A stretch of DNA of 64,000 bases from an uncultured Pelagibacteraceae bacterium (GTDB taxonomy: Bacteria > Pseudomonadota > Alphaproteobacteria > Pelagibacterales > Pelagibacteraceae): the NCBI GenBank assembly GCA_902635845.1, contig CACPPK010000003.1:1-64000 (forward strand), given 5' to 3'. Below the pieces are notes generated by a model. The model worked only from the letters and a program-made list of their open reading frames with translations. It made no database searches and was not told the origin of the DNA. This document shows, piece by piece, positions 1 through 64,000 of this stretch. Position numbers and translations under genes: made by a program. Positions within the stretch are counted from its first letter, which is position 1, and the number at the start of each line of letters is the position of its first letter.

Positions 1-1033
1 TGTTCAAACCACTAAATTTTAAATATTCTGAGCTTTTAGAAAGGTTTTTAGGGCTTTTGAATAAATAAAATTTATTGAAAATTTTATTTTTGATCAGGGA
101 ATTAGTTAAATCATTTCCACCCTCTATTAATAAATTCCTACATCCAAAATTATATAATTTTTTTAAAATTTCTCTAATATCAAATCTGTTATCTCTATCA
201 ACTTTGGATTTAATAAGAATAATGCTTTTTCTTTTTCTTTTAAATTTAGAAATTTTTGATTTATCAGCTTTATTATAAAAAATTAAAGTATTTTTGTTAT
301 TAGAGGATTTAATTATATAACTGTTTATTTTTGAATTTAGATTATTATCTAAAATAATTCTTTTTGGAGAAAATTTTTCTAAACCTTTCAAACGACAGTT
401 TAATTTTGGATTGTCTTTATTTAGTGTTTTGTATGTGATCATCAAACTATCATTTTTATATCTCAATAGATGAGTAAAGTGATCAGAATAAGAATTAGTA
501 ATTTTTTTTTGGATCTTGCTGTAAATAATATTATTTTTTGAAATAGCAATTTTGCCGGTAACGAAGGGTAATTTTTTCTTTCTATTAAAAAAATAAGGTA
601 AATAAAAACTTTCAATTTTGTTTTTTAATAAACCTTTTTTTACAATTATTTTTTTTGACTTTAAAATTTTAAAACTTTTATTTCTTACTCTTTTGTCGAT
701 GTCGGTAACAGCATATATAACTTCTGAAATTTTTGATTTTATAATCGCGTCAGTACATGGCGGTGTTAAACCATGATGACAGCATGGTTCTAAAGTAACA
801 TACATTTTTGAGCCTTCTAATTCTTCAAAACTATTTTTAATTGCATTAAATTCAGCATGTGGTCTTCCATTAAATGAAGTTTGACCTATAGAGATTATTT
901 TGTCATTTTTAACAATTACACACCCTACAGAAGGGTTTGATCCAGTGAGGCCATGACGAGATCTAGCCAGATCCAGGGCTATCTCCATGTAAAATTTATC
1001 TTTTAATGTAAATTTATGTTTTTTTGTAGACAT
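1..1033 (-). CDS. ribD: Riboflavin biosynthesis protein RibD (deaminase/reductase), 3' end outside window
   Basis: Open frame from ATG at 1033 running off the left edge; reverse-strand translation includes HAEFNAIK and [15 protein letters not shown] (CDA zinc motif) and LIEGG in the reductase part. Missing from ORF track because it has no stop in the window. Confidence 0.88.
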
Positions 1034-1472
1034 TAAGTTTGTCCACGAATTGCACGAAATCTTTTTCTTCTCTAAAGTTTCTATAAACTGAAGCAAACCT
1101 TACGTAACCAACAGGATCTAAATCCTTTAAACCATCCATAACCATTGTTCCAATTGTATTAGTAGATATTTCACTTTGACCAATTTCTTCTAATGATCTT
1201 GAAACCTGACTTATAAATTTTTCAATTGTTTCGGTGTCTATAGGTCTTTTCTTCAAGGCAATGTAAATAGATTTTGATAGTTTATCTCTATCAAAAACCG
1301 ATTTTCTTCCATTTTTTTTTACTACCATTAATTCTCTATATTGAACTCTTTCAAAAGTTGTAAAACGAGCTCCGCAGGTACAAAGTCTTCTTCTTCTTAT
1401 AGCAGTACCATCTTCTGTTGGTCTAGAGTCGACAACTGAGGTCTCCCCTTTTTTACATATTGAGCAAATCAT
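1014..1472 (-). CDS. nrdR: Transcriptional repressor NrdR
   Basis: [31 protein letters not shown] zinc ribbon plus ATP-cone. Confidence 0.95.
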
Positions 1473-1475
1473 TTA

Positions 1476-2783
1476 CTAAAGGTTCTTATATATAGGAAAT
1501 GACGAAGTTAAAGCAATAACTTCATTTTTTACTTCTTTTTCTATTTTACTGTTATCAGAAGGATTTTCTGACAATCCTTTAAGAGTTTTTGTAATTAATT
1601 CACCAACAGTTTTAAATTCACTTAATCCAAAACCACGTGTTGTAGCTGCTTGTGTGCCTAATCTAATACCTGAGGTAATCATTGGTTTTTCCGTATCAAA
1701 AGGAATACCATTTTTATTACAAGTAATATTTGCTCTAGATAAACTTTCAGCTGCAAGATTTCCTTTCACATTATAAGGCCTTAAATCTACTAACATCAAA
1801 TGAGTATCCGTTCCATCCGAATAAATTTTAAATCCATTATTTTTTAAAGTTTCCGCAAGCATCTTGGCGTTTGCTAGAACAGATTTAATATAATTTTGAA
1901 ATTCTGGTTGTAATGCCTCTAAAAATCCAGCAGCCTTGGCTGCAATAATATGCATCAAGGGTCCACCTTGATAACCAGGAAAGACTGCTGTATTAAATTT
2001 TTTAGCAAGATCTTCGTGATTAGTTAAAATTATACCACCTCTTGCACTTCTAAATACTTTGTGTGTAGTTGATGTAACAACATGTGCATAATCACAAGGA
2101 TTAGGATAACCTTTACCTGCAACCAAACCTGAGAAATGTGCCATATCAACCATTAAATATGCGCCAACTTTATCTGCAATCTCTCTAAATCTCTTGAAGT
2201 CAATTACTCTAGAATAAGCACTTCCACCAGCTATTATTAGTTTAGGTTTATGCTCTAAAGCAAGTTTTTCAACATTATCATAGTCAATTAGTTCTGACTC
2301 TTTATCAACATCATAACCTATTGCGTTAAACCATTTACCAGACATTGAAATTTTTAATCCGTGAGTTATATGACCACCTGAATTTAAACTCATACCCATG
2401 AATGTGTCTCCTGGACTTAGCAATGCTAAAAATACCGCGCCATTTGCCTGAGCACCTGAATGTGGTTGTGCGTTTGCAAATTTACAATTAAATAATTTTT
2501 TTAATCTTTCAATTGCTAGGTTTTCTGCAACATCAACATGTTCACAACCATTGTAATATCTTTTACCAGGATAACCTTCTGCATATTTATTTGTTAAAAC
2601 TGAACCTTGTGCTTCTAATACCGCTTGAGAAACTATATTTTCAGAAGCGATTAGTTCTATATGCTGTTGTTGTCTGATTAATTCATCCTTAATTGCTTTA
2701 TAAAGTTCTGGATCTTTTACAGATAAACTGTCCTCAAAGAAGCTTTTATAACTATCATTTAAATAATTTTTTTCACTGGACAT
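1476..2783 (-). CDS. glyA: Serine hydroxymethyltransferase
   Basis: [38 protein letters not shown] (PLP lysine). Confidence 0.97.
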
Positions 2784-2785
2784 AA

Positions 2786-3211
2786 TTATATTTTTTTAAC
2801 TCTTTTTAAGTGTCTCCCACCATCAAATTTAGTATTTAAAAAAACACCTATAAACCTTAAAGCATTTTTTTTGGATATCAATCTTGAACCTAATGTAATG
2901 ATGTTTGCATCATTATGCAATCTGGATAATTTTGTTGATTTTAGATTAAAACATTGGGCTGCACGTACATTTTTATGCTTATTTGCCGCAATATTCATAC
3001 CAGTACCAGATCCACATACTAAAATGCCAACATTGTTCTTACTTAACTTAACTCTTCTAGCTACTTTATGTGCATAGTCAGGATAGTCGACCCTGTTATC
3101 ATTTTTAGGACCCAGATCCACAAATTTTACTTTTTTATTTCTTAAATAAAGTTTGATTGTTTCTTTTAATTTAAATCCAGCGTGATCCGATGAAATAAAT
3201 ATTTTTTTCAA
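2786..3211 (-). CDS. rpiB: Ribose-5-phosphate isomerase B
   Basis: [32 protein letters not shown]. Confidence 0.93.
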
Positions 3212-3212
3212 A

Positions 3213-3851
3213 TTAATTAAATTTGTAATCTAAAACACAAGCAACTAAATGTATTCTGTTTTCTTCTCCACCATTGAATGCATTGTGATACTTGGTGTTA
3301 TTTGTAATCCAAACAGAACCATCAGCAGGCATATGTTTTGCTACATTATCAATAACCATGATGCAGCCGGGGTTAGTAATTATGGGTATATGTAATCTCG
3401 GTTCAGGGTCTCTGTGCCAACTTAATGTTGATCTTGGTTCTTTTAAAAGAATTCTTACTCTTCCAAGTTTATATTTAGATGACAAAGTATCATATACTTC
3501 TTTAAAATAAGTATTTTCATAATCTTTTATAAATTCTGAATAAAGAGACTCATCTAAAGACTCATCTCTAACAACTTCTTTCCCTGATTTATCAGGTTTG
3601 GTCCAATATACTCCCCTAGCCTTGTTACCTTTAATAGAATCTGGATCACCAGGTATTTGGGTTAATGATATTGCTCCAAAATGAGTTACACCAGCATCTT
3701 CGAATTTTTTAATTTTTACTATTTGTTGATAGGCCTCTTGTAATTTTTCAATATCAAATTTGATTTCTTGCTTTTGGAAATCACTAAAGTCTAAAATCCT
3801 ATCTTCTTTTTTAATATTTAAGTCTATTACTTTTGAATTTTCTATCGTCAT
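3213..3851 (-). CDS. 2OG-Fe(II) oxygenase / aspartyl-asparaginyl beta-hydroxylase-like protein
   Basis: WHRDPEPRLHIPI (HxD) and distal NRIHLVACV histidine. Confidence 0.65.
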   Translation of the reverse strand: MTIENSKVIDLNIKKEDRILDFSDFQKQEIKFDIEKLQEAYQQIVKIKKFEDAGVTHFGAISLTQIPGDPDSIKGNKARGVYWTKPDKSGKEVVRDESLDESLYSEFIKDYENTYFKEVYDTLSSKYKLGRVRILLKEPRSTLSWHRDPEPRLHIPIITNPGCIMVIDNVAKHMPADGSVWITNNTKYHNAFNGGEENRIHLVACVLDYKFN

Positions 3852-3924
3852 CCTGATTGCTTTCTACCCTTTTTTTTGTATATGTGTATATTACATTTGT
3901 CGCAATTTAAAAGTAAATTAAAAC

Positions 3925-4914
3925 ATGATTATAGGTAAATATCCCAGTCTTAGACTTAGAAGAAGTAGAAAAGAATCTTGGTCAAGAAGACTGATCCAAG
4001 AAAATACTTTAAGTCCAAACGACTTTATATTACCTATTTTTTTGATTGACGGAACTAATAAACGGCAAGCGATTTCATCTATGCCTGGAGTTTATAGGTA
4101 TACTATAAATAGATTGAGTCAAATTGTAGATAGAGCATTAAAAAAAAAGATACCAATGGTTGCACTATTTCCAAAAACCCAAAATGCTCACAAAGACGAA
4201 TTGGGAACAGAATCACTTAATGAAAAAAATTTAGTTTGTAAAGCAATCCGAGAAATAAAAAAAAGATACAAAAATCAAATCGGTATAATGTGCGATGTAG
4301 CTTTAGATCCTTACACATCACATGGTCATGATGGTTTGATCAAGTCTAACACTATATTAAATGACGAAACAATTGAGGTTTTGATCAATCAGTCATTACT
4401 TCAAGCAGAGATGGGTTGTGATATACTGGCTCCTTCAGACATGATGGATGGCAGAATAGGAAAAATAAGAAAAGCTTTAGATAAAAATAAATTCCAAAAC
4501 GTTCAAATATTATCGTACGCTGCAAAATATGCCTCAAGCTTTTATGGACCTTTTAGAGATGCAGTCGGATCTAAAGGTTCGTTAAAAGGAGACAAAAAAA
4601 CTTATCAGATGGATTATAGAAATTCTGATGAAGCTTTAAGAGAAGTTGCATTAGATATTAAAGAAGGTGCTGATATGGTAATGGTTAAACCAGGTATGCC
4701 CTACTTAGACATAATAAAATCAATTAAAGAAAAATTTAAATTACCTGTATTTGCCTATCAGGTATCAGGAGAATACAGCTTAATTGAAACAGCTATAACG
4801 AAAAAATTAATTAATAAAGATGCTATATATGAAAGCTTAGTTGCTTTTAAGAGAGCTGGTGCCAATGCTATAGTAAGTTATTACGCTGATAGAATTGATA
4901 AAATAATAAAATAA
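3925..4914 (+). CDS. hemB: Delta-aminolevulinic acid dehydratase
   Basis: RLRRSRKESWSRRLIQEN, DVALDPYTSHGHDG, MVKPGMPYLDII. Confidence 0.96.
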   Translation: MIIGKYPSLRLRRSRKESWSRRLIQENTLSPNDFILPIFLIDGTNKRQAISSMPGVYRYTINRLSQIVDRALKKKIPMVALFPKTQNAHKDELGTESLNEKNLVCKAIREIKKRYKNQIGIMCDVALDPYTSHGHDGLIKSNTILNDETIEVLINQSLLQAEMGCDILAPSDMMDGRIGKIRKALDKNKFQNVQILSYAAKYASSFYGPFRDAVGSKGSLKGDKKTYQMDYRNSDEALREVALDIKEGADMVMVKPGMPYLDIIKSIKEKFKLPVFAYQVSGEYSLIETAITKKLINKDAIYESLVAFKRAGANAIVSYYADRIDKIIK

Positions 4915-5595
4915 TTATTTTAACGTATTTAAAAATAGTAACCTGCTATTTGGATAATTTAAATTATTTGGTCTTAATATAGTTTTATCCAAATAATCAC
5001 CTACTAATTTCAAACCACTCAATAAAGTGCTAAGATCGTTAACTTCTATATCTCTTTCAATCAAAAAATTAGGTATATATTTTTTTTCATTTAAAGAATT
5101 AGCGTAATATACAGTTTTGTTACCTTCTAAATCTTTTTTAACTAAATTTTCAAGATCTAACTCATATCCTAATATTTTAAGTAACTCTAATTCCCAAAAT
5201 ATATATTTTTTTAACCAATCTTTTTCTTTTAAAATTAAAAATAAATTTTGAATTATATTATAAACTTTACTATTAGATTGGAACTCTGCTGTTAATATTT
5301 TAATCAAATTCATTGCAGATGTAATACAAGACAATTTTTGTTTATGATCAAAATATAATGGAGTATAGGCATTTAAAATTTCAATTTTAAAATAACCAAT
5401 TTTTTTATCATTTTTTGAATTGTAATTTAGGTGAAGTTTATTACCAATTTGAAGATAATTTTTTATTTTTTTTGAGGTACCTCCAAATATAATTCCTGAT
5501 ATTTTTCCTTTATCTTTAGTAAATAATTCTGCTATTAATGAATTTTCATTATATTTGGTTTTACTTAATAAAAATCCTTTGTCTGACCAATTCAT
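4915..5595 (-). CDS. recO: DNA repair protein RecO
   Basis: RecO-like N-terminus (DKGFLLSKTKYNENSLIAELFTKDKGKISGIIFGG), position before rnc. Confidence 0.85.
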   Translation of the reverse strand: MNWSDKGFLLSKTKYNENSLIAELFTKDKGKISGIIFGGTSKKIKNYLQIGNKLHLNYNSKNDKKIGYFKIEILNAYTPLYFDHKQKLSCITSAMNLIKILTAEFQSNSKVYNIIQNLFLILKEKDWLKKYIFWELELLKILGYELDLENLVKKDLEGNKTVYYANSLNEKKYIPNFLIERDIEVNDLSTLLSGLKLVGDYLDKTILRPNNLNYPNSRLLFLNTLK

Positions 5596-6260
5596 TTTTT
5601 ATTTGTATTTTTTAAACATTCTATAGCAGCATTTTGTTCAGCTTCTTTCTTTGATTTTCCAGTAGCTATGAAATATTTTGTATTGGGCAATTTTACTCCA
5701 ACTTTGAATATAGGTTTGTGTCTTGGACCTGTATTTGAAATTAATTTATAAGTAGGTAATTTTTTAAAATTTTTTAAAGTTAGTTCCTGTAACTTTGTTT
5801 TTGCATCTATTTCTGTTACTACACTTTTTTCAATATGATCTTGCCACAAATTTAAAATTGTTTTTTCAACAATTGCAAAACCTTTATCAAGATATATAGC
5901 ACCAATTAATGCTTCACAGCTATCAGATATAATTTTGTCCTCAATTTTTATTTTTTTATTGTTGGGATTAAATGTTTTAATGTAATTAGATAAATTGATT
6001 TTTTTTGCTATATCCAAACAAGTTTTTTTATTCACTAGGGATGCAAATTTTTTATCAAGAATACCCTCTTTTTCTTCAGGATAAATTTCTAAAAGCTTTT
6101 TTGCTATCACCAAGCCAAGAACTCTATCACCCAGAAACTCTATCTTTTCATTATTTTCATTTGGATTAAAGCTTTTATGTGTGAGGGCTTGAATAATTAG
6201 ATCTTTATTTTTAAATTTTAAATCAATTTTTTTTTCTAAACTTTGATAATTAATTTTCAT
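5592..6260 (-). CDS. rnc: Ribonuclease III
   Basis: NEKIEFLGDRVLGLVIA signature, dsRBD C-terminus. Confidence 0.95.
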   Translation of the reverse strand: MKINYQSLEKKIDLKFKNKDLIIQALTHKSFNPNENNEKIEFLGDRVLGLVIAKKLLEIYPEEKEGILDKKFASLVNKKTCLDIAKKINLSNYIKTFNPNNKKIKIEDKIISDSCEALIGAIYLDKGFAIVEKTILNLWQDHIEKSVVTEIDAKTKLQELTLKNFKKLPTYKLISNTGPRHKPIFKVGVKLPNTKYFIATGKSKKEAEQNAAIECLKNTNKK

Positions 6261-6997
6261 TAATTAATTTTATTAAATGTTCTATTAAATCTTATTGACT
6301 TATGCCATTTCCAAAATTCTATAAAATTTCCAATTTTTTTATCAGAAGAAAAAAATATAAATTGAGCTTTTCCTACTAAATTATCTTTATGCACGTACCC
6401 TACACTTGTTAAATACCTGCTATCTTTAGAACAATCCCTGTTGTCCCCTAAAAAGAAATAATGATCTTTAGGTACGGTAAATGTATCAGAATTTTGATAG
6501 GTATAATCTTTTAGATAAACAGTATGAAACTTTTTTCCATTTGAAAGCTTTTCCTCAAACCTATAGACATCAATACTTTTGTCTCCACAGAAAATAGTAG
6601 TTTTGTTATTAATTTTAGATTTCAGAATTTCAGAATTATTTAAATATAAATTAGAGTCTATAAACTGAATTTTATCACCAGGTAAACCAATTAGTCTTTT
6701 AATGTAGTCTGTTCTATTATCTGCGGGAGTTTTAAACACAATCACATCACCCCTTTCAGGAGCACTAAACATAATTCTTTTGTTTAATATTGGGGGGCTA
6801 AAAGGAAATGAATGCTTACTATAACCATAGGTATATTTGGTTACAAATAATCTATCACCTACTAATAAAGTAGGTTCCATGGATGAGGATGGAATATAAA
6901 ATGGTTGTATTAAAAGCGATCTAATTATAACTGCAATTATTAATGCATAAATTAAAGTTTTTATATTTTCTGAAAAAAAATTTTTATCTAATTTCAT
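6260..6997 (-). CDS. lepB: Signal peptidase I
   Basis: IPSSSMEPTLLVGDRLFV, YIKRLIGLPGD, FFLGDNRDCSKDSR. Confidence 0.96.
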   Translation of the reverse strand: MKLDKNFFSENIKTLIYALIIAVIIRSLLIQPFYIPSSSMEPTLLVGDRLFVTKYTYGYSKHSFPFSPPILNKRIMFSAPERGDVIVFKTPADNRTDYIKRLIGLPGDKIQFIDSNLYLNNSEILKSKINNKTTIFCGDKSIDVYRFEEKLSNGKKFHTVYLKDYTYQNSDTFTVPKDHYFFLGDNRDCSKDSRYLTSVGYVHKDNLVGKAQFIFFSSDKKIGNFIEFWKWHKSIRFNRTFNKIN

Positions 6998-7380
6998 GAT
7001 GTTTGAATAATTGCAAATGCTGTTGAGTATTTTTTTTCATCTGAAATCGATAGAAAACATTTATAATTTTTGATTTTAAAATTTTTTTGTATAATTTTTG
7101 TAATTTTTTTATTTTTAACATAATAAGGCTTTCCCATTTTATCATTAACAACTTCTATATCTTTAAAATTTAAATTCATACGAAAACCTGTGCCAAGAGC
7201 TTTAGAAAATGCTTCTTTTGCGGCAAATCTCTTCGAAAAATAAGCTACTTTATTGTTTACTGCATTAGATTGTTTTAATTCTTTAGATGAGTAAATTCTT
7301 TTTTTAAATAAATGATTTTTAATCAATTTTTGAATTCTTTTATTTTCAACAATATCAACTCCAATGCCTAGAATTTTCAT
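6994..7380 (-). CDS. acpS: Holo-[acyl-carrier-protein] synthase
   Basis: GIGVDIVENKRI, FAAKEAFSKALGTG. Confidence 0.95.
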   Translation of the reverse strand: MKILGIGVDIVENKRIQKLIKNHLFKKRIYSSKELKQSNAVNNKVAYFSKRFAAKEAFSKALGTGFRMNLNFKDIEVVNDKMGKPYYVKNKKITKIIQKNFKIKNYKCFLSISDEKKYSTAFAIIQTS

Positions 7381-8100
7381 TTAATTTTTTATAATTTTTT
7401 TAAAGTTTTTAATTACTTTTGAAAGTCCATCAAATATTGACTCTCCAATTATAAAATGTCCTATATTATACTCTTCAATATCTATTATTTTTGTTAACAT
7501 TTTGGTGGTTTTATAGTCTAAACCATGACCAGCATGAATTTCTAAATTTAAACTTGATGCTAATTTTGCACTTTTTTTTATTCTGTTTAATTCACTAGTA
7601 TAATTTTTTTTTGATTTAACTAGGTTTGCTAATTTTCCAGTATGTATCTCAATGCAATCAGCATTTAATTTTTTAGCAAGTCTAATATCAATTGTAGATG
7701 GATTAATGAATAAACTTGTTCTTATCTTTGCTTTTTTAAATTTTTTAATTATTTTCTTTAATTGATTAAGATTGTTTTTTATATTTAAACCTCCCTCAGT
7801 AGTAATTTCTTTTCTATTTTCTGGAACTAAACAAATAAAACTTGGTTTTATCTTAAGTGCTTTATTAACAATTTCTTTGTTCATAGAAATTTCAAGGTTT
7901 ACAGGTACATTTCTTAAACCACAGATTTTTTTGGCATCAAAATCATTTATATGTCTTCTATCTTCTCTTAAATGAATTGTTACAGAGTCGGCTCCATAGC
8001 TAATAACTTTTTTAGCTGCGTATAGTGGATTAGGATGTTTCTCTCCACGAGCATTTCGTAAAGTTGCAATATGATCTATATTTACACCTAACCTTTTCAC
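7381..8100 (-). CDS. pdxJ: Pyridoxine 5'-phosphate synthase
   Basis: LGVNIDHIATLRNARG, SVTIHLREDRRHI, EIHAGHGLDY. Confidence 0.96.
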   Translation of the reverse strand: MKRLGVNIDHIATLRNARGEKHPNPLYAAKKVISYGADSVTIHLREDRRHINDFDAKKICGLRNVPVNLEISMNKEIVNKALKIKPSFICLVPENRKEITTEGGLNIKNNLNQLKKIIKKFKKAKIRTSLFINPSTIDIRLAKKLNADCIEIHTGKLANLVKSKKNYTSELNRIKKSAKLASSLNLEIHAGHGLDYKTTKMLTKIIDIEEYNIGHFIIGESIFDGLSKVIKNFKKIIKN

Positions 8101-8684
8101 TTAATAAATCTGCTTCCTGGGGTTGTTATTGGTATAGATTTAAGCTCTGGTGGTAATTTATTCGCTTTATAAGTTGGAACATCAATTTTTAAATGAGATG
8201 TTATTCTGGTTTTTATTTTTAATGATTGTTTTGTTGATCGATCAATAATAGATGCAAATCCAATTAACTTTGCTTTTGATTTTTTAATCAATTTATCACA
8301 CTCCAAACTTGATTTTCCTGTAGTGATTACATCTTCTATAATTAATACTCTTGCTCCTTTTTTAATATTGAATCCTCTTCTCAGAGTAAATTTACCATTT
8401 ACTCTTTCACAAAAAATTGTTTCTTTTTTAAGCAATTTTCCAATTTCATATCCAATAATTACTCCTCCCATTGCAGGAGCTAGTATTAAATCAATTTTTT
8501 TAAATTTTTTTTTAATTTTATTTGCTAAAGATTTACAAATTTTATCGGCTAAATTAGGGAAACTTAAGAGTTTTGCACACTGAATATATTTTGAAGAATG
8601 TAGACCTGATGATAGAACAAAGTGACCTTCTAATAATGCATTAGTTTTTTTTAAAATATTTAAGGATTTTTTGTGTGAAAGCAT
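8097..8684 (-). CDS. pyrE: Orotate phosphoribosyltransferase
   Basis: GHFVLSSGLHSSKYIQCAKLL, VLIIEDVITTGKSS. Confidence 0.93.
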   Translation of the reverse strand: MLSHKKSLNILKKTNALLEGHFVLSSGLHSSKYIQCAKLLSFPNLADKICKSLANKIKKKFKKIDLILAPAMGGVIIGYEIGKLLKKETIFCERVNGKFTLRRGFNIKKGARVLIIEDVITTGKSSLECDKLIKKSKAKLIGFASIIDRSTKQSLKIKTRITSHLKIDVPTYKANKLPPELKSIPITTPGSRFIK

Positions 8685-10386
8685 TTCTTTTTTCTTCGTG
8701 TCTAATTATCTTAAATTTTATACTCTTTTGTTTTAGCTCTGCAATAAAATTAGTAAAATTCTTAAGGTTTCTAATAATTAATTTAAATTTAAAATTAATA
8801 TAATTGGGATTTTTACCAACCATTTCTAAGCTCGATATATTTAATTTATGACTTCCAATGAGTGAGCTTATATCTCCCAATTGACCTGGCTTATCAGGTA
8901 ATGACATCCATAGAGTGGTATTGTATTTTTTTGTTTTTTCCTCTTTTTGCTCTCCTTTATCATGCCAATATCTCCTTATTGCTGCTCTAGCTTTACCTGT
9001 TTTAGTTGTTGGTATCCAGTGAAGTGACGGTGAATTATTTTTAGATGTTATAATATTTACTCGATCACCATTTCTTAAAATAGTTTGTAATTCACTTTTG
9101 TTTCCATTAATTTCACAACCAACTGCTGAATTACCAATTTTAGTATGAACAGCATATGCAAAATCTATAGCAGTTGCGTCTTTAGGTAATTTTATAACTG
9201 AACCTTTTGGTGTAAAACAAAATACGTTTTCTTGAAACATTTGTAGTTTTGTATACTCATATGAATCTTCAGGGTTTTCATTTTTTTCTATAATCTCAAC
9301 AAGATCTTTTAACCAATCATACTCCTTCCAACTTAAAGAATTAAATTTTTCAGAGGATTTATACTGCCAATGAGATGCAACACCTCTTTCTGCAAATTCG
9401 TGCATTTCATGTGTTCTAATTTGAATTTCTATTGGTTTTTTATTTGAACCAATTACAGAAGTATGAATAGATTTATAACCATTGATTTTTGGAGATGAAA
9501 TATAATCTTTAAATTTTCCCGGTATACAATTCCATTTTTTATGAAAAATCCCGAGAGTTTTGTAACAATCGTCTACGTTTTTTAAAATTATCCTAAATCC
9601 AATAATGTCTGTTATTTGTTCAAGTGAAACTCTTTTTTTTTGAACCTTTCTCCAAATTGAAAAAGGTGTTTTTTCTCTGCCATGAATCTCTGCATTAATC
9701 TCATTATCATTCAATATTTCACTTAACTCAAAAGATTGTTCTTCAAATAAATCTTTTCTATCCAATTTTATTTCATCAAGTCTTTTTTTAATTAATTTTC
9801 TTGCATCATTATTTAAAATTTCAAAAGATAAATCCTCAAGTTCGTCTCTTATTCTATGCATTCCCATTCTATCAGCTAATGGGGCATAAATTTCCATAGT
9901 TTCTTGAGCTATCCTTTTTCTTTTTTCTTCTTTTGTAATTGCTTTAATGGTCCTCATATTATGAAGTCTATCAGCAATTTTCACTAACAGAACTCTAATG
10001 TCTTTTGATGTTGCTAAAATTAATTTTCTGAAATTTTCAACTTTAGAATTAGCTCCAGCTGAATTTTCAAATGCTGAAATTTTAGTTACTCCATCAACTA
10101 AATCAGCAACCTCATCTCCAAATTCTTGTTTAATAGTCTCATACGTTGCAAAAGTATCTTCTATAGTGTCATGCAATAAGCCTGTTGTAATTGTAGCGCT
10201 ATCTAATTTTAATTCAGTTAAAATATTTGCAACCTCAATTGGGTGAACAGAATAAGGATCACCAGAAGCTCTTTTTTGACTCTTATGTGCTTTAACAGCA
10301 AAATTATATGCTTTATCTAATTTTTCAGGGTTAAGAAATTTATTGTAATCCTTAACTTTATTTATAAGTTCATTTGAATTAAGCAT
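8641..10386 (-). CDS. spoT: Bifunctional (p)ppGpp synthetase/hydrolase, RSH family
   Basis: HD motif LLHDTIEDT, synthetase motif GYKSIHTSV, TGS domain CFTPKGSVIKLPKDATAIDFAYAVHT, ACT-like end. Confidence 0.94.
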   Translation of the reverse strand: MLNSNELINKVKDYNKFLNPEKLDKAYNFAVKAHKSQKRASGDPYSVHPIEVANILTELKLDSATITTGLLHDTIEDTFATYETIKQEFGDEVADLVDGVTKISAFENSAGANSKVENFRKLILATSKDIRVLLVKIADRLHNMRTIKAITKEEKRKRIAQETMEIYAPLADRMGMHRIRDELEDLSFEILNNDARKLIKKRLDEIKLDRKDLFEEQSFELSEILNDNEINAEIHGREKTPFSIWRKVQKKRVSLEQITDIIGFRIILKNVDDCYKTLGIFHKKWNCIPGKFKDYISSPKINGYKSIHTSVIGSNKKPIEIQIRTHEMHEFAERGVASHWQYKSSEKFNSLSWKEYDWLKDLVEIIEKNENPEDSYEYTKLQMFQENVFCFTPKGSVIKLPKDATAIDFAYAVHTKIGNSAVGCEINGNKSELQTILRNGDRVNIITSKNNSPSLHWIPTTKTGKARAAIRRYWHDKGEQKEEKTKKYNTTLWMSLPDKPGQLGDISSLIGSHKLNISSLEMVGKNPNYINFKFKLIIRNLKNFTNFIAELKQKSIKFKIIRHEEKRNAFTQKILKYFKKN

Positions 10387-10407
10387 GATTGATATTATAC
10401 CATTAAA

Positions 10408-10986
10408 TCAAATTTGTTTAATAGATCTAATGTCTCTATAAGGAAGCAGAGAAATCAAGGTTTTAACATCAATTTGCTTATAGGGATGGATCCAATTTTT
10501 TTGAATCTCAAATAATGGAAATAATACAAAGTTTCTTTTGTGCATCATTTTGTGAGGTAAATTAATTTTAGAATTTTTTTTCGATACCAATTTATTAAAA
10601 TCGATTATATCTAAATCACATGTGCGAGGAGCATTTTTTTTTGCTTTTTTTCTACCTAATTGAATTTCTATAGTCTTACAAATTTTTAATAGTTCTTGAG
10701 GATTGTAATAGCATTTTAATTTTAAAATTATATTTAAGAATCTAGGCTTTCTTGGATCAGGCCAGGAAGGGGTTTCATAATAACTAGATACCGAGAGAAC
10801 ATCTAAGTTATGTTCTGCTAATAAAAATTTTGCTTTTTCTATATTTGTTTTTCTTTGACCTAAATTTGAACCTATTCCTAAAAAAACAATTTTAGCTTGA
10901 TTTTCTAATATATCTTGCCTTTTCACGGTTCCAATCTCTACTTTTTTTTGTTGCTCTTTTATCATATTGCTTTTTGCCTTTTGCAA
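10408..10986 (-). CDS. folK: HPPK (2-amino-4-hydroxy-6-hydroxymethyldihydropteridine pyrophosphokinase); start uncertain
   Basis: [44 protein letters not shown]. Confidence 0.92.
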
Positions 10987-11362
10987 CAGCTAGTTCTATT
11001 TTAGCCTTTCCTTTTTTAAAATACATTTTCGTTGGAACTAATGTGAAACCATCTCTTTGCATTTTACCTATCAATTTATTTATTTCTTTTTTATTAAGTA
11101 GCAATTTTCTATCATCTGTTGGATTATGATTAGAGTAACTGGCTTGCTTGTATGGCGATATATGTGAATTAATTAAAACAATTTCACCTCCCTTTTCAAC
11201 AGCATAAGACTCAGCGATATTAACCTTGCCCTCTCTTACTGATTTAATCTCTGATCCCTTTAAAACAATTCCAGCTTCAAAAATATCTTCAAAAAAATAG
11301 TTAAAACTAGCTTTTCTGTTTAAACAAATCATTTTCAAACCAGGATTGGTTTTTTTGTTCAT
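10892..11362 (-). CDS. smpB: SsrA-binding protein SmpB
   Basis: [25 protein letters not shown]-terminal [21 protein letters not shown]. Confidence 0.96.
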
Positions 11363-12243
11363 TAAATTAAATTAGCAGACTGAAGAGCTTTTTTTACAAT
11401 TTCTTTTGTTGTGTCTGTTACTTTTACAAGTGGTAGTCTTACGTTGTCATCACAAAGTTCTAAGAGTTTTGCAGCATATTTTACAGGACTAGGATTGCTC
11501 TCAACAAACATTGAGTGATGAACTGGTTGTAATATTTTATCTAATCTTTCTGCTTCTTTCATTTCGTTATCAGTGTCTGATTTGGAGAATTTTTGAAAAT
11601 CTGAACAAAGTTTAGGTGCAATATTAGCTGTTACACTAATAGTACCTACCCCACCACGTTTATTAAATTCAAAAGCATTGTCATCATTACCTGTTAATTG
11701 AATAAAATCTTTACCCATTTTTTCAAGTGTCTGGTTAACTCTGTCTAAATCACCTGTTGCATCTTTAACACCAACTATATTTTTTAATTCATAAAGTCTA
11801 GCCATTGTGTCCACTGACATATCAATCACAGATCTACCAGGAATATTATAAATTATAATTGGAATGCCACACTTGTCATTAATTGCTTTATAATGTTGAT
11901 ACAGACCCTCCTGAGTTGGTTTATTGTAATAAGGTGTAACTATCAAAGCACCGTTAGCTCCTGCTTTTTCTGCATGTGAGGTTAAAGAAATTGCTTCTTC
12001 TGTTGAGTTTGATCCCGTTCCTGCAATAACTGGAATTTTTCCTTTACCTTCTTTTATACATAAATCAATTACTCTTTGATGTTCGTCATGACTTAACGTG
12101 GGAGATTCACCTGTTGTACCAGCTGGAACAAGTCCATTGGTACCATTATCGATGTGGAAATGGATTAGTTTTATATATGCTTCCTCATCTAGACGATTAT
12201 TTTTAAATGGTGTAATTAAAGCAACATTTGATCCTTTGAACAT
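11362..12243 (-). CDS. dapA: 4-hydroxy-tetrahydrodipicolinate synthase
   Basis: [37 protein letters not shown]. Confidence 0.97.
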
Positions 12244-12286
12244 AAATACTTATAACATAGTTTAAAGATTCATATACTAAAAGATT

Positions 12287-14512
12287 ATGCTCAAAAAAAT
12301 ATTATTTTTAGGTTTAACTGTATTAATATTAATATCTTCAAATAATCTCTCTGCAGAAATCAATTCAATTGTACCCTTAAAAAAACCTTTTTTAAGTAAA
12401 GAAGAAATTCAAAAGAAAATATCTATTAATATTCTTATACCTTTAAAGAAACCTTCAAAAACTAAGGAGGTTAAAAGTGAAGAAGTGATTGTTAAAAAAG
12501 AGTTGGTTTTAAAAGAAAAAAAATTAAGTTTTAAAATACCGAAGAAAAAACCAACTATAGCTGGCATTAGCTCAGCAATGAACATAAAAATTTCAAGATA
12601 TTATAGTAAAAGAGACTTTGGGTTGGCTAAAAAAGCCATTTCAGAAATGCAGAAAAGCAAATGGTCATCTGCGCTTAAAATAGCAAAAAAAGCAAAAGAT
12701 AACTCTATTTATAATTTTATACAATGGAGACATCTTTTAGCGTCAGGTAACCAGGCGTCCTTTTATGATTATCAAGTTTTTTTAAATAAAAATTCAGATT
12801 ATCCTAGAATAAGCAGAGTTAAATATCTTGCTGAGCATAAACTATCCACAGAAAGTGTTTCGCCTAAAAAAATAATAAAATGGTTTGGAGAAAATGATCC
12901 ATTAAGTGGTTTTGGAAAAATGATACTTGGAGAAAGTCATATTTTAATTGGAGACAAAAATAAAGGTACAAGACTGATTAAAGAAGGTTGGGTTACAGCT
13001 GATTTATCCAAAAATGAATTAAAATATTTTAGAAAAAAATATAAAAAATATTTAAACGCAGATGACTATATTAAACGAGCTGATTATTTAGCTTGGAACG
13101 GGGATCGTTGGGATTTACAAAGATTAATAAGATATCTTCCAAAAGATTATGAGCTTTTATATAACGCAAGACACCTTTTAATGAGCAAGGGTTACGGTGT
13201 TGACCAGGCTATAGCAAATGTTCCACAAAAATTTAAGAATGATGCAGGTTTAAACTATGATAGATTGAAATGGAGAAGAAAAAAAGGACGTGTGGATTCT
13301 TCAACAGAAATCTTATTGAAAATAAGAAATGATAAAGAGTATTTAGTTAGGCCTGAAAAATGGTGGAAAGAAAGAGAAATTATCTCAAGAGCATTGCTTT
13401 ATAAAAAGAAATATGAAATTTCATATAAAATTTCAAGCAATCATGGAATGACTGAGGGATCTGAATATGCAGCTGCTGAATGGATGAGTGGATGGATAGC
13501 ATTAAGTTTTTTAAATGATCCAATAACTGCTAAAGATCATTTTAAAAATTTTTATGAAAATGTTAGTTATCCAATAAGTTTATCTAGAGGTGCTTATTGG
13601 CTTGGAAGAGCATATGAAAAGATAGGCGAAAGAGAGCAATCAAATAATTGGTACAGAGAAGCCACAAAATATCTTACTACTTACTATGGTCAGCTAGCTT
13701 TTTTAAAATTAAATCCTAATGGAAAATTTGAGTTAGATAAAGACATGGAAATTGATCCAAAATATCGGATTCAATTTTTTAATAAAGAGCTTGTAAAAAT
13801 TTCTTATCTTCTAGATGAATTAAAGAAAGATAAATATACAAAACATATTTTAAGACATTTAGCTAATGATAATATAGCAAAAGGTAGTGAGGTTTTGGCT
13901 GCAGAATTAGCTACAAGTATTAATAGATATGACTTTGCTATTCAGGTTTCAAAAATTGCGTCTTATCAAAAAAGATTTCATAATAAATATAATTACCCAA
14001 TAATTAGTACTCCTAAATATATTAATAAAAGAAAAATTCCAGAAAGTGCTTTAATCTTATCTATAATTAGACAAGAAAGTGAATTTGATTTAGAAGCTAA
14101 TAGTCATGCTGGTGCAAAAGGATTAATGCAATTAATGCCATACACTGCAAAATTAGTTTCAAAACAAGCTAAACTTCCTTATTCAAAATCAAGATTAACG
14201 ACTGATCCAGAATATAATATTAATTTAGGCTCACATTACATTGCAGGTTTAATTCTACAATATGATGGTGCTTACCCTTTTGCAGTGGCTGCTTATAATG
14301 CTGGACCTAATAGAGTTAAATATTGGAAAAAAATAAATAAAGATCCACAAAAAAAACAAGTTGATTATGTTGATTGGGTTGAACTAATAAAATTTAGAGA
14401 AACAAGAAATTATGTTCAGCGTGTAATGGAAAATTATAATGTCTATAGATATATTTTGGAACAACGTCCTGTGACCATGAAAAACTTTTTTATAGATCAG
14501 CCTCTATTTTAA
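12287..14512 (+). CDS. slt: Soluble lytic murein transglycosylase
   Basis: SLT domain: ILSIIRQESEFDLEANSHAGAKGLMQLMP, VAAYNAGPNRVKYW. Confidence 0.92.
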   Translation: MLKKILFLGLTVLILISSNNLSAEINSIVPLKKPFLSKEEIQKKISINILIPLKKPSKTKEVKSEEVIVKKELVLKEKKLSFKIPKKKPTIAGISSAMNIKISRYYSKRDFGLAKKAISEMQKSKWSSALKIAKKAKDNSIYNFIQWRHLLASGNQASFYDYQVFLNKNSDYPRISRVKYLAEHKLSTESVSPKKIIKWFGENDPLSGFGKMILGESHILIGDKNKGTRLIKEGWVTADLSKNELKYFRKKYKKYLNADDYIKRADYLAWNGDRWDLQRLIRYLPKDYELLYNARHLLMSKGYGVDQAIANVPQKFKNDAGLNYDRLKWRRKKGRVDSSTEILLKIRNDKEYLVRPEKWWKEREIISRALLYKKKYEISYKISSNHGMTEGSEYAAAEWMSGWIALSFLNDPITAKDHFKNFYENVSYPISLSRGAYWLGRAYEKIGEREQSNNWYREATKYLTTYYGQLAFLKLNPNGKFELDKDMEIDPKYRIQFFNKELVKISYLLDELKKDKYTKHILRHLANDNIAKGSEVLAAELATSINRYDFAIQVSKIASYQKRFHNKYNYPIISTPKYINKRKIPESALILSIIRQESEFDLEANSHAGAKGLMQLMPYTAKLVSKQAKLPYSKSRLTTDPEYNINLGSHYIAGLILQYDGAYPFAVAAYNAGPNRVKYWKKINKDPQKKQVDYVDWVELIKFRETRNYVQRVMENYNVYRYILEQRPVTMKNFFIDQPLF

Positions 14513-14604
14513 TGGCGGAAGAGGAGGGATTCGAACCCTCGGTACAAGTTTCCTCGCACGGTCATTTAGCAAACGACTGGTTTCAGCCTCTCACCCACTC
14601 TTCC
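14513..14604 (-). tRNA. tRNA-Ser(GCU), CCA encoded
   Basis: Reverse strand GGAAGAG...CTCTTCC acceptor stem, discriminator G plus CCA, anticodon arm GTCGT-TTGCTAA-ATGAC, long variable arm, GGTTCGAATCC T-arm. Confidence 0.95.
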
Positions 14605-14671
14605 GTATGACATTGTGTATTAAGCGATTGTATTGAAAATTCAATATATATAAAGTAATTATTCAATTATT

Positions 14672-15925
14672 ATGAGAAATAAGTATTCAGTATTTTCGTT
14701 AATCAAAAATGCTCTTTCATATCATGAAAATTGGCAAAGAGCATGGAAAGACCCTGCGCCTAAAAAAGAGTACGATGCAGTTATTGTTGGTGGTGGTGGC
14801 CATGGATTAGCAACAGCCTACTATTTAGCAAAAAAACATAACATGAATAATATTGCTGTAGTCGAGAAAGGTTGGATTGGTGGTGGAAATACTGGTCGTA
14901 ATACTACTATTATTAGATCAAATTATTTATGGGACGCCAGTGCAGGTTTATATGATCATGCATTAAAAATTTGGGAAGGTTTATCTCAAGAACTAAACTA
15001 CAATGTAATGTTTAGTCAAAGAGGTGTAATGAACATAGCACATAATTTACAAGATGTTAGAGATTTAAAAAGAAGAACACATGCAAATAGACTAAATGGA
15101 ATTGATGCAGTCTACTTGAGCACTGAAGAAGTTAAAAAATTTTGTCCAATTATAAATACATCACCAGATATTAGATATCCTGTTTTAGGAGGAACTTTAC
15201 AACGTAGAGCTGGTACAGCAAGACACGATGCAGTTGCTTGGGGATATGCTAGAGGAGCTGATGCAATGGGTGTTGATATTATTCAAAATTGTGAAGTTAA
15301 AGGAATTAAAAGAAATGGAGATAGTGTTGAAGGAATAGAAACAACTAAAGGATTTATAAAAACTAAGAAAGTTGGTGTAGTTGCAGCTGGTCATTCTAGT
15401 GTAATAGCTAATATGGCTGGTCTAAGACTTCCACTTGAAAGTAAACCTTTACAGGCTTTAGTTTCTGAACCTGTAAAACCAATTATTGATACAGTTGTAA
15501 TGTCTAACGCAGTGCATGCTTATGTAAGTCAATCTGACAAAGGAGAATTGGTCATTGGTGCTGGAACAGATGATTATGTTTCTTATACTCAAAAAGGTAG
15601 TCATCAAATAGTTGAAGGAACATTAAATGCTATTTTAGAATTGTATCCAATTTTCAGTAGAATGAGAATGTTAAGACAATGGGGAGGAATAGTAGATATT
15701 TGTCCTGACGCTAGTCCAATTTTAAGTAAAACTTCAATTAAAGGATTATATTTTAATTGTGGTTGGGGTACTGGAGGATTTAAAGCAACTCCTGGATCTG
15801 GAGACTTATTTGCTCATACTATTGCAAACGATGAACCTCACAAACTTAATGCTGCATTTAATTTAAATAGATTTGTAAGCGGTGACCTTGTTGATGAACA
15901 TGGTGCTGCAGCGGTTGCTCATTAA
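14672..15925 (+). CDS. soxB: Sarcosine oxidase beta subunit
   Basis: FAD-binding [37 protein letters not shown]; followed by delta/alpha/gamma subunits. Confidence 0.93.
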
Positions 15926-16200
15926 TGTTTTTAATAAAATGTCCATACTGTGGAGAACGAGATCAGCAAGAATTTAAGGCTGGTGGTGAAGCTCATATTG
16001 AAAGACCTAAACAACCAACAGAATTAAGTGATGATGAATGGGCAGAATATTTATTTATGAGAAAAAATATTAAAGGTGTTCAATTTGAAAGATGGAACCA
16101 TGCACATGGTTGTCGTAAATGGTTTAATATGGTTAGAGATACTTCTAATGATGAAATAAAAGCAATTTACAAAATGGGTGAAAAACCACCTGCTCAATAA
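15925..16200 (+). CDS. soxD: Sarcosine oxidase delta subunit
   Basis: IKCPYCGERDQQEFKAGGEAHIERP; operon position. Confidence 0.93.
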   Translation: MFLIKCPYCGERDQQEFKAGGEAHIERPKQPTELSDDEWAEYLFMRKNIKGVQFERWNHAHGCRKWFNMVRDTSNDEIKAIYKMGEKPPAQ

Positions 16201-16201
16201 A

Positions 16202-19200
16202 ATGACTAAAAACTTAAGAGTAAAATCCAGTGAGTACATTGATGAAACTAATAGAATTTCCTTTAAATTTAATGGCAAAACTTACCATGGTTTTAAAGGT
16301 GATACGTTAGCCTCAGCGTTACTTGCAAATAATGTTCATTTAGTAGGAAGAAGCTTTAAATATCATAGACCAAGAGGAATCATGACGTCTGGTTCAGAAG
16401 AACCAAATGCCATAGTTCAAATAAATCCTGGTACCAGCAGAACGGAACCCAATGTTAGAGCAACTGAAGTAGAGATCTATGAGGGTTTAGAGGCATCCAG
16501 TCAAAATTGTTGGCCAAGTGTAGAATTTGATATTGGTGGAATAAACAATTTTCTCTCCCCTTTTTTTCCAGCAGGTTTTTATTACAAAACATTTATGTGG
16601 CCTGCTAGTTTTTGGGAGAAATATGAATTTTTCATACGACACTCAGCCGGTTTGGGGAAATCACCAACATCAAGTGATCCTGACATTTATGACCACCGAA
16701 ATATTCACTGTGATGTATTGGTTGTAGGCGCAGGTATATCAGGAATATTAGCAGCAAAAATTGCAGCTAAAAATAATTTTAAAACGTTGTTAGTTGATGA
16801 AAAAAATGAACTTGGTGGTTCAACTGTTAATGAAAACAATGAATTTAACAAAATTGATAATAAAAATCCTTCTGAATGGTTAAAAAAAGAAATAGAGGAA
16901 CTTAAAAATATTAAAAATCTTGAAATAAAAACTAGAACAAGTGTAGCTGCTTACCATCAATATAATTATCTACTGGCTAAAGAAAATCTAACTGATCATT
17001 TAGAGGCAAAAGATAAAACAAATAAAATTAGACAAAGACTTCTTAAAATTAGAGCTAAGAAAGTTATTTTGGCCACAGGTGCATTAGAAAGACCATTGAT
17101 ATTTAATAATAATGATAGACCAGGAATAATGCTTTCATCTGCTATTAAAAAATACAGCGAATTTTATGGAGTTGCATGTGGTAGTAAAAATGTATTTTTT
17201 ACTAATAATGATAGTGCTTATGAAAGTGCTTTATCATTATATAACAAAGGTATCAATGTTGAAGCAATCGTTGATATTAGAAACCAATCTGAAAGTAAAA
17301 TTGTAAAAAAAATAGAAGAAGCAGGTATTAAAATTTACTGGTCACATACAATTGTTGATACAGCTGGATATAAAAGATTAAATAGTATTTCAATAATGAA
17401 ACTATCTAATGATGGTACTTCAGTTACTGGAAGTAAAATTTCTATTTCATGTGATTGCTTAGGAGTTGCTGGTGGTTGGACGCCTGCAGTGCATTTATAC
17501 ACACAATCGGGTAGTAAACTTAAGTTTGATGAAGAAAAACAGATTTTCTTACCAAATCAAAATACATCCGAACAAATAAGTGTGGGATCTTGTGGTGGAG
17601 ATTTTAAAATTGATGAAATCATTAAAAATTTAAATCAAAAGCTTAAAGATAGTCTAAATATTAAAGAAACGGATTTAGATAAAATTAAAGTTGAAATTGA
17701 TAAGGAAAATTCAAAAAGAAATATTTGGTTGCTACCTTCTGATAAACCTTTGGGTAAAACTAAACCATTTGTAGATTATCAAAACGATGCAACCGCTAAA
17801 GATATCAAATTGGCATTAAGAGAAGGTTTTAGATCTATCGAACATGTTAAGAGATACACAACTACTGGAATGGGAACTGATCAAGGTAAACTAGGAAATA
17901 TGCATGCGTTGGGCATAATTGCAGATACAGCAGGCGTTAAAATGGGAGAATTAGGGACCACTACTTTTAGACCTCCTTACACACCATTAACATTTGGAAC
18001 TATTGTAGGTCGAAATGTAGGAAAGTTTTTTGATATTTTTAGAAGAACACCAATTAATGATTGGCATGTTGAAAATAAAGCTGAATTTGAAAATGTCGGT
18101 CAATGGAAGAGAGCATGGTACTACCCTATTAACGGAGAAACTATGCATCAGGCAGTACAAAGAGAAAGTAAAGCTGCTAGAGAAAGTGCTGGTATATTAG
18201 ATGCCTCTACTCTTGGTAAAATAGATATTCAAGGAAGTGATGCTTCAGAATTTTTAAATAGAGTTTATACAAATGCATGGTCAAAATTAGCTATAGGAAA
18301 ATGTAGATATGGCCTAATGCTAAATGAGGATGGTATGGTTTATGATGATGGAGTTACAACAAGATTAGGTGAAAATCATTACCTTATGACCACAACAACT
18401 GGTGGTGCTGCTAATGTTTTAGGTAAACTTGAAGATTATCTTCAAACAGAATGGCCTGAGCTTGATGTGTATTTAACTTCTGTAACAGATCATTATGCTA
18501 CGGCGAGTTTATGTGGACCTAATAGTAAAAAAATTATTAAAAAAATAATTCCCGATTTAGATTTATCAGATGAAAGCTTTCCTCACATGTCATTCAAAGA
18601 AGCGAAAATCGGCAATATTCAATGCAGAATAATGAGAATTAGTTTTACTGGAGAACACAGCTACGAAATAAATGTTCAAGCAAGCTATGGAAAAGATTTA
18701 TGGGAAAAGTGTATAGAAGCAGGTAAAGAATTTAGCATTACACCTTATGGAACTGAAACAATGCACTTATTAAGAGCAGAAAAAGGTTTTATTATTGTTG
18801 GTCAAGATACTGACGGAACAATGACCCCTATTGATCTTCAAATGGATTGGATAGTAAGCAAGAAGAAATACGATTTCATAGGTAAAAGATCTCTTTATAG
18901 GTCTGATACAATGAAAGAAGATAGAAAACAATTGGTGGGATTATTAACAGAAGATCCAAATGTAATTTTAGAGGAAGGAGCACAAATCGTTTCTGAGTTA
19001 AATCAAAGTCCAGTAGAAATGCTTGGACATGTAACTTCAAGTTATTTCAGTCCCAACCTAAACAAATCAATCGCACTTGCAGTAGTTAGAGGTGGAAAAG
19101 ACATGATGGGAAAACAACTTTTTGTTCCAATGGAAAATAAAAATATTAATGTCACTGTTGCAAATCCAGTGTTTTACGATGAGAAAAATGAGAGGTTAAA

Positions 19201-19207
19201 TGCTTAA
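16202..19207 (+). CDS. soxA: Sarcosine oxidase alpha subunit (start moved to second ATG)
   Basis: TYHGFKGDTLASALLANNVHLVGRSFKYHRPRG, VLVVGAGISGILAA, GcvT-like C-terminal half. Confidence 0.95.
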   Translation: MTKNLRVKSSEYIDETNRISFKFNGKTYHGFKGDTLASALLANNVHLVGRSFKYHRPRGIMTSGSEEPNAIVQINPGTSRTEPNVRATEVEIYEGLEASSQNCWPSVEFDIGGINNFLSPFFPAGFYYKTFMWPASFWEKYEFFIRHSAGLGKSPTSSDPDIYDHRNIHCDVLVVGAGISGILAAKIAAKNNFKTLLVDEKNELGGSTVNENNEFNKIDNKNPSEWLKKEIEELKNIKNLEIKTRTSVAAYHQYNYLLAKENLTDHLEAKDKTNKIRQRLLKIRAKKVILATGALERPLIFNNNDRPGIMLSSAIKKYSEFYGVACGSKNVFFTNNDSAYESALSLYNKGINVEAIVDIRNQSESKIVKKIEEAGIKIYWSHTIVDTAGYKRLNSISIMKLSNDGTSVTGSKISISCDCLGVAGGWTPAVHLYTQSGSKLKFDEEKQIFLPNQNTSEQISVGSCGGDFKIDEIIKNLNQKLKDSLNIKETDLDKIKVEIDKENSKRNIWLLPSDKPLGKTKPFVDYQNDATAKDIKLALREGFRSIEHVKRYTTTGMGTDQGKLGNMHALGIIADTAGVKMGELGTTTFRPPYTPLTFGTIVGRNVGKFFDIFRRTPINDWHVENKAEFENVGQWKRAWYYPINGETMHQAVQRESKAARESAGILDASTLGKIDIQGSDASEFLNRVYTNAWSKLAIGKCRYGLMLNEDGMVYDDGVTTRLGENHYLMTTTTGGAANVLGKLEDYLQTEWPELDVYLTSVTDHYATASLCGPNSKKIIKKIIPDLDLSDESFPHMSFKEAKIGNIQCRIMRISFTGEHSYEINVQASYGKDLWEKCIEAGKEFSITPYGTETMHLLRAEKGFIIVGQDTDGTMTPIDLQMDWIVSKKKYDFIGKRSLYRSDTMKEDRKQLVGLLTEDPNVILEEGAQIVSELNQSPVEMLGHVTSSYFSPNLNKSIALAVVRGGKDMMGKQLFVPMENKNINVTVANPVFYDEKNERLNA

Positions 19208-19763
19208 TTATAATTCAGTTATTAAAAATGAAATTAATCAAGAAAGTGTTTCAGTAAAAGAAATCTCTCAAGTAATGAAAATTAATTTAAGAGGTAAAAG
19301 TAGAGAGTTTTTAACAAATATTGGTAAAAATCTTAATATGATCCTACCTACAGAGGCAAACACTTCAACAACTAGTGATAAATTAACAGCAATATGGCTT
19401 AGCCCAGATGAATGGATGATAATTTCTAACAAGCTTGTAAGTAAGGACACCAACAAATACGAGCTACATGAAATGTTATTTAATAGTATTTCAAAAACAA
19501 ATTTAGGTGCTGTTACTGATGTAACAGATCAATTTGTTCAATTAGAACTTAAAGGCAAAAATATTTATGAAATTTTTTCAGCAGGATCTCCCTTTAATTT
19601 TAATGAATTTAAAGAAAAGAAAGGATCAACAACTCAGACAGTTTTAAATCATGTAGATGTGATTCTGCACCATAAAGATGAAAATATTGTAAATCTGTTT
19701 GTTAGAAGATCTTTTGCTGAACATCTTTGTTCTTGGATTGAAGACTGTGCTTCAAGATTATAA
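19200..19763 (+). CDS. soxG: Sarcosine oxidase gamma subunit
   Basis: Follows soxA with small overlap; WLSPDEWMIIS and FVRRSFAEHLCSWIEDCA. Confidence 0.85.
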   Translation: MLNYNSVIKNEINQESVSVKEISQVMKINLRGKSREFLTNIGKNLNMILPTEANTSTTSDKLTAIWLSPDEWMIISNKLVSKDTNKYELHEMLFNSISKTNLGAVTDVTDQFVQLELKGKNIYEIFSAGSPFNFNEFKEKKGSTTQTVLNHVDVILHHKDENIVNLFVRRSFAEHLCSWIEDCASRL

Positions 19764-19765
19764 AC

Positions 19766-19969
19766 TTATTTTTTTCTTCTAAACTCCCATGGCATTTCAA
19801 ATTTACCTTGCCAAATACCTTTTTTTTCATTTTTAGCATTAATTTCGTTTAATATATATTTTTTTGAGTATTTTCTATAAGCTACTGCATAACCGTTTGA
19901 AACTAGCCAAGAATTCAGATTTAAATTTCTTTTATAGCACTCTCCAATTAATCTTTTATATCTGACAAA
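19766..19969 (-). pseudogene. C-terminal remnant of a thermonuclease (SNase-like) gene, no start codon
   Basis: Reverse frame bounded by stops: FVRYKRLIGECYKRNLNLNSWLVSNGYAVAYRKYSKKYILNEINAKNEKKGIWQGKFEMPWEFRRKK*; typical SNase C-terminal half. Only Met is near the C-terminus; an in-frame TGA (19970-19972) lies directly upstream. Confidence 0.7.
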
Positions 19970-20379
19970 TCATGCAAATTTAATTTATTATCTTTTTCAA
20001 TATTTTTTAAGATTTCGAAATTTTTTTGAGCGAAATTTTTTGGATCTAACAAATATAAACCATAATATGCTTTTACATTTAATTTATTTTTTTTTATTAA
20101 TTTAAGATAAATTTTTTTTGCATAATCAATTTTCCCAATTGATTGTTTTACAATCGCTAAATTTAAAAGTGCATTCGTAGAACTAGGATTTTTAATTAAA
20201 AATTTTTTATAGTAAGAAATGCTTTTATCAAATTGATTTAATTCAAAATAAATTAAACCCAAATAGAAAAAAATTCTAGGATCTGAGCAATTTTTTTTTT
20301 CTAGATAAAGAAAAATTTTCAAGGATTTATCGAATTTTTTTTCTTTTAAAAATCTCTGACCATCAATTAAATTCATCAA
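19948..20379 (-). CDS. TPR repeat protein, probably C-terminally truncated
   Basis: TPR units RIFFYLGLIYFELNQFDKSISYYKKFLIKNPSSTNALLNLAIVKQSIGKIDYAKKIYLKLIK. Confidence 0.7.
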   Translation of the reverse strand: MMNLIDGQRFLKEKKFDKSLKIFLYLEKKNCSDPRIFFYLGLIYFELNQFDKSISYYKKFLIKNPSSTNALLNLAIVKQSIGKIDYAKKIYLKLIKKNKLNVKAYYGLYLLDPKNFAQKNFEILKNIEKDNKLNLHDLSDIKD

Positions 20380-20426
20380 AATATAAACATATTGTTATTT
20401 TAAAAATAATTATTATCTTAATACAT

Positions 20427-21071
20427 ATGAAAAAAGAAGAATTACCAAAAACTATACCTATCTTTCCTTTAAGTAACTTTATAATTTTTCCAAAAACTAC
20501 TGTACCTTTAAATATTTTTGAGCCCAGGTATATTGATATGATCAATGACAGCATGAAATCAAACAAATTAATCGGTATGATTCAGCCAAAAAAAACTAAC
20601 AATGCAGAAGCTGTACCAAAATTACATGATGTTGGTTGCCTTGGAAAAATTACAAGTTTTAGAGAAACAGAGGACAATCGATTTTTAATTGAAATTAAAG
20701 GATTAATAAGATTTCAAAATATCAAAGAGATCAATACTGAAAATAAATATAGAACATTAGAAGTAGGATTTAGCAAATTTTACGATGATCTAAGTGGTAA
20801 AAAAGAAGATTTAAAATTTACCGACCTAAAATTAATTTTTAAAGATTTAAAAACTTTATTTGAAAGAAGAGGATTTATTATTAATTGGAGCGCATTAGAA
20901 AAACAAAGTCTCGATGAAACAATTAACGCTCTAGCTATGGCATCACCTTTTTCACTTGAAGAAAAACAAGTTTTATTAGAAGCTGAAAATTTAGATATAA
21001 GAAAAGATAAGATTTCTCAAATTTTAGAAACTTACACTTTTGATAATTTTGAAAATACAACGATTCAATAG
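20427..21071 (+). CDS. Lon N-terminal (LAN) domain protein
   Basis: IPIFPLSNFIIFPKTTVPLNIFEPRYIDMI, VGCLGKITSFRETEDNRFLIEIKGLIRF; no ATPase or protease domain. Confidence 0.85.
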   Translation: MKKEELPKTIPIFPLSNFIIFPKTTVPLNIFEPRYIDMINDSMKSNKLIGMIQPKKTNNAEAVPKLHDVGCLGKITSFRETEDNRFLIEIKGLIRFQNIKEINTENKYRTLEVGFSKFYDDLSGKKEDLKFTDLKLIFKDLKTLFERRGFIINWSALEKQSLDETINALAMASPFSLEEKQVLLEAENLDIRKDKISQILETYTFDNFENTTIQ

Positions 21072-21072
21072 A

Positions 21073-22146
21073 CTAAAATGTAATCCCTCTGTCAGCAATT
21101 TCTGTAAGTAATTTATTCAATGATGGATTATTCCCAACAAATTTAACATATTTGCTTATTGAGTTATTATTAAGTTTTCTTTCAAAATTAAAAAATTCAT
21201 AAATTAAATCTATTCCATTTGTAAAAATAAAATTTTTATGTCTAGTTTTTTTTTCAAATTCAGTATTAACTGAACTATCAATTGGTAATCCTAAATCAAT
21301 TTTATTTTTTATAATTTCAATTAAAATTTTAATATCCCTAATTGTCATATTGAAGCCTTGTCCTGCTAGTGGATGAATTCTATGAAGTAAATCACCGAAA
21401 GCTAAAATATTATTATTATAATATGACCTTAATACAAAAGACTTCAATTCAAAATAGGCTGGGTTTTCAATTTTTTTAATTTTATATTTAAAATTATACT
21501 TACGAATTAAATTTATCAGATCTTGATTTTTAATTAAAGAACCACTTATTGAATATACAATTGAAGTTTCATTTTTTGAAATTGGTAAAAATGCTAGAGG
21601 ACCAAATTTGGTAAATATTTGTGTTGCAATGTTATTTGGGATATTTTTATGTTTTATAATAGTAGTAAAAGCATAACTATTATACTTTTTTATGATTTTT
21701 TTATTAAAATATTTTTTTGTTAAAATACTTGAATAATCAGTATTTATTATAAGGTTATAATGTTTTAAATCTAAAAAGTTTTTTTTTAATTTAATTTTAT
21801 TAAAGTAGTTATTTAATATTAAACTTTTATTTAATTTCTCATACAATTCAAAATTTTTAATGATTGAAAAAAGTTGGTCTTTATTATTTTGAAAATTTAA
21901 TATTTTCTCATTTTTTAAATTATCAGTATAAATTTCAATTTTTTTTAGTTTCCAAATAATTTTTTCTATATTAATTATATTACTATTAAAATATTCAAAA
22001 TTGCTTTTTGATATACCAAGTGTCCTGGATTTGTTGATTTTTTTGTTAGTATTTGAATAACATAGATCAACATAGATTTTTTCATTAACTAAAGCTTTTG
22101 CTAAAGTTAAGGCTGACAGACCGGATCCAAAAATACAAACTCTCAT
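21073..22146 (-). CDS. UbiH/UbiF/COQ6-family FAD hydroxylase
   Basis: MRVCIFGSGLSALTLAKAL Rossmann motif and ILAFGDLLHRIHPLAGQGFNMTIRDIKIL. Start moved to M14 of the listed ORF. Confidence 0.8.
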   Translation of the reverse strand: MRVCIFGSGLSALTLAKALVNEKIYVDLCYSNTNKKINKSRTLGISKSNFEYFNSNIINIEKIIWKLKKIEIYTDNLKNEKILNFQNNKDQLFSIIKNFELYEKLNKSLILNNYFNKIKLKKNFLDLKHYNLIINTDYSSILTKKYFNKKIIKKYNSYAFTTIIKHKNIPNNIATQIFTKFGPLAFLPISKNETSIVYSISGSLIKNQDLINLIRKYNFKYKIKKIENPAYFELKSFVLRSYYNNNILAFGDLLHRIHPLAGQGFNMTIRDIKILIEIIKNKIDLGLPIDSSVNTEFEKKTRHKNFIFTNGIDLIYEFFNFERKLNNNSISKYVKFVGNNPSLNKLLTEIADRGITF

Positions 22147-22208
22147 ATTAATTTTAATTTTAACAACAAAAATTAGATGATACAAAGTGAATAAATTGAT
22201 TCATAGAA

Positions 22209-24293
22209 ATGGATATTAAAAAAACATCTAATTTAGTTATTAATTTTACATTAAGAAGACTTGCAGAAATATTAGGGATAATAGTGTCTTTAACAGGACT
22301 GTTCCTACTTGCGTCATTGTTAACCTATTCACCAGATGATCCTAATTTTATTTTTCCAGATAATGAAGAAATAAAAAATATTTTTGGATTTCAAGGAAGC
22401 TTTATTTCGGATTTATTTTTTCAATCTATAGGACTAATTTCTTATATATTTTCAATTACTTTAATTATAACTGGTATTAATATATCGGTTAAAAAAAATT
22501 TTTTCTTAATAATTGAAAATATTTTTTTTGCAATAATTTATACTATTCTAGGAACACTATTTCTTAGTCAATTTTATTCAGAAACTTTTACTTTCTACAT
22601 AAATGGAAACGGTGGTTTTGTTGGTTTATACCTGAAACAAACATTTTTAAGTTCATTAATATTAATTAACAAAACTATATTTTATTATATTTTCATAGCT
22701 TTAATTGTGATTTTATTTTTAATTAGTATAAATTTTCAACCTTTAAATTTTTATAATGTAGTTGAAAAATTTATTAGATTTTTATTTAAAAAAAACGAAA
22801 AAGTTTATACAGACAAGAGTGAAATTATAAATGAATATATACCTCAGGAAGAAATAAGAGATCTTATCCAAGAAGATTTGCCATTTATTAAAGCAGAAAA
22901 TAAAAAAGATAATAATGTAAAATTTAAATTACCAAACTTAGAATTACTAAAAAAACCAACAAAAAAAGATAAGGGAAATTTACAAAAAAACGAGGCAAGT
23001 GATCAGGAATTTTTAGAAAAAATTTTGTTAGATTTTGGTGTTAATGGTAAAATAAAAAAAATAAGTCACGGTCCAGTCGTTACTTTAAATGAATTTGAGC
23101 CAGCTGCAGGAGTTAAGGTATCAAAAATAATTAATCTGTCAGATGATATAGCAAGAAATACTAGTTCGGAGTCGGCAAGAATTTCTACAATACCTGGAAG
23201 TAGTACCATCGGCATTGAACTTCCTAATAATACAAGGGAGAATGTTTTTTTAAGCGAAATTTTGAATGACTCTGATTTTAAAAGAAAAGAAATTAAACTT
23301 CCAATTGCCTTAGGTAAAAGTATTTCAGGAGTTCCCATAGTAGGAGATTTATATTCTATGCCACATCTTTTAATTGCTGGTACAACAGGTTCTGGAAAAT
23401 CAGTTTGTATTAATACAATAATTTTGTCTCTTCTATATAGACACACTCCTGACAAATGTAAATTTATTTTGATAGATCCTAAAATGCTAGAACTTTCTAC
23501 TTATGAAGGAATACCTCACTTACTGTGCCCAGTTATAACGGAAGCAAAAAAAGCTGCATCTGTACTAGGTTGGGTTGTGAAGGAAATGGAAAGTAGATAC
23601 AGATTAATGACTAAAGAAGGAGTAAGAAATATTGATGGTTATAACTCTAAACACAAATTACCTATGCCATACATAGTGGTTGTTGTTGATGAGATGTCTG
23701 ATTTAATGCTTGTCGCAGGTAAGGAAATTGAGAATTATATCCAAAAGTTATCTCAAATGGCTAGGGCAGCGGGTATTCATATAATCATGGCCACACAAAG
23801 ACCAAGCGTAGATGTTATTACAGGCACAATAAAAGCAAATTTTCCAACAAGGATCTCTTTTCAGGTTACCTCAAAAATTGATAGCAGAACAATTCTTGGA
23901 GAACAAGGAGCAGAACAATTATTAGGTAAAGGAGATATGCTATACATGTCATCGGCAAATCGAATCGTAAGGATTCACGCACCATTCGTATCTGAAGATG
24001 AGATTGAAAAAATAAATAATTCATTAAGATCACAAGCTGAACCAGATTACGTAGACGAAATATTAAATTTTGCGGATGAAAAAGAAATTGGAGAAAATCA
24101 TAGTCAGGGTGAGAAAGATGAACTTTACAATCAAGCCATAGAAATAATTAGATCTGAAGGTAAAGCTTCAACATCCTTTTTACAAAGAAAACTCCAAATT
24201 GGATATAATAGAGCGGCTAGAATTATTGACATGATGGAAGCTGATGGAATAGTGAGCAAAGCTAATCACGTCGGTAAAAGAGATGTACTTTAA
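22209..24293 (+). CDS. ftsK: DNA translocase FtsK
   Basis: TM-rich N-terminus; LLIAGTTGSGKSVCINT; MATQRPSVDVITGTIKANFPTRISF; C-terminal gamma wHTH. Confidence 0.96.
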   Translation: MDIKKTSNLVINFTLRRLAEILGIIVSLTGLFLLASLLTYSPDDPNFIFPDNEEIKNIFGFQGSFISDLFFQSIGLISYIFSITLIITGINISVKKNFFLIIENIFFAIIYTILGTLFLSQFYSETFTFYINGNGGFVGLYLKQTFLSSLILINKTIFYYIFIALIVILFLISINFQPLNFYNVVEKFIRFLFKKNEKVYTDKSEIINEYIPQEEIRDLIQEDLPFIKAENKKDNNVKFKLPNLELLKKPTKKDKGNLQKNEASDQEFLEKILLDFGVNGKIKKISHGPVVTLNEFEPAAGVKVSKIINLSDDIARNTSSESARISTIPGSSTIGIELPNNTRENVFLSEILNDSDFKRKEIKLPIALGKSISGVPIVGDLYSMPHLLIAGTTGSGKSVCINTIILSLLYRHTPDKCKFILIDPKMLELSTYEGIPHLLCPVITEAKKAASVLGWVVKEMESRYRLMTKEGVRNIDGYNSKHKLPMPYIVVVVDEMSDLMLVAGKEIENYIQKLSQMARAAGIHIIMATQRPSVDVITGTIKANFPTRISFQVTSKIDSRTILGEQGAEQLLGKGDMLYMSSANRIVRIHAPFVSEDEIEKINNSLRSQAEPDYVDEILNFADEKEIGENHSQGEKDELYNQAIEIIRSEGKASTSFLQRKLQIGYNRAARIIDMMEADGIVSKANHVGKRDVL

Positions 24294-24841
24294 TGTTAAA
24301 ATATTTTTCTATATTTTTTTTATTAATTTCAACTTGTTATTCTAATGCTGAAATAAAAGATAAAATAATCCAAAATTTAAAAAATACTTATAACCTAGAT
24401 TTTAAATTTGAGCAGAATATAAATGGAAAAATAGAAAATGGAAATTGTACAATTGAATATCCAAAAAAAATCTTTTGCAAATATGCCAGAAGTAATAATA
24501 AAATTTTAGTATCAAACGGAAGATCTTTAGTGATAAAAACAATCACTAGTTATTATAGATATCCACTTCACAAAACTCCTTTAAATTTAATTTTAGATAA
24601 AGATTACCTTATAACGCAAATTTATAGCCTAGAAGAAAGAATTGTAGACGGTAATTTGGTAAATTATACAATTAAACAAAAAAATCAGGAAATAAATGTT
24701 TTTTTTGACAATGAAACTTTTAACTTAATTGGTTGGCAAAATACTGATGCATATCAAAATTTTAATATTACCTTTCTATCATCAATCAGAAAAAATAGAG
24801 TGCTAGCAAAGAATTTATTTAACTTACCTTCTCAAAATTAA
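24293..24841 (+). CDS. lolA: Outer membrane lipoprotein carrier protein LolA family
   Basis: Signal peptide, FKFEQNINGKIENGNCTIEYPKKIFCKYARSNNKILVSNG; downstream of ftsK. Confidence 0.8.
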   Translation: MLKYFSIFFLLISTCYSNAEIKDKIIQNLKNTYNLDFKFEQNINGKIENGNCTIEYPKKIFCKYARSNNKILVSNGRSLVIKTITSYYRYPLHKTPLNLILDKDYLITQIYSLEERIVDGNLVNYTIKQKNQEINVFFDNETFNLIGWQNTDAYQNFNITFLSSIRKNRVLAKNLFNLPSQN

Positions 24842-25341
24842 ATTTTTAAGACCTCTGATTTGTAAATTTTCATACCTCTAGAAATATAGTTGTTTAATGC
24901 ATTTCTGTGATCTAATGAACACGTATGAACCCAAACACGATTTATACTATTTTGGAATGATTTTTTAATTGCTTCAGATAATAAATATGAGCCTAATTTT
25001 TTATTTTGATATTCTTCTAAAATTCCAAAATATGCGATTTCTGTTTCATTATTTTCTGGATGAAAAATTAACTCAAAAAATCCAACTAAATCATCTTTAT
25101 TTTTAAACACGTATGAATTAACATTTTTAGAGGAAACATAATTAATCCATTTTTCTTCTGACCAAGTTAATCTATCTATCCATTTATGTTTTTTACCAAC
25201 ATTCTTATAAAAAAATTTATTTAATTGAAAATTTATAGGTTCAATTAAACTCAAAGAATAATGTTCTGATGGTTTGTTTCCCTCATTTAGATCCTGAAGT
25301 GAGTTTATTTCTAGATAATTTCTTTTAACTTCTTCTGTCAC
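24838..25341 (-). CDS. GNAT-family N-acetyltransferase
   Basis: EIAYFGILEEYQNKKLGSYLLSEAIKKSF; HTCSLDHRNALNNYISRGMKIYKSE. Confidence 0.85.
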   Translation of the reverse strand: MTEEVKRNYLEINSLQDLNEGNKPSEHYSLSLIEPINFQLNKFFYKNVGKKHKWIDRLTWSEEKWINYVSSKNVNSYVFKNKDDLVGFFELIFHPENNETEIAYFGILEEYQNKKLGSYLLSEAIKKSFQNSINRVWVHTCSLDHRNALNNYISRGMKIYKSEVLKI

Positions 25342-25703
25342 TCAACCATTTTCCCAACTCTTTCACCTCCAAATAAATGAAAGTGTAAATGAGGTACCTC
25401 TTGACCACCATGATCACTTATGTTTGCCAAAGCTCTGTAACCTTTGCCAATTTCTGTTGAAATACCAAGCTTTTTAGCAACTATGTTAATACCTTTAATT
25501 AGTCCAACAATTTCTTCTGACCTGGCATTTAAACTAAAATCGTCTAAATCAATGTATTTTCCTTTAGGAATTACAAGGGCATGAATTTTTTTTTGTGGGC
25601 TAATGTCGTGAAATGACAAAACAAATTCATCCTCATAAATTTTGTTACAAGGTATCTCTCCACGCAGAATTTTTGCAAAAATATTATTATCGTCGTAACT
25701 CAT
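25338..25703 (-). CDS. HIT family protein
   Basis: NIFAKILRGEIPCNKIYEDE; HGGQEVPHLHFHLFGG (HxHxHxx). Confidence 0.94.
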   Translation of the reverse strand: MSYDDNNIFAKILRGEIPCNKIYEDEFVLSFHDISPQKKIHALVIPKGKYIDLDDFSLNARSEEIVGLIKGINIVAKKLGISTEIGKGYRALANISDHGGQEVPHLHFHLFGGERVGKMVE

Positions 25704-25972
25704 TTTTTTCTTTTTTCTAGTTCTGACATCACATCCTCAATTTTTATATCATTAGATTCAAGATATATTAGCAAATGGTAGAAAACATCTGCAGCTTCAT
25801 GAATTTTATTAGAGTTTTCCTCTACAGCCTCAATCAATTCATTAACCTCCTCTAAAACTTTCGCCTTGCTTAATGATTTGTCAGTAAGCAGCTTATTAGT
25901 GTACGAACCTTCCACAGGTGAAGATTTTCTTTCTCGTGCAAGTTTAATTAAATTTTCTAATGTATTAAACAT
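25700..25972 (-). CDS. hisE: Phosphoribosyl-ATP pyrophosphatase
   Basis: KVLEEVNELIEAVEENSNKIHEAADVFYHLLIYLE; next to hisF. Confidence 0.93.
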   Translation of the reverse strand: MFNTLENLIKLARERKSSPVEGSYTNKLLTDKSLSKAKVLEEVNELIEAVEENSNKIHEAADVFYHLLIYLESNDIKIEDVMSELEKRKK

Positions 25973-25973
25973 A

Positions 25974-26729
25974 TTAAATTCTAACAGGAATTCCTTTTGA
26001 ATCCAAATATTCCTTAGCTTCTTTTACTGAATGTTTGCCGTAGTGAAATATTGATGCAGCTAATAAAGCGCTGGCATTTCCTAATTTAATTCCATCTACC
26101 AAATGATCTAAGTTTCCAACTCCACCAGATGCAATTATTGGAATATTTACCTTTGAAGATATCTTATACATTAGATCAATATCATAACCAACTTGAGTAC
26201 CATCTCTATCCATAGAAGTAACTAGAAGCTCGCCTGCTCCACTATCTTCCATTTTTTTTGCAAATTCTATTGCATCGATGTCAGTATTATTTCTTCCACC
26301 ATGGGTGAAAATTTCCCATTTGTCTCCACTTTTTTTAGCATCTATCGCTACCACAATACATTGTGACCCAAATTTTTTAGAACTTTCTACTACTACTTCT
26401 GGATTTTGAACTGCAGCAGTATTGATTGATACTTTATCTGCACCACAGTTCAGTAGTTTATTTATATCCTCAACACTTCTAACACCACCTCCAACTGTCA
26501 AAGGTACAAAACATTTCTTCGAGGTTTTCTCTACTACATCGTAAATAGTATCTCTATTTTCATTTGATGCAGTAATATCTAAAAAGCAAATTTCATCTGC
26601 TCCACCGTCTGAATAAATTTTTGCTTGTTCGACTGGATCGCCTGCATCCTGCAGATCAACAAAGTTAATTCCTTTTACAACACGTCCATTTTTGACGTCT
26701 AAACATGGTATAATTCTATTTTTAAGCAT
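25974..26729 (-). CDS. hisF: Imidazole glycerol phosphate synthase subunit HisF
   Basis: [34 protein letters not shown]. Confidence 0.97.
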
Positions 26730-27447
26730 CTAATACCTTCACTAATTCATCCAATTTAATATCACCATCATAGATAGCTTTTCCGACTATAATACCCTCA
26801 ATATTCTTATTATTTAGTTCCCTAGCTTTTTTAATATCATCAATTGATGAAACTCCCCCCGATATAATTACTGGACAATTGGATGTATTAGCGACCTTAG
26901 CAGTTTCTTCAAGATTGGGACCTTGCTTCATCCCATCTCTATTGATATCAGTGTAAATCAATCTACTTGCGCCAAAATCATTCACTTCTTTTAAATAATC
27001 CAAAGTTAATTGATTAGAATTTTCTTTCCAGCCAGAAACAGACAAATAACCATCTTTAGCATCCAAACCTAATGCAACTTTGTTTGGAAATTTTTCACAA
27101 GCTTCTTTTAAAAAATCTTTATCTTTTATAGCTGCACTTCCTAAAATTACTTTTTCAACACCAGCATCAACATACTTCTTTATACTTTCAAAGTTTCTTA
27201 CTCCTCCACCAATTTCAATTTTAAAATCAAATTTAGTTACTATTTCTTGAATAATATCCAAATTAACTGTTTCTCCAGTTAAAGCTCCGTCTAAATCAAC
27301 TATATGCAAATTTTTAAAATTATGATCTTTATATTTTCCTGCTTGTTCAACTGGAGACATTTCATACTCAGTTTTGTTTTCAAAATCTCCTTTAACTAAT
27401 CTTACGCACTTTTTATCTTTAATATCTATTGCTGGAAATATTTTCAT
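26722..27447 (-). CDS. hisA: ProFAR isomerase HisA
   Basis: [35 protein letters not shown]. Confidence 0.96.
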
Positions 27448-27448
27448 T

Positions 27449-28075
27449 TTATAAATTTATAAAATTATCAATTATTTTAAGCCCAATTTTATCACTTTTC
27501 TCAGGGTGAAATTGAGTTCCAAAAATATTTTCCTTTTCAACAGAGCAAACAATATTCGATGAATAATCTGTTGTTGCAGAAATTACATTTTTATCTTCTG
27601 GAACAAATTCGTAGCTATGTACAAAATACATGTGGGATTTATTTTCAATATCTTTAAAAATTTTACTGTCTTTCGTTATATTAATTTCATTCCAACCAAT
27701 ATGAGGAAGTTTAAATTTTCCTTTTTGGTTATCTATTTTTGATACTTTACCCGATATCCAACCAAGCCCTTTGGTTTCTATTTCCTCATATCCGATATCT
27801 GCAAACATCTGTAATCCAACACAAATACCAAGCAACGGTTTTTTATTATTAATTGCAAATTCATTTAGTGTATCGACTAGACCATTAATATTGATTAATG
27901 CATCAACACAACTTTTAAACGAACCCTGCCCTGGTAAAACAACTTTGTCTGAAGATTTTATCCTTTTTAAATCTGATGTTACCTTGATATTCACTTTATC
28001 TTTGGCAACTTCTTTAAAAGAGTTTATTACCGAGCTTATATTGCCCGAATTATAATCAACAATTGTGACGTTCAT
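27449..28075 (-). CDS. hisH: Imidazole glycerol phosphate synthase subunit HisH
   Basis: VDYNSGNISS, PLLGICVGLQMF, FGTQFHPEKS. Confidence 0.96.
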   Translation of the reverse strand: MNVTIVDYNSGNISSVINSFKEVAKDKVNIKVTSDLKRIKSSDKVVLPGQGSFKSCVDALININGLVDTLNEFAINNKKPLLGICVGLQMFADIGYEEIETKGLGWISGKVSKIDNQKGKFKLPHIGWNEINITKDSKIFKDIENKSHMYFVHSYEFVPEDKNVISATTDYSSNIVCSVEKENIFGTQFHPEKSDKIGLKIIDNFINL

Positions 28076-28080
28076 TAAAC

Positions 28081-28671
28081 TTATAATGATCCTTTAGTGG
28101 ATGGAATGCTTTTCTTGTTTCTTGGATCCATCTCTAATGCAGCTCTTAATGATCTTGCTAATGCTTTATAACAAGACTCGATTATGTGGTGGCTATTATC
28201 ACCATAAATATTTTCTACGTGCATAGTAATACCGGCAGATTGGGAGAAGGCTTGGAACCATTCTTTAAATAACTCAGTATCCATCTCTCCAAGTTTCTCA
28301 ACTTTTAATTTTACTTTCCAAATCAAATAGGGTCTGTTTGAAATATCAATAGCTACTCTTGTTAATGTTTCGTCCATTGGAATAACTGTGTGCGCATATC
28401 TTTTTATTCCTACAAATTTTTTAGCAGCTTTCTTTAAGGCCTCACCTATTGCAATACCTGTGTCCTCTGTTGTGTGATGGAGATCAATATGAGTATCTCC
28501 TTTTGCTTTAACTTTTATATCGATTAAGGAATGCTTTGATAATTGCTCAAGCATATGATTCAGGAAACCTATGCCAGTGTCAATTTGGTACTTACCTTTA
28601 CCATCAATATTTACTTCAACATTAATGCTGGTTTCTTTTGTTTTTCGAGATACTTTTCCTTTTCTAGCCAT
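28081..28671 (-). CDS. hisB: Imidazoleglycerol-phosphate dehydratase
   Basis: [52 protein letters not shown]. Confidence 0.97.
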
Positions 28672-28725
28672 ATATTTTTAATGGTATACATACATAATCC
28701 CACTATATCAATATCAGTCTGAACA

Positions 28726-28753
28726 CTTGAAGTATCAAAAATAGTTACCATTT
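28726..28753 (+). promoter_or_regulatory. RpoH (sigma32)-like promoter of hslVU
   Basis: CTTGAAG-N14-ACCATTT versus sigma32 CTTGAAA-N13..15-CCCATNT; 7 nt upstream of hslV ATG. Confidence 0.6.
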
Positions 28754-28760
28754 ATTAGGT

Positions 28761-29276
28761 ATGACAACAATTGTGCTAGTTAGAAAAAATAATGAGGTAG
28801 TGGTTGCGGGTGATGGACAAGTAAGTATGGGAAATACAGTTGTAAAAAGCACTGCTTCAAAAGTGAGAAAAATTGAAAAGAGAGATGTGGTGGCAGGATT
28901 TGCAGGTTCGACCGCAGATGCTTTAACTTTATTTGAAAGACTAGAAGGAAAACTTGAAAAACACGCAGGAAATTTATCAAGAGCAGCTGTTGAACTGGCT
29001 AAAGATTGGAGAACAGATAAATATTTAAGAAGATTAGAAGCTCTTATGGCTGTAGGAGACAAAAACAATAGCTATATTATTTCTGGAACAGGTGATGTAT
29101 TAGAACCAGAAGGAGATGTTATTGGAATAGGGTCTGGTGGAAATTATGCACTAGCTGCTGGGAAAGTTTTGATGGAGGGTGCTATGTCTGCTGAAGAAGT
29201 TGCAAAAAAAGCTATCAAAGTAGCAGCTGAAATATGTGTTTTTACAAATGATAATGTTAAAATTGAGAAAATTTAA
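28761..29276 (+). CDS. hslV: ATP-dependent protease subunit HslV
   Basis: [24 protein letters not shown] (catalytic Thr after Met), [13 protein letters not shown]. Confidence 0.97.
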
Positions 29277-30649
29277 TGGATAAATCAAACGTAACGCAGC
29301 TTCATCCCAAAGATAAAAATCAAAAAGAAGAAACTTCTTTAGTAAGTTCTTTATCTCCAAGAGAGATTGTATCCGAGTTAGATAGATTTGTTGTTGGACA
29401 AAATAAAGCAAAAAGAGCCGTTGCTGTTGCTTTAAGAAATAGATGGAGAAGGCAAGCTCTTAAAGGCGAAATGAAAAATGAGGTTTTACCAAAAAATATT
29501 TTAATGATCGGACCGACAGGAGTAGGAAAAACCGAGATATCTAGAAGATTATCAAAATTAGCAGAGGCTCCTTTTGTAAAAGTCGAAGCTACAAGATTTA
29601 CTGAGGTTGGTTACGTTGGAAGAGATGTTGAACAAATCGTAAGAGATTTAATTGAAATAGCCATCTCAATGGAAAAAGTAAAAAAAAGAAAAGAAGTTTT
29701 TGCTCAAGCACAAAAAGCAGCGGAGGAAAAAGTTTTAGATGCTTTAGTTGGAAAAAAAGCAAGTTTAGCAACAAGAGAAAGTTTTAGAAAAAGATTAAGA
29801 AACGGTGATTTGGATGATAATGAGATCGAAATAGCTGTGAGTGACACAGGTTCTGGTGGTGCCTCTTTTGAAATTCCTGGTATGCCTGGTGCAAATGTTG
29901 GAATGATTAACATTGGTGAAATGATTGGAAAATCGATGGGCAATAAGGAAAAAAAGAAAAAAATGACAGTAAAAGAATCTCATGAAATTTTAATTAATGA
30001 TGAGTCAGATAAATTAATAGAACAAGATAAAATTATCAAAGCTGCTAAACTTTCAACTGAAAATAATGGAATAGTATTCTTGGATGAAATTGATAAAATT
30101 TCAGCAAGAACTGATAGAGTTGGCGGTGATGTATCAAGAGAAGGTGTTCAAAGAGATTTATTACCTTTAATTGAGGGAACGACAGTTAATACAAAACATG
30201 GTCCAATTAAAACAGATCACATTTTATTTATTGCTTCTGGAGCGTTTCAGCTTGCTAAACCATCTGATTTACTTCCTGAATTACAAGGAAGATTGCCAAT
30301 CAGAGTAGAACTTGAGGCTTTAACTAGTGAAGATTTTAAGAGAATTTTAAGAGAACCTGATTTTAGTTTAATTAAACAGTATGTGGCGTTATTAAAAACT
30401 GAAAATGTTGATTTAGAGTTTTCAGATGATGGTATAGATGCTATCGCCAATATAGCTTCAGAGGTAAATGCTACAGTTGAAAATATTGGAGCAAGACGAT
30501 TACATACAATAATTGAAAAAATATTAGACGAGATAAGTTTTACAGCAACAGATAGATCTGGAGAAAAAATTATAATTAATAAGGAATATATTAATAATAA
30601 TTTAGATAATTTAGTTAAGGATACAGATTTGTCTAAATTTATCCTTTGA
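29276..30649 (+). CDS. hslU: ATP-dependent protease ATPase subunit HslU
   Basis: [53 protein letters not shown]. Confidence 0.97.
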
Positions 30650-30653
30650 CAAA

Positions 30654-31514
30654 TTATATATAACTAAGCTCCTTTAGCTCGTTTTTAAATTCTCTTTCTA
30701 TTTTATCTTTAAAATTTTTTGCAAGCTGATCTGGCTTATTTTCCTTTGGACCATATTTAAAAAAAGTAATATTGTTTCCCTCTTTATCTTTTACCGCTTC
30801 AGGAAATCCCTGCTCTGTTTCTAGTTTTTGCATCTCGTTAAAAGTCGTACTGTTTAATGTATTTTTTAATTTTAAATTATCTATCTTGAAATCTAATTTT
30901 CCCAAAGTGTGGATGAAACTTAGAATTTTGATTAAATTCTTTTCTGGGTCGGAAACTAAATCCTCATACTTAATTAAAAAATATTTTTTTAATTTTTTAA
31001 ATTCTTTCCAACTATTATAATTTGAAGCCCATGAGCCCATATGAGTTATACGCCTTTCATCATTATTTTTTGAATGTATCGTTGCTTCTGTAAGTGTACT
31101 AAAATTCAACATTTTGTCTAAGGTGTCCTCTAAAGACAATTGATGATGATTTGCAAAAGATTTTATAATTGTTCTTGGATCTCTAACAACATAAATTACT
31201 CCCAAGCTATTACTTAAATCTGTAAATTTGTACCCATTAATATCGTGAAAACCAGAGTGAGTTTTCATAAATCTAATTTTATTCTTGTTTTCTAAATTTA
31301 TCTTATTCTGTACATTCATATAATTTTTGACAAGCTCTAAATCATTTGAGGTATCAACACCAAACTTTTTAAATAAACTAACTGATGGAAATTGTTTTAT
31401 TTGCTTTAAAGAGCTCAGCTGAAAATTACCATCTTCAGTAAACAAATAAGATGATAGCAAGGATCTTAGATATGTATTACCACTTTTTGGATAAGATGCT
31501 AACCAAATGATCAT
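30654..31514 (-). CDS. PAPS-dependent sulfotransferase-like protein
   Basis: MIIWLASYPKSGNTYLRSLL (5'-PSB), IYVVRDPRTIIKSFANH (3'-PB), KYEDLVSDPEK. Confidence 0.85.
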   Translation of the reverse strand: MIIWLASYPKSGNTYLRSLLSSYLFTEDGNFQLSSLKQIKQFPSVSLFKKFGVDTSNDLELVKNYMNVQNKINLENKNKIRFMKTHSGFHDINGYKFTDLSNSLGVIYVVRDPRTIIKSFANHHQLSLEDTLDKMLNFSTLTEATIHSKNNDERRITHMGSWASNYNSWKEFKKLKKYFLIKYEDLVSDPEKNLIKILSFIHTLGKLDFKIDNLKLKNTLNSTTFNEMQKLETEQGFPEAVKDKEGNNITFFKYGPKENKPDQLAKNFKDKIEREFKNELKELSYI

Positions 31515-31939
31515 TAAAGTTTATTATCATAATTTTTTTTTAAAAAAATATAAAAAGCACCCCCTCCTCCATCTTCTAATTTAGCATCTTTAATTTCATT
31601 AATAAGATTCATCAAGTTCCTATTATTAGAAATAAATTCTGGAACAGAATATTTTAAAATACCAAGTTCTTTTGATACGTAAGGATCTTTCTCATTATCA
31701 GAATGAAGCCCTTTCCCGGTTACAACAATTATTTTGCTGATATTATCTATATATGACTTTTTTATAAATTTCTCTATAATTTTGTTGGCTTCATCCAAAG
31801 AGTAACCATGGAGATCTATTGATCTTGTTTTAATAATTTTTTTTTTACTATTTTGTAAATCTTTATTGGGAAGCTTTTCACCTTTATTTATAAAGTTTAA
31901 CCAATCTTTTTTATCTTTATCTGAAATATCGTTACTCAA
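31514..31939 (-). CDS. Smr domain protein
   Basis: SIDLHGYSLDEANKIIEKFI; VVTGKGLHS. Confidence 0.9.
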   Translation of the reverse strand: MSNDISDKDKKDWLNFINKGEKLPNKDLQNSKKKIIKTRSIDLHGYSLDEANKIIEKFIKKSYIDNISKIIVVTGKGLHSDNEKDPYVSKELGILKYSVPEFISNNRNLMNLINEIKDAKLEDGGGGAFYIFLKKNYDNKL

Positions 31940-32581
31940 TTATGTTAAAATATTAACAAGCTGCCAATTAGGATTTGAAGATGTAGTATCTCTTGAAAAA
32001 ACCCAGGTATCATAAATTTTTTTAATTTTCTCTGGGTCTCCTGAAATTATTTTTTTTTCTTTATCTTTTATACAAGTTATTACTTCAGCTATAAAATCAA
32101 CTGTAACATTCAATATTTTACCTATTTTTTTATGTTCTTTTATAGTTGCAGAATTTATTCCTATAAAAGTTATTTCTGCGTAATGACCTCTTCCACTTCG
32201 TTCTTTTAGAGCATCATTAAATTGATCATATATTTTTGAATTTAAAAGTGGCTTGCTTTCAACTATTTTATTATCATTATCACTAAAATCAGTAATTATT
32301 GTTTCATAAGCAATTTTTGCTCCTTTTAGGAATTCTTTTTGAGCATCATCATCAAAGTTATCGTTAACTTTTTTTGGCTGATCTAAATTTTTTATATTTT
32401 TTAAAACTTCTTTAATCTGTGGATTAGCTTTACCCTCGAAGCCAGTTCTTTTGCCTAGAATACCTCTTAGTCTCAAAAAGATAAACCCGGCTATCATTGC
32501 CAACAAAATAATATCGATATATTCAAAGCTATAATTCATATCATTATAGTAATTACTCTGTTGATTAATTTCAACCAGCAA
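31940..32581 (-). CDS. Tim44-like domain protein
   Basis: N-terminal TM, FLKGAKIAYETIITDFSDND, C-terminal EKIKKIYDTWVFSRDTTSSNPNWQLV. Confidence 0.88.
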   Translation of the reverse strand: MLVEINQQSNYYNDMNYSFEYIDIILLAMIAGFIFLRLRGILGKRTGFEGKANPQIKEVLKNIKNLDQPKKVNDNFDDDAQKEFLKGAKIAYETIITDFSDNDNKIVESKPLLNSKIYDQFNDALKERSGRGHYAEITFIGINSATIKEHKKIGKILNVTVDFIAEVITCIKDKEKKIISGDPEKIKKIYDTWVFSRDTTSSNPNWQLVNILT

Positions 32582-32597
32582 TTTAGATTAGGGTCAA

Positions 32598-33020
32598 ATG
32601 AACTCAATTTTATTTTTTATAATCTTCATACCGATTGTTGAAATATATCTTTTGATTAAAATTGGATCTCAAATTGGTGCAATTACTACAATTTTGTTAA
32701 TATTTACAACTGCTATTGTTGGGATTTACTACGCTAAATATGAAGGTCTTAATACTTTAAAATCTGGAATTTTTCAATTAAGCAAAAATGAGGCTCCTGC
32801 ATATGAAATAATTTCTGGAGCTGCAATTGCATTTGCCGCTCTGCTTTTAATAATACCAGGATTTTTGACGGATTTAGTAGGTTTTTTAATGATCTTTCCA
32901 CCAAGTAGAAAATTTTTATTTAACAAATTGTCTAAAAGATTTGACCATAAAAAAAAGAAAAATGATTATATAGATGGTGATTTTGAAGATATACAAGATG
33001 ACGATGACAGAAAAATATAA
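32598..33020 (+). CDS. fxsA: FxsA family membrane protein
   Basis: IPIVEIYLLIKIGSQIGAITTILLIFTTAIVG; LLIIPGFLTDLVGFLMIFPPSR. Confidence 0.88.
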   Translation: MNSILFFIIFIPIVEIYLLIKIGSQIGAITTILLIFTTAIVGIYYAKYEGLNTLKSGIFQLSKNEAPAYEIISGAAIAFAALLLIIPGFLTDLVGFLMIFPPSRKFLFNKLSKRFDHKKKKNDYIDGDFEDIQDDDDRKI

Positions 33021-33426
33021 AATTTTAGGTAAATTTATAAAAGATTTGTCTAGTGAGACACCTGATGTTGAAACATACTTATATGTACGAGATAGAATTG
33101 GGAAATATCAACTTGATATCGATATTAATTCAAGAGCTTTAAAAAATAAAATGGTAGAAATTAATACTATTTTTAAATTTTTAGATAAAGATAATAGTGA
33201 AAAAAAAGCTCATTTTGAAATTGTACACACAACTGTTGTTAAAATTGATGATGACGTAAAAGAAAAAAAGGAAATGGAAAAAATTATATTGGTTGATGTA
33301 CAAACAAAGATTTATCCTGATCTAGAAAAATCTTTACTGAATCTCCTTCATAACTCGGGTTATGTGGGAATAAACTTTGATAAAAAAGTTGACTTCGAGG
33401 ATTTATATAAAAAAAAATTTAATTAA
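32998..33426 (+). CDS. secB: Protein-export chaperone SecB (start moved downstream)
   Basis: KYKILGKFIKDLSSETPDVETYL; INTIFKFLDKDNSEKKAHFEIVHTTVVKI. Confidence 0.85.
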   Translation: MTMTEKYKILGKFIKDLSSETPDVETYLYVRDRIGKYQLDIDINSRALKNKMVEINTIFKFLDKDNSEKKAHFEIVHTTVVKIDDDVKEKKEMEKIILVDVQTKIYPDLEKSLLNLLHNSGYVGINFDKKVDFEDLYKKKFN

Positions 33427-34084
33427 AAAAATTTTTTTTTAAGTTTTGGTTTAAATATTGTTTGTGTTTGACAATTTCACTCTCAGTTGCCTTAACTACT
33501 TTTTTAAAATATTTAATTTTAGAGTTCTCAATATTTTTATTTGCTATCTTTATATCTTGAAAATTAAGTGTGGGCTCCGTTTGATCTATTAAGTTAATAT
33601 AAACTTTTGCCAACAAATCACAATCGACCAAGGCTGTATGCTGAATTCTTTTAGAATTATCAATTCTGAAACGTTTACAAAGACCATCCAAACTTACAGA
33701 TGAACCAGGAAATTTATTTCTAGCTAAGACCAAAGTGTCTACAATTGGATTGGATAATTTATCAATACCCAATAGCATTAACTCATTGTTTAGATGAGCT
33801 AGGTCAAATTCAGCATTGTGAATAATTAATTTTTTATCTTTAATAAAATTTAAAAATTCTTCGCTTACTTGATTGAATTTTTTTTGTTCAGATAGAAATT
33901 CATCTGTATATCCATGAACTTTAAAGGCCTGCTCTGATACTTTTCTTTCCGGGTTTAAATAACAGTGAAATTTGTTTTTTGTTGGTATTAGATTTTCTAA
34001 CTCTATACAGCCTATTTCAACGATCCTATGGCCTTCTTGAACTGAAATTCCTGTGGTTTCAGTATCTAATACAACTTCTTTCAT
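33419..34084 (-). CDS. dnaQ: DNA polymerase III epsilon subunit
   Basis: VVLDTETTGISVQEGHRIVEIGCIEL; HNAEFDLAHLN; HTALVDCDLLAKVY. Confidence 0.96.
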   Translation of the reverse strand: MKEVVLDTETTGISVQEGHRIVEIGCIELENLIPTKNKFHCYLNPERKVSEQAFKVHGYTDEFLSEQKKFNQVSEEFLNFIKDKKLIIHNAEFDLAHLNNELMLLGIDKLSNPIVDTLVLARNKFPGSSVSLDGLCKRFRIDNSKRIQHTALVDCDLLAKVYINLIDQTEPTLNFQDIKIANKNIENSKIKYFKKVVKATESEIVKHKQYLNQNLKKNFFN

Positions 34085-34654
34085 TTATAAAATTTCTTTT
34101 AATATTTTATTTATACTACTTTTTAAAGGTTTTTTCTTAAAATTATTTTTAATAATAAAATGTGATTTTCTTTTTTTATAAGGAGAAGAAAATTGAATTT
34201 TCTTAAACTTATTTATAAGTTTTCGATTAAAATTTGGTCTTTTTTTCAACCTTTTTTCTATATCAAGATTTTTTGAATCTACAAAAACCAATATATCGTT
34301 TTTGTTGTTAATTTTATTTTCTAACAATAAAGGAATATCTAGTATTAATATCTTTTTATTTCTATTTTTTTTTAAAAACAATTTTAATGCTTTTCTAATT
34401 TCAAAATGAACTATTGAGATTATTTTTTTTAAATTAACTTTATTACTTAATATTGCTTTTGTAATTTCTTTTTTATCAATTGGAAAAGAAAAAATATAAT
34501 TAGGTAATTTCTTCTTTAATTTTTTAAAAGTTTTTTTATCTTTTTTATAAAGTTTTGATACCTCATAATCTGCATTAAAAACTGGATACCCAAAGTTGTT
34601 TGCAACATAACTTTTTCCTGAACCTATATCTCCTAAAATTCCTATTCTAATCAT
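34085..34654 (-). CDS. coaE: Dephospho-CoA kinase
   Basis: IGILGDIGSGKSYVANNFGYPVFNAD; LILDIPLLLENK. Confidence 0.92.
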   Translation of the reverse strand: MIRIGILGDIGSGKSYVANNFGYPVFNADYEVSKLYKKDKKTFKKLKKKLPNYIFSFPIDKKEITKAILSNKVNLKKIISIVHFEIRKALKLFLKKNRNKKILILDIPLLLENKINNKNDILVFVDSKNLDIEKRLKKRPNFNRKLINKFKKIQFSSPYKKRKSHFIIKNNFKKKPLKSSINKILKEIL

Positions 34655-35444
34655 TATTTAAAATTTCAAGAATCTCATTATTAATTTGTGGTGTTATTCC
34701 ATGCCACAATTTGAATGCTTCTAGAGCCTGATAAACAAACATTAGCTTACCATTCTCTGTTTTATTTCCAAATTTTTTTCCCTCTTTTAAAAAATTGGTT
34801 TCTGCAGGATTATAAATTACATCATAAAATAGTTTATTGCTTCCACTTTTTGAAAAATCTAAATTAATAGTTTCTTTATCTAGTCCCAAACTGGTGGCAT
34901 TGATAATGACATCAAAATCTATTATTTCACCCCAATCCAATATCTTTAAATTATTAAATCGTAACTTCAAATCTTCCGCTTTTTTTTTAGTTCTATTACT
35001 AACAACTATTTGTGAAACAAACATTTTTTTTAAAGCAAAAATTATTGAAGGAACCACGCCGCCCGCACCTAAAATAATAACTTTTTTATCTTGAATGTTA
35101 AAATTTAATTTTTTAATAGCCTCTGTAAAACCAACTATGTCAGTGTTATGTCCAACCAACTTGTCATTGCTAAAAATTATTGTATTAACAGATTGTGTTT
35201 GTTCTGCTTCTGGGCTTAATTTGTCTAAATAAGGAATTACGGCTTTTTTAAATGGAACAGTAACATTAATACCATTTATTTTTTTTTCTTTAACTTTAGA
35301 AATTACAGATTGTAAATCTTTCTCATCAATTTTTTTTTTATCATATTTGGCATTAATATTATTCTCGTTAAACCAATAATTATGAAGTTTTGGCGACAAA
35401 GAATGATCAATAGGATTTCCAATTACAAAATATTTTTTCATCAC
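34647..35444 (-). CDS. aroE: Shikimate dehydrogenase
   Basis: FVIGNPIDHSLSPKLHNYWF, GINVTVPFK, GHNTDIVGF, LGAGGV. Confidence 0.96.
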   Translation of the reverse strand: MMKKYFVIGNPIDHSLSPKLHNYWFNENNINAKYDKKKIDEKDLQSVISKVKEKKINGINVTVPFKKAVIPYLDKLSPEAEQTQSVNTIIFSNDKLVGHNTDIVGFTEAIKKLNFNIQDKKVIILGAGGVVPSIIFALKKMFVSQIVVSNRTKKKAEDLKLRFNNLKILDWGEIIDFDVIINATSLGLDKETINLDFSKSGSNKLFYDVIYNPAETNFLKEGKKFGNKTENGKLMFVYQALEAFKLWHGITPQINNEILEILNND

Positions 35445-36025
35445 AGTGAGTTTATATATTCCTTAATTTTTTTTACGGGTAGGCCCATAATTGTATCTTC
35501 GTCTCCCTCTATGCTTGTGAACAGATTTCTGCCCTCACCCTCTATTTGATAAACATTGTATGCATAAAGAGTTGTATCAGGTATTTTAGATAAGTAATTT
35601 TTAAGCTCATCATCAGATAAATTTTTCATTGAAAGTTTGGCTTTATCAGTATGGTTCCAGATCATCGATCCGTTTTTTGATACGCAAACAGAACTTATTA
35701 AAAAATGAGATTTACCATTAAGTTTCTTTAATATTTTCATCGCCTCTCCTCGAGTTTCTGGCTTAGATATTAATTCACCGTTCAAATCTATCACGCTGTC
35801 TGCTCCTAAAACGATTTCATCAGTTTTTTTCATGCTTACTTTGTTTGCCTTTAATTCAGCTAGATTTTTTGAAATTAACTCTGGACTTGCTTTCTCTTTT
35901 AATAAACTTAATTTAACAATATCCTCATCTACATTCGATGGTTCAACAACATTTTTAATGTTATTTTTATCTAAAATTTCTTTTCGTACTTTACTCTTTG
36001 ATGCAAGAATTATTTTACTTGGCAT
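35441..36025 (-). CDS. maf: Maf-like nucleotide pyrophosphatase
   Basis: IILASKSKVRKEIL, VLGADSVIDLNGELISKPETRGEA, EGDEDTIMGLPV. Confidence 0.94.
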   Translation of the reverse strand: MPSKIILASKSKVRKEILDKNNIKNVVEPSNVDEDIVKLSLLKEKASPELISKNLAELKANKVSMKKTDEIVLGADSVIDLNGELISKPETRGEAMKILKKLNGKSHFLISSVCVSKNGSMIWNHTDKAKLSMKNLSDDELKNYLSKIPDTTLYAYNVYQIEGEGRNLFTSIEGDEDTIMGLPVKKIKEYINSL

Positions 36026-36842
36026 TGTTTAAATATATTTCGTGAATTTTGATAATCGATGCTGCGGTTTCCTCAACAGATTTTCTTGTAACATCTATTA
36101 GGGGCCATTTATATTTTTGAAAAGTTTTTTTTGCATCTAAAACTTCTTTTTTTATGTTTTCTAGATCTGTATATTTTATGTTTTCTGTTTCTCTTAATGA
36201 ATTCATTCTATTTTTTCTTAAATCAGCCAGCCTTTCAGGTTCTGTGCTTAATCCGACAACACAGGAAAGCTTGGGATTTTGCTTTAATTTCTCTGGTAAT
36301 GAATTTTCATTTACCAGGGGTATATTTGATGTTTTAAATCCTTTGTTTGCAAGATATATGGATGTCGGCGTTTTACTTGTTCTGCTTACTCCAACTAGAA
36401 TAATATCTGATTTGTCTATTTCGTTAATTAAGTTTCCATCGTCGTGGTTCATTGTGAATTGAATTGCTTCTATCCTGTCATAATACTCCTCATTTAAAAT
36501 ATGTTGGCCGCTTGGTTCGTGGGTTGCTTTTTGATTAAGAATTTTTGAGAAATTTAGAATTAAATTTCCCAATACACCGAAACATGGAATTTTTTTGTCT
36601 TCACTCACATTTGCTAAATACTTAGCTAAGTTATTATCAACAATGGTATATAAAATTATTGCGTTTGTATTTTTTTCTGCGTCTTCTAAAATTTTTAAAA
36701 TTTGATTTTCTGTCCTGGTAAAAGAATATGAATGAATTTTATATTCTATATTTATAAATTGAGCTTTTAGAGCCAAAAATATTCTATCTAAAGTCTCGCC
36801 CGTTGAATCTGAAATCAAGTATATTTGATATGTATTATTCAT
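36015..36842 (-). CDS. ppsR: Pyruvate,phosphate dikinase / PEP synthase regulatory protein (DUF299)
   Basis: YLISDSTGETLDRIFLALKAQF; IILVGVSRTSKTPTSIYLANKGFK. Confidence 0.93.
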   Translation of the reverse strand: MNNTYQIYLISDSTGETLDRIFLALKAQFINIEYKIHSYSFTRTENQILKILEDAEKNTNAIILYTIVDNNLAKYLANVSEDKKIPCFGVLGNLILNFSKILNQKATHEPSGQHILNEEYYDRIEAIQFTMNHDDGNLINEIDKSDIILVGVSRTSKTPTSIYLANKGFKTSNIPLVNENSLPEKLKQNPKLSCVVGLSTEPERLADLRKNRMNSLRETENIKYTDLENIKKEVLDAKKTFQKYKWPLIDVTRKSVEETAASIIKIHEIYLNNAK

Positions 36843-37109
36843 GAATAAAATGTTAATAAATATGTATTATTTTAATTAAATTTAACAATTTAAAATTTCT
36901 TAAAATAAGCTTGTAAAACCTAGTATTTATTAACAATAATAATAAATAGGTCAAAACAATCCACAAAAAATGAAATAATTAAAAAAGCTTCATTTTTCAC
37001 AATTTTAGTTGCTTAAGATGTTAGTAAATTGTGAATATAATGTTCATAAAAATTAATCACCTTTATTCACAGGATATATTAATACTACAATAATTTATAA
37101 AGTTTTTAT
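36843..37109. other. oriC: Putative chromosomal replication origin (oriC)
   Basis: Longest non-coding gap in the window, between DUF299 and hemE; TTATTCACA (37063-37071, 9/9 to TTATNCACA), TTTTTCACA (36993-37001), reverse ATATTCACA (37030-37038), weaker CAATCCACA (36957-36965); AT-rich; genes diverge from it. Confidence 0.7.
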
Positions 37110-38114
37110 ATGAAACCTTTAGACAAAGTAATTATTAACAAAGATACCTCATTTAATCCTATATGGATTATGAGGCAAGCAGGAAGATATCTTCCAGAAT
37201 TTAGAGAAATTAGAAAAGAAAACCCTAATTTTATTAATTTATGTTTAAATGATGAGCTATCATCAAAGATAACTTTACAACCTTTAAAGAGATTTGATCT
37301 AGATGCTGCAATAATATTTTCAGATATCTTGATGCTTCCTTATGGATTGGGTCAAAAAGTAGAGTTTGAGAAAAATTTTGGACCAAAGTTAGGAGAAATA
37401 AATCTAAATAAAATAGCCAAGATTGATGAAATTGACTTTGTGGAAAAAATACATCGTGTATATAAGGCAATAAAAAAAGTTAGCTCAGACCCCATTTTAA
37501 ATAATAAAAATACTATAGGTTTTGTTGGTGCTCCATGGACATTATTAGTTTATATGATTAATCTACAATCGCCTAAAAAAAATTTAAAAAAGGATTTTTT
37601 TAAGGATGAATTTTTAATAAATAGAATTTTATTAATCATTGAAAAATTTTTAAAAGTACATATCAAAAACCAGGTTGATAATGGTGCGAACATAATCCAA
37701 ATATTTGATAGTTGGGCAGGCTTATTAGATGAAAAAGATTTACCAAATTATGTTTATTCGCCAACTCTAAATTTAGTTGATTTTGTAAAATCTTTAAATG
37801 TACCAGTAATATGTTTCCCTAGAGAAATAAAAAATTATAAAGAATTTTGTGAAATTATTAAACCTGATGTTGTTAGTGTTGATTATAATGTTGACCCAAA
37901 AAAAATACTTAGGGATATTAAAATACCTATTCAAGGTGGGTTAGACCCTAAAATTTTATTAACAGACAAAGAAACTTTAAAAAAAGAAGCTTCTAAATAT
38001 TTGGAAATCTTTAAAGATCATCCGTATATATTTAATCTTGGACATGGTATTTTACCTGAGACTAATCCAGAAATGGTAGAAAACTTAATCAAAATTGTAA
38101 AAGATTTTAAATGA
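37110..38114 (+). CDS. hemE: Uroporphyrinogen decarboxylase
   Basis: PIWIMRQAGRYLPEFRE; AAIIFSDILMLPYGLG; IFDSWAG; LGHGILPETNPE. Confidence 0.97.
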   Translation: MKPLDKVIINKDTSFNPIWIMRQAGRYLPEFREIRKENPNFINLCLNDELSSKITLQPLKRFDLDAAIIFSDILMLPYGLGQKVEFEKNFGPKLGEINLNKIAKIDEIDFVEKIHRVYKAIKKVSSDPILNNKNTIGFVGAPWTLLVYMINLQSPKKNLKKDFFKDEFLINRILLIIEKFLKVHIKNQVDNGANIIQIFDSWAGLLDEKDLPNYVYSPTLNLVDFVKSLNVPVICFPREIKNYKEFCEIIKPDVVSVDYNVDPKKILRDIKIPIQGGLDPKILLTDKETLKKEASKYLEIFKDHPYIFNLGHGILPETNPEMVENLIKIVKDFK

Positions 38115-39106
38115 TTGAAAAAAATCATCCTCCTGTAAAATTTGGTAAAACCGGCATTCTGGTGATTAATCTAGGAACACCCGACTCTACTAGTTGGCTC
38201 GATATAAGAAAATATTTAAGAGAGTTTCTTTCCGATAGAAGGGTTATCGAAGTAAACCCTGTGATTTGGCAAATAATTTTAAATGTTTTTATTTTAAATT
38301 TTAGGCCTTCCAAAACAGCGAAAGCTTATAAGGAAATATGGATTAAAGATAAAAATATGTCTCCACTTCTATATTATACAAAAAAACAAAGTGAAAAAAT
38401 TTCAAACTTAATTTCTAAAGAAAATATCATTGTAGATTTTGCAATGAGATATGGAAATCCTAGTATTAAAAGCAAGATTCAAAAATTACATGAAATGGGA
38501 TGTGAAAATTTAGTCATACTTCCTCTTTATCCACAGTATGCTGCTGCCACAACAGCAACAGTCTGTGATGAAGTTTATAGAATTTTGATGAAAATGAGAT
38601 GGCAACCCTCTTTAAAAATAATACCACATTACGAGTCTGATCCTCTTTATATTGATGCACTCGTTAATTCCATTAATAAAAAACTTAACGAAATAAATTG
38701 GAGGCCAGATTTAATTATAGCCTCTTATCATGGCATACCAAAAAAATATTTTGATAAAGGTGATCCTTACCATTGTTATTGTCATAAAACGACAAGACTT
38801 GTTTCGGAAAAATTTAGTTCAATTAAAATTAAAACTACATTTCAATCAAGATTTGGTCCACAAGAATGGCTTCAACCATATACTGACAAGACTCTAGAAA
38901 ACTTGCCCAAAGAAGGAGTCAAAAATGTTCTTACAATTTGTCCGGGGTTTTCATCTGACTGCGTCGAGACTTTGGAGGAAATTTTAATTCAGGGTAAAGA
39001 GAGTTTTATTAGTGCCGGAGGTGAAAATTTTGATATGGTTCCTTGTTTAAATGATAATGATGACCATATCATTTTATTAAAATCTTTAATTGAAAGAAAT
39101 ATTTGA
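38111..39106 (+). CDS. hemH: Ferrochelatase
   Basis: GILVINLGTPDS; ASYHGIPKKYFDKGDPYHCYCHKT; TFQSRFGPQEWLQPYT. Confidence 0.97.
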   Translation: MIEKNHPPVKFGKTGILVINLGTPDSTSWLDIRKYLREFLSDRRVIEVNPVIWQIILNVFILNFRPSKTAKAYKEIWIKDKNMSPLLYYTKKQSEKISNLISKENIIVDFAMRYGNPSIKSKIQKLHEMGCENLVILPLYPQYAAATTATVCDEVYRILMKMRWQPSLKIIPHYESDPLYIDALVNSINKKLNEINWRPDLIIASYHGIPKKYFDKGDPYHCYCHKTTRLVSEKFSSIKIKTTFQSRFGPQEWLQPYTDKTLENLPKEGVKNVLTICPGFSSDCVETLEEILIQGKESFISAGGENFDMVPCLNDNDDHIILLKSLIERNI

Positions 39107-39109
39107 TGC

Positions 39110-39544
39110 ATGAATTCATATTTATTATTTAAATCTTTGCATTTGATTGCAGTTATTTCTTGGATGGCTGGTCTTTTGTATCTTCCTAGAATTTTTGTTT
39201 ACCACGTTGAAAATAAAGACAAAAAAGAAGCAACAGATATTTTTGAAGTTATGGAAAGAAGGTTATTTTACTACATTATGCGTCCTGCAATGATTTTTAC
39301 TTGGGTTTTTGGATTAGTATTAATTTATCTCAATGGAATAGATATTTTTTCTCAATTATGGTTTCAGATAAAAATTGTCCTAATAATTTTGTTATCAGCT
39401 TACAATGATTATCTGGGAAAATGCCTTGTTGCTCTAAAAAATTCTTCAAACACAAGATCTTCAAAATTCTTTAGAATTATTAACGAAATACCCACGGTTG
39501 TCTTAATTATTGTTGTATTTTTAGCTATTTTTAAGCCAATCTAG
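39110..39544 (+). CDS. hemJ: HemJ-type protoporphyrinogen IX oxidase (UPF0093)
   Basis: FKSLHLIAVISWMAGLLYLPRIFVYH; MERRLFYYIMRPAMIFTW; downstream of hemH. Confidence 0.9.
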   Translation: MNSYLLFKSLHLIAVISWMAGLLYLPRIFVYHVENKDKKEATDIFEVMERRLFYYIMRPAMIFTWVFGLVLIYLNGIDIFSQLWFQIKIVLIILLSAYNDYLGKCLVALKNSSNTRSSKFFRIINEIPTVVLIIVVFLAIFKPI

Positions 39545-39610
39545 GGTTGAAATAACAACGGTAGTATATATATTAATAGCATCTGATAAGTCCTTATCTA
39601 AAAAAAAATC

Positions 39611-40879
39611 ATGAATATTCAAGAATTAAAATTAAAATCATCTGAACAGCTTATTACTCAAGCCGAAGAGCTTGGTATTGAAAATGCCAGCACACTAAGG
39701 AAACAGGAAATACTTTTTGCAATTCTTAAAAAGGTTGCCGAAAAAGAAGAAATTACTGGTGTAGGTGTTTTGCAGTTATTACAAGATGGTTTTGGTTTTT
39801 TAAGAGCAATGGAGTCAAATTATCTTCCGGGTCCAGATGATATATATGTGAGCCCAAGTCAAATTAGAAAATTTGGCTTAAGAACCGGAGATACTGTTGA
39901 GGGACCAGTTAGAGCCCCCAAAGAAGGAGAAAGATATTTTGCGTTATTACAAGTTAGTAAGATCAATTTTGAGGAACCAGAAAAAGCAAGACATAAAATC
40001 GCATTTGATAACTTAACTCCTTTATATCCAGACAAACAGTTGGTGATGGAAGTTGAAACTACAAAAGTTGAAAAAAAACAAGATTTAACACCAAGACTTA
40101 TTGATCTTGTTAGTCCAATTGGAAAGGGACAAAGATCTATAATCATTTCTCCACCTAAAGCTGGTAAGACAATGATTTTGCAAAGTATTGCAAATTCAAT
40201 AGCAAAAAATTATCCAGAATGTTATCTTATAGTATTGTTGATTGACGAACGTCCAGAAGAAGTAACAGACATGCAAAGAACTGTAAAAGGAGAAGTAATT
40301 AGCTCTACTTTTGATGAACCAGCTCAAAGGCACGTAGCAGTAGCTGAAATGGTTATTGAAAAAGCCAAAAGATTAACTGAACACAAAAAAGACGTTATAA
40401 TACTATTAGACTCTATAACAAGATTAGGAAGAGCATATAATGCAGTTATTCCGAGTTCAGGTAAAGTTCTTACAGGAGGTGTCGATGCAAATGCACTCCA
40501 GAGACCCAAAAGATTTTTTGGTGCAGCAAGAAACATTGAAGAAGGCGGTTCATTAACAATTATTTCTACAGCATTAATTGACACAGGAAGCAGAATGGAT
40601 GAGGTCATTTTTGAAGAATTTAAAGGAACAGGTAATAGTGAAACAATATTAGATAGAAAAATTGCAGATAAAAGAATATTCCCAGCAATCGATATAACTA
40701 AATCAGGAACAAGAAGAGAAGAATTGTTATTTGATAAAAATGATTTACAAAAAATGAATGTGCTTAGACGGATTATTGCCCCAATGGGAACAATGGATGC
40801 AATCGAATTTATAAATTCTAAATTAAAAGATACCAAAAATAATGCTGAGTTCTTTAATTCAATGAATAAACCAGCCTAA
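39611..40879 (+). CDS. rho: Transcription termination factor Rho
   Basis: [61 protein letters not shown]. Confidence 0.98.
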
Positions 40880-40940
40880 AATTTTTTTAATTATAATTTA
40901 GAGTTTTACAGAGACATAAATTTGAAGATATAATCTTTGA

Positions 40941-42272
40941 ATGACAATTTATGCTTTATCAAGTGGTCCAGGTATTTCCGGTGTAGCAGTTATAAGAATT
41001 TCGGGTCAAGAAACCTCAAAAGTAATCAAACTTTTAACAGGAAAAGATATCCCAAAACCCCGGGTAGCAACTCTTCGAAAAATCAATAAAATCAATACTT
41101 CTGAGCTAATTGATGAGGGGTTAATACTTTGGTTTCCTGGGCCCGAGAGCTACACAGGTGAAGATATGGCCGAAATCCAAGTCCATGGTAGCAAAGCTGT
41201 TGTGGATGCCCTGCACTCCTCCCTTTCCGACATAAAAAATTGTAGATTGGCTGAACCAGGTGAATTTACAAAATTAGCATTTCAAAATGGAAAAATAAAT
41301 TTACTTAAAGCTGAAAGTATTGCTGATTTGATTTCATCAGAAACAGAAATTCAAAGACAACAAGCAATCAAAATCATGAATGGAAAATCATCTGAACAAT
41401 TTAATTTTCTTAGAGAAAAACTTTTAAAAATTTTATCGCATGTTGAGGCGAAAATTGATTTTCCAGAGGAAGATCTGCCTAATAATATTTTAGATGAAAT
41501 TAAAATAAGTTCAGATGAAGTAATAAATAAAATTAAAAAAATATTAAATGATCAAAAAGTTGGAGAAAGAATAAGAGAAGGTTTTAAAATTGCTATTCTA
41601 GGTCCTACTAATGCTGGAAAATCTAGCCTAATGAATCATTTATCCAATCGAGATGTAGCAATTGTTTCCGAAATTGCTGGCACAACTAGAGACGTAATAG
41701 AAACACATCTCAATATAGATGGTTATCCAGTAATAATATCTGATACAGCTGGAATAAGAGATTCAAAAGACGAGATAGAAAAGAAAGGTATTAAATTATC
41801 CCTAAATAGAGCAGAAGAAGCAGATTTAAAGCTTGTTGTGGTTGATGCAAAAAGCCCTGATTTTACTGCTGTTTTGAAGGGTTTATTAGATGAAAATGCT
41901 ATATTAGTTATAAATAAGTCTGATCTTTTAAAAAAAGATATTGATCCAGAAATAAAAAAAACAAATCACGTTTTAATTTCAATTAAAGAAAATAAGAACA
42001 TCGAAGAATTAATTTTAAAAATAAAAAATAATTTAAAAAATAAATTTATTTCAAGTGATGATATTTTAATTACCAGAGAAAGACACAGACAACATTTACA
42101 ACAGTGTTTAGATCATTTAAAAAATTTTAATGAAAAAAAACAAATAGAAGATTTCGATAAAGCAGCAGAAGATCTAAGATTAGCCACTAGACATTTAGGC
42201 ATGATCGTTGGTAAAGTCGATGTTGAGGAGATATTAGGTAGTATTTTCAACGATTTTTGTATCGGTAAATAA
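40941..42272 (+). CDS. mnmE: tRNA modification GTPase MnmE
   Basis: TIYALSSGPGISGVAVIRISG; LGPTNAGKSSLMN; C-terminal FCIGK. Confidence 0.97.
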   Translation: MTIYALSSGPGISGVAVIRISGQETSKVIKLLTGKDIPKPRVATLRKINKINTSELIDEGLILWFPGPESYTGEDMAEIQVHGSKAVVDALHSSLSDIKNCRLAEPGEFTKLAFQNGKINLLKAESIADLISSETEIQRQQAIKIMNGKSSEQFNFLREKLLKILSHVEAKIDFPEEDLPNNILDEIKISSDEVINKIKKILNDQKVGERIREGFKIAILGPTNAGKSSLMNHLSNRDVAIVSEIAGTTRDVIETHLNIDGYPVIISDTAGIRDSKDEIEKKGIKLSLNRAEEADLKLVVVDAKSPDFTAVLKGLLDENAILVINKSDLLKKDIDPEIKKTNHVLISIKENKNIEELILKIKNNLKNKFISSDDILITRERHRQHLQQCLDHLKNFNEKKQIEDFDKAAEDLRLATRHLGMIVGKVDVEEILGSIFNDFCIGK

Positions 42273-42328
42273 TACTTCATTTTGCTGATTTTTTTGCGTT
42301 TTTTTACCTAAATACGTTGATAATATTG

Positions 42329-42350
42329 GCTTATTTACAAAAAAATAAGC
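42329..42350. other. Short hairpin in mnmE-mnmG gap
   Basis: GCTTATTT-ACAAAA-AAATAAGC, 8-bp perfect stem; no downstream + strand T-run. Confidence 0.3.
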
Positions 42351-42389
42351 TCATCTTGTAAAATATATAATCACCTATAAATTCGGGAT

Positions 42390-44261
42390 ATGAAAAATGA
42401 TTTGTCTTTTGATGTAGTAGTAATAGGTGGTGGGCATGCAGGTTGTGAAGCAGCAGCAGCATCGGCTCGTCTAGGAGTAAACACTGCTCTATTTACTCAC
42501 AAAATAGAGACTATTGGAGAGATGTCATGTAATCCTGCAATAGGTGGTTTGGGCAAAGGTCATTTGGTTAGAGAAATAGATGCCCTTGATGGTGTTATGG
42601 GAGATGTAGCTGACAAATCAGGTATACAATTTAGATTATTAAATAGAAGTAGAGGGCCAGCTGTCAGAGGGCCAAGAACTCAATCAGATAGATCGTTATA
42701 TCGTAAATATATGCAACAAAAACTGTTAAACTACTGTAATTTAAGCGTTTTTTCAGATCCTGTAATAAAGTTTATTTTTGATAAAAATTCAATAAGTGGG
42801 TTTGTAACTAAAGAAGGTAAGAAAGTTCTATCGAATAAGATAATACTCACAACAGGCACTTTTTTAAATGGTTTGATACATATAGGTGATGAAAGAACTC
42901 CTGCAGGCAGATACGACGAGAAACCTTCAACAGGTTTGAGTGAACAATTAGCTAAATATGATTTTAAAATTGGAAGATTAAAAACTGGAACACCACCAAG
43001 ATTAGATGCTAGGACAATTAATTTTGATAACTTAGAAGAACAGTTTGCTGATGAAGATCCTTATTTTTTTTCTTTCTTAACAAAAAAAAATTTAAACAAA
43101 CAAGTGTCATGTAGAATGACGTATACAAATGAGAAGGTTCATAAAATTATAGAAAAGAATTTATCTAAGAGTGCTATGTACTCAGGTAGTATAAAAGGAG
43201 TAGGTCCAAGATATTGTCCATCTATAGAAGATAAGATAGTAAAATTTGCAGATAAAGTTCGTCACCAGATATTTTTAGAACCAGAAGGCCTAAATGATTA
43301 CACAATTTATCCAAATGGTATCTCTACATCACTACCATCAGTTGTACAACAAGAAATATGTAATAATATCAGTGGTTTAGAGAGTGTTTCAATATTAAGA
43401 CCAGGATATGCAATAGAATATGACTATGTAGATCCACGTGAACTATTCTTAACCCTTGAAACCAAGAAGATAAGCAATCTTTATCTTGCTGGTCAGATTA
43501 ATGGAACTACAGGATACGAAGAAGCTGCTGCACAAGGTCTTATAGCTGGAATAAATGCTGCTTTGTCAGTTAAAAAATTAGAGCCATTTATTCTTGATAG
43601 GTCTGATGCCTATATAGGAGTAATGATTGATGATTTAGTTACTAAAGGAGTAGCAGAACCATACCGTATGTTTACATCAAGAGCAGAATATCGATTAAGC
43701 TTGAGATCCGATAATGCTGATCAGAGACTAACAGCCAAGGGAATAGAGATTGGTTTAATAGGTGATGAAAGAAAAACGATATATTTGAGTAAATTTAAAC
43801 AAATTACTCAAATTAGCACAAAAATGATGAAATCTAAGATTTCACCATCTAAAGCAGATAAATTCGGAATTAAAATAGCCAAAGATGGAATATTGAGATC
43901 ATCTGACGAAGTATTAACTCAAAAAGGGGTAAATATGAGCAAAATTAGAGAGATATGGCCTGATATACCTTTTTTTAGTAAAGAAATTGACGAGCAAGTA
44001 GAGATTAATTCGCATTATAGAGGATATTTAAAGAAGCAAAAAGCTGATATTTTGGCATTTAAGAGAGATGAAAACCTAATTATTCCTGATAAAATTAATT
44101 ATGATGGACTATCAGGTTTATCCAATGAGGTAAAAGCCAAATTTAAGCAAATTAAACCAAAAACTATGGGCCAAGCTCTAAGAATCGATGGAATAACTCC
44201 TGCAGCTGTATATATTTTGTTGTCACACGTCAAAAGAAAGTCTATTAAGCATATAGCTTAA
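42390..44261 (+). CDS. mnmG: tRNA uridine 5-carboxymethylaminomethyl modification enzyme MnmG (GidA)
   Basis: [62 protein letters not shown]. Confidence 0.98.
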
Positions 44262-44905
44262 TGGATCAAGAAATTTTAAATTCTTACTCTAGAATCAACC
44301 ACTTAAATGTTTCACGTGAAACATTTTTGGACTTTGAAAACTATATATCCTTGATTCTCGAAAAAAATAAAAAAATCAACATAATTAGCCAAAATACAGT
44401 GTCAAAAAAGACTATAATTGAGCGTCATATTATAGATTCTGCACAAATTATTGATTTTGTTGATTTAAATAGTAATACAACTACAGATATAGGTTCAGGA
44501 GGTGGTTTTCCAGGTATTATTGTGGCAATCATACTAAAAAATATGAAAAATAACATGTATGTTCATTTATATGAAAAAAGCTACCATAAAAGCCATTTTT
44601 TAAAGGAAGTGTCAGAAAAATTAAAATTAAAGACAAAAGTTTTTCAAAAAAATATTTTTGAAATAAAAAATTTAGAAACAGGTACAATAATGTCTAGAGC
44701 ATTTAAACCAATGCCGGTAGTTTTAGATTTAGTATATGAAAATTTTTCAAAATATAAAAATTTAATTTTCTTTATGGGAAAAAATGGAAAAAAAGTTTTT
44801 GAAAGTTCCAAAAAAAATTGGGAGCTGGAATTTATAGAAAAGAAAAGTTTAACAAGTGAAGACTCTTTTTTAATAAATATTAAAAAAATTAAAAAAAAAA
44901 ATTAA
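44261..44905 (+). CDS. rsmG: 16S rRNA methyltransferase RsmG (GidB)
   Basis: DIGSGGGFPGIIVAI; position between mnmG and parA. Confidence 0.94.
   Translation: MDQEILNSYSRINHLNVSRETFLDFENYISLILEKNKKINIISQNTVSKKTIIERHIIDSAQIIDFVDLNSNTTTDIGSGGGFPGIIVAIILKNMKNNMYVHLYEKSYHKSHFLKEVSEKLKLKTKVFQKNIFEIKNLETGTIMSRAFKPMPVVLDLVYENFSKYKNLIFFMGKNGKKVFESSKKNWELEFIEKKSLTSEDSFLINIKKIKKKN
44305..44326. promoter_or_regulatory. parS: parS centromere site (ParB binding)
   Basis: AAATGTTTCACGTGAAACATTT, 22-bp perfect palindrome containing the 16-bp parS consensus TGTTTCACGTGAAACA. Confidence 0.95.
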
Positions 44906-44926
44906 AAAGATTATAAAAAAAATTAA

Positions 44927-45721
44927 ATGCAAATAATTTCAGTTATAAATCAAAAGGGTGGGGTCGGAAAAACTACCACGGTGATAAATCTTGCTGCTGG
45001 TTTATCTCAGATAGATAAAAAAATTTTAGTAATTGACCTAGATCCGCAAGGCAACGCTACCACAGGTCTGGGATTAACTAATATGGGTAGCTCAAGTGAC
45101 ACAATCTATGGAGTATTGAATGGAACTAGAGAAATCAGTGGAGTTATCAAAAAAACACAGTTCAAAAATTTAGATATTATCACATCCAACGTAGATTTAT
45201 CAGGTTTAGAAGTAGAGACTGCTGATGACAGTAACAGAGCTTTTATACTAAAGACTAAATTAGCCGCGTATTTAAATGATTCTAGAGGGCTATATGATTA
45301 TATCTTGATTGATTGTCCGCCTTCATTGAGCTTGTTGACAATAATGGCACTTGTAAGCTCAAACTCATTATTGGTACCACTCCAAACTGAATTTTTTGCT
45401 TTAGAGGGATTAACGCAGCTAATGACAACAATCGAAAGGATAAAAGTACGTTTAAATCCTGATTTGAAAATTAGGGGTATACTTCTAACCATGTATGACA
45501 AAAGAAATAAGCTTTCGTCACAAGTTGAGAAAGAAGCGAGGGATTATTTTAGTGAAAAAGTTTATTCAACAGTCATACCAAGGAATGTCAGATTGTCAGA
45601 AGCACCCTCACATGGTATGCCAGTATTAATCTATGACAAAACATGTCCTGGAAGTAAATCTTATTTTAGTTTTACTGATGAGTTTATAAGCCAAGAGACA
45701 AAAGTTGGAAGTGCTGCTTAA
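44927..45721 (+). CDS. parA: Chromosome partitioning ATPase ParA
   Basis: IISVINQKGGVGKTTTVINLAAGL; DLDPQGNATTGLG. Confidence 0.96.
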   Translation: MQIISVINQKGGVGKTTTVINLAAGLSQIDKKILVIDLDPQGNATTGLGLTNMGSSSDTIYGVLNGTREISGVIKKTQFKNLDIITSNVDLSGLEVETADDSNRAFILKTKLAAYLNDSRGLYDYILIDCPPSLSLLTIMALVSSNSLLVPLQTEFFALEGLTQLMTTIERIKVRLNPDLKIRGILLTMYDKRNKLSSQVEKEARDYFSEKVYSTVIPRNVRLSEAPSHGMPVLIYDKTCPGSKSYFSFTDEFISQETKVGSAA

Positions 45722-46563
45722 TGGATAAAATAAAAAAAGGGCTAGGAAGAGGACTGTCATCATTGATTGGAGAAACAAAAGTTGAGACTCAAAAAAATCA
45801 AGTATCAATTGGAGACTTGGTTCCAAATAAGTATCAACCAAGAAAAATATTTGACGAAGCTAGTTTAGAAGATCTAACCAATTCGATTAAAGAAAGAGGA
45901 ATGATACAGCCTATAATTGTTAGAAATTCAAATAATAATAGATCTAAGTTTGAAATAATTGCTGGCGAGAGAAGATGGCTAGCAGCACAAAGAGCTGGTC
46001 TGCACAATGTTCCTGTTGTCATAACAGAAGCAGATGACTTAAAATCTTTAGAATTTGCTATTGTAGAAAATGTTCAAAGGCATGACCTAAATCCTCTAGA
46101 AGAAGCGCAAGGATATAAAAGATTAATAGACGAATTTTCTTATGATCAAGAAAAGGTGTCAAAGTTCATTGGTAAGAGCAGGAGCCATATAACTAATTCT
46201 TTGCGACTCCTTACTTTACCAGATGATGTAATCAAATTAATTGAAAATCAAAAATTAACTGCAGGTCATGCAAAAGTTTTAGTAGGCCTTGAAAATGCAA
46301 GTTTTGTAGCATCAAAAATTATTGAAAAAAAACTTTCAGTAAGACAAGCTGAAAGCTTTGTACAGATTTTTAAAAAGAAAAAACAAAAATCAAAAAATGC
46401 AAAAGATACTAATATTATCGCTCTCGAATTATCTGTATCAAATAAAATAGGATTAAATGTTGATATTCAAAATAATAAAAGAAATAAAGGGAAAATAAGC
46501 TTTGAATATAAGGATTTAGATCAACTAAATAAGATAATAGATATAATAAAGTCTAATTATTAG
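45721..46563 (+). CDS. parB: Chromosome partitioning protein ParB
   Basis: KGLGRGLSSLIG; ERRWLAAQRAG; ENVQRHDLNPLEEAQGYKRL. Confidence 0.96.
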   Translation: MDKIKKGLGRGLSSLIGETKVETQKNQVSIGDLVPNKYQPRKIFDEASLEDLTNSIKERGMIQPIIVRNSNNNRSKFEIIAGERRWLAAQRAGLHNVPVVITEADDLKSLEFAIVENVQRHDLNPLEEAQGYKRLIDEFSYDQEKVSKFIGKSRSHITNSLRLLTLPDDVIKLIENQKLTAGHAKVLVGLENASFVASKIIEKKLSVRQAESFVQIFKKKKQKSKNAKDTNIIALELSVSNKIGLNVDIQNNKRNKGKISFEYKDLDQLNKIIDIIKSNY

Positions 46564-47551
46564 TTTTAGTAGAACATAAACTAATAATAAAATCGTAAAT
46601 TATACTTATAGAATTGTTCAGATTATTTTTTACTATAAATTCTATTTCACTTAATTTGTAGATTAATTCTCTAATTCTACCTGGTTTCCATTTAAATATT
46701 TGTTGTTTGGTAATCTCTTTTTCCATCCAAAATATAGGTGGTTTTGCTGACGAAATAGTTAAATCAATATTTTTATTTTTTTCATAATCCAATGATAACT
46801 TTAATAATTTTTTTAGTTTTAAACTAAAAGATCTAATAATTATTATACTGTCTTCATAATTATAATTATTTTCATTTAAAATACTGATAGTTTTTTTTTT
46901 ATTTTCAATAAGACAATTATTAATTAATTCTGAAATACTATGATTTTCAATTAAATTTATTAATTTATAAAGGTCTTCTGTCGAAATATTTTTTTTATTT
47001 TTACAATAGAATTTAATTTTAGTTAATTCATTGTTAAGATTTCCTCTATCCCCATTACATTTATTTACTATTAAGTTAATATTCTCATTAGAAATTGAAA
47101 TATTGTTTTGTCTTAAGAATACACTTGCTATTTTTGAAAGTGTATCTTGATTGTCGGGATAAAATGGTACGCATATCGTTTTTTTATTTTTTTCAAAAAA
47201 TATTCTCAATTTAGATTTTTTATCTAGAATTTCGCTATTTATAATTATAATTAATTCATCTAAGTTTTTATCTAAAACATCTTCAATTATTTTAACTATT
47301 TTATCACTACCTCTATTAATTATAACTATTTTGCTTTTTTCAAATAATGATCCTGAGTTAATTGTGTTATAAAAAATTTCGCTGTTATTTAAAATATCTT
47401 TTTCATCAAGTCTTTTGAGCATGAATTCTTGGTTTTTATCTAAAATTTTGGATATTTCTTCTTCTTTTGCACCTTGGTTTTGGCCGTATAGAAGTATTAG
47501 ATTTTTCTTCTTAAAATCTAAATTTTTTAATTGGTAAGATTTTAAAATCAT
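46553..47551 (-). CDS. holA: DNA polymerase III delta subunit
   Basis: LILLYGQNQGAKEEEISKIL; NLNNELTKI; position next to LptE-like and leuS. Confidence 0.85.
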   Translation of the reverse strand: MILKSYQLKNLDFKKKNLILLYGQNQGAKEEEISKILDKNQEFMLKRLDEKDILNNSEIFYNTINSGSLFEKSKIVIINRGSDKIVKIIEDVLDKNLDELIIIINSEILDKKSKLRIFFEKNKKTICVPFYPDNQDTLSKIASVFLRQNNISISNENINLIVNKCNGDRGNLNNELTKIKFYCKNKKNISTEDLYKLINLIENHSISELINNCLIENKKKTISILNENNYNYEDSIIIIRSFSLKLKKLLKLSLDYEKNKNIDLTISSAKPPIFWMEKEITKQQIFKWKPGRIRELIYKLSEIEFIVKNNLNNSISIIYDFIISLCSTKTNN

Positions 47552-47997
47552 TTATTTATGAGTTGTAATATCAGGCTCTCATATATCGAATTAGACATAT
47601 TTTCTTTCATTCTATCCTCGTAATCTTTCTCTTCAAATTTGTCACTGAAATTTTCCATTTTTGAATTTTTGCTTATAGAGATCGTTTTACTTTGATCTCC
47701 AAAATCTACTAAAAATTTTGATATTAAAATTAATTCATATGTTTCAATGTCTCCAGCAGTATTTCTAGATAAATCTTTTTTTATATACTCGGTGTTTATT
47801 TGGATTTTTATTGGATCAACATTTAAATTTTTATTATTATTTATTCTCGATCTAATTATAGAATTTGCTCTACTATCCCCTGTATAGTTTGTAATTTCAA
47901 TATTTAGAAATTTATTATTCTTTGAAGAATATAATGGGGAGTAATCACAAGAACTCAATATTAAAACAATAAATATTAAAAAGAATTTTTTAATCAT
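47548..47997 (-). CDS. lptE: LptE-like LPS-assembly lipoprotein
   Basis: Lipobox LILSSCDYSPLYSS; IEITNYTGDSRANSIIRSRI; between leuS and holA. Confidence 0.8.
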   Translation of the reverse strand: MIKKFFLIFIVLILSSCDYSPLYSSKNNKFLNIEITNYTGDSRANSIIRSRINNNKNLNVDPIKIQINTEYIKKDLSRNTAGDIETYELILISKFLVDFGDQSKTISISKNSKMENFSDKFEEKDYEDRMKENMSNSIYESLILQLINK

Positions 47998-50534
47998 TAT
48001 ATGATTATATTTATTAATTTATCCTTTATATAGATTTTTTTCTTAATCGGTTTATTTTCAAAATATTTTTCTAACTTATCATTGTCCATAATTAATTTAA
48101 TTAAATTTTCTTCGGTTGTATTTAGTTGTGTTTTAATAATTTCCCTCTTTTTACCGTTAATTTGTACAACTATATTTATTTCATCTTCTTGAATTAAATT
48201 TTCATTATATTCTGGCCAAATTACTTTATCTTTATTGTTGATTAATTCTAAACACTCACTAGAAAAATGTGGAATCACGGGCGACATTAAGATTAATATA
48301 TTCTGATAATTTTCAAGTAATGTTTTTTTTGTATAACTGTCATTTAATTTTTTAAATAAAAAAGTGTATGTTTCGTGTAAGTTTGCTATGATTTTATTGT
48401 AACTAAAATTATTCAAGTTTTCTGTTACTTTTTTAATTAATTTGTTTGTAAATTTTTCAATTTCATTATTTTTATCTTCTTTATGATCTTTTTTAATTTC
48501 ATCTAATATCTTAGAATTTAAATTCCATAATTTTTGAATAAACTTAAAAGATGAAATAATTCCTTCCTCTGACCACTGTACATCTTTTTCTGGAGGACTA
48601 TCTGATAAAATAAATAATCTCGCAGCATCTGCTCCGTAATTATTAATAATATTTTCAGGATCAATCGTATTTTTTTTAGATTTAGACATAGATTCTGATG
48701 GTCCAACTTTTATCTCTTTAGACCTATCTTTTATAAGATATTTTTTTCCATCTATAGTTTCAATTTCTTCAGGACTTACCCAATTGTTTTGAGCATCTTT
48801 ATATGTTTCATGACAAACCATACCTTGAGTAAATAAACCATCAAAAGGTTCTTTAATGTTAAAATTTTTATTGTTGTGTGCAATGGCCCTCATAAAAAAT
48901 CTGGAATAAAGTAAATGTAAAATTGCATGTTCTACACCACCTATATATTGGTCTACAGGCATCCAATAATTAATATCATCTTGCTTGAACCCGTAACCCT
49001 TTTCGTCTGGAGAGCAAAATCTCAAAAAATACCAAGAGGAACAGACAAATGTATCTAATGTATCGGTTTCTCTGATCATTTTTTTTCCATTAATAATGAT
49101 TTCTTTCCAATTTTTTTGGCTATCTAAAGGATTTCCTTTAACATTTAAATTTATATCCTGAGGAAGTTTAACAGGTAGCATTGATTTTGGTATGGCATGA
49201 ACTTTACCCTCCTCGTCATATGCAACAGGTATTGGACATCCCCAATATCTTTGTCTTGATACGCCCCAGTCTTTTAATCGATAATTTATTTGTTTTTGAC
49301 CTATTTTTTTTTCTTCCAAAATTTTTATTGTCTCAATCACTGAATTGTCTGGAGCTTTAAGACCGTTTAGAAAGTCTGAATTAATTATAATTCCTGGACC
49401 CGAGTAAGCTTCATTTTTTACTTGGAAGCTCTCTTTTTCGTTGTACGGCTTTACAACTGTTTTAATATCTAAATTATATTTTTTCGCAAAATCAAAATCT
49501 CTCTGATCATGTGCAGGACAACCAAAAACAGCTCCAAATCCGTAATCCATTAATACAAAGTTAGCAAAATATACAGGTACTTTGTGCTTTGAATTTAAAG
49601 GGTTTATTGCCACAAGATTAGTTTTGAAACCAATCTTTTCTCCAACTGCTATTGCCTCCTCAGTTGTTCCTGTTTTGGAGCACTGTTCTTTAAACTTTAT
49701 AAAATCTTTATCTTTATTATAAAATTCTGAAACTTCATGATCAATCGATAAGGCTAAAAAAGAAAAACCAAAAAGAGTATCGGGCCTTGTGGTAAAACAT
49801 TTTATATTTTTTACTGGCAAATCTCCTTCTATTTTAAAATCAATTTCGCTTCCAAATGATTTTCCAATCCAATTTTTTTGCATTGTTTTTACTTTGTTCG
49901 GCCAATAATTTAATTGCTCAAGTCCTTCCAAAAGATCTTCAGAAAATTTAGAAATATTAAAAAACCATTGACTTAATTTTTTTCTTTCTACTATAGCGCC
50001 AGATCTCCAGCCCTTACCATCAATAACTTGTTCATTTGCTAAGACTGTTTCATCTACAGGATCCCAATTTACGTAGTTTTCTTTTCTATAAACTAATTTT
50101 TTATCAAGAAGTTCGAGAAAAAAATTTTGTTGGTGTTTGTAATATTCATCTGAGCATGTTGAAATTTCTCTGTCCCAATCAATAGAAAGTCCAAGTCTTT
50201 TTAGTTGAGTTTTCATTTTTGAAATATTGGACTCGGTCCATATCTTTGGATCAAGATTATTTTGCTTAGCTGCATTTTCTGCGGGCATTCCAAATGAGTC
50301 CCAGCCCATAGGATGTAAAACGTTAAATCCTTGAAGAAGTTTATATCTAGCTAGAACATCTCCAATTGTATAATTTCTGACATGCCCCATGTGAATTTTT
50401 CCAGAAGGGTATGGAAACATCTCTAGGCAATAGAATTTTTTTTTATCTTTATCTACTTTAGTTGAAAATGTTTTATTTTCATCCCAAAGTTTCTGCCATT
50501 TATCTTCTATAGATTTAAAATTATATCTTTCCAC
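47997..50534 (-). CDS. leuS: Leucyl-tRNA synthetase
   Basis: [52 protein letters not shown]. Confidence 0.98.
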
Positions 50535-50554
50535 AAATTGTTTGTAATTTAAAT

Positions 50555-51115
50555 TTAACCATCACCAGGTACAGATAGTACATATGGTTTTATTTTTTTT
50601 TGATGGTTATTCTTTTCATAGATGGTGGCTTTTTTCAAAATTTCTTTTTTTAGTTCAGTAACTAAATTTTGGCTTTTTTCAGTAATTTTACATTTATTAT
50701 TTATATCACATTGTTTTGTAAAAACCTTGATGTCCAAAGCATCTGATCTAATTTCATTTGTAAGAAATCTAATTGAAATTTTAATTAAATCTGTTGAGTC
50801 GTCATTGCTAGAATACCAATCAGTAATTATGATACCTCCGCTGTAATTTACAGAAGCTAGAGGAATAAAGTCTATTATATCTAAAGAAGCTCTCCATAAC
50901 TCATTAGAACTAGCAAACTCAAAATTTCCACCTCGGTTGTTTCCATCACCAAAGTCCATTAGCCTAAAACCTTTACCCTCCTCTAAATTTTTCTTAACTC
51001 TTAATTTAGGATCATAGGGATTTTCTTTTGCATCACCTCCCATTTTCGCTAATTGGCAACCACTAAAAAAAATAGAAAAGCTCAATAATAGGCAAATAAT
51101 TTTAAAATTTTTCAT
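50555..51115 (-). CDS. DUF3576-type lipoprotein
   Basis: Lipobox [39 protein letters not shown]. Confidence 0.75.
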
Positions 51116-51332
51116 TGATGCTTTTTTAATTAAAAATTGGGCTTTTTTATATATTATAAATCAAAAATGATGAAAAAATCATTATTTTAGGGATTATTTA
51201 AGTGTTGTAAAAATATCACATTTCTTAAAAATAACAAAAAAAAAACGGTAAATTGCACCTAATTTTAGCTCATCTGGTATTTATGCGATGTTTATTATTA
51301 ATAATTAACAATAAAAATAAGGAGTAATTAAT

Positions 51333-52295
51333 ATGAACAAATTTACTAAAATCGGTCTATCAGCATTAGCTGGATCTTTAGTAGCATTTTCTGCTCATGC
51401 TGGTTCTTTATCAGCTTCAGGAAGTGCATCACTATCGTTCTCTAATGGTGATGACGAAAGTTTAACTCACGAAGGTAACCAGTGGACTATGGGTGATTCA
51501 ATCACTATGACTGGTTCAGGTGAGATGGACAATGGAATGACTATCAGTGTATCATTCGAAATCGATAACGATGATGTAGGTGGTGGTAACGTTTATGACT
51601 CACATAGCATGACTTTAGACACAAATGGAATGGGAACAATTACGTTCGCAGGTCATGGTGGAAGTTCAGCGATGAGTGCATTAGATGACGTAACTCCAAA
51701 CGGTTACCAAGAATCTTGGGATGTTGTTACAGGTGCTGAAACTAGTACTCTAGTTGGTGGACACAGTGGTGACAATATGTTCACTTACAAATCGCCAGAT
51801 TTAAGTGGTGCTACAGTAACTGTTGCTTACCTAAATGCATCTGACGCAGCGTCTGATGTATCATACATGGACTTTTCAATCGTTGCTAAGCCAGAAATGG
51901 TTGATGGTTTAGAAGTTGGTTATGGTTTCGGTGAAACTGAAGAAACTACAGGAACTGCAATTGATGAATCAGCAATGTATGTTAAATACACTTATGGTTC
52001 AGTAACAGTTGGTTACCAAATCAACGAAGCAGATGGTCCTGCAGCAGCAAACGACCTTGACTTCGAAGCTTTAGGTATTTCATACGCAGTAACTGACGAT
52101 TTCACAATTGGTTACAGTACATCTGAGTCAGATTTAGCTTCTGATTCTGATGTTCAGGAAGCAACTGCAATCGGTGCTTCATACACAACTGGTGGAATTA
52201 CTGTTGCTGGTTCAATGAACTCAGTTGATAACGTAGGATTCGATGCATCTGCAGACAGAGATGGTTACGAGTTCAACGTATCATTTGCATTCTAA
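51333..52295 (+). CDS. Acidic outer-membrane porin
   Basis: Signal peptide MNKFTKIGLSALAGSLVAFSAHA; beta-strand repeats; terminal aromatic FNVSFAF (BAM signal); strong AAGGAG ribosome binding site. Confidence 0.82.
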   Translation: MNKFTKIGLSALAGSLVAFSAHAGSLSASGSASLSFSNGDDESLTHEGNQWTMGDSITMTGSGEMDNGMTISVSFEIDNDDVGGGNVYDSHSMTLDTNGMGTITFAGHGGSSAMSALDDVTPNGYQESWDVVTGAETSTLVGGHSGDNMFTYKSPDLSGATVTVAYLNASDAASDVSYMDFSIVAKPEMVDGLEVGYGFGETEETTGTAIDESAMYVKYTYGSVTVGYQINEADGPAAANDLDFEALGISYAVTDDFTIGYSTSESDLASDSDVQEATAIGASYTTGGITVAGSMNSVDNVGFDASADRDGYEFNVSFAF

Positions 52296-52317
52296 TTAAT
52301 TTAGATTCAAATATTAT

Positions 52318-52348
52318 AAAAAGGGCCCCTTTTAGGGGCCTTTTTTTT
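52318..52348. terminator. Bidirectional-looking intrinsic terminator after porin
   Basis: AAAAAGGGCCCC-TTTTA-GGGGCCTTTTTTTT: GC stem, A-run upstream and T8 downstream. Confidence 0.93.
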
Positions 52349-52877
52349 ATTCAAAAAAAGAAATACCAGCGAAGCCTGAACAGTTAGTTAAATTTAATTT
52401 TTTTTGGTTATGCTTGCTAATTCCACCTAGGGCTATGTAATTTAGATCTGTGTGGGTTGACAAAATTTTAAGTTTATTAATTCCTAAAAAATTTTTATTT
52501 TTCTTAAACAATGATGATAAAAAAATTAATTCAATTTTTTGAGTTTCTTTAATTTTAATCTCTTTATAGTTGTGTGCAGATCCTATCAATTTAAAATTTT
52601 TTTTTAAATTAAATGATAAATGATTAAAATTTCTATTGAAAGATGGAATATAAGCACCGTTTAAATTTAACTTTATTGCTAATTTAATATTATTAGATAA
52701 GAAAAGTTTAAAATTATTTTTTTTACAAAAATTTTTTAAATACAGTAATTTTTTTTCATCCGTAGGATTTATATAATTCCTATAAATGATTGATGTATTT
52801 TTATCTAATTTATTTAAATTTTTTGTATCAAAATTACTTATAAAGTAATATTTTGAATAAAAATTGCTATGGATCAT
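52347..52877 (-). CDS. ThiE/TenI-family (thiamine phosphate synthase-like) protein
   Basis: YYFISNFD...; LIGSAHNYKEI; YIALGGISKHNQKKL; GFAGISFF. Confidence 0.72.
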   Translation of the reverse strand: MIHSNFYSKYYFISNFDTKNLNKLDKNTSIIYRNYINPTDEKKLLYLKNFCKKNNFKLFLSNNIKLAIKLNLNGAYIPSFNRNFNHLSFNLKKNFKLIGSAHNYKEIKIKETQKIELIFLSSLFKKNKNFLGINKLKILSTHTDLNYIALGGISKHNQKKLNLTNCSGFAGISFFE

Positions 52878-53528
52878 TCTGTAAAAAACCTAGTTACTAT
52901 TAAAGATAATATTAATTCAAAATTAAAGATTTTTAAAATTAATAAAAATCCAAAGATTATTGCAGTTTCTAAAACTTTTAATTTACAAAAAATATTACCT
53001 TTAATCCAATATGGACATCTTGACTATGGTGAAAATAAAGTTCAGGAAGCGCTAGAAAAATGGTCTGAACTCAAAGAAAAAAAACCAGAATTAAAATTAC
53101 ATATGATAGGCAAACTTCAAACAAATAAAGTAAAGTTAGCTGTTAAGATTTTTGATTATATACACTCTGTAGATAGCAAAAAGTTAGCTCAGAAAATATC
53201 TGATGAACAAAAAAAAATAAATAAAAATATTAAAGTTTTTATTCAAGTGAATATCGGTGATGAAACTCAAAAATCTGGAATAAACAAGAACGATTTAAAA
53301 GATTTAATAGATTTCTGTATTACGATTAATTTAAATGTGATTGGTTTAATGTGTATACCTCCAATTGAGGCTGACACTGATTATTATTTTAACGAAATGT
53401 TAAATTTAAATAATTCATTTAATTTAAGTGAACTTAGTATGGGAATGTCATCTGATTATTTAAAAGCAATAGAGTATTATGGTACCTATTTAAGAATAGG
53501 TTCAAGTATTTTCGGTCAAAGAGATTAA
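52869..53528 (+). CDS. YggS-family PLP homeostasis protein
   Basis: IIAVSKTF; YGENKVQEALEKW; HMIGKLQTNKVK; MGMSSDYLKAIEYYGTYLRIGSSIFGQR. Confidence 0.96.
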   Translation: MDHSVKNLVTIKDNINSKLKIFKINKNPKIIAVSKTFNLQKILPLIQYGHLDYGENKVQEALEKWSELKEKKPELKLHMIGKLQTNKVKLAVKIFDYIHSVDSKKLAQKISDEQKKINKNIKVFIQVNIGDETQKSGINKNDLKDLIDFCITINLNVIGLMCIPPIEADTDYYFNEMLNLNNSFNLSELSMGMSSDYLKAIEYYGTYLRIGSSIFGQRD

Positions 53529-54019
53529 ATTATTTTTATTTTAGTATTTTTTTTGATTAGTTTAAGCATAATTAAAAAATCTTTCTTTTTTAAGGCCACA
53601 CACCCCAATGTAGGTTTATAGTTTTCTGTCAAATGTATAAAAATACAACTTCCTTTGTTTTTTATTGATCTATCAAAGTTATATTTAATTGGTATTAATA
53701 AATCATATTTATAATCTTTTCTCTGAAGCTTCTCGTGCCTTATTTTTTCTCTGGTGTTTATTAATTTATTATATTTATAAGAATACCTAGAATCGTTCGA
53801 CCAACCCATGGAATTTCTAATTTCAATACATTTTAGTTTTGTTAGAGGTTTTTTTAATCTATCTTTCCTAAAATAAAGATTTTCAATTTTAAATGTTCCC
53901 TTCGGGGTTTTTTTATCTCCCTCTTTTTTAAATGCTGTCGTACCTCTCTTTCCTATACAACATTGAAAACTAAAATCATCTATTTGAAGTGTATGTTTAT
54001 TTTTAACCAGAATTGTCAT
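53525..54019 (-). CDS. L,D-transpeptidase (YkuD) family protein
   Basis: KKTPKGTFKIENLYFR; CIFIHLTENYKPTLGCVALKKKDF (HxxTxGC-type). Confidence 0.82.
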   Translation of the reverse strand: MTILVKNKHTLQIDDFSFQCCIGKRGTTAFKKEGDKKTPKGTFKIENLYFRKDRLKKPLTKLKCIEIRNSMGWSNDSRYSYKYNKLINTREKIRHEKLQRKDYKYDLLIPIKYNFDRSIKNKGSCIFIHLTENYKPTLGCVALKKKDFLIMLKLIKKNTKIKII

Positions 54020-54038
54020 ATCTTAATAGTAAATAAAT

Positions 54039-54596
54039 ATGCAAAATTTAATTATATATAAATTCAATCCACTTTATCATATCATAAAAGAAATTGAGAA
54101 TGATTTAAATTTTACAGTCATTGAAATAACTAGTGAAAAAGTTTTATTTAAAAAAATTAAATCATTAAGTAATTACTTAATAATTTCCAAAAACAAAAAT
54201 TTAGATTTAAGTAATCAAATTATTTTCAAAAATTTTCCGATCAAAATAAAAAAACTAATTGAAAAATTGAATATTGAATTTTTAAAAATAAAATTTAGTC
54301 ATCAATCAAAAATTAAAATTAAAAACTACATGATTGATTTAAATTCTAGAATTATTTCATTCAATAATGATAATTTAAAACTTACTGAGAAGGAAATAAA
54401 TACAATTATTTACCTATCAAATAGCAATCAACCAATTAGCATAAAGGAACTACAAAGTGCAGTATGGGGATACCAATCTAATATGGAAACTCATACTGTG
54501 GAAACACATATATACAGATTGAGAAAAAAAATTTTAAATACATTTAAAGATCAAAATTTTTTAATGAGTAGAAAGGATGGCTATTTAATAAATTAA
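54039..54596 (+). CDS. OmpR-type winged-helix protein with degenerate receiver-like N-terminus
   Basis: LTEKEINTIIYLSNSNQPISIKELQSAVWGYQSNMETHTVETHIYRLRKKI; no recognisable Asp phosphoacceptor motif. Confidence 0.8.
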   Translation: MQNLIIYKFNPLYHIIKEIENDLNFTVIEITSEKVLFKKIKSLSNYLIISKNKNLDLSNQIIFKNFPIKIKKLIEKLNIEFLKIKFSHQSKIKIKNYMIDLNSRIISFNNDNLKLTEKEINTIIYLSNSNQPISIKELQSAVWGYQSNMETHTVETHIYRLRKKILNTFKDQNFLMSRKDGYLIN

Positions 54597-54603
54597 AAAA
54601 TAA

Positions 54604-55218
54604 TTACTTAAAATTATTAATATTAATATTAAAACTTATTACTACTCTATCTTCATTAGATTTATTTTCCTCTACACCGTGTGGCAAGTAAGCTGGAAAA
54701 AGTAATAAGTCTCCTTCTTCGATTTCTAATCTTGCAACTTTTAAATTAAATTCAGTTGGCCGCTCTAAAACTGGATAACTGTGCCTGCTTATAGAAAGAG
54801 GATTTTCGACAATAAATTTTCCGCAATCTTTAGGCGCTTTAACATAATATGCTGCGCTGAGATAAGAATTTGGATGTGTATGAATTGTATTGAAGTCATT
54901 TTTTTTGTTTATTATTGACCACATTTCGGTACAGATTACTCTACTTGGATCTAATTTCCATCCAAAAGCTTTTATTGCATCAAAAACATGTTTAGTAGTT
55001 TCCAATAAAAATTTGTGTTGTATTGAATTTGTATCTTTTAAATCAAAAGGTTTTGAATGCCAGCCTCCTTTATTTGATCTTTGTATACCACTTTTATCTT
55101 CATTATATAGTTTATATATGTAATTCGATAATTTTTCGTTGTACTCTTTAAAATTATCAACTTTATATTTAAATACTGGTTGTGGAAAAAAATTTAATGT
55201 TTCTTTTTGATTAATCAT
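54604..55218 (-). CDS. 2OG-Fe(II) oxygenase family protein
   Basis: HTHPNSYLSAAYYVKAPKDCGKFIVENP; GDLLLFPAYLPHGVEENKSNEDRVVISFNIN. Confidence 0.8.
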   Translation of the reverse strand: MINQKETLNFFPQPVFKYKVDNFKEYNEKLSNYIYKLYNEDKSGIQRSNKGGWHSKPFDLKDTNSIQHKFLLETTKHVFDAIKAFGWKLDPSRVICTEMWSIINKKNDFNTIHTHPNSYLSAAYYVKAPKDCGKFIVENPLSISRHSYPVLERPTEFNLKVARLEIEEGDLLLFPAYLPHGVEENKSNEDRVVISFNININNFK

Positions 55219-55307
55219 TTTAAGTTTAAGATCTTATATTACGAAAAATAAAAATACAACTTTAGATTAACATGATTATAATTGTTTAATGATTAATATT
55301 TATTGTG

Positions 55308-55424
55308 ATGAAAAATATAAAAAAAAAAAATCCATATTTAGAAAAACTTTTTACAAAAAAATATAAACCAAAAATAATTAAGCCCAAAAAAGGAAAGGGT
55401 AGTTTTAAAAGAAAAAAAAGTTAA
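55308..55424 (+). CDS. 38-aa ArfA-like alternative ribosome-rescue factor
   Basis: MKNIKKKNPYLEKLFTKKYKPKIIKPKKGKGSFKRKKS*; KKGKGS(Y/F)xRK is the ArfA signature. Below the size cut-off of the ORF track. Confidence 0.6.
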   Translation: MKNIKKKNPYLEKLFTKKYKPKIIKPKKGKGSFKRKKS

Positions 55425-55426
55425 GT

Positions 55427-56356
55427 CTAAAGTCTTGCTCCAATTTGCTGTATTACTCTAGATGCCATTTCTGTACCCTTTTCTAAACATTTTTTTATTG
55501 ACCATTTATTTAGGTACCCATGTAAAAATCCGGAAGCAAAAAGGTCTCCTGCGCCTGTTAAGTCAACAATTTCTAGATTTTTCATTATTTTATTTTCAAC
55601 AACATCATTACCGTAAATTGCAACTGCTCCTTTCTCACCCCTAGTCACAACCACTAATTTATTCAGTTTTTTTGAAAAGTTTATAACTTCGTCAAAATTT
55701 TTTGCTTCAATTAGTGATGATATTTCTTGTTCATTAGCGAAAGTTATATCTAGTTTATTTTTTACTAAATTTAAAAAATGAGGTTTGTGTCTATCCACAC
55801 AAAATTGATCAGAAAGCGACATGGCAACTTTATTTGCGTTGTTGATGGCTTTATCAAACGCTTTTTTAGGTTCCCCCTCATCCCATAAGTAACCTTCTAA
55901 AAATATCATCTCACTTTGTTTAACTGCGTTAATATCAACATCGTATTCATTAATTTTTCCAGCAGTTCCAAGAAAAGTACACATTGTTCTTTCAGAGTCT
56001 GGAGTAACTAATATTAAACAAGTACCTGTTGGTAATTCCTCTACTTTTTTTGAGTAAAAATATTTTACGTTTTCCTTTCTCAAACCTTCTTCGTACTTAC
56101 TTCCAAATTGATCATTTGAGATTTTACCTATAAAACCTACTTTGTTACCAAGCTGAGATATGCCAACTATTGAATTAGCTACAGATCCTCCAGAAACAGT
56201 TTTTTCTATTTTAAGATTAGTTAATAAGTTTTTAAATTCATTTTCATCAAAAAATAATTTCATTGTACTCTTTGTGAGATTATTTTTATTAATAAAATTG
56301 TCATCTACTTTACAAATGACATCAACTATTGCATTTCCTATACCTAAAATTTTCAT
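55427..56356 (-). CDS. PfkB-family carbohydrate/nucleoside kinase (adenosine kinase-like)
   Basis: GGSVANSIVGISQLGNKVGFIGKISNDQFG; VDLTGAGDLFASGFLHGYL. Confidence 0.9.
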   Translation of the reverse strand: MKILGIGNAIVDVICKVDDNFINKNNLTKSTMKLFFDENEFKNLLTNLKIEKTVSGGSVANSIVGISQLGNKVGFIGKISNDQFGSKYEEGLRKENVKYFYSKKVEELPTGTCLILVTPDSERTMCTFLGTAGKINEYDVDINAVKQSEMIFLEGYLWDEGEPKKAFDKAINNANKVAMSLSDQFCVDRHKPHFLNLVKNKLDITFANEQEISSLIEAKNFDEVINFSKKLNKLVVVTRGEKGAVAIYGNDVVENKIMKNLEIVDLTGAGDLFASGFLHGYLNKWSIKKCLEKGTEMASRVIQQIGARL

Positions 56357-56357
56357 A

Positions 56358-57011
56358 TTAAGCCTTTTTGGTAATAACAGGTTTTTTTCTATTTGGGTAG
56401 CAAGTAGTACATATTTTGCATTTTAAACCATAGCAGTCTCTTGCTTTACAGTACTCTCTACCATAGAAAATAATTTGTAAATGTAGTTTAGACCATATTT
56501 TTTTTGGAAATATTCGTTTTAAATCTTTCTCCGTTTGAATTACATTTATTCCATTTGTTAGACCCCATCTTTGTGCAAGTCTATGAATGTGAGTGTCCAC
56601 TGCAAATGCTGGATAGCCAAAACCTTGAGACATTACAACACTAGCTGTTTTATGACCTACTCCAGGAAGCTTTTCTAGTTCCTCAAAAGTTCTAGGTACT
56701 TTTCCGTTATGTCTTTCTAAAAGCTGCTTTGACATCAAATAAATGCTTTTAGCTTTAACTCTAAAAATACCAATTTTTTTAATTAATTTTTCGATTTTCT
56801 TTCTTCCTAATTTAACAAAGTGTTCCGGCTTATAGAATTTTGGGTATATATTTTTTGTTACATTGTTAACATTCACATCAGTACATTGCGCTGAAAGAAG
56901 TACAGATATCAATAGGGTAAAAGTATTTTTACTTTTAAGAGGTACTGGTGCTTTAGGATATATTTTATTTAGTGTTTTAATAATTATTTTTGCTTTCTGC
57001 TTTTCATTCAT
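56358..57011 (-). CDS. nth: Endonuclease III
   Basis: LLISVLLSAQCTDVNVN; LEKLPGVGHKTASVVM; FAVDTHIHRLAQRWGL; CxxxxxxCxxCxxxxxC cluster. Confidence 0.96.
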   Translation of the reverse strand: MNEKQKAKIIIKTLNKIYPKAPVPLKSKNTFTLLISVLLSAQCTDVNVNNVTKNIYPKFYKPEHFVKLGRKKIEKLIKKIGIFRVKAKSIYLMSKQLLERHNGKVPRTFEELEKLPGVGHKTASVVMSQGFGYPAFAVDTHIHRLAQRWGLTNGINVIQTEKDLKRIFPKKIWSKLHLQIIFYGREYCKARDCYGLKCKICTTCYPNRKKPVITKKA

Positions 57012-57787
57012 TATGAAAAGTTAAGCAAATCTCTCATGGAGTACAATCCGGCTTTTTTTTTCATCAACCATTTGGCGGCAGTTAATGCTCCATCAGAATA
57101 AAGGGTTCTATCAAAAGCTTCATGATTTAAACTAATTATTTCTTTTCCACTTGAGAATTTTACCTCATGTTCTCCAATAATTTCACCTTTTCTAATTGAA
57201 TTAAAATTAATCTTTTTTCCATAAGGAAAGGATCTTTTGTTTAAAAATTTTTTTCCAATCATATTATATAAATTTTTATTCTTTCCATCAGCAATTCCCT
57301 TTCCAAGCATTAGAGCTGTGCCAGATGGATAGTCTTTTTTGTGTTTATGATGTATTTCAAAAATTTTGCTTAAGTATTGCTCATTTAATGATTTTGATGC
57401 TATTTCAGTTAAATACATCAATAAATTTACACCTAAGCTCATATTCCCAGCTTTTAAAATTGGTATTTTTTTTGAATATTTTTTAATTTGATTTTCTTGG
57501 TTCCTATTAAAGCCAGTTGTACCAATTACGACCCTTTTTTTTAGTTTTGACACAATTTTTAATATATCCATTGTGCAATCAGGAACAGTAAAATCAATAA
57601 TTACATCAGCTTTTTTAAAGGCTTTTTCTGAGTTTAACTCAGGCATTATTCCAATAAATTTTTTACTAATTTGTCTATTTTCTGTAAGTGTAACTAATTT
57701 AAAATTTTTACTTTTTTTAGATGACTTAATTAGTTGTTGGCCCATTCTTCCCATACATCCAGAAATAGCTAAGTTAATTTTTTTCAT
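57011..57787 (-). CDS. dapB: 4-hydroxy-tetrahydrodipicolinate reductase
   Basis: AISGCMGRMGQQLI; EIHHKHKKDYPSGTAL; IIGEHEVKF. Confidence 0.95.
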   Translation of the reverse strand: MKKINLAISGCMGRMGQQLIKSSKKSKNFKLVTLTENRQISKKFIGIMPELNSEKAFKKADVIIDFTVPDCTMDILKIVSKLKKRVVIGTTGFNRNQENQIKKYSKKIPILKAGNMSLGVNLLMYLTEIASKSLNEQYLSKIFEIHHKHKKDYPSGTALMLGKGIADGKNKNLYNMIGKKFLNKRSFPYGKKINFNSIRKGEIIGEHEVKFSSGKEIISLNHEAFDRTLYSDGALTAAKWLMKKKAGLYSMRDLLNFS

Positions 57788-57791
57788 TTAA

Positions 57792-58643
57792 TTATAAATA
57801 TTCTAACTCTTTCATTTCTTTATTAAATTTTAAATTTATCTCTTCAATAATTTCATTGTTTAAAAGTTTTTTCCAATCATTTTTTGGACCTAGGTTGAAA
57901 AATTTTACTTTATTTTCATTATGACCTCTTGCATTTTCTGAAAAATAACCTTTATTCTCTAAATTTTGCATGTATTTAAAAGAAGTTGTTTCAATAGCTT
58001 TATTTATCTTTTTCTCATCAAATTTATTTTTTGTTAATTTTTCTATGTAATTTACTATTTTATTAAACTCTATTTCTGGATTTTCTTGTAGATCTTCATA
58101 CTTAATTAAAAGATAATTTTTAGTTTTATTTTTCCAAGTTTGATAGTGAATGTTCCACGAGCTTATTAAAGTTGGTATCATATTATCTCTTAATTTATCA
58201 TCTTCATTATTCTCTATGCCAATCCAATGTTTTTCTTTGGAAATAAATTCTAGGGCTTTATTTTGATTATTAAATGAAAAATGATTTTTTATTGATAATA
58301 AAACATTCCTAGGGTCTCTAACCACATGAATTGCTCCTAAGGTATTTTCATCGTCAGTAAACTTATATTTCCCTATTATACAATTTATTTGGTGAGTTTT
58401 TAAAAATTTGATTTTTTTATCAAGATTTAAAAAATTTTGGACTATAGTCCAGTTTCTATAAATTTGTTCTGGATTTTGTAAATCATCAACAAAATCTTTA
58501 AATTGTGATCTTGCAGGAAATTGTCTTATTTTTTTTAAATTAGAAAAGTCATTTTGACCTTCATTTGTATATAATAATGCACTGATAAATGATCTTATCC
58601 AAGTATTTCCACTTTTAGGATAAGAAGCTAGCCAAATAATCAT
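57792..58643 (-). CDS. PAPS-dependent sulfotransferase-like protein, second copy (start moved to internal Met)
   Basis: MIIWLASYPKSGNTWIRSFISALL; IHVVRDPRNVLLSIKNHF; the longer listed ORF runs into dnaJ. Confidence 0.85.
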   Translation of the reverse strand: MIIWLASYPKSGNTWIRSFISALLYTNEGQNDFSNLKKIRQFPARSQFKDFVDDLQNPEQIYRNWTIVQNFLNLDKKIKFLKTHQINCIIGKYKFTDDENTLGAIHVVRDPRNVLLSIKNHFSFNNQNKALEFISKEKHWIGIENNEDDKLRDNMIPTLISSWNIHYQTWKNKTKNYLLIKYEDLQENPEIEFNKIVNYIEKLTKNKFDEKKINKAIETTSFKYMQNLENKGYFSENARGHNENKVKFFNLGPKNDWKKLLNNEIIEEINLKFNKEMKELEYL

Positions 58644-58653
58644 TTGATATTTA

Positions 58654-59781
58654 TCAATTCTTCCAGAAATCTTTGGCTTTTTGGAAGAATTTCCTAATAC
58701 TTGGATTTGACTTATCGTTTTCAATTTCTCTAAATTTTTCCAGTAATTCTCTCTGTTTTTTATTTAAGTAAACTGGTACCTCTGTTTTGACTTGTACATA
58801 AAGGTCTCCAAAATCACCTCTTTTCATAAAAGGCATACCTTTGCCTTTTAATCTAAATTGTTTTCCATTCTGAGTTCCATCAGGGATTTTAATTTTTGCT
58901 TTTCCGCCATCAATAGTTGGAATTTCAATAGTTGTGCCTAATGCAGCATCTGCAAAAGAAAGTGGAAATTCAAAAAATAAATTTTCATCTGATCTTTTAA
59001 ACAAGTTATGAGAGTTAACGTTGATAAATAAATAAAGATCACCAGTTGCCCCACCTCTTGTGCCTGCCTCACCTTTTCCTGCAAGTCTTATTCTAGTTCC
59101 ATCATCTACACCTTTTGGAATTGTAACGGATATTCTTTTAGATGCTTGTCTTTTACCCTGACCATTGCAATCATTGCAAGGGTTTGTAATTTCTTCTCCA
59201 TTTCCATTACATTGAGGACATGTTTGTTGGACAGTAAAGAAACCTTGATTGGATCTTATTCTACCATTACCCCCACAATATGAGCATCTGTCTGGAGAAT
59301 AGCCTGGTTTCGATCCATTACCTTTACAAGTTCCACACTGTTCTGATGTTGAAAACTTAATGTCCTGTTTTTTTCCGTGATAAGCTTCTTCTAGAGATAT
59401 AGATAAATCGTACCTTAGGTCAGAACCTCTGTTATTTGATTTTCTACTTCTTGATCGTCCGCCTCCTCCAAAATCTCCAAAGAAATCTTCAAAAATATCT
59501 GAAAAATCTGCTCCACTGAAACCACCAAAACCTCCGCCTGGTCTTCCACCACCGTTTTCGAATGCAGCATGACCAAAATTATCATAGTTTTGTTTTTTTT
59601 CTTTATCGGAGAGAATTCCGTAGGCTTCACTAGCTTCTTTGAATTTTTCCTCTGCTTTCGAGTCCCCTGGATTTTTGTCAGGATGATATTTAACAGCTAG
59701 TTTTCTATATGCAGATTTTAATTCGTCAGGGCTCGCGCTTTTGTTAACGCCAAGGACATCGTAATAGTCTCTTTTAGCCAT
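58654..59781 (-). CDS. dnaJ: Chaperone DnaJ
   Basis: [40 protein letters not shown]; four CxxCxGxG repeats. Confidence 0.97.
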
Positions 59782-59810
59782 CAAATTACCCCAGACAATT
59801 AAATGTCAGT

Positions 59811-61736
59811 TTAAGCGCTTTTTTCTTTATTCTCGTCTTTTACTTCTTCGAAATCAGCATCAACAACATTCTCGTCTTTTTTACCCGCATCATCTCCACC
59901 ATCATCTTTTCCAGACTCAGGTTTTGCACTTTGTTGTGATTTGTAGATTGCTTCTCCAAGTTTCATTGAAGCTTGAACTAAAGTTTCAGTCTTTTTCTTT
60001 ATATCTTCAGTGTCCTCACCTTTTAAAGCTTCTTTTACTGCAGATGATGCATCTTCAATTGCTTTTTTCTCTGCATCAGAAATCTTAGAGCCATGCTCTT
60101 TTAAATTCTTTTCAGTAGAGTGAATTAAAGTATCTGCTTGGTTTCTAACATCAACAGATTCTCTTTTCTTTTTATCAGCTTCTTTATTAGCTTCTGCATC
60201 TTTAACCATTTTTTCAATTTCTTCATCACTTAGTCCACCTGAAGCTTGAATTTGTATCTTTTGTTCTTTGCCGGTACCCTTATCTTTAGCTGAAACATTT
60301 ACTATTCCATTTGCATCAATATCAAATGTAACTTCAATTTGAGGCACTCCTCTTGGTGCCGGTGCAATACCCACTAATTCAAAGTTACCTAAAGCTTTAT
60401 TGTCAGCTGCCATTTCTCTTTCACCCTGTAGAACTCTAATAGATACAGCTGGTTGATTATCTTCAGCAGTTGAAAACACCTGGCTTTTCTTAGTTGGAAT
60501 TGTTGTATTTTTATCAATTAGTTTTGTAGAAACTCCTCCAAGTGTTTCGATACCAAGTGATAGTGGAGTTACATCTAATAGAAGCACATCTTTAACATCA
60601 CCTTGTAATACTCCTGCTTGAATAGCAGCACCCATTGCAACAACTTCATCTGGGTTAACACTTTTGTTTGGATCTTTTCCGAAGAAGTTTTTAACTTCTT
60701 CTAATACTTTTGGCATTCTAGTCATACCACCGACCATAACTACTTCATCTATTTCACTAGCAGTGACTCCTGCATCTTTTAAAGCTGTCTTGCATGGAGG
60801 CATGGTTCTAGCAATCAAGTCCTCAACTAAAGCTTCAAGTTTTGCTCTAGTCATTTTTAAATTAATGTGTTTCGGACCTGTTTTATCTGCCGTAATGAAA
60901 GGTAAATTTATATCCGTTTGTTCAGCAGAAGATAATTCTATTTTTGCTTTTTCAGCAGCCTCCTTCAACCTTTGTAATGCAAGTTTATCTGACTTAAGAT
61001 CAATTCCGTTATCTTTCTTAAATTCAGAAATTAAATAATCAACAACAGCATTATCAAAATCCTCACCACCTAGAAAAGTATCACCATTAGTTGATTTAAC
61101 CTCAAAAACTCCATCACCAAGTTCTAAAATAGAAACATCGAATGTTCCTCCACCTAAATCATACACAGCAATTTTTTTATTTTGTTTTTTATCTAGACCA
61201 TATGCAAGAGATGCAGCAGTTGGTTCGTTAATAATCCTTAAAACTTCTAACCCAGCAATTTTTCCTGCATCTTTTGTTGCCTGTCTTTGTGCATCATTGA
61301 AGTATGCCGGTACTGTAATAACAGCTTTAGTTACAGCTTGTCCTAAATATTTTTCTGCTGTTTCTTTCATTTTTTGTAAAATGAACGCAGATATTTGAGA
61401 AGGAGAATATTTTTCACCCTTTGCCTCAATCCAAGCATCTCCTTTTTCAGAATTAATTATTTTAAATGGCGCAGCCTCTACATCTTTTTTAACGGTCGGA
61501 TCGTCAAAATTTCTTCCAATTAATCTTTTAACTGCAAATATTGTATTCTCTGGATTTGTAACAGCTTGCCTTTTTGCAGGTTGTCCAATTAATTTTTCGT
61601 TTTCATCCGTAAATGCCACAACCGATGGAGTAGTTCTTGCTCCTTCAGCATTTTCTAAAACTTTAGCCTGTGTTCCTTCCATAATGGCAACACATGAATT
61701 TGTTGTTCCTAGGTCTATTCCAATAATTTTGCTCAT
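59811..61736 (-). CDS. dnaK: Chaperone DnaK
   Basis: [52 protein letters not shown]. Confidence 0.98.
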
Positions 61737-61757
61737 AATATTAATGCCTCTCTCGTC

Positions 61758-61785
61758 ATATAGGGTTTAAATCTGAAACTACAAG
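61758..61785 (-). promoter_or_regulatory. RpoH (sigma32)-like promoter of dnaK(J)
   Basis: Reverse strand CTTGTAG-N14-CCTATAT; matches alphaproteobacterial CTTG-N17-CYTATNT; between grpE and dnaK. Confidence 0.65.
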
Positions 61786-61797
61786 TTGATCTCATAA

Positions 61798-62451
61798 TTA
61801 TTTATTTCCTAGATTTTCCTTATTTTCTTCAGTTTTTTTCTCTTTAATTGTAACTTTTTTTGACACTCCTACTAATGAGGGTCTAAGCAATCTGTCTTTA
61901 ATAGTAAAGCCTTTTTGAATTTCCTGGATTATTATTCCAGGTTCTTTGGTGTCATCTTCTATTTCCATCATAGCCTGATGAAAGTTTGGATCTAGTTTTT
62001 TGTTAAGGCTATCAATTGGTTTAATGTTGTTTTTTTCAAATATTGAGATTAGATCTTTTTTAATAATGTCTAAATGTTCTAGCGTTTTTTTTAATGCCTC
62101 AGTTTCTTTTAACTTATCATCACTTTCAAGAACATGTTTTGATCGATCCAAGTTGTCAATCAAATTTAATGCCTCTTTAGCAAAACTATAACCACCATAT
62201 TCAAAAGCATCTTCTTTTTCTTTTTCAAATCTTCTTCTTTGATTTTCCATTTCAGCAAAAGTTCTTGCAAGTTTATCTTCAAGTTCAGCAATTTTTTCTT
62301 CTGGAGTTGGTTCTTTGATTTCTTCTTTAGGTTCCTGATCTGTTTCTTTTTTATTTTCCTCAGCTAAATTTTCTTCAGGTTCCTCAGTATCTATTACTGT
62401 ATCCTGGTTTTGATCAGCAGAAGTGCTATTTTGGTTTTCTTCTTTTTCCAT
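61798..62451 (-). CDS. grpE: Nucleotide exchange factor GrpE
   Basis: AEMENQRRRFEKEKEDAFEYGGYSFAKEALNLIDNLDRS; upstream of dnaK. Confidence 0.94.
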   Translation of the reverse strand: MEKEENQNSTSADQNQDTVIDTEEPEENLAEENKKETDQEPKEEIKEPTPEEKIAELEDKLARTFAEMENQRRRFEKEKEDAFEYGGYSFAKEALNLIDNLDRSKHVLESDDKLKETEALKKTLEHLDIIKKDLISIFEKNNIKPIDSLNKKLDPNFHQAMMEIEDDTKEPGIIIQEIQKGFTIKDRLLRPSLVGVSKKVTIKEKKTEENKENLGNK

Positions 62452-62459
62452 AGCATCTT

Positions 62460-62487
62460 ATATGGTAAGGATTTTAGTAATTTCTAG
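62460..62487 (-). promoter_or_regulatory. RpoH-like promoter of grpE
   Basis: Reverse strand CTAGAAA-N14-ACCATAT, same 7-N14-7 spacing as hslV and dnaK boxes. Confidence 0.5.
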
Positions 62488-63090
62488 ATGTCAAAACAAA
62501 AAATTAATAAATTGCTCATTGGTACTAATAACAAGGGTAAATTACGTGAAATCAAGAATATGTTGCCGAAAAGCATTAAAATTCATTCTACATCTGAATT
62601 TAATCTCAAGAGCCCAGTTGAAAATGGAAAGACATTTAAAGAAAATTCATTAATCAAATCAAAATATTTTTCAAAAAAAACAGGATTATTATGTTTGGCT
62701 GATGACTCGGGTTTAGAGATAGATTTTTTAGGTAAAAGTCCTGGAATTTATTCTGCAAGGTGGGGTGGTAAGCACGGAGATTTTGGCAAAGCTATAAGTA
62801 GAGTTTATAGAGAGCTAAATAAAAAAGATAGAAACTGGAAACTTAAAAAAATAAAAGCAAGATTTATTTGTGCACTTTCAATTACATATATTAATAAAAT
62901 AATTGCCTGTGTTTTGGGAAAAGTTGAGGGTTATATTTCACATGAACCAAAAGGAAAAAATGGATTTGGCTATGATCCGATTTTTATCCCTTTAAAAAAA
63001 AGAAAAACTTTTGGAGAAATGAAGCCATCCCAAAAATATAAGATGGATCATAGGTACCAAGCCTTTAAAAAAATTAAAAAATTTCTATAA
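62488..63090 (+). CDS. rdgB: XTP/dITP diphosphatase (RdgB/HAM1)
   Basis: LLIGTNNKGKLREIKNML; ENSLIKSKYFSKKTGLLCLADDSGLEIDFL; PGIYSARWGG; GFGYDPIFIP. Confidence 0.95.
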   Translation: MSKQKINKLLIGTNNKGKLREIKNMLPKSIKIHSTSEFNLKSPVENGKTFKENSLIKSKYFSKKTGLLCLADDSGLEIDFLGKSPGIYSARWGGKHGDFGKAISRVYRELNKKDRNWKLKKIKARFICALSITYINKIIACVLGKVEGYISHEPKGKNGFGYDPIFIPLKKRKTFGEMKPSQKYKMDHRYQAFKKIKKFL

Positions 63091-64000
63091 GTTTTTGATT
63101 TTCAATTTTATAAAAATTTAGTCTATGATTAATTTTATTATTTTTAATATCAAAGATTCCTATTTTTCCTTTGAAAGAGTTTTTTCTTTTAAAAATTTTA
63201 TTTAAATTCTCTGCATTTGAATTTAGCGATAAATAATAAACCAATCCAACTAGATCATAACTCAACAAAGATAGATGCGTAGGATCTTCATTAAATGCAT
63301 TAAAATACTTTATTTTATAGTTATCAAAATTTTCTTTATTTATTGATGGATAATATAAAGGTTGAATGTCAGTTTCGTTCAATAAACTTTCATCAAACCA
63401 TTGATTTAAAGTTATAAAATATTTATTTTTAGGAAGTACGTCAGTGTACAAAAGAGATGTAGATACACTTTTTAGACTTTCATCAAAATCTGCAATTACA
63501 ATAGCATCAAAATTTAAACCACCCAATGTGTATCTTTTTTCTAATCTTTTTATCTTTTTTTCTTTATTTGGTTCATTTGAATTTTTTATTCTTTTAATCT
63601 CGTTTTCTAAATTTTGTTTTCTAATTCTATAGTTTGTAATCTCTTCTATTTGTTTTGTCAGCTTTGTAGGTTCAGTATTATAGTCATAATCTTTATATAT
63701 TTTTATTTTTGAATTTTTCATACCTTTTTTGACTTCAAACTCATAATCTTGAATTGGTGTTAAAAAAATAGTTCTTTTGATTTGATTAGTTTCTAAAAAT
63801 TTTTTTATTGTCTTAAATTGTGAGGTAGAATTTATTCCAGCAGAAATTACATTTTTAGGAAGATCTAAAGTCTTATTAGTTAATGATAAAAATGTTAAAT
63901 CTTTCATTTCATCTAGATAGGTTAAACTTTCATAGAATACAGGGCCAATAACAATTTTTATTCCCATTTCACTTAATTCAAACGCTGATTTTAAAGATTG
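63074..64000 (-). CDS. Periplasmic ligand-binding-like protein (penicillin-binding protein activator / LpoA-like), 5' end outside window
   Basis: Frame stays open through the right edge (QSLKSAFELSEMGIKIVIGPVFYESL...); Type-1 periplasmic binding features VIVADFDESLKSV, LSYDLVGLVYYLS. Confidence 0.6.
   Translation of the reverse strand, partial: QSLKSAFELSEMGIKIVIGPVFYESLTYLDEMKDLTFLSLTNKTLDLPKNVISAGINSTSQFKTIKKFLETNQIKRTIFLTPIQDYEFEVKKGMKNSKIKIYKDYDYNTEPTKLTKQIEEITNYRIRKQNLENEIKRIKNSNEPNKEKKIKRLEKRYTLGGLNFDAIVIADFDESLKSVSTSLLYTDVLPKNKYFITLNQWFDESLLNETDIQPLYYPSINKENFDNYKIKYFNAFNEDPTHLSLLSYDLVGLVYYLSLNSNAENLNKIFKRKNSFKGKIGIFDIKNNKINHRLNFYKIENQKLIEIF

Follow-up and report, generated by a model that had tools for sequence, protein, structure and literature searches.

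Results

An AT-rich gap lies between the divergent genes ppsR and hemE

The stretch of DNA analysed here, which we call the window, comprises 64,000 nucleotides from an uncultured member of the Pelagibacteraceae. At positions 36843–37109 it contains an intergenic gap of 267 bp with a GC content of 16.9%, compared with 28.7% for the window as a whole. The left boundary gene is ppsR (DUF299/COG1806; 36015–36842, minus strand), which a profile search assigned to the Kinase-PPPase family (PF03618, E = 7.5e-89), and the right boundary gene is hemE, encoding uroporphyrinogen decarboxylase (PF01208 URO-D, E = 2.7e-85; 37110–38114, plus strand). The two genes are divergently oriented: dnaQ, coaE, aroE, maf and ppsR all run leftward on one side, and hemE, hemH, a hemJ-like gene, rho, trmE, gidA, gidB, parA and parB all run rightward on the other (the names hemH, hemJ, rho, trmE and gid come from reading of the sequence and from synteny). 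Composition, profile search and ORF directions thus bear out the original prediction as to the coordinates of the gap, its AT-richness, its flanking genes and their directions. The boundary between hemE and COG1806 is a known origin site in Caulobacter and Rickettsia (PMC1914354), and the gap has the intergenic position beside hemE and/or COG1806 (ppsR) that characterizes a hemE-type alphaproteobacterial oriC.

A partitioning locus lies on the hemE side. The genes parA (44927–45721) and parB (45721–46563), both on the plus strand, were identified by profile search, and a parS site without mismatches, TGTTTCACGTGAAACA, is found within gidB at 44308–44323 (plus strand), approximately 7 kb from the gap. 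Among the relatives sampled, those with the start of gidB in their stretch carry this 16-mer at the same position, with no more than one mismatch. A second parS-like match, TATTTCACATGAACCA, at 62934–62949 carries three mismatches and is near chance expectation. Elsewhere in the window, positions 20001–23000 are also very AT-rich (about 20.5% GC in 2-kb windows). Within the gap itself, we found no Rfam match to a structured RNA and no terminator-like sites.

The gap carries a conserved cluster of DnaA boxes

The original prediction listed four DnaA boxes, all of which are present in the gap where it placed them and with the mismatch counts it gave: the weak box CAATCCACA at 36957–36965 (+), the box-like TTTTTCACA at 36993–37001 (+), ATATTCACA at 37030–37038 (−) and TTATTCACA at 37063–37071 (+). 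It missed three exact TTATNAACA boxes. One reads TTATTAACA at the left edge (36851–36859, −), another has the same sequence in the middle of the gap (36927–36935, +), and the third, TTATGAACA, lies at 37041–37049 (−), 11 bp from the 37030 box. Additionally, a degenerate box, TTAATCACC, at 37053–37061 (+) stands in tandem with the 37063 box in a 10 bp register. The description of the gap as holding few degenerate DnaA boxes has to be revised: the boxes outnumber those listed originally, and most of the conserved ones have an A for C at position 6.

Six sites in the gap lie within one mismatch of TTATNCACA, where dinucleotide shuffles predict 0.71, and none of 500 shuffles reached six. Exact matches to TTATNMACA number four against 0.17 expected (0 of 500 shuffles). 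Together these counts exclude chance as the source of the clustering. The gap is the densest box cluster within the window, and the homologous gap is the densest cluster of exact boxes in three of four sampled genomes, the exception being G005. Exact TTATN[AC]ACA occurs at 10.1 per kb in the gaps of the family versus 0.77 per kb in other AT-rich gaps. The dominant conserved class of box, TTATNAACA, occurs at 8.2 per kb versus 0.59 in other AT-rich ORF-free segments, a difference of about 14-fold.

Conservation was assessed in 59 genomes of the family, whose HemE proteins range down to 45% identity with that of the window. The gap is 260–290 bp long in these genomes, with one exception of 342 bp, and its conserved columns coincide with the boxes at 36851, 36927, 37030/37041 and 37063. 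The gap and its main boxes are conserved in these 59 genomes and in 79 further close single-cell genomes. Conservation peaks at the 37063 box (99.9% in 82 close relatives); the 36851 and 36927 boxes are conserved family-wide, and the 37030 box has the family version TTATNMAC. Position 6 is A in 80–88% of the family at the 36851 and 36927 boxes; the 37063 box has C there in 54% and A in 42%. The main boxes are thus conserved in relatives, and none of the sequence-based outcomes that would have refuted the original prediction was observed. The weak 36957 box is kept in close relatives only, and the 36993 site is private to the window genome: in most of the 82 distinct close relatives the sequence at that place is TTTTAAACA. 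Family-wide, the three boxes missed originally show stronger conservation than two of those listed. A DnaA-box cluster above chance and conserved in relatives is a further feature that the gap shares with hemE-type alphaproteobacterial origins.

In several SAR11 genera the recognition helix of DnaA has SNRDHTT or ANRDHTT in place of GGRDHTT (L051 = G000:C12; L257–L283). We considered a changed helix as the reason for the A at position 6 and rejected it: within the subset of sequences compared, genera g3 and g4, with SG or TG, also use AACA boxes and there is no clean correlation.

The strand switch falls at hemE rather than at dnaA

Because the genome of the window is a draft of 30 contigs at 76% completeness, GC skew was measured in relatives, namely four complete SAR11 genomes of the same genus, each sampled as twenty 20-kb stretches. 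Inside the window alone, skew mainly follows gene orientation and cannot decide the matter. In the four genomes, raw GC skew is negative to the left of hemE (mean −0.04 to −0.07) and positive to the right (mean +0.04 to +0.07), and the best half-splits by raw skew and by coding orientation fall at most 0.04 genome lengths from hemE. By skew, each of the four genomes splits best at 0 or −0.02. Detrended cumulative skew reaches its minimum at −0.002 genome lengths relative to hemE in the pool and in every genome except G011, whose cumulative minimum lies at +0.094. When gene strand is corrected for, the pooled fit places the switch at −0.02 and its strand term is small (0.024); for G026 alone, this fit prefers +0.16. 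The skew check proposed with the original prediction therefore came out in its favour, with a switch at hemE in four complete relatives, as for a hemE-type alphaproteobacterial oriC, and no minimum elsewhere in the pool.

An origin beside dnaA-dnaN, as in many bacteria, would agree with the practice of starting the SAR11 map there: a published SAR11 comparison begins its alignments at dnaA and mentions origin-flanking regions (PMC12421898). Coarse maps would not separate the two positions, since most complete genomes have dnaA on the same arm as hemE, 61–74 kb away. In the complete genomes of the same genus dnaA is about 61–65 kb to the right, and with skew splitting best at 0 or −0.02 the switch favours hemE over dnaA. 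Indeed, the split at hemE scores better than that at +0.04, near dnaA, in all four genomes. Reading by eye the 381 bp upstream of dnaA revealed no box cluster like that of the gap. We therefore regard an origin at dnaA as highly improbable.

A box, a short spacer and period-3 triplets adjoin hemE

The conserved core of the gap consists of the 37063 box, a 4-nt spacer and triplets of period 3 (N-T-A) that end beside hemE. In the window the spacer is GGAT (37072–37075, +), and it is followed by the triplets ATA TTA ATA CTA CAA (37076–37090, +), a DnaA-trio-like series and the predicted unwinding site. On the complementary strand these read 3'-TAT AAT TAT GAT GTT-5', matching a 3'-NAT-5' DnaA-trio pattern; the consensus DnaA-trio is 3'-GAT-5' (PMC6669920; PMC8287927). 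A module of box, spacer and trios drives DnaA-dependent unwinding in seven species (PMC8287927). This module, the basal unwinding system (BUS), is recognized in sequence by one or more DnaA boxes, a spacer of at most 16 bp and at least three consecutive 3'-NAN-5' trios. The window, with TTATTCACA-GGAT-ATA TTA ATA CTA, has four consecutive trios. Many close relatives have CAA as their third triplet, and there the strict rule of three consecutive trios is broken. At the same place, the sister family f2 has a textbook ACTACTACTACC. The core thus matches the BUS in sequence and is predicted to act as an unwinding site.

It could be argued that the origin is in the gap but that the triplets are chance AT-rich sequence, with opening at another AT-rich stretch that lacks DnaA-trios. 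The gap is 83% AT throughout, simple shuffles yield similar NTA runs, and CAA triplets occur in many relatives. A run-length shuffle test for NTA triplets proved to have no power in DNA this AT-rich and was replaced by a test of column conservation. Across the 59 genomes, A is found at offsets 7, 10, 13 and 16 after the box in 93, 90, 92 and 100%, respectively, mostly preceded by T, while the neighbouring out-of-phase columns vary. The mean frequency of A is 0.90 in phase versus 0.43 and 0.28 out of phase (column permutation P = 0.0013). Neither this phasing nor the near absence of G from the top strand of the triplet region (1.2% in the 59 genomes) fits chance triplets, and near-perfect ACT/CTA repeats stand at the same place in the sister family. 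Chance triplets are thus an unlikely explanation, if one to be taken seriously, and we favour a DnaA-trio-like unwinding site.

Mixed CTA/CAA runs recur in the last 95 nt before hemE across the Alphaproteobacteria (L300–L327; for instance CTACTACAACAACTATA in L307 and CTACCACCACCACCACC in L323). The longest C[TA]A run is 3–5 at 8 of 27 other alphaproteobacterial hemE edges and never exceeds 2 on the opposite strand, with a reversed-sequence control reaching 4. The authors of the BUS survey suspected the existence of trios without the middle adenine (PMC8287927). It is only suggestive that these class-wide runs are non-canonical DnaA-trios, and we put them forward as candidates for such trios.

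The element persists where hemE or ppsR has left

Two natural experiments separate the gap from its boundary genes. In genus g2 (G001, G007), hemE-hemH is gone from the locus and ppsR faces rho, with a remote HemE-like match elsewhere. The gap in this genus (L252, L253; about positions 2284–2636) is 353 bp long and retains boxes and triplets, including the left inverted box TGTTTATAA and a right block reading TTATAAACA-TGAC-CTA ATA ACA AAA CTA. In sister family f2, ppsR was not detectable in the 13 genomes searched. There, maf faces hemE across 271–281 bp (L286–L289, L292–L294), and the gap carries C-type boxes and, at the hemE edge, CACAGG followed by ACAACTACTACTACTACC-like repeats, which are canonical ACT/CTA trios.

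These arrangements bear on a rival reading, in which the gap serves ppsR and hemE solely as a divergent promoter region, its boxes are DnaA-regulated promoter elements and the origin lies elsewhere. Both genes do need promoters in the gap, and DnaA doubles as a transcription factor in other bacteria. Promoter-like matches exist, such as TTCACA-N17-AATAAT overlapping the last box and the triplets, but their number is at the level of shuffles (5 versus 4.3). The gap with its boxes and triplets stays where hemE-hemH is gone; where ppsR is gone, boxes and trios still occur in a gap of the same size. Because the DNA element remains when either gene leaves, it is not explained by a plain hemE or ppsR promoter; additionally, the skew switch falls at the gap. 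A region with promoter function alone is accordingly very unlikely.

CtrA and CcrM sites are missing from the gap

The CtrA and CcrM queries were based on the Caulobacter proteins, with three other alphaproteobacterial genomes as positive controls. No CtrA ortholog was found in the Pelagibacterales searched, in which the best receiver match reached at most 42% identity versus 77–85% in the three controls. In G000 the best match adjoins phoU and pstB and is therefore PhoB-like. Likewise, Brilli et al. found no ctrA ortholog in Pelagibacter (PMC2877005). CtrA sites of the form TTAA-N7-TTAA are absent from the window gap and occur at chance level in the 59 family gaps (20 versus 16.2±3.9 in shuffles). 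Among CtrA-like sites with spacers of 6, 7 or 8, only spacer 6 exceeds shuffles (31 versus 15). Thus, neither the CtrA-site enrichment nor the ctrA gene of a CtrA-regulated Cori was found. The IHF consensus, another element of a Caulobacter-type Cori, has no match in the window gap; over both strands of the 59 gaps there are 14 matches, weakly above shuffles.

In contrast to CtrA, CcrM is encoded in all Pelagibacterales searched (60–67% identity). Its site, GANTC, occurs once in the 59 family gaps (16.4 kb), against 10.1 expected from dinucleotide shuffles, 16.7 from base composition outside boxes and 24.5 from AT-rich ORF-free segments of the same genus, all of these being counts over related genomes that are not independent. 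The window gap, 79 further close gaps and 11 f2 gaps contain no GANTC, and the depletion ends at the gap edges. The corresponding hemE-ppsR gaps of other Alphaproteobacteria hold 56 sites, distributed over 22 of 27 gaps. The Caulobacter origin has several GANTC sites, and intergenic enrichment of GANTC is general among orders that bear CcrM (PMC3973325). One reservation about the depletion is that CTNAG, too, is scarce in the family gaps (3), although f2 does not share this (6 in 11 gaps).

Discussion

Skew, conservation, synteny and parS support the original prediction that the gap is probably the SAR11-type origin. With a probability of roughly 0.9, we conclude that it is the chromosomal origin of SAR11 (Pelagibacterales), opened by DnaA at the 37063 box and the adjoining triplets, with neither CtrA control nor a CcrM site. 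In terms of sequence, it would represent an alphaproteobacterial oriC in a DnaA-centred, GANTC-free variant, and thus probably a start site of uncommon simplicity.

The closest parallel is Cori of Caulobacter crescentus and other hemE-COG1806 origins, which share the boundary genes, an AT-rich intergenic site, DnaA boxes and, as in the window, parS/parAB on the hemE side. In contrast to Cori, the SAR11 gap is shorter (267 bp), it lacks CtrA-site enrichment, a CtrA gene, an IHF-consensus match and GANTC, and most of its conserved boxes have A at position 6. With the BUS of Bacillus subtilis and other bacteria it shares tandem boxes, a short spacer and period-3 trios on the complementary strand (PMC8287927, PMC6669920). 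It differs from the BUS in that its triplets are mostly ATA/TTA/CTA and often CAA, so that the middle base of the complementary strand is not always A, and in its 4-nt spacer. Wolbachia, Ehrlichia and Anaplasma, also alphaproteobacteria with small genomes, have a short AT-rich origin beside hemE (hemE/COG1253), where one boundary gene has been swapped, as it has in the SAR11 sister family and genus g2 (PMC1914354). Those origins were mostly predicted with CtrA and IHF sites, which the SAR11 gap lacks.

We propose that DnaA would bind a short array of mostly TTATNAACA-type boxes, with one inverted box next to ppsR, one forward box midway and, close to hemE, an inverted pair together with a forward tandem. 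The rightmost box (37063–37071) may load DnaA via the 4-nt spacer onto the N-T-A triplets (37076–37090), where DnaA would hold the complementary strand single-stranded. The AT-rich DNA adjoining hemE would then open and helicases would load for bidirectional replication, after which ParB on parS, 7 kb away, would move the new origin. Because the origin has no CtrA control and no CcrM target site, initiation is probably controlled mainly through DnaA. A bolder reading, to which we give even odds, is that the Pelagibacterales lost CtrA, kept CcrM and purged CcrM sites specifically from the origin. Initiation would then be insulated from both controls and would depend on DnaA alone, acting on AACA-type boxes and a mixed NTA/CAA trio.

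Our literature search, with most subscription journals outside its coverage, found no description of a SAR11 origin; DoriC-type prediction databases may already list the location. Compared with the published work found, three things are new: the architecture of the SAR11 origin, its A-type boxes, and its exclusion of CcrM sites. A precise SAR11 origin allows estimates of replication rate from metagenome read depth to be anchored correctly; published maps start at dnaA, some 63 kb away. The gap is also a small, well-bounded DNA segment with a named predicted unwinding site, both open to tests in vitro. With CtrA and GANTC sites missing, a long-standing question becomes testable, namely how streamlined SAR11 cells time replication when they lack the standard alphaproteobacterial circuit, and what role CcrM has in SAR11 if not at the origin. 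If CcrM sites were indeed purged, initiation in the most abundant bacteria of the ocean would escape both master regulators of the alphaproteobacterial cell cycle.

Follow-up and report, generated by a model that had tools for sequence, protein, structure and literature searches.

A short conserved gene in SAR11

The window analyzed here is a stretch of 64,000 nucleotides (positions 1 to 64,000 of contig CACPPK010000003.1) from an uncultured Pelagibacteraceae bacterium, a member of the abundant ocean bacteria known as SAR11, whose genome assembly (GCA_902635845.1) spans 1.09 Mb in 30 contigs, is 76% complete, and clusters with named Pelagibacteraceae records. The features considered below, one of them outside the window, are the following.

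10892..11362, minus strand: SmpB, the tmRNA partner in the main rescue pathway (ORF translation recognized as SmpB)
54039..54596, plus strand: Trans_reg_C winged-helix protein (PF00486, E 2.5e-12)
54604..55218, minus strand: 2OG-Fe(II) oxygenase gene, between the regulator and arfA (PF13759, E 6.6e-24)
55219..55307, plus strand: 89-nt upstream region of arfA, between the divergent oxygenase gene and arfA
55308..55424, plus strand: arfA-like coding sequence, 38 amino acids (aa) plus stop (PF03889 match, conserved frame, dN/dS about 0.11)
55329..55412, plus strand: ungapped core N8-R35 (relatives' alignment, profile match to solved ArfA)
55386..55406, plus strand: KKGKGSF block (near-invariant in 30 relatives; channel position from PMC5378476)
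55427..56356, minus strand: PfkB-family kinase gene, convergent, a conserved downstream neighbor (PF00294, E 3.9e-46)
G000:C2:130889-131941, elsewhere in the same genome: prfB, encoding RF2 (over the TIGR00020 cutoff; W319, F217, SPF, and GGQ kept)

The arfA-like frame opens with an ATG at 55308, runs for 38 codons on the plus strand (ATG AAA AAT ... AGT TAA), closes with a stop codon at 55422-55424, and translates as MKNIKKKNPYLEKLFTKKYKPKIIKPKKGKGSFKRKKS. The initial annotation had placed an uncalled 38-aa ribosome rescue protein here, ending 2 nt from a convergent kinase gene, and both the frame and the 2-nt distance to the PfkB stop were found as described. The nearest named relatives, which begin MKKLNKKNPYL..., support the ATG start.

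Lysine makes up 42% of the peptide, a composition that can yield false matches and that could point to a spurious lysine-rich frame in AT-rich DNA. Against a profile of its relatives built without the window row, however, the window frame scored 56.8 bits, with the next best of 1,006 window frames at 6.6, and E. coli ArfA scored 29.0 bits against the full SAR11 profile, with the best of 5,000 shuffles at 10.1. Gaps of 50 bits over decoy frames and about 19 bits over shuffles indicate that composition is not the source of the match. The frame was kept in 120 loci representing 118 distinct core DNA sequences, and among these the mean pairwise difference over the 28-codon core was 0.16, 0.12, and 0.42 at codon positions 1, 2, and 3. 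The dN/dS ratio of the core was about 0.11, compared to 1.12 in an AT-biased neutral simulation, so this part of SAR11 arfA is under strong purifying selection. Eight alignment columns are invariant across 30 SAR11 relatives, K27, K28, G29, G31, S32, and R35 among them. Selection together with the shuffle and decoy scores refutes the spurious-frame explanation, to which we assign a negligible probability.

Relationship to ArfA

ArfA frees ribosomes stuck on broken messages. Assignment of the peptide to this family, as first proposed, was borne out by profile searches: the window protein matched PF03889 at 23.0 bits (E 5.4e-5), slightly below the curated cutoff of 25.5, while 9 of 10 tested relatives exceeded the cutoff (26.1 to 32.0 bits) and all 30 aligned relatives matched the model. 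The form found in genome G061 and gp63 of phage HTVC034P also passed the cutoff, and an NCBIfam search with the window protein returned no match. As relatives pass the Pfam threshold, automatic annotation has probably already named some SAR11 copies ArfA wherever the ORF was called. Two PHROG families of unknown function, phrog_20887 and phrog_37108, also match SAR11 ArfA.

A profile built from SAR11 sequences alone found the solved E. coli ArfA chains (E 2e-6 to 8e-6) over 33 residues without a gap, pairing N8 with N14, L14 with L20, Y19 with F25, and K27-S32 with K33-S38 (window residue first). The core N8-R35, common to SAR11 relatives, accounts for most of the stretch that aligns with E. 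coli ArfA (N14-R41), and the KKGKGSF block is the counterpart of the E. coli mRNA-channel segment K33-Y39, in line with the KKGKGSYxRK similarity noted at the outset. The companion suggestion that NPYLEKLF corresponds to the E. coli DPLF element did not survive alignment, since N8 pairs with N14 and Y19 with F25; the counterpart of D22-P23-L24-F25 is T16-K17-K18-Y19, a TKKY motif that many phages and some relatives have as TPKY.

In structures of E. coli ArfA, residues 31 to 48 lie in the mRNA tunnel and residues 21 to 30 in the A site, with residues 25 to 29 joining the RF2 β-sheet (PMC5378476), and both segments are present in the SAR11 sequence. The remaining contacts involve an N-terminal minidomain with the small A18 in its core, where the substitution A18T abolishes activity, and a hydrophobic patch of L19, L24, and F25 on RF2 Trp319, these three residues contacting RF2 W319, V198, and F217 (PMC5378476). 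The ungapped alignment places E12, K13, and K18 of the window peptide at A18, L19, and L24, and E. coli residues 1 to 6 have no counterpart. The minidomain, as read from this alignment, would thus be the weak point of the assignment. F25 (as Y19) and the neighboring L20 (as L14) are the RF2-facing positions that are kept, and the patch is not known to be needed across the family. At the other end, the peptide is lysine-richer than E. coli ArfA, but its last residue corresponds to K44, and the shortest E. coli truncation reported to be active ends three residues later, at Asn47 (PMC5378476).

A basic channel-binding tail is not by itself proof of RF2 recruitment, and the peptide could instead be a rescue factor whose channel-binding part is homologous to ArfA but whose biochemical class differs, working with both RF1 and RF2 like Francisella ArfT or through RF2 contacts in the style of BrfA. 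ArfT, also of about 40 aa, has a KGKGS-like tail and uses RF1 or RF2 (PMC6299226), and two of the three E. coli patch positions (L19 and L24) are charged in the SAR11 peptide. Yet the similarity to ArfA reaches past the tail to N14 and L20, and RF2 of the order retains the ArfA-contacting F217 and W319, which makes a different class unlikely in our judgment. RF2 was found in this genome and in 10 others that were tested; where RF2 sequences from the order were compared (six distinct ones), F217, W319, SPF, and GGQ are kept, with V or I at position 198.

Distribution and loss

A protein search recovered the frame in 30 of 37 genomes of the same genus (E 5e-12 to 2e-6 outside the window's own), and a 30-row profile run over 297 sampled genomes of the order recovered an arfA-like gene in 220, including 119 of the 150 high-quality ones. 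The frame is therefore both conserved and, at a dN/dS near one-tenth, selected across SAR11. Where arfA is lacking, the Trans_reg_C gene in several genomes runs straight into the kinase gene, and one genome (G063) carries an apparent short remnant, MVIKLNKKFT followed by a stop. Genomes without arfA fall in three places on a tree of the neighboring kinase, which gives about three losses as judged from this single gene tree. The first description, of a minimal ArfA retained in a streamlined genome, is thus supported as to the minimal protein but too narrow as to its range: arfA is a family-wide SAR11 gene with a conserved neighborhood, several losses, and relatives in marine phages, pelagiphages among them.

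In a sister family and one further genus (f2 and g6; L251, L253, L254, L256, L257, and L258), short ORFs keep the pattern NP[IV]A+xLRTxK[YF] and have KKK where KGKGS stands elsewhere, in variants such as MKRNPIAKALRTPKFKKKVIKDKKKYNRKK. Dismissal of these weak matches as noise was abandoned once the sequences were read, and they appear to be diverged ArfA-like genes. DUF7230 (PF23876) matches the KGKGS-less variant of genus g6 at the DUF7230 cutoff, and E. coli ArfA weakly; it may be an ArfA-related family.

Published accounts place ArfA in gammaproteobacteria, some betaproteobacteria, and a few Bacillus (review, PMC8012679; survey, PMC11633108), and the 2024 survey of 15,259 genomes reported arfA in 0 of 2,376 alphaproteobacteria (PMC11633108). 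A family-wide SAR11 arfA contradicts that zero, and a chromosomal SAR11 arfA appears unreported in the literature that we searched. The ArfA family itself is known; what seems new here, from sequence comparison, is the same core with a reduced N terminus and no non-stop feedback. We also considered a wide alphaproteobacterial distribution and rejected it: PF03889 exceeded its cutoff in 8 of 385 genomes of the class, two of them SAR11, and the more sensitive SAR11 profile matched 10 non-SAR11 genomes of the class sample, some of them contaminated or with long frames. ArfA outside SAR11 is rare in this sample.

Other rescue factors

SmpB was found at the position first given for it, but not beside arfA, as the two genes lie about 44 kb apart. 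As listed, the SmpB ORF runs about 95 nt into the beginning of the folK-like ORF that follows it (10408-10986), whose true start is probably further downstream. The check for ssrA and arfB elsewhere in the genome returned the former and not the latter. The tmRNA lies at G000:C14:31117-31416, and the two-piece form of alphaproteobacteria is present in this genome and most sampled relatives, including 18 of 18 high-quality ones. All 20 arfA-less genomes tested keep tmRNA, which fits ArfA as a dispensable backup.

No ArfB was found over the NF006718 cutoff in any of 297 genomes of the order, where matches corresponded to the GGQ stretch of RF1 or RF2; applied to 385 alphaproteobacteria, this model detects ArfB in 128, which shows that it performs in this class. 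The 38-aa protein itself contains no GGQ and is distinct from ArfB (YaeJ), which has a GGQ catalytic domain and about 140 aa. Absence of ArfB was rejected as a SAR11 peculiarity, since 257 of the 385 evenly sampled alphaproteobacteria also have no match over the cutoff.

Gene neighborhood and regulation

Among named relatives, the Trans_reg_C gene lies directly upstream of arfA in 72 of 80 loci, and across 118 loci the arfA start precedes the Trans_reg_C stop in 104, commonly by 20, 8, 4, or 1 nt. This overlap suggests translational coupling of arfA to the upstream gene. The two genes are about 660 to 690 nt apart in the other 8 of the 80 named relatives and 711 nt apart in the window, where the gap is filled by the oxygenase gene at 54604-55218, which breaks the otherwise conserved overlap in this lineage. 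With this gene in between, the window arfA must be expressed on its own, by separate transcription or translation, and the 89 nt at 55219..55307 would have to hold its promoter and ribosome-binding site. No confident consensus promoter was found in those 89 nt, and no terminator-like site was found near the window arfA.

In E. coli, a hairpin within arfA yields a non-stop mRNA and thereby places the gene under tmRNA control (PMC8012679). The hairpin z score was −5.3 in the 3′ region of E. coli arfA, compared to +0.63 for the window gene and a mean of +0.71 over 119 SAR11 loci; a stable hairpin in the 3′ coding region was absent from the window and from 118 of the 119 loci, with one below a z score of −2. 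The SAR11 peptide also has no hydrophobic C-terminal tail. The lack of the extended tail used for tmRNA-dependent control, as first described, is thus confirmed. Because the message lacks an internal hairpin and the protein lacks an unstable tail, tmRNA failure is not expected to switch the gene on. Hairpin absence marks SAR11 arfA as a variant rather than placing it outside the family, since the hairpin is a regulatory trait, known from the members studied, that is not needed for rescue.

Relatives in marine phages

Relatives of SAR11 arfA are encoded by at least 162 marine viral contigs and by the isolated phages HTVC027P (gp30), HTVC034P (gp63), Roseobacter phage CRP-212, and Caulobacter phage Cr30. 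The genes of the isolates stand as hypothetical proteins or unannotated frames, except that gp30 of HTVC027P was named ArfA in a transcriptome study, which found it highly expressed in both early and late infection (PMC12753301). A tblastn search of phage records with the window peptide returned nothing, probably due to low-complexity filtering; a phage form with less lysine, used as query, recovered HTVC027P and others. HTVC027P and HTVC034P infect SAR11, and their proteins match PF03889 and share the ArfA core of the SAR11 gene, which reads NPxAKxxRTPKYKxxxxKPKKGxGSFKR in gp30. Unlike the SAR11 protein, gp30 has 58 aa and is extended at its N terminus by KWDGRSRPATDKYKEEWNRIF, and its gene overlaps that of the terminase small subunit.

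Phage forms vary in context and length. In T4-like marine viral contigs (L098:4048-6122 and L082:4043-7117), an ArfA-like ORF stands beside clamp-loader genes, in the order gp44 (phrog_168), ArfA-like ORF, gp62, and regA (phrog_225 and phrog_242), and several forms of this type share a C-terminal tail like EPDDGWSGIV. Other forms occur in L105, L134, L146, L148, L149, and L150 and in L095, L103, L114, and L141; some are frames of 124 to 138 aa with the ArfA-like core near the N terminus, most ending around NEAGNYTKPGMRKRIFNRIKAGG, and others have an N-terminal PGKWDG+SR extension. Comparison of phage and host rests on about 30 aligned residues, too few for a reliable tree.

The abundance of close viral relatives, together with the strong expression of HTVC027P gp30 early and late in infection (PMC12753301), raises the alternative that the SAR11 gene is a domesticated phage gene whose product binds ribosomes for other ends, such as biasing translation, and performs no rescue. 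We regard this as very improbable. The gene is family-wide, occupies one conserved chromosomal neighborhood in the main genus, is under purifying selection, and has been lost cleanly from several lineages, a pattern that does not resemble a recent prophage remnant; that phage forms keep the ArfA core argues for the same activity in both.

Proposed function

Proteins of the ArfA family are unstructured off the ribosome, and rescue factors of this kind have low compatibility across species (PMC6881298). On the evidence of sequence, the SAR11 gene probably encodes a minimal ArfA that would act in RF2-dependent rescue as a backup to tmRNA-SmpB. When a ribosome reaches the end of an mRNA that has been truncated, the C-terminal half of the peptide, which is rich in lysine (KPKKGKGSFKRKK), would enter the mRNA channel left vacant in the 30S subunit, and LFTKKYKPKII would lie in the decoding center and add a strand to the β-sheet of RF2 domain 2. 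These two steps follow from homology to a structurally solved family; channel binding appears well supported, and RF2 recruitment is likely. The reduced N-terminal segment KKNxxxKxL and Y19 may then touch RF2, the likely target being the switch-loop Trp, and favor its open form, so that the GGQ motif hydrolyzes the peptidyl-tRNA. Such a backup to tmRNA-SmpB would take the role of ArfB in many other alphaproteobacteria, and in most SAR11 the level of ArfA would follow the upstream Trans_reg_C gene through translational coupling.

More tentatively, and with less than even confidence, we propose that this minimal ArfA replaces ArfB and, being free of tmRNA feedback, is made continuously, coupled to the regulator, and acts beside tmRNA in normal growth. 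In the same proposal the gene belongs to a pool shared with marine phages, which would supply the same factor during infection.

A family-wide ArfA in a group without ArfB alters what is known of where a core translation-quality system occurs. SAR11 also offers a natural ArfA without tmRNA feedback, the feature taken as the sign of a backup role, and could show how little of ArfA suffices to activate RF2. With the ArfA core also present in viruses of SAR11, phage and host may plausibly interact at the level of ribosome rescue.

Comparison with known systems

The closest known system is E. coli ArfA (YhdL), with which the SAR11 protein shares the 33-residue ungapped match, the KKGKGS[YF]xRK block, N14, L20, and an aromatic residue at F25; the contacted RF2 residues are present, and each gene is convergent with its downstream neighbor (mscL in E. 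coli). The SAR11 protein differs in having 38 rather than 72 aa, six fewer N-terminal residues, and no A18, L19, or L24, in lacking the hydrophobic C-terminal tail and the RNase III/terminator hairpin, with no tmRNA feedback expected, and in its alphaproteobacterial host and its Trans_reg_C and PfkB gene neighbors. ArfT of Francisella tularensis is similar in its size of about 40 aa, its KGKGS-like basic tail, its going unannotated in many genomes, and its function as a backup to tmRNA in an ArfB-less small genome (PMC6299226). However, the likeness of ArfT to ArfA is confined to the tail, and ArfT works with RF1 or RF2, whereas the homology of the SAR11 protein spans the ArfA core and the Pfam model is matched. 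The Bacillus subtilis factor BrfA is likewise small, recruits RF2, and places a basic tail in the mRNA channel, but unlike the SAR11 protein it has no sequence relation to ArfA, has a helical N terminus, and is translated from non-stop mRNA (PMC6881298).
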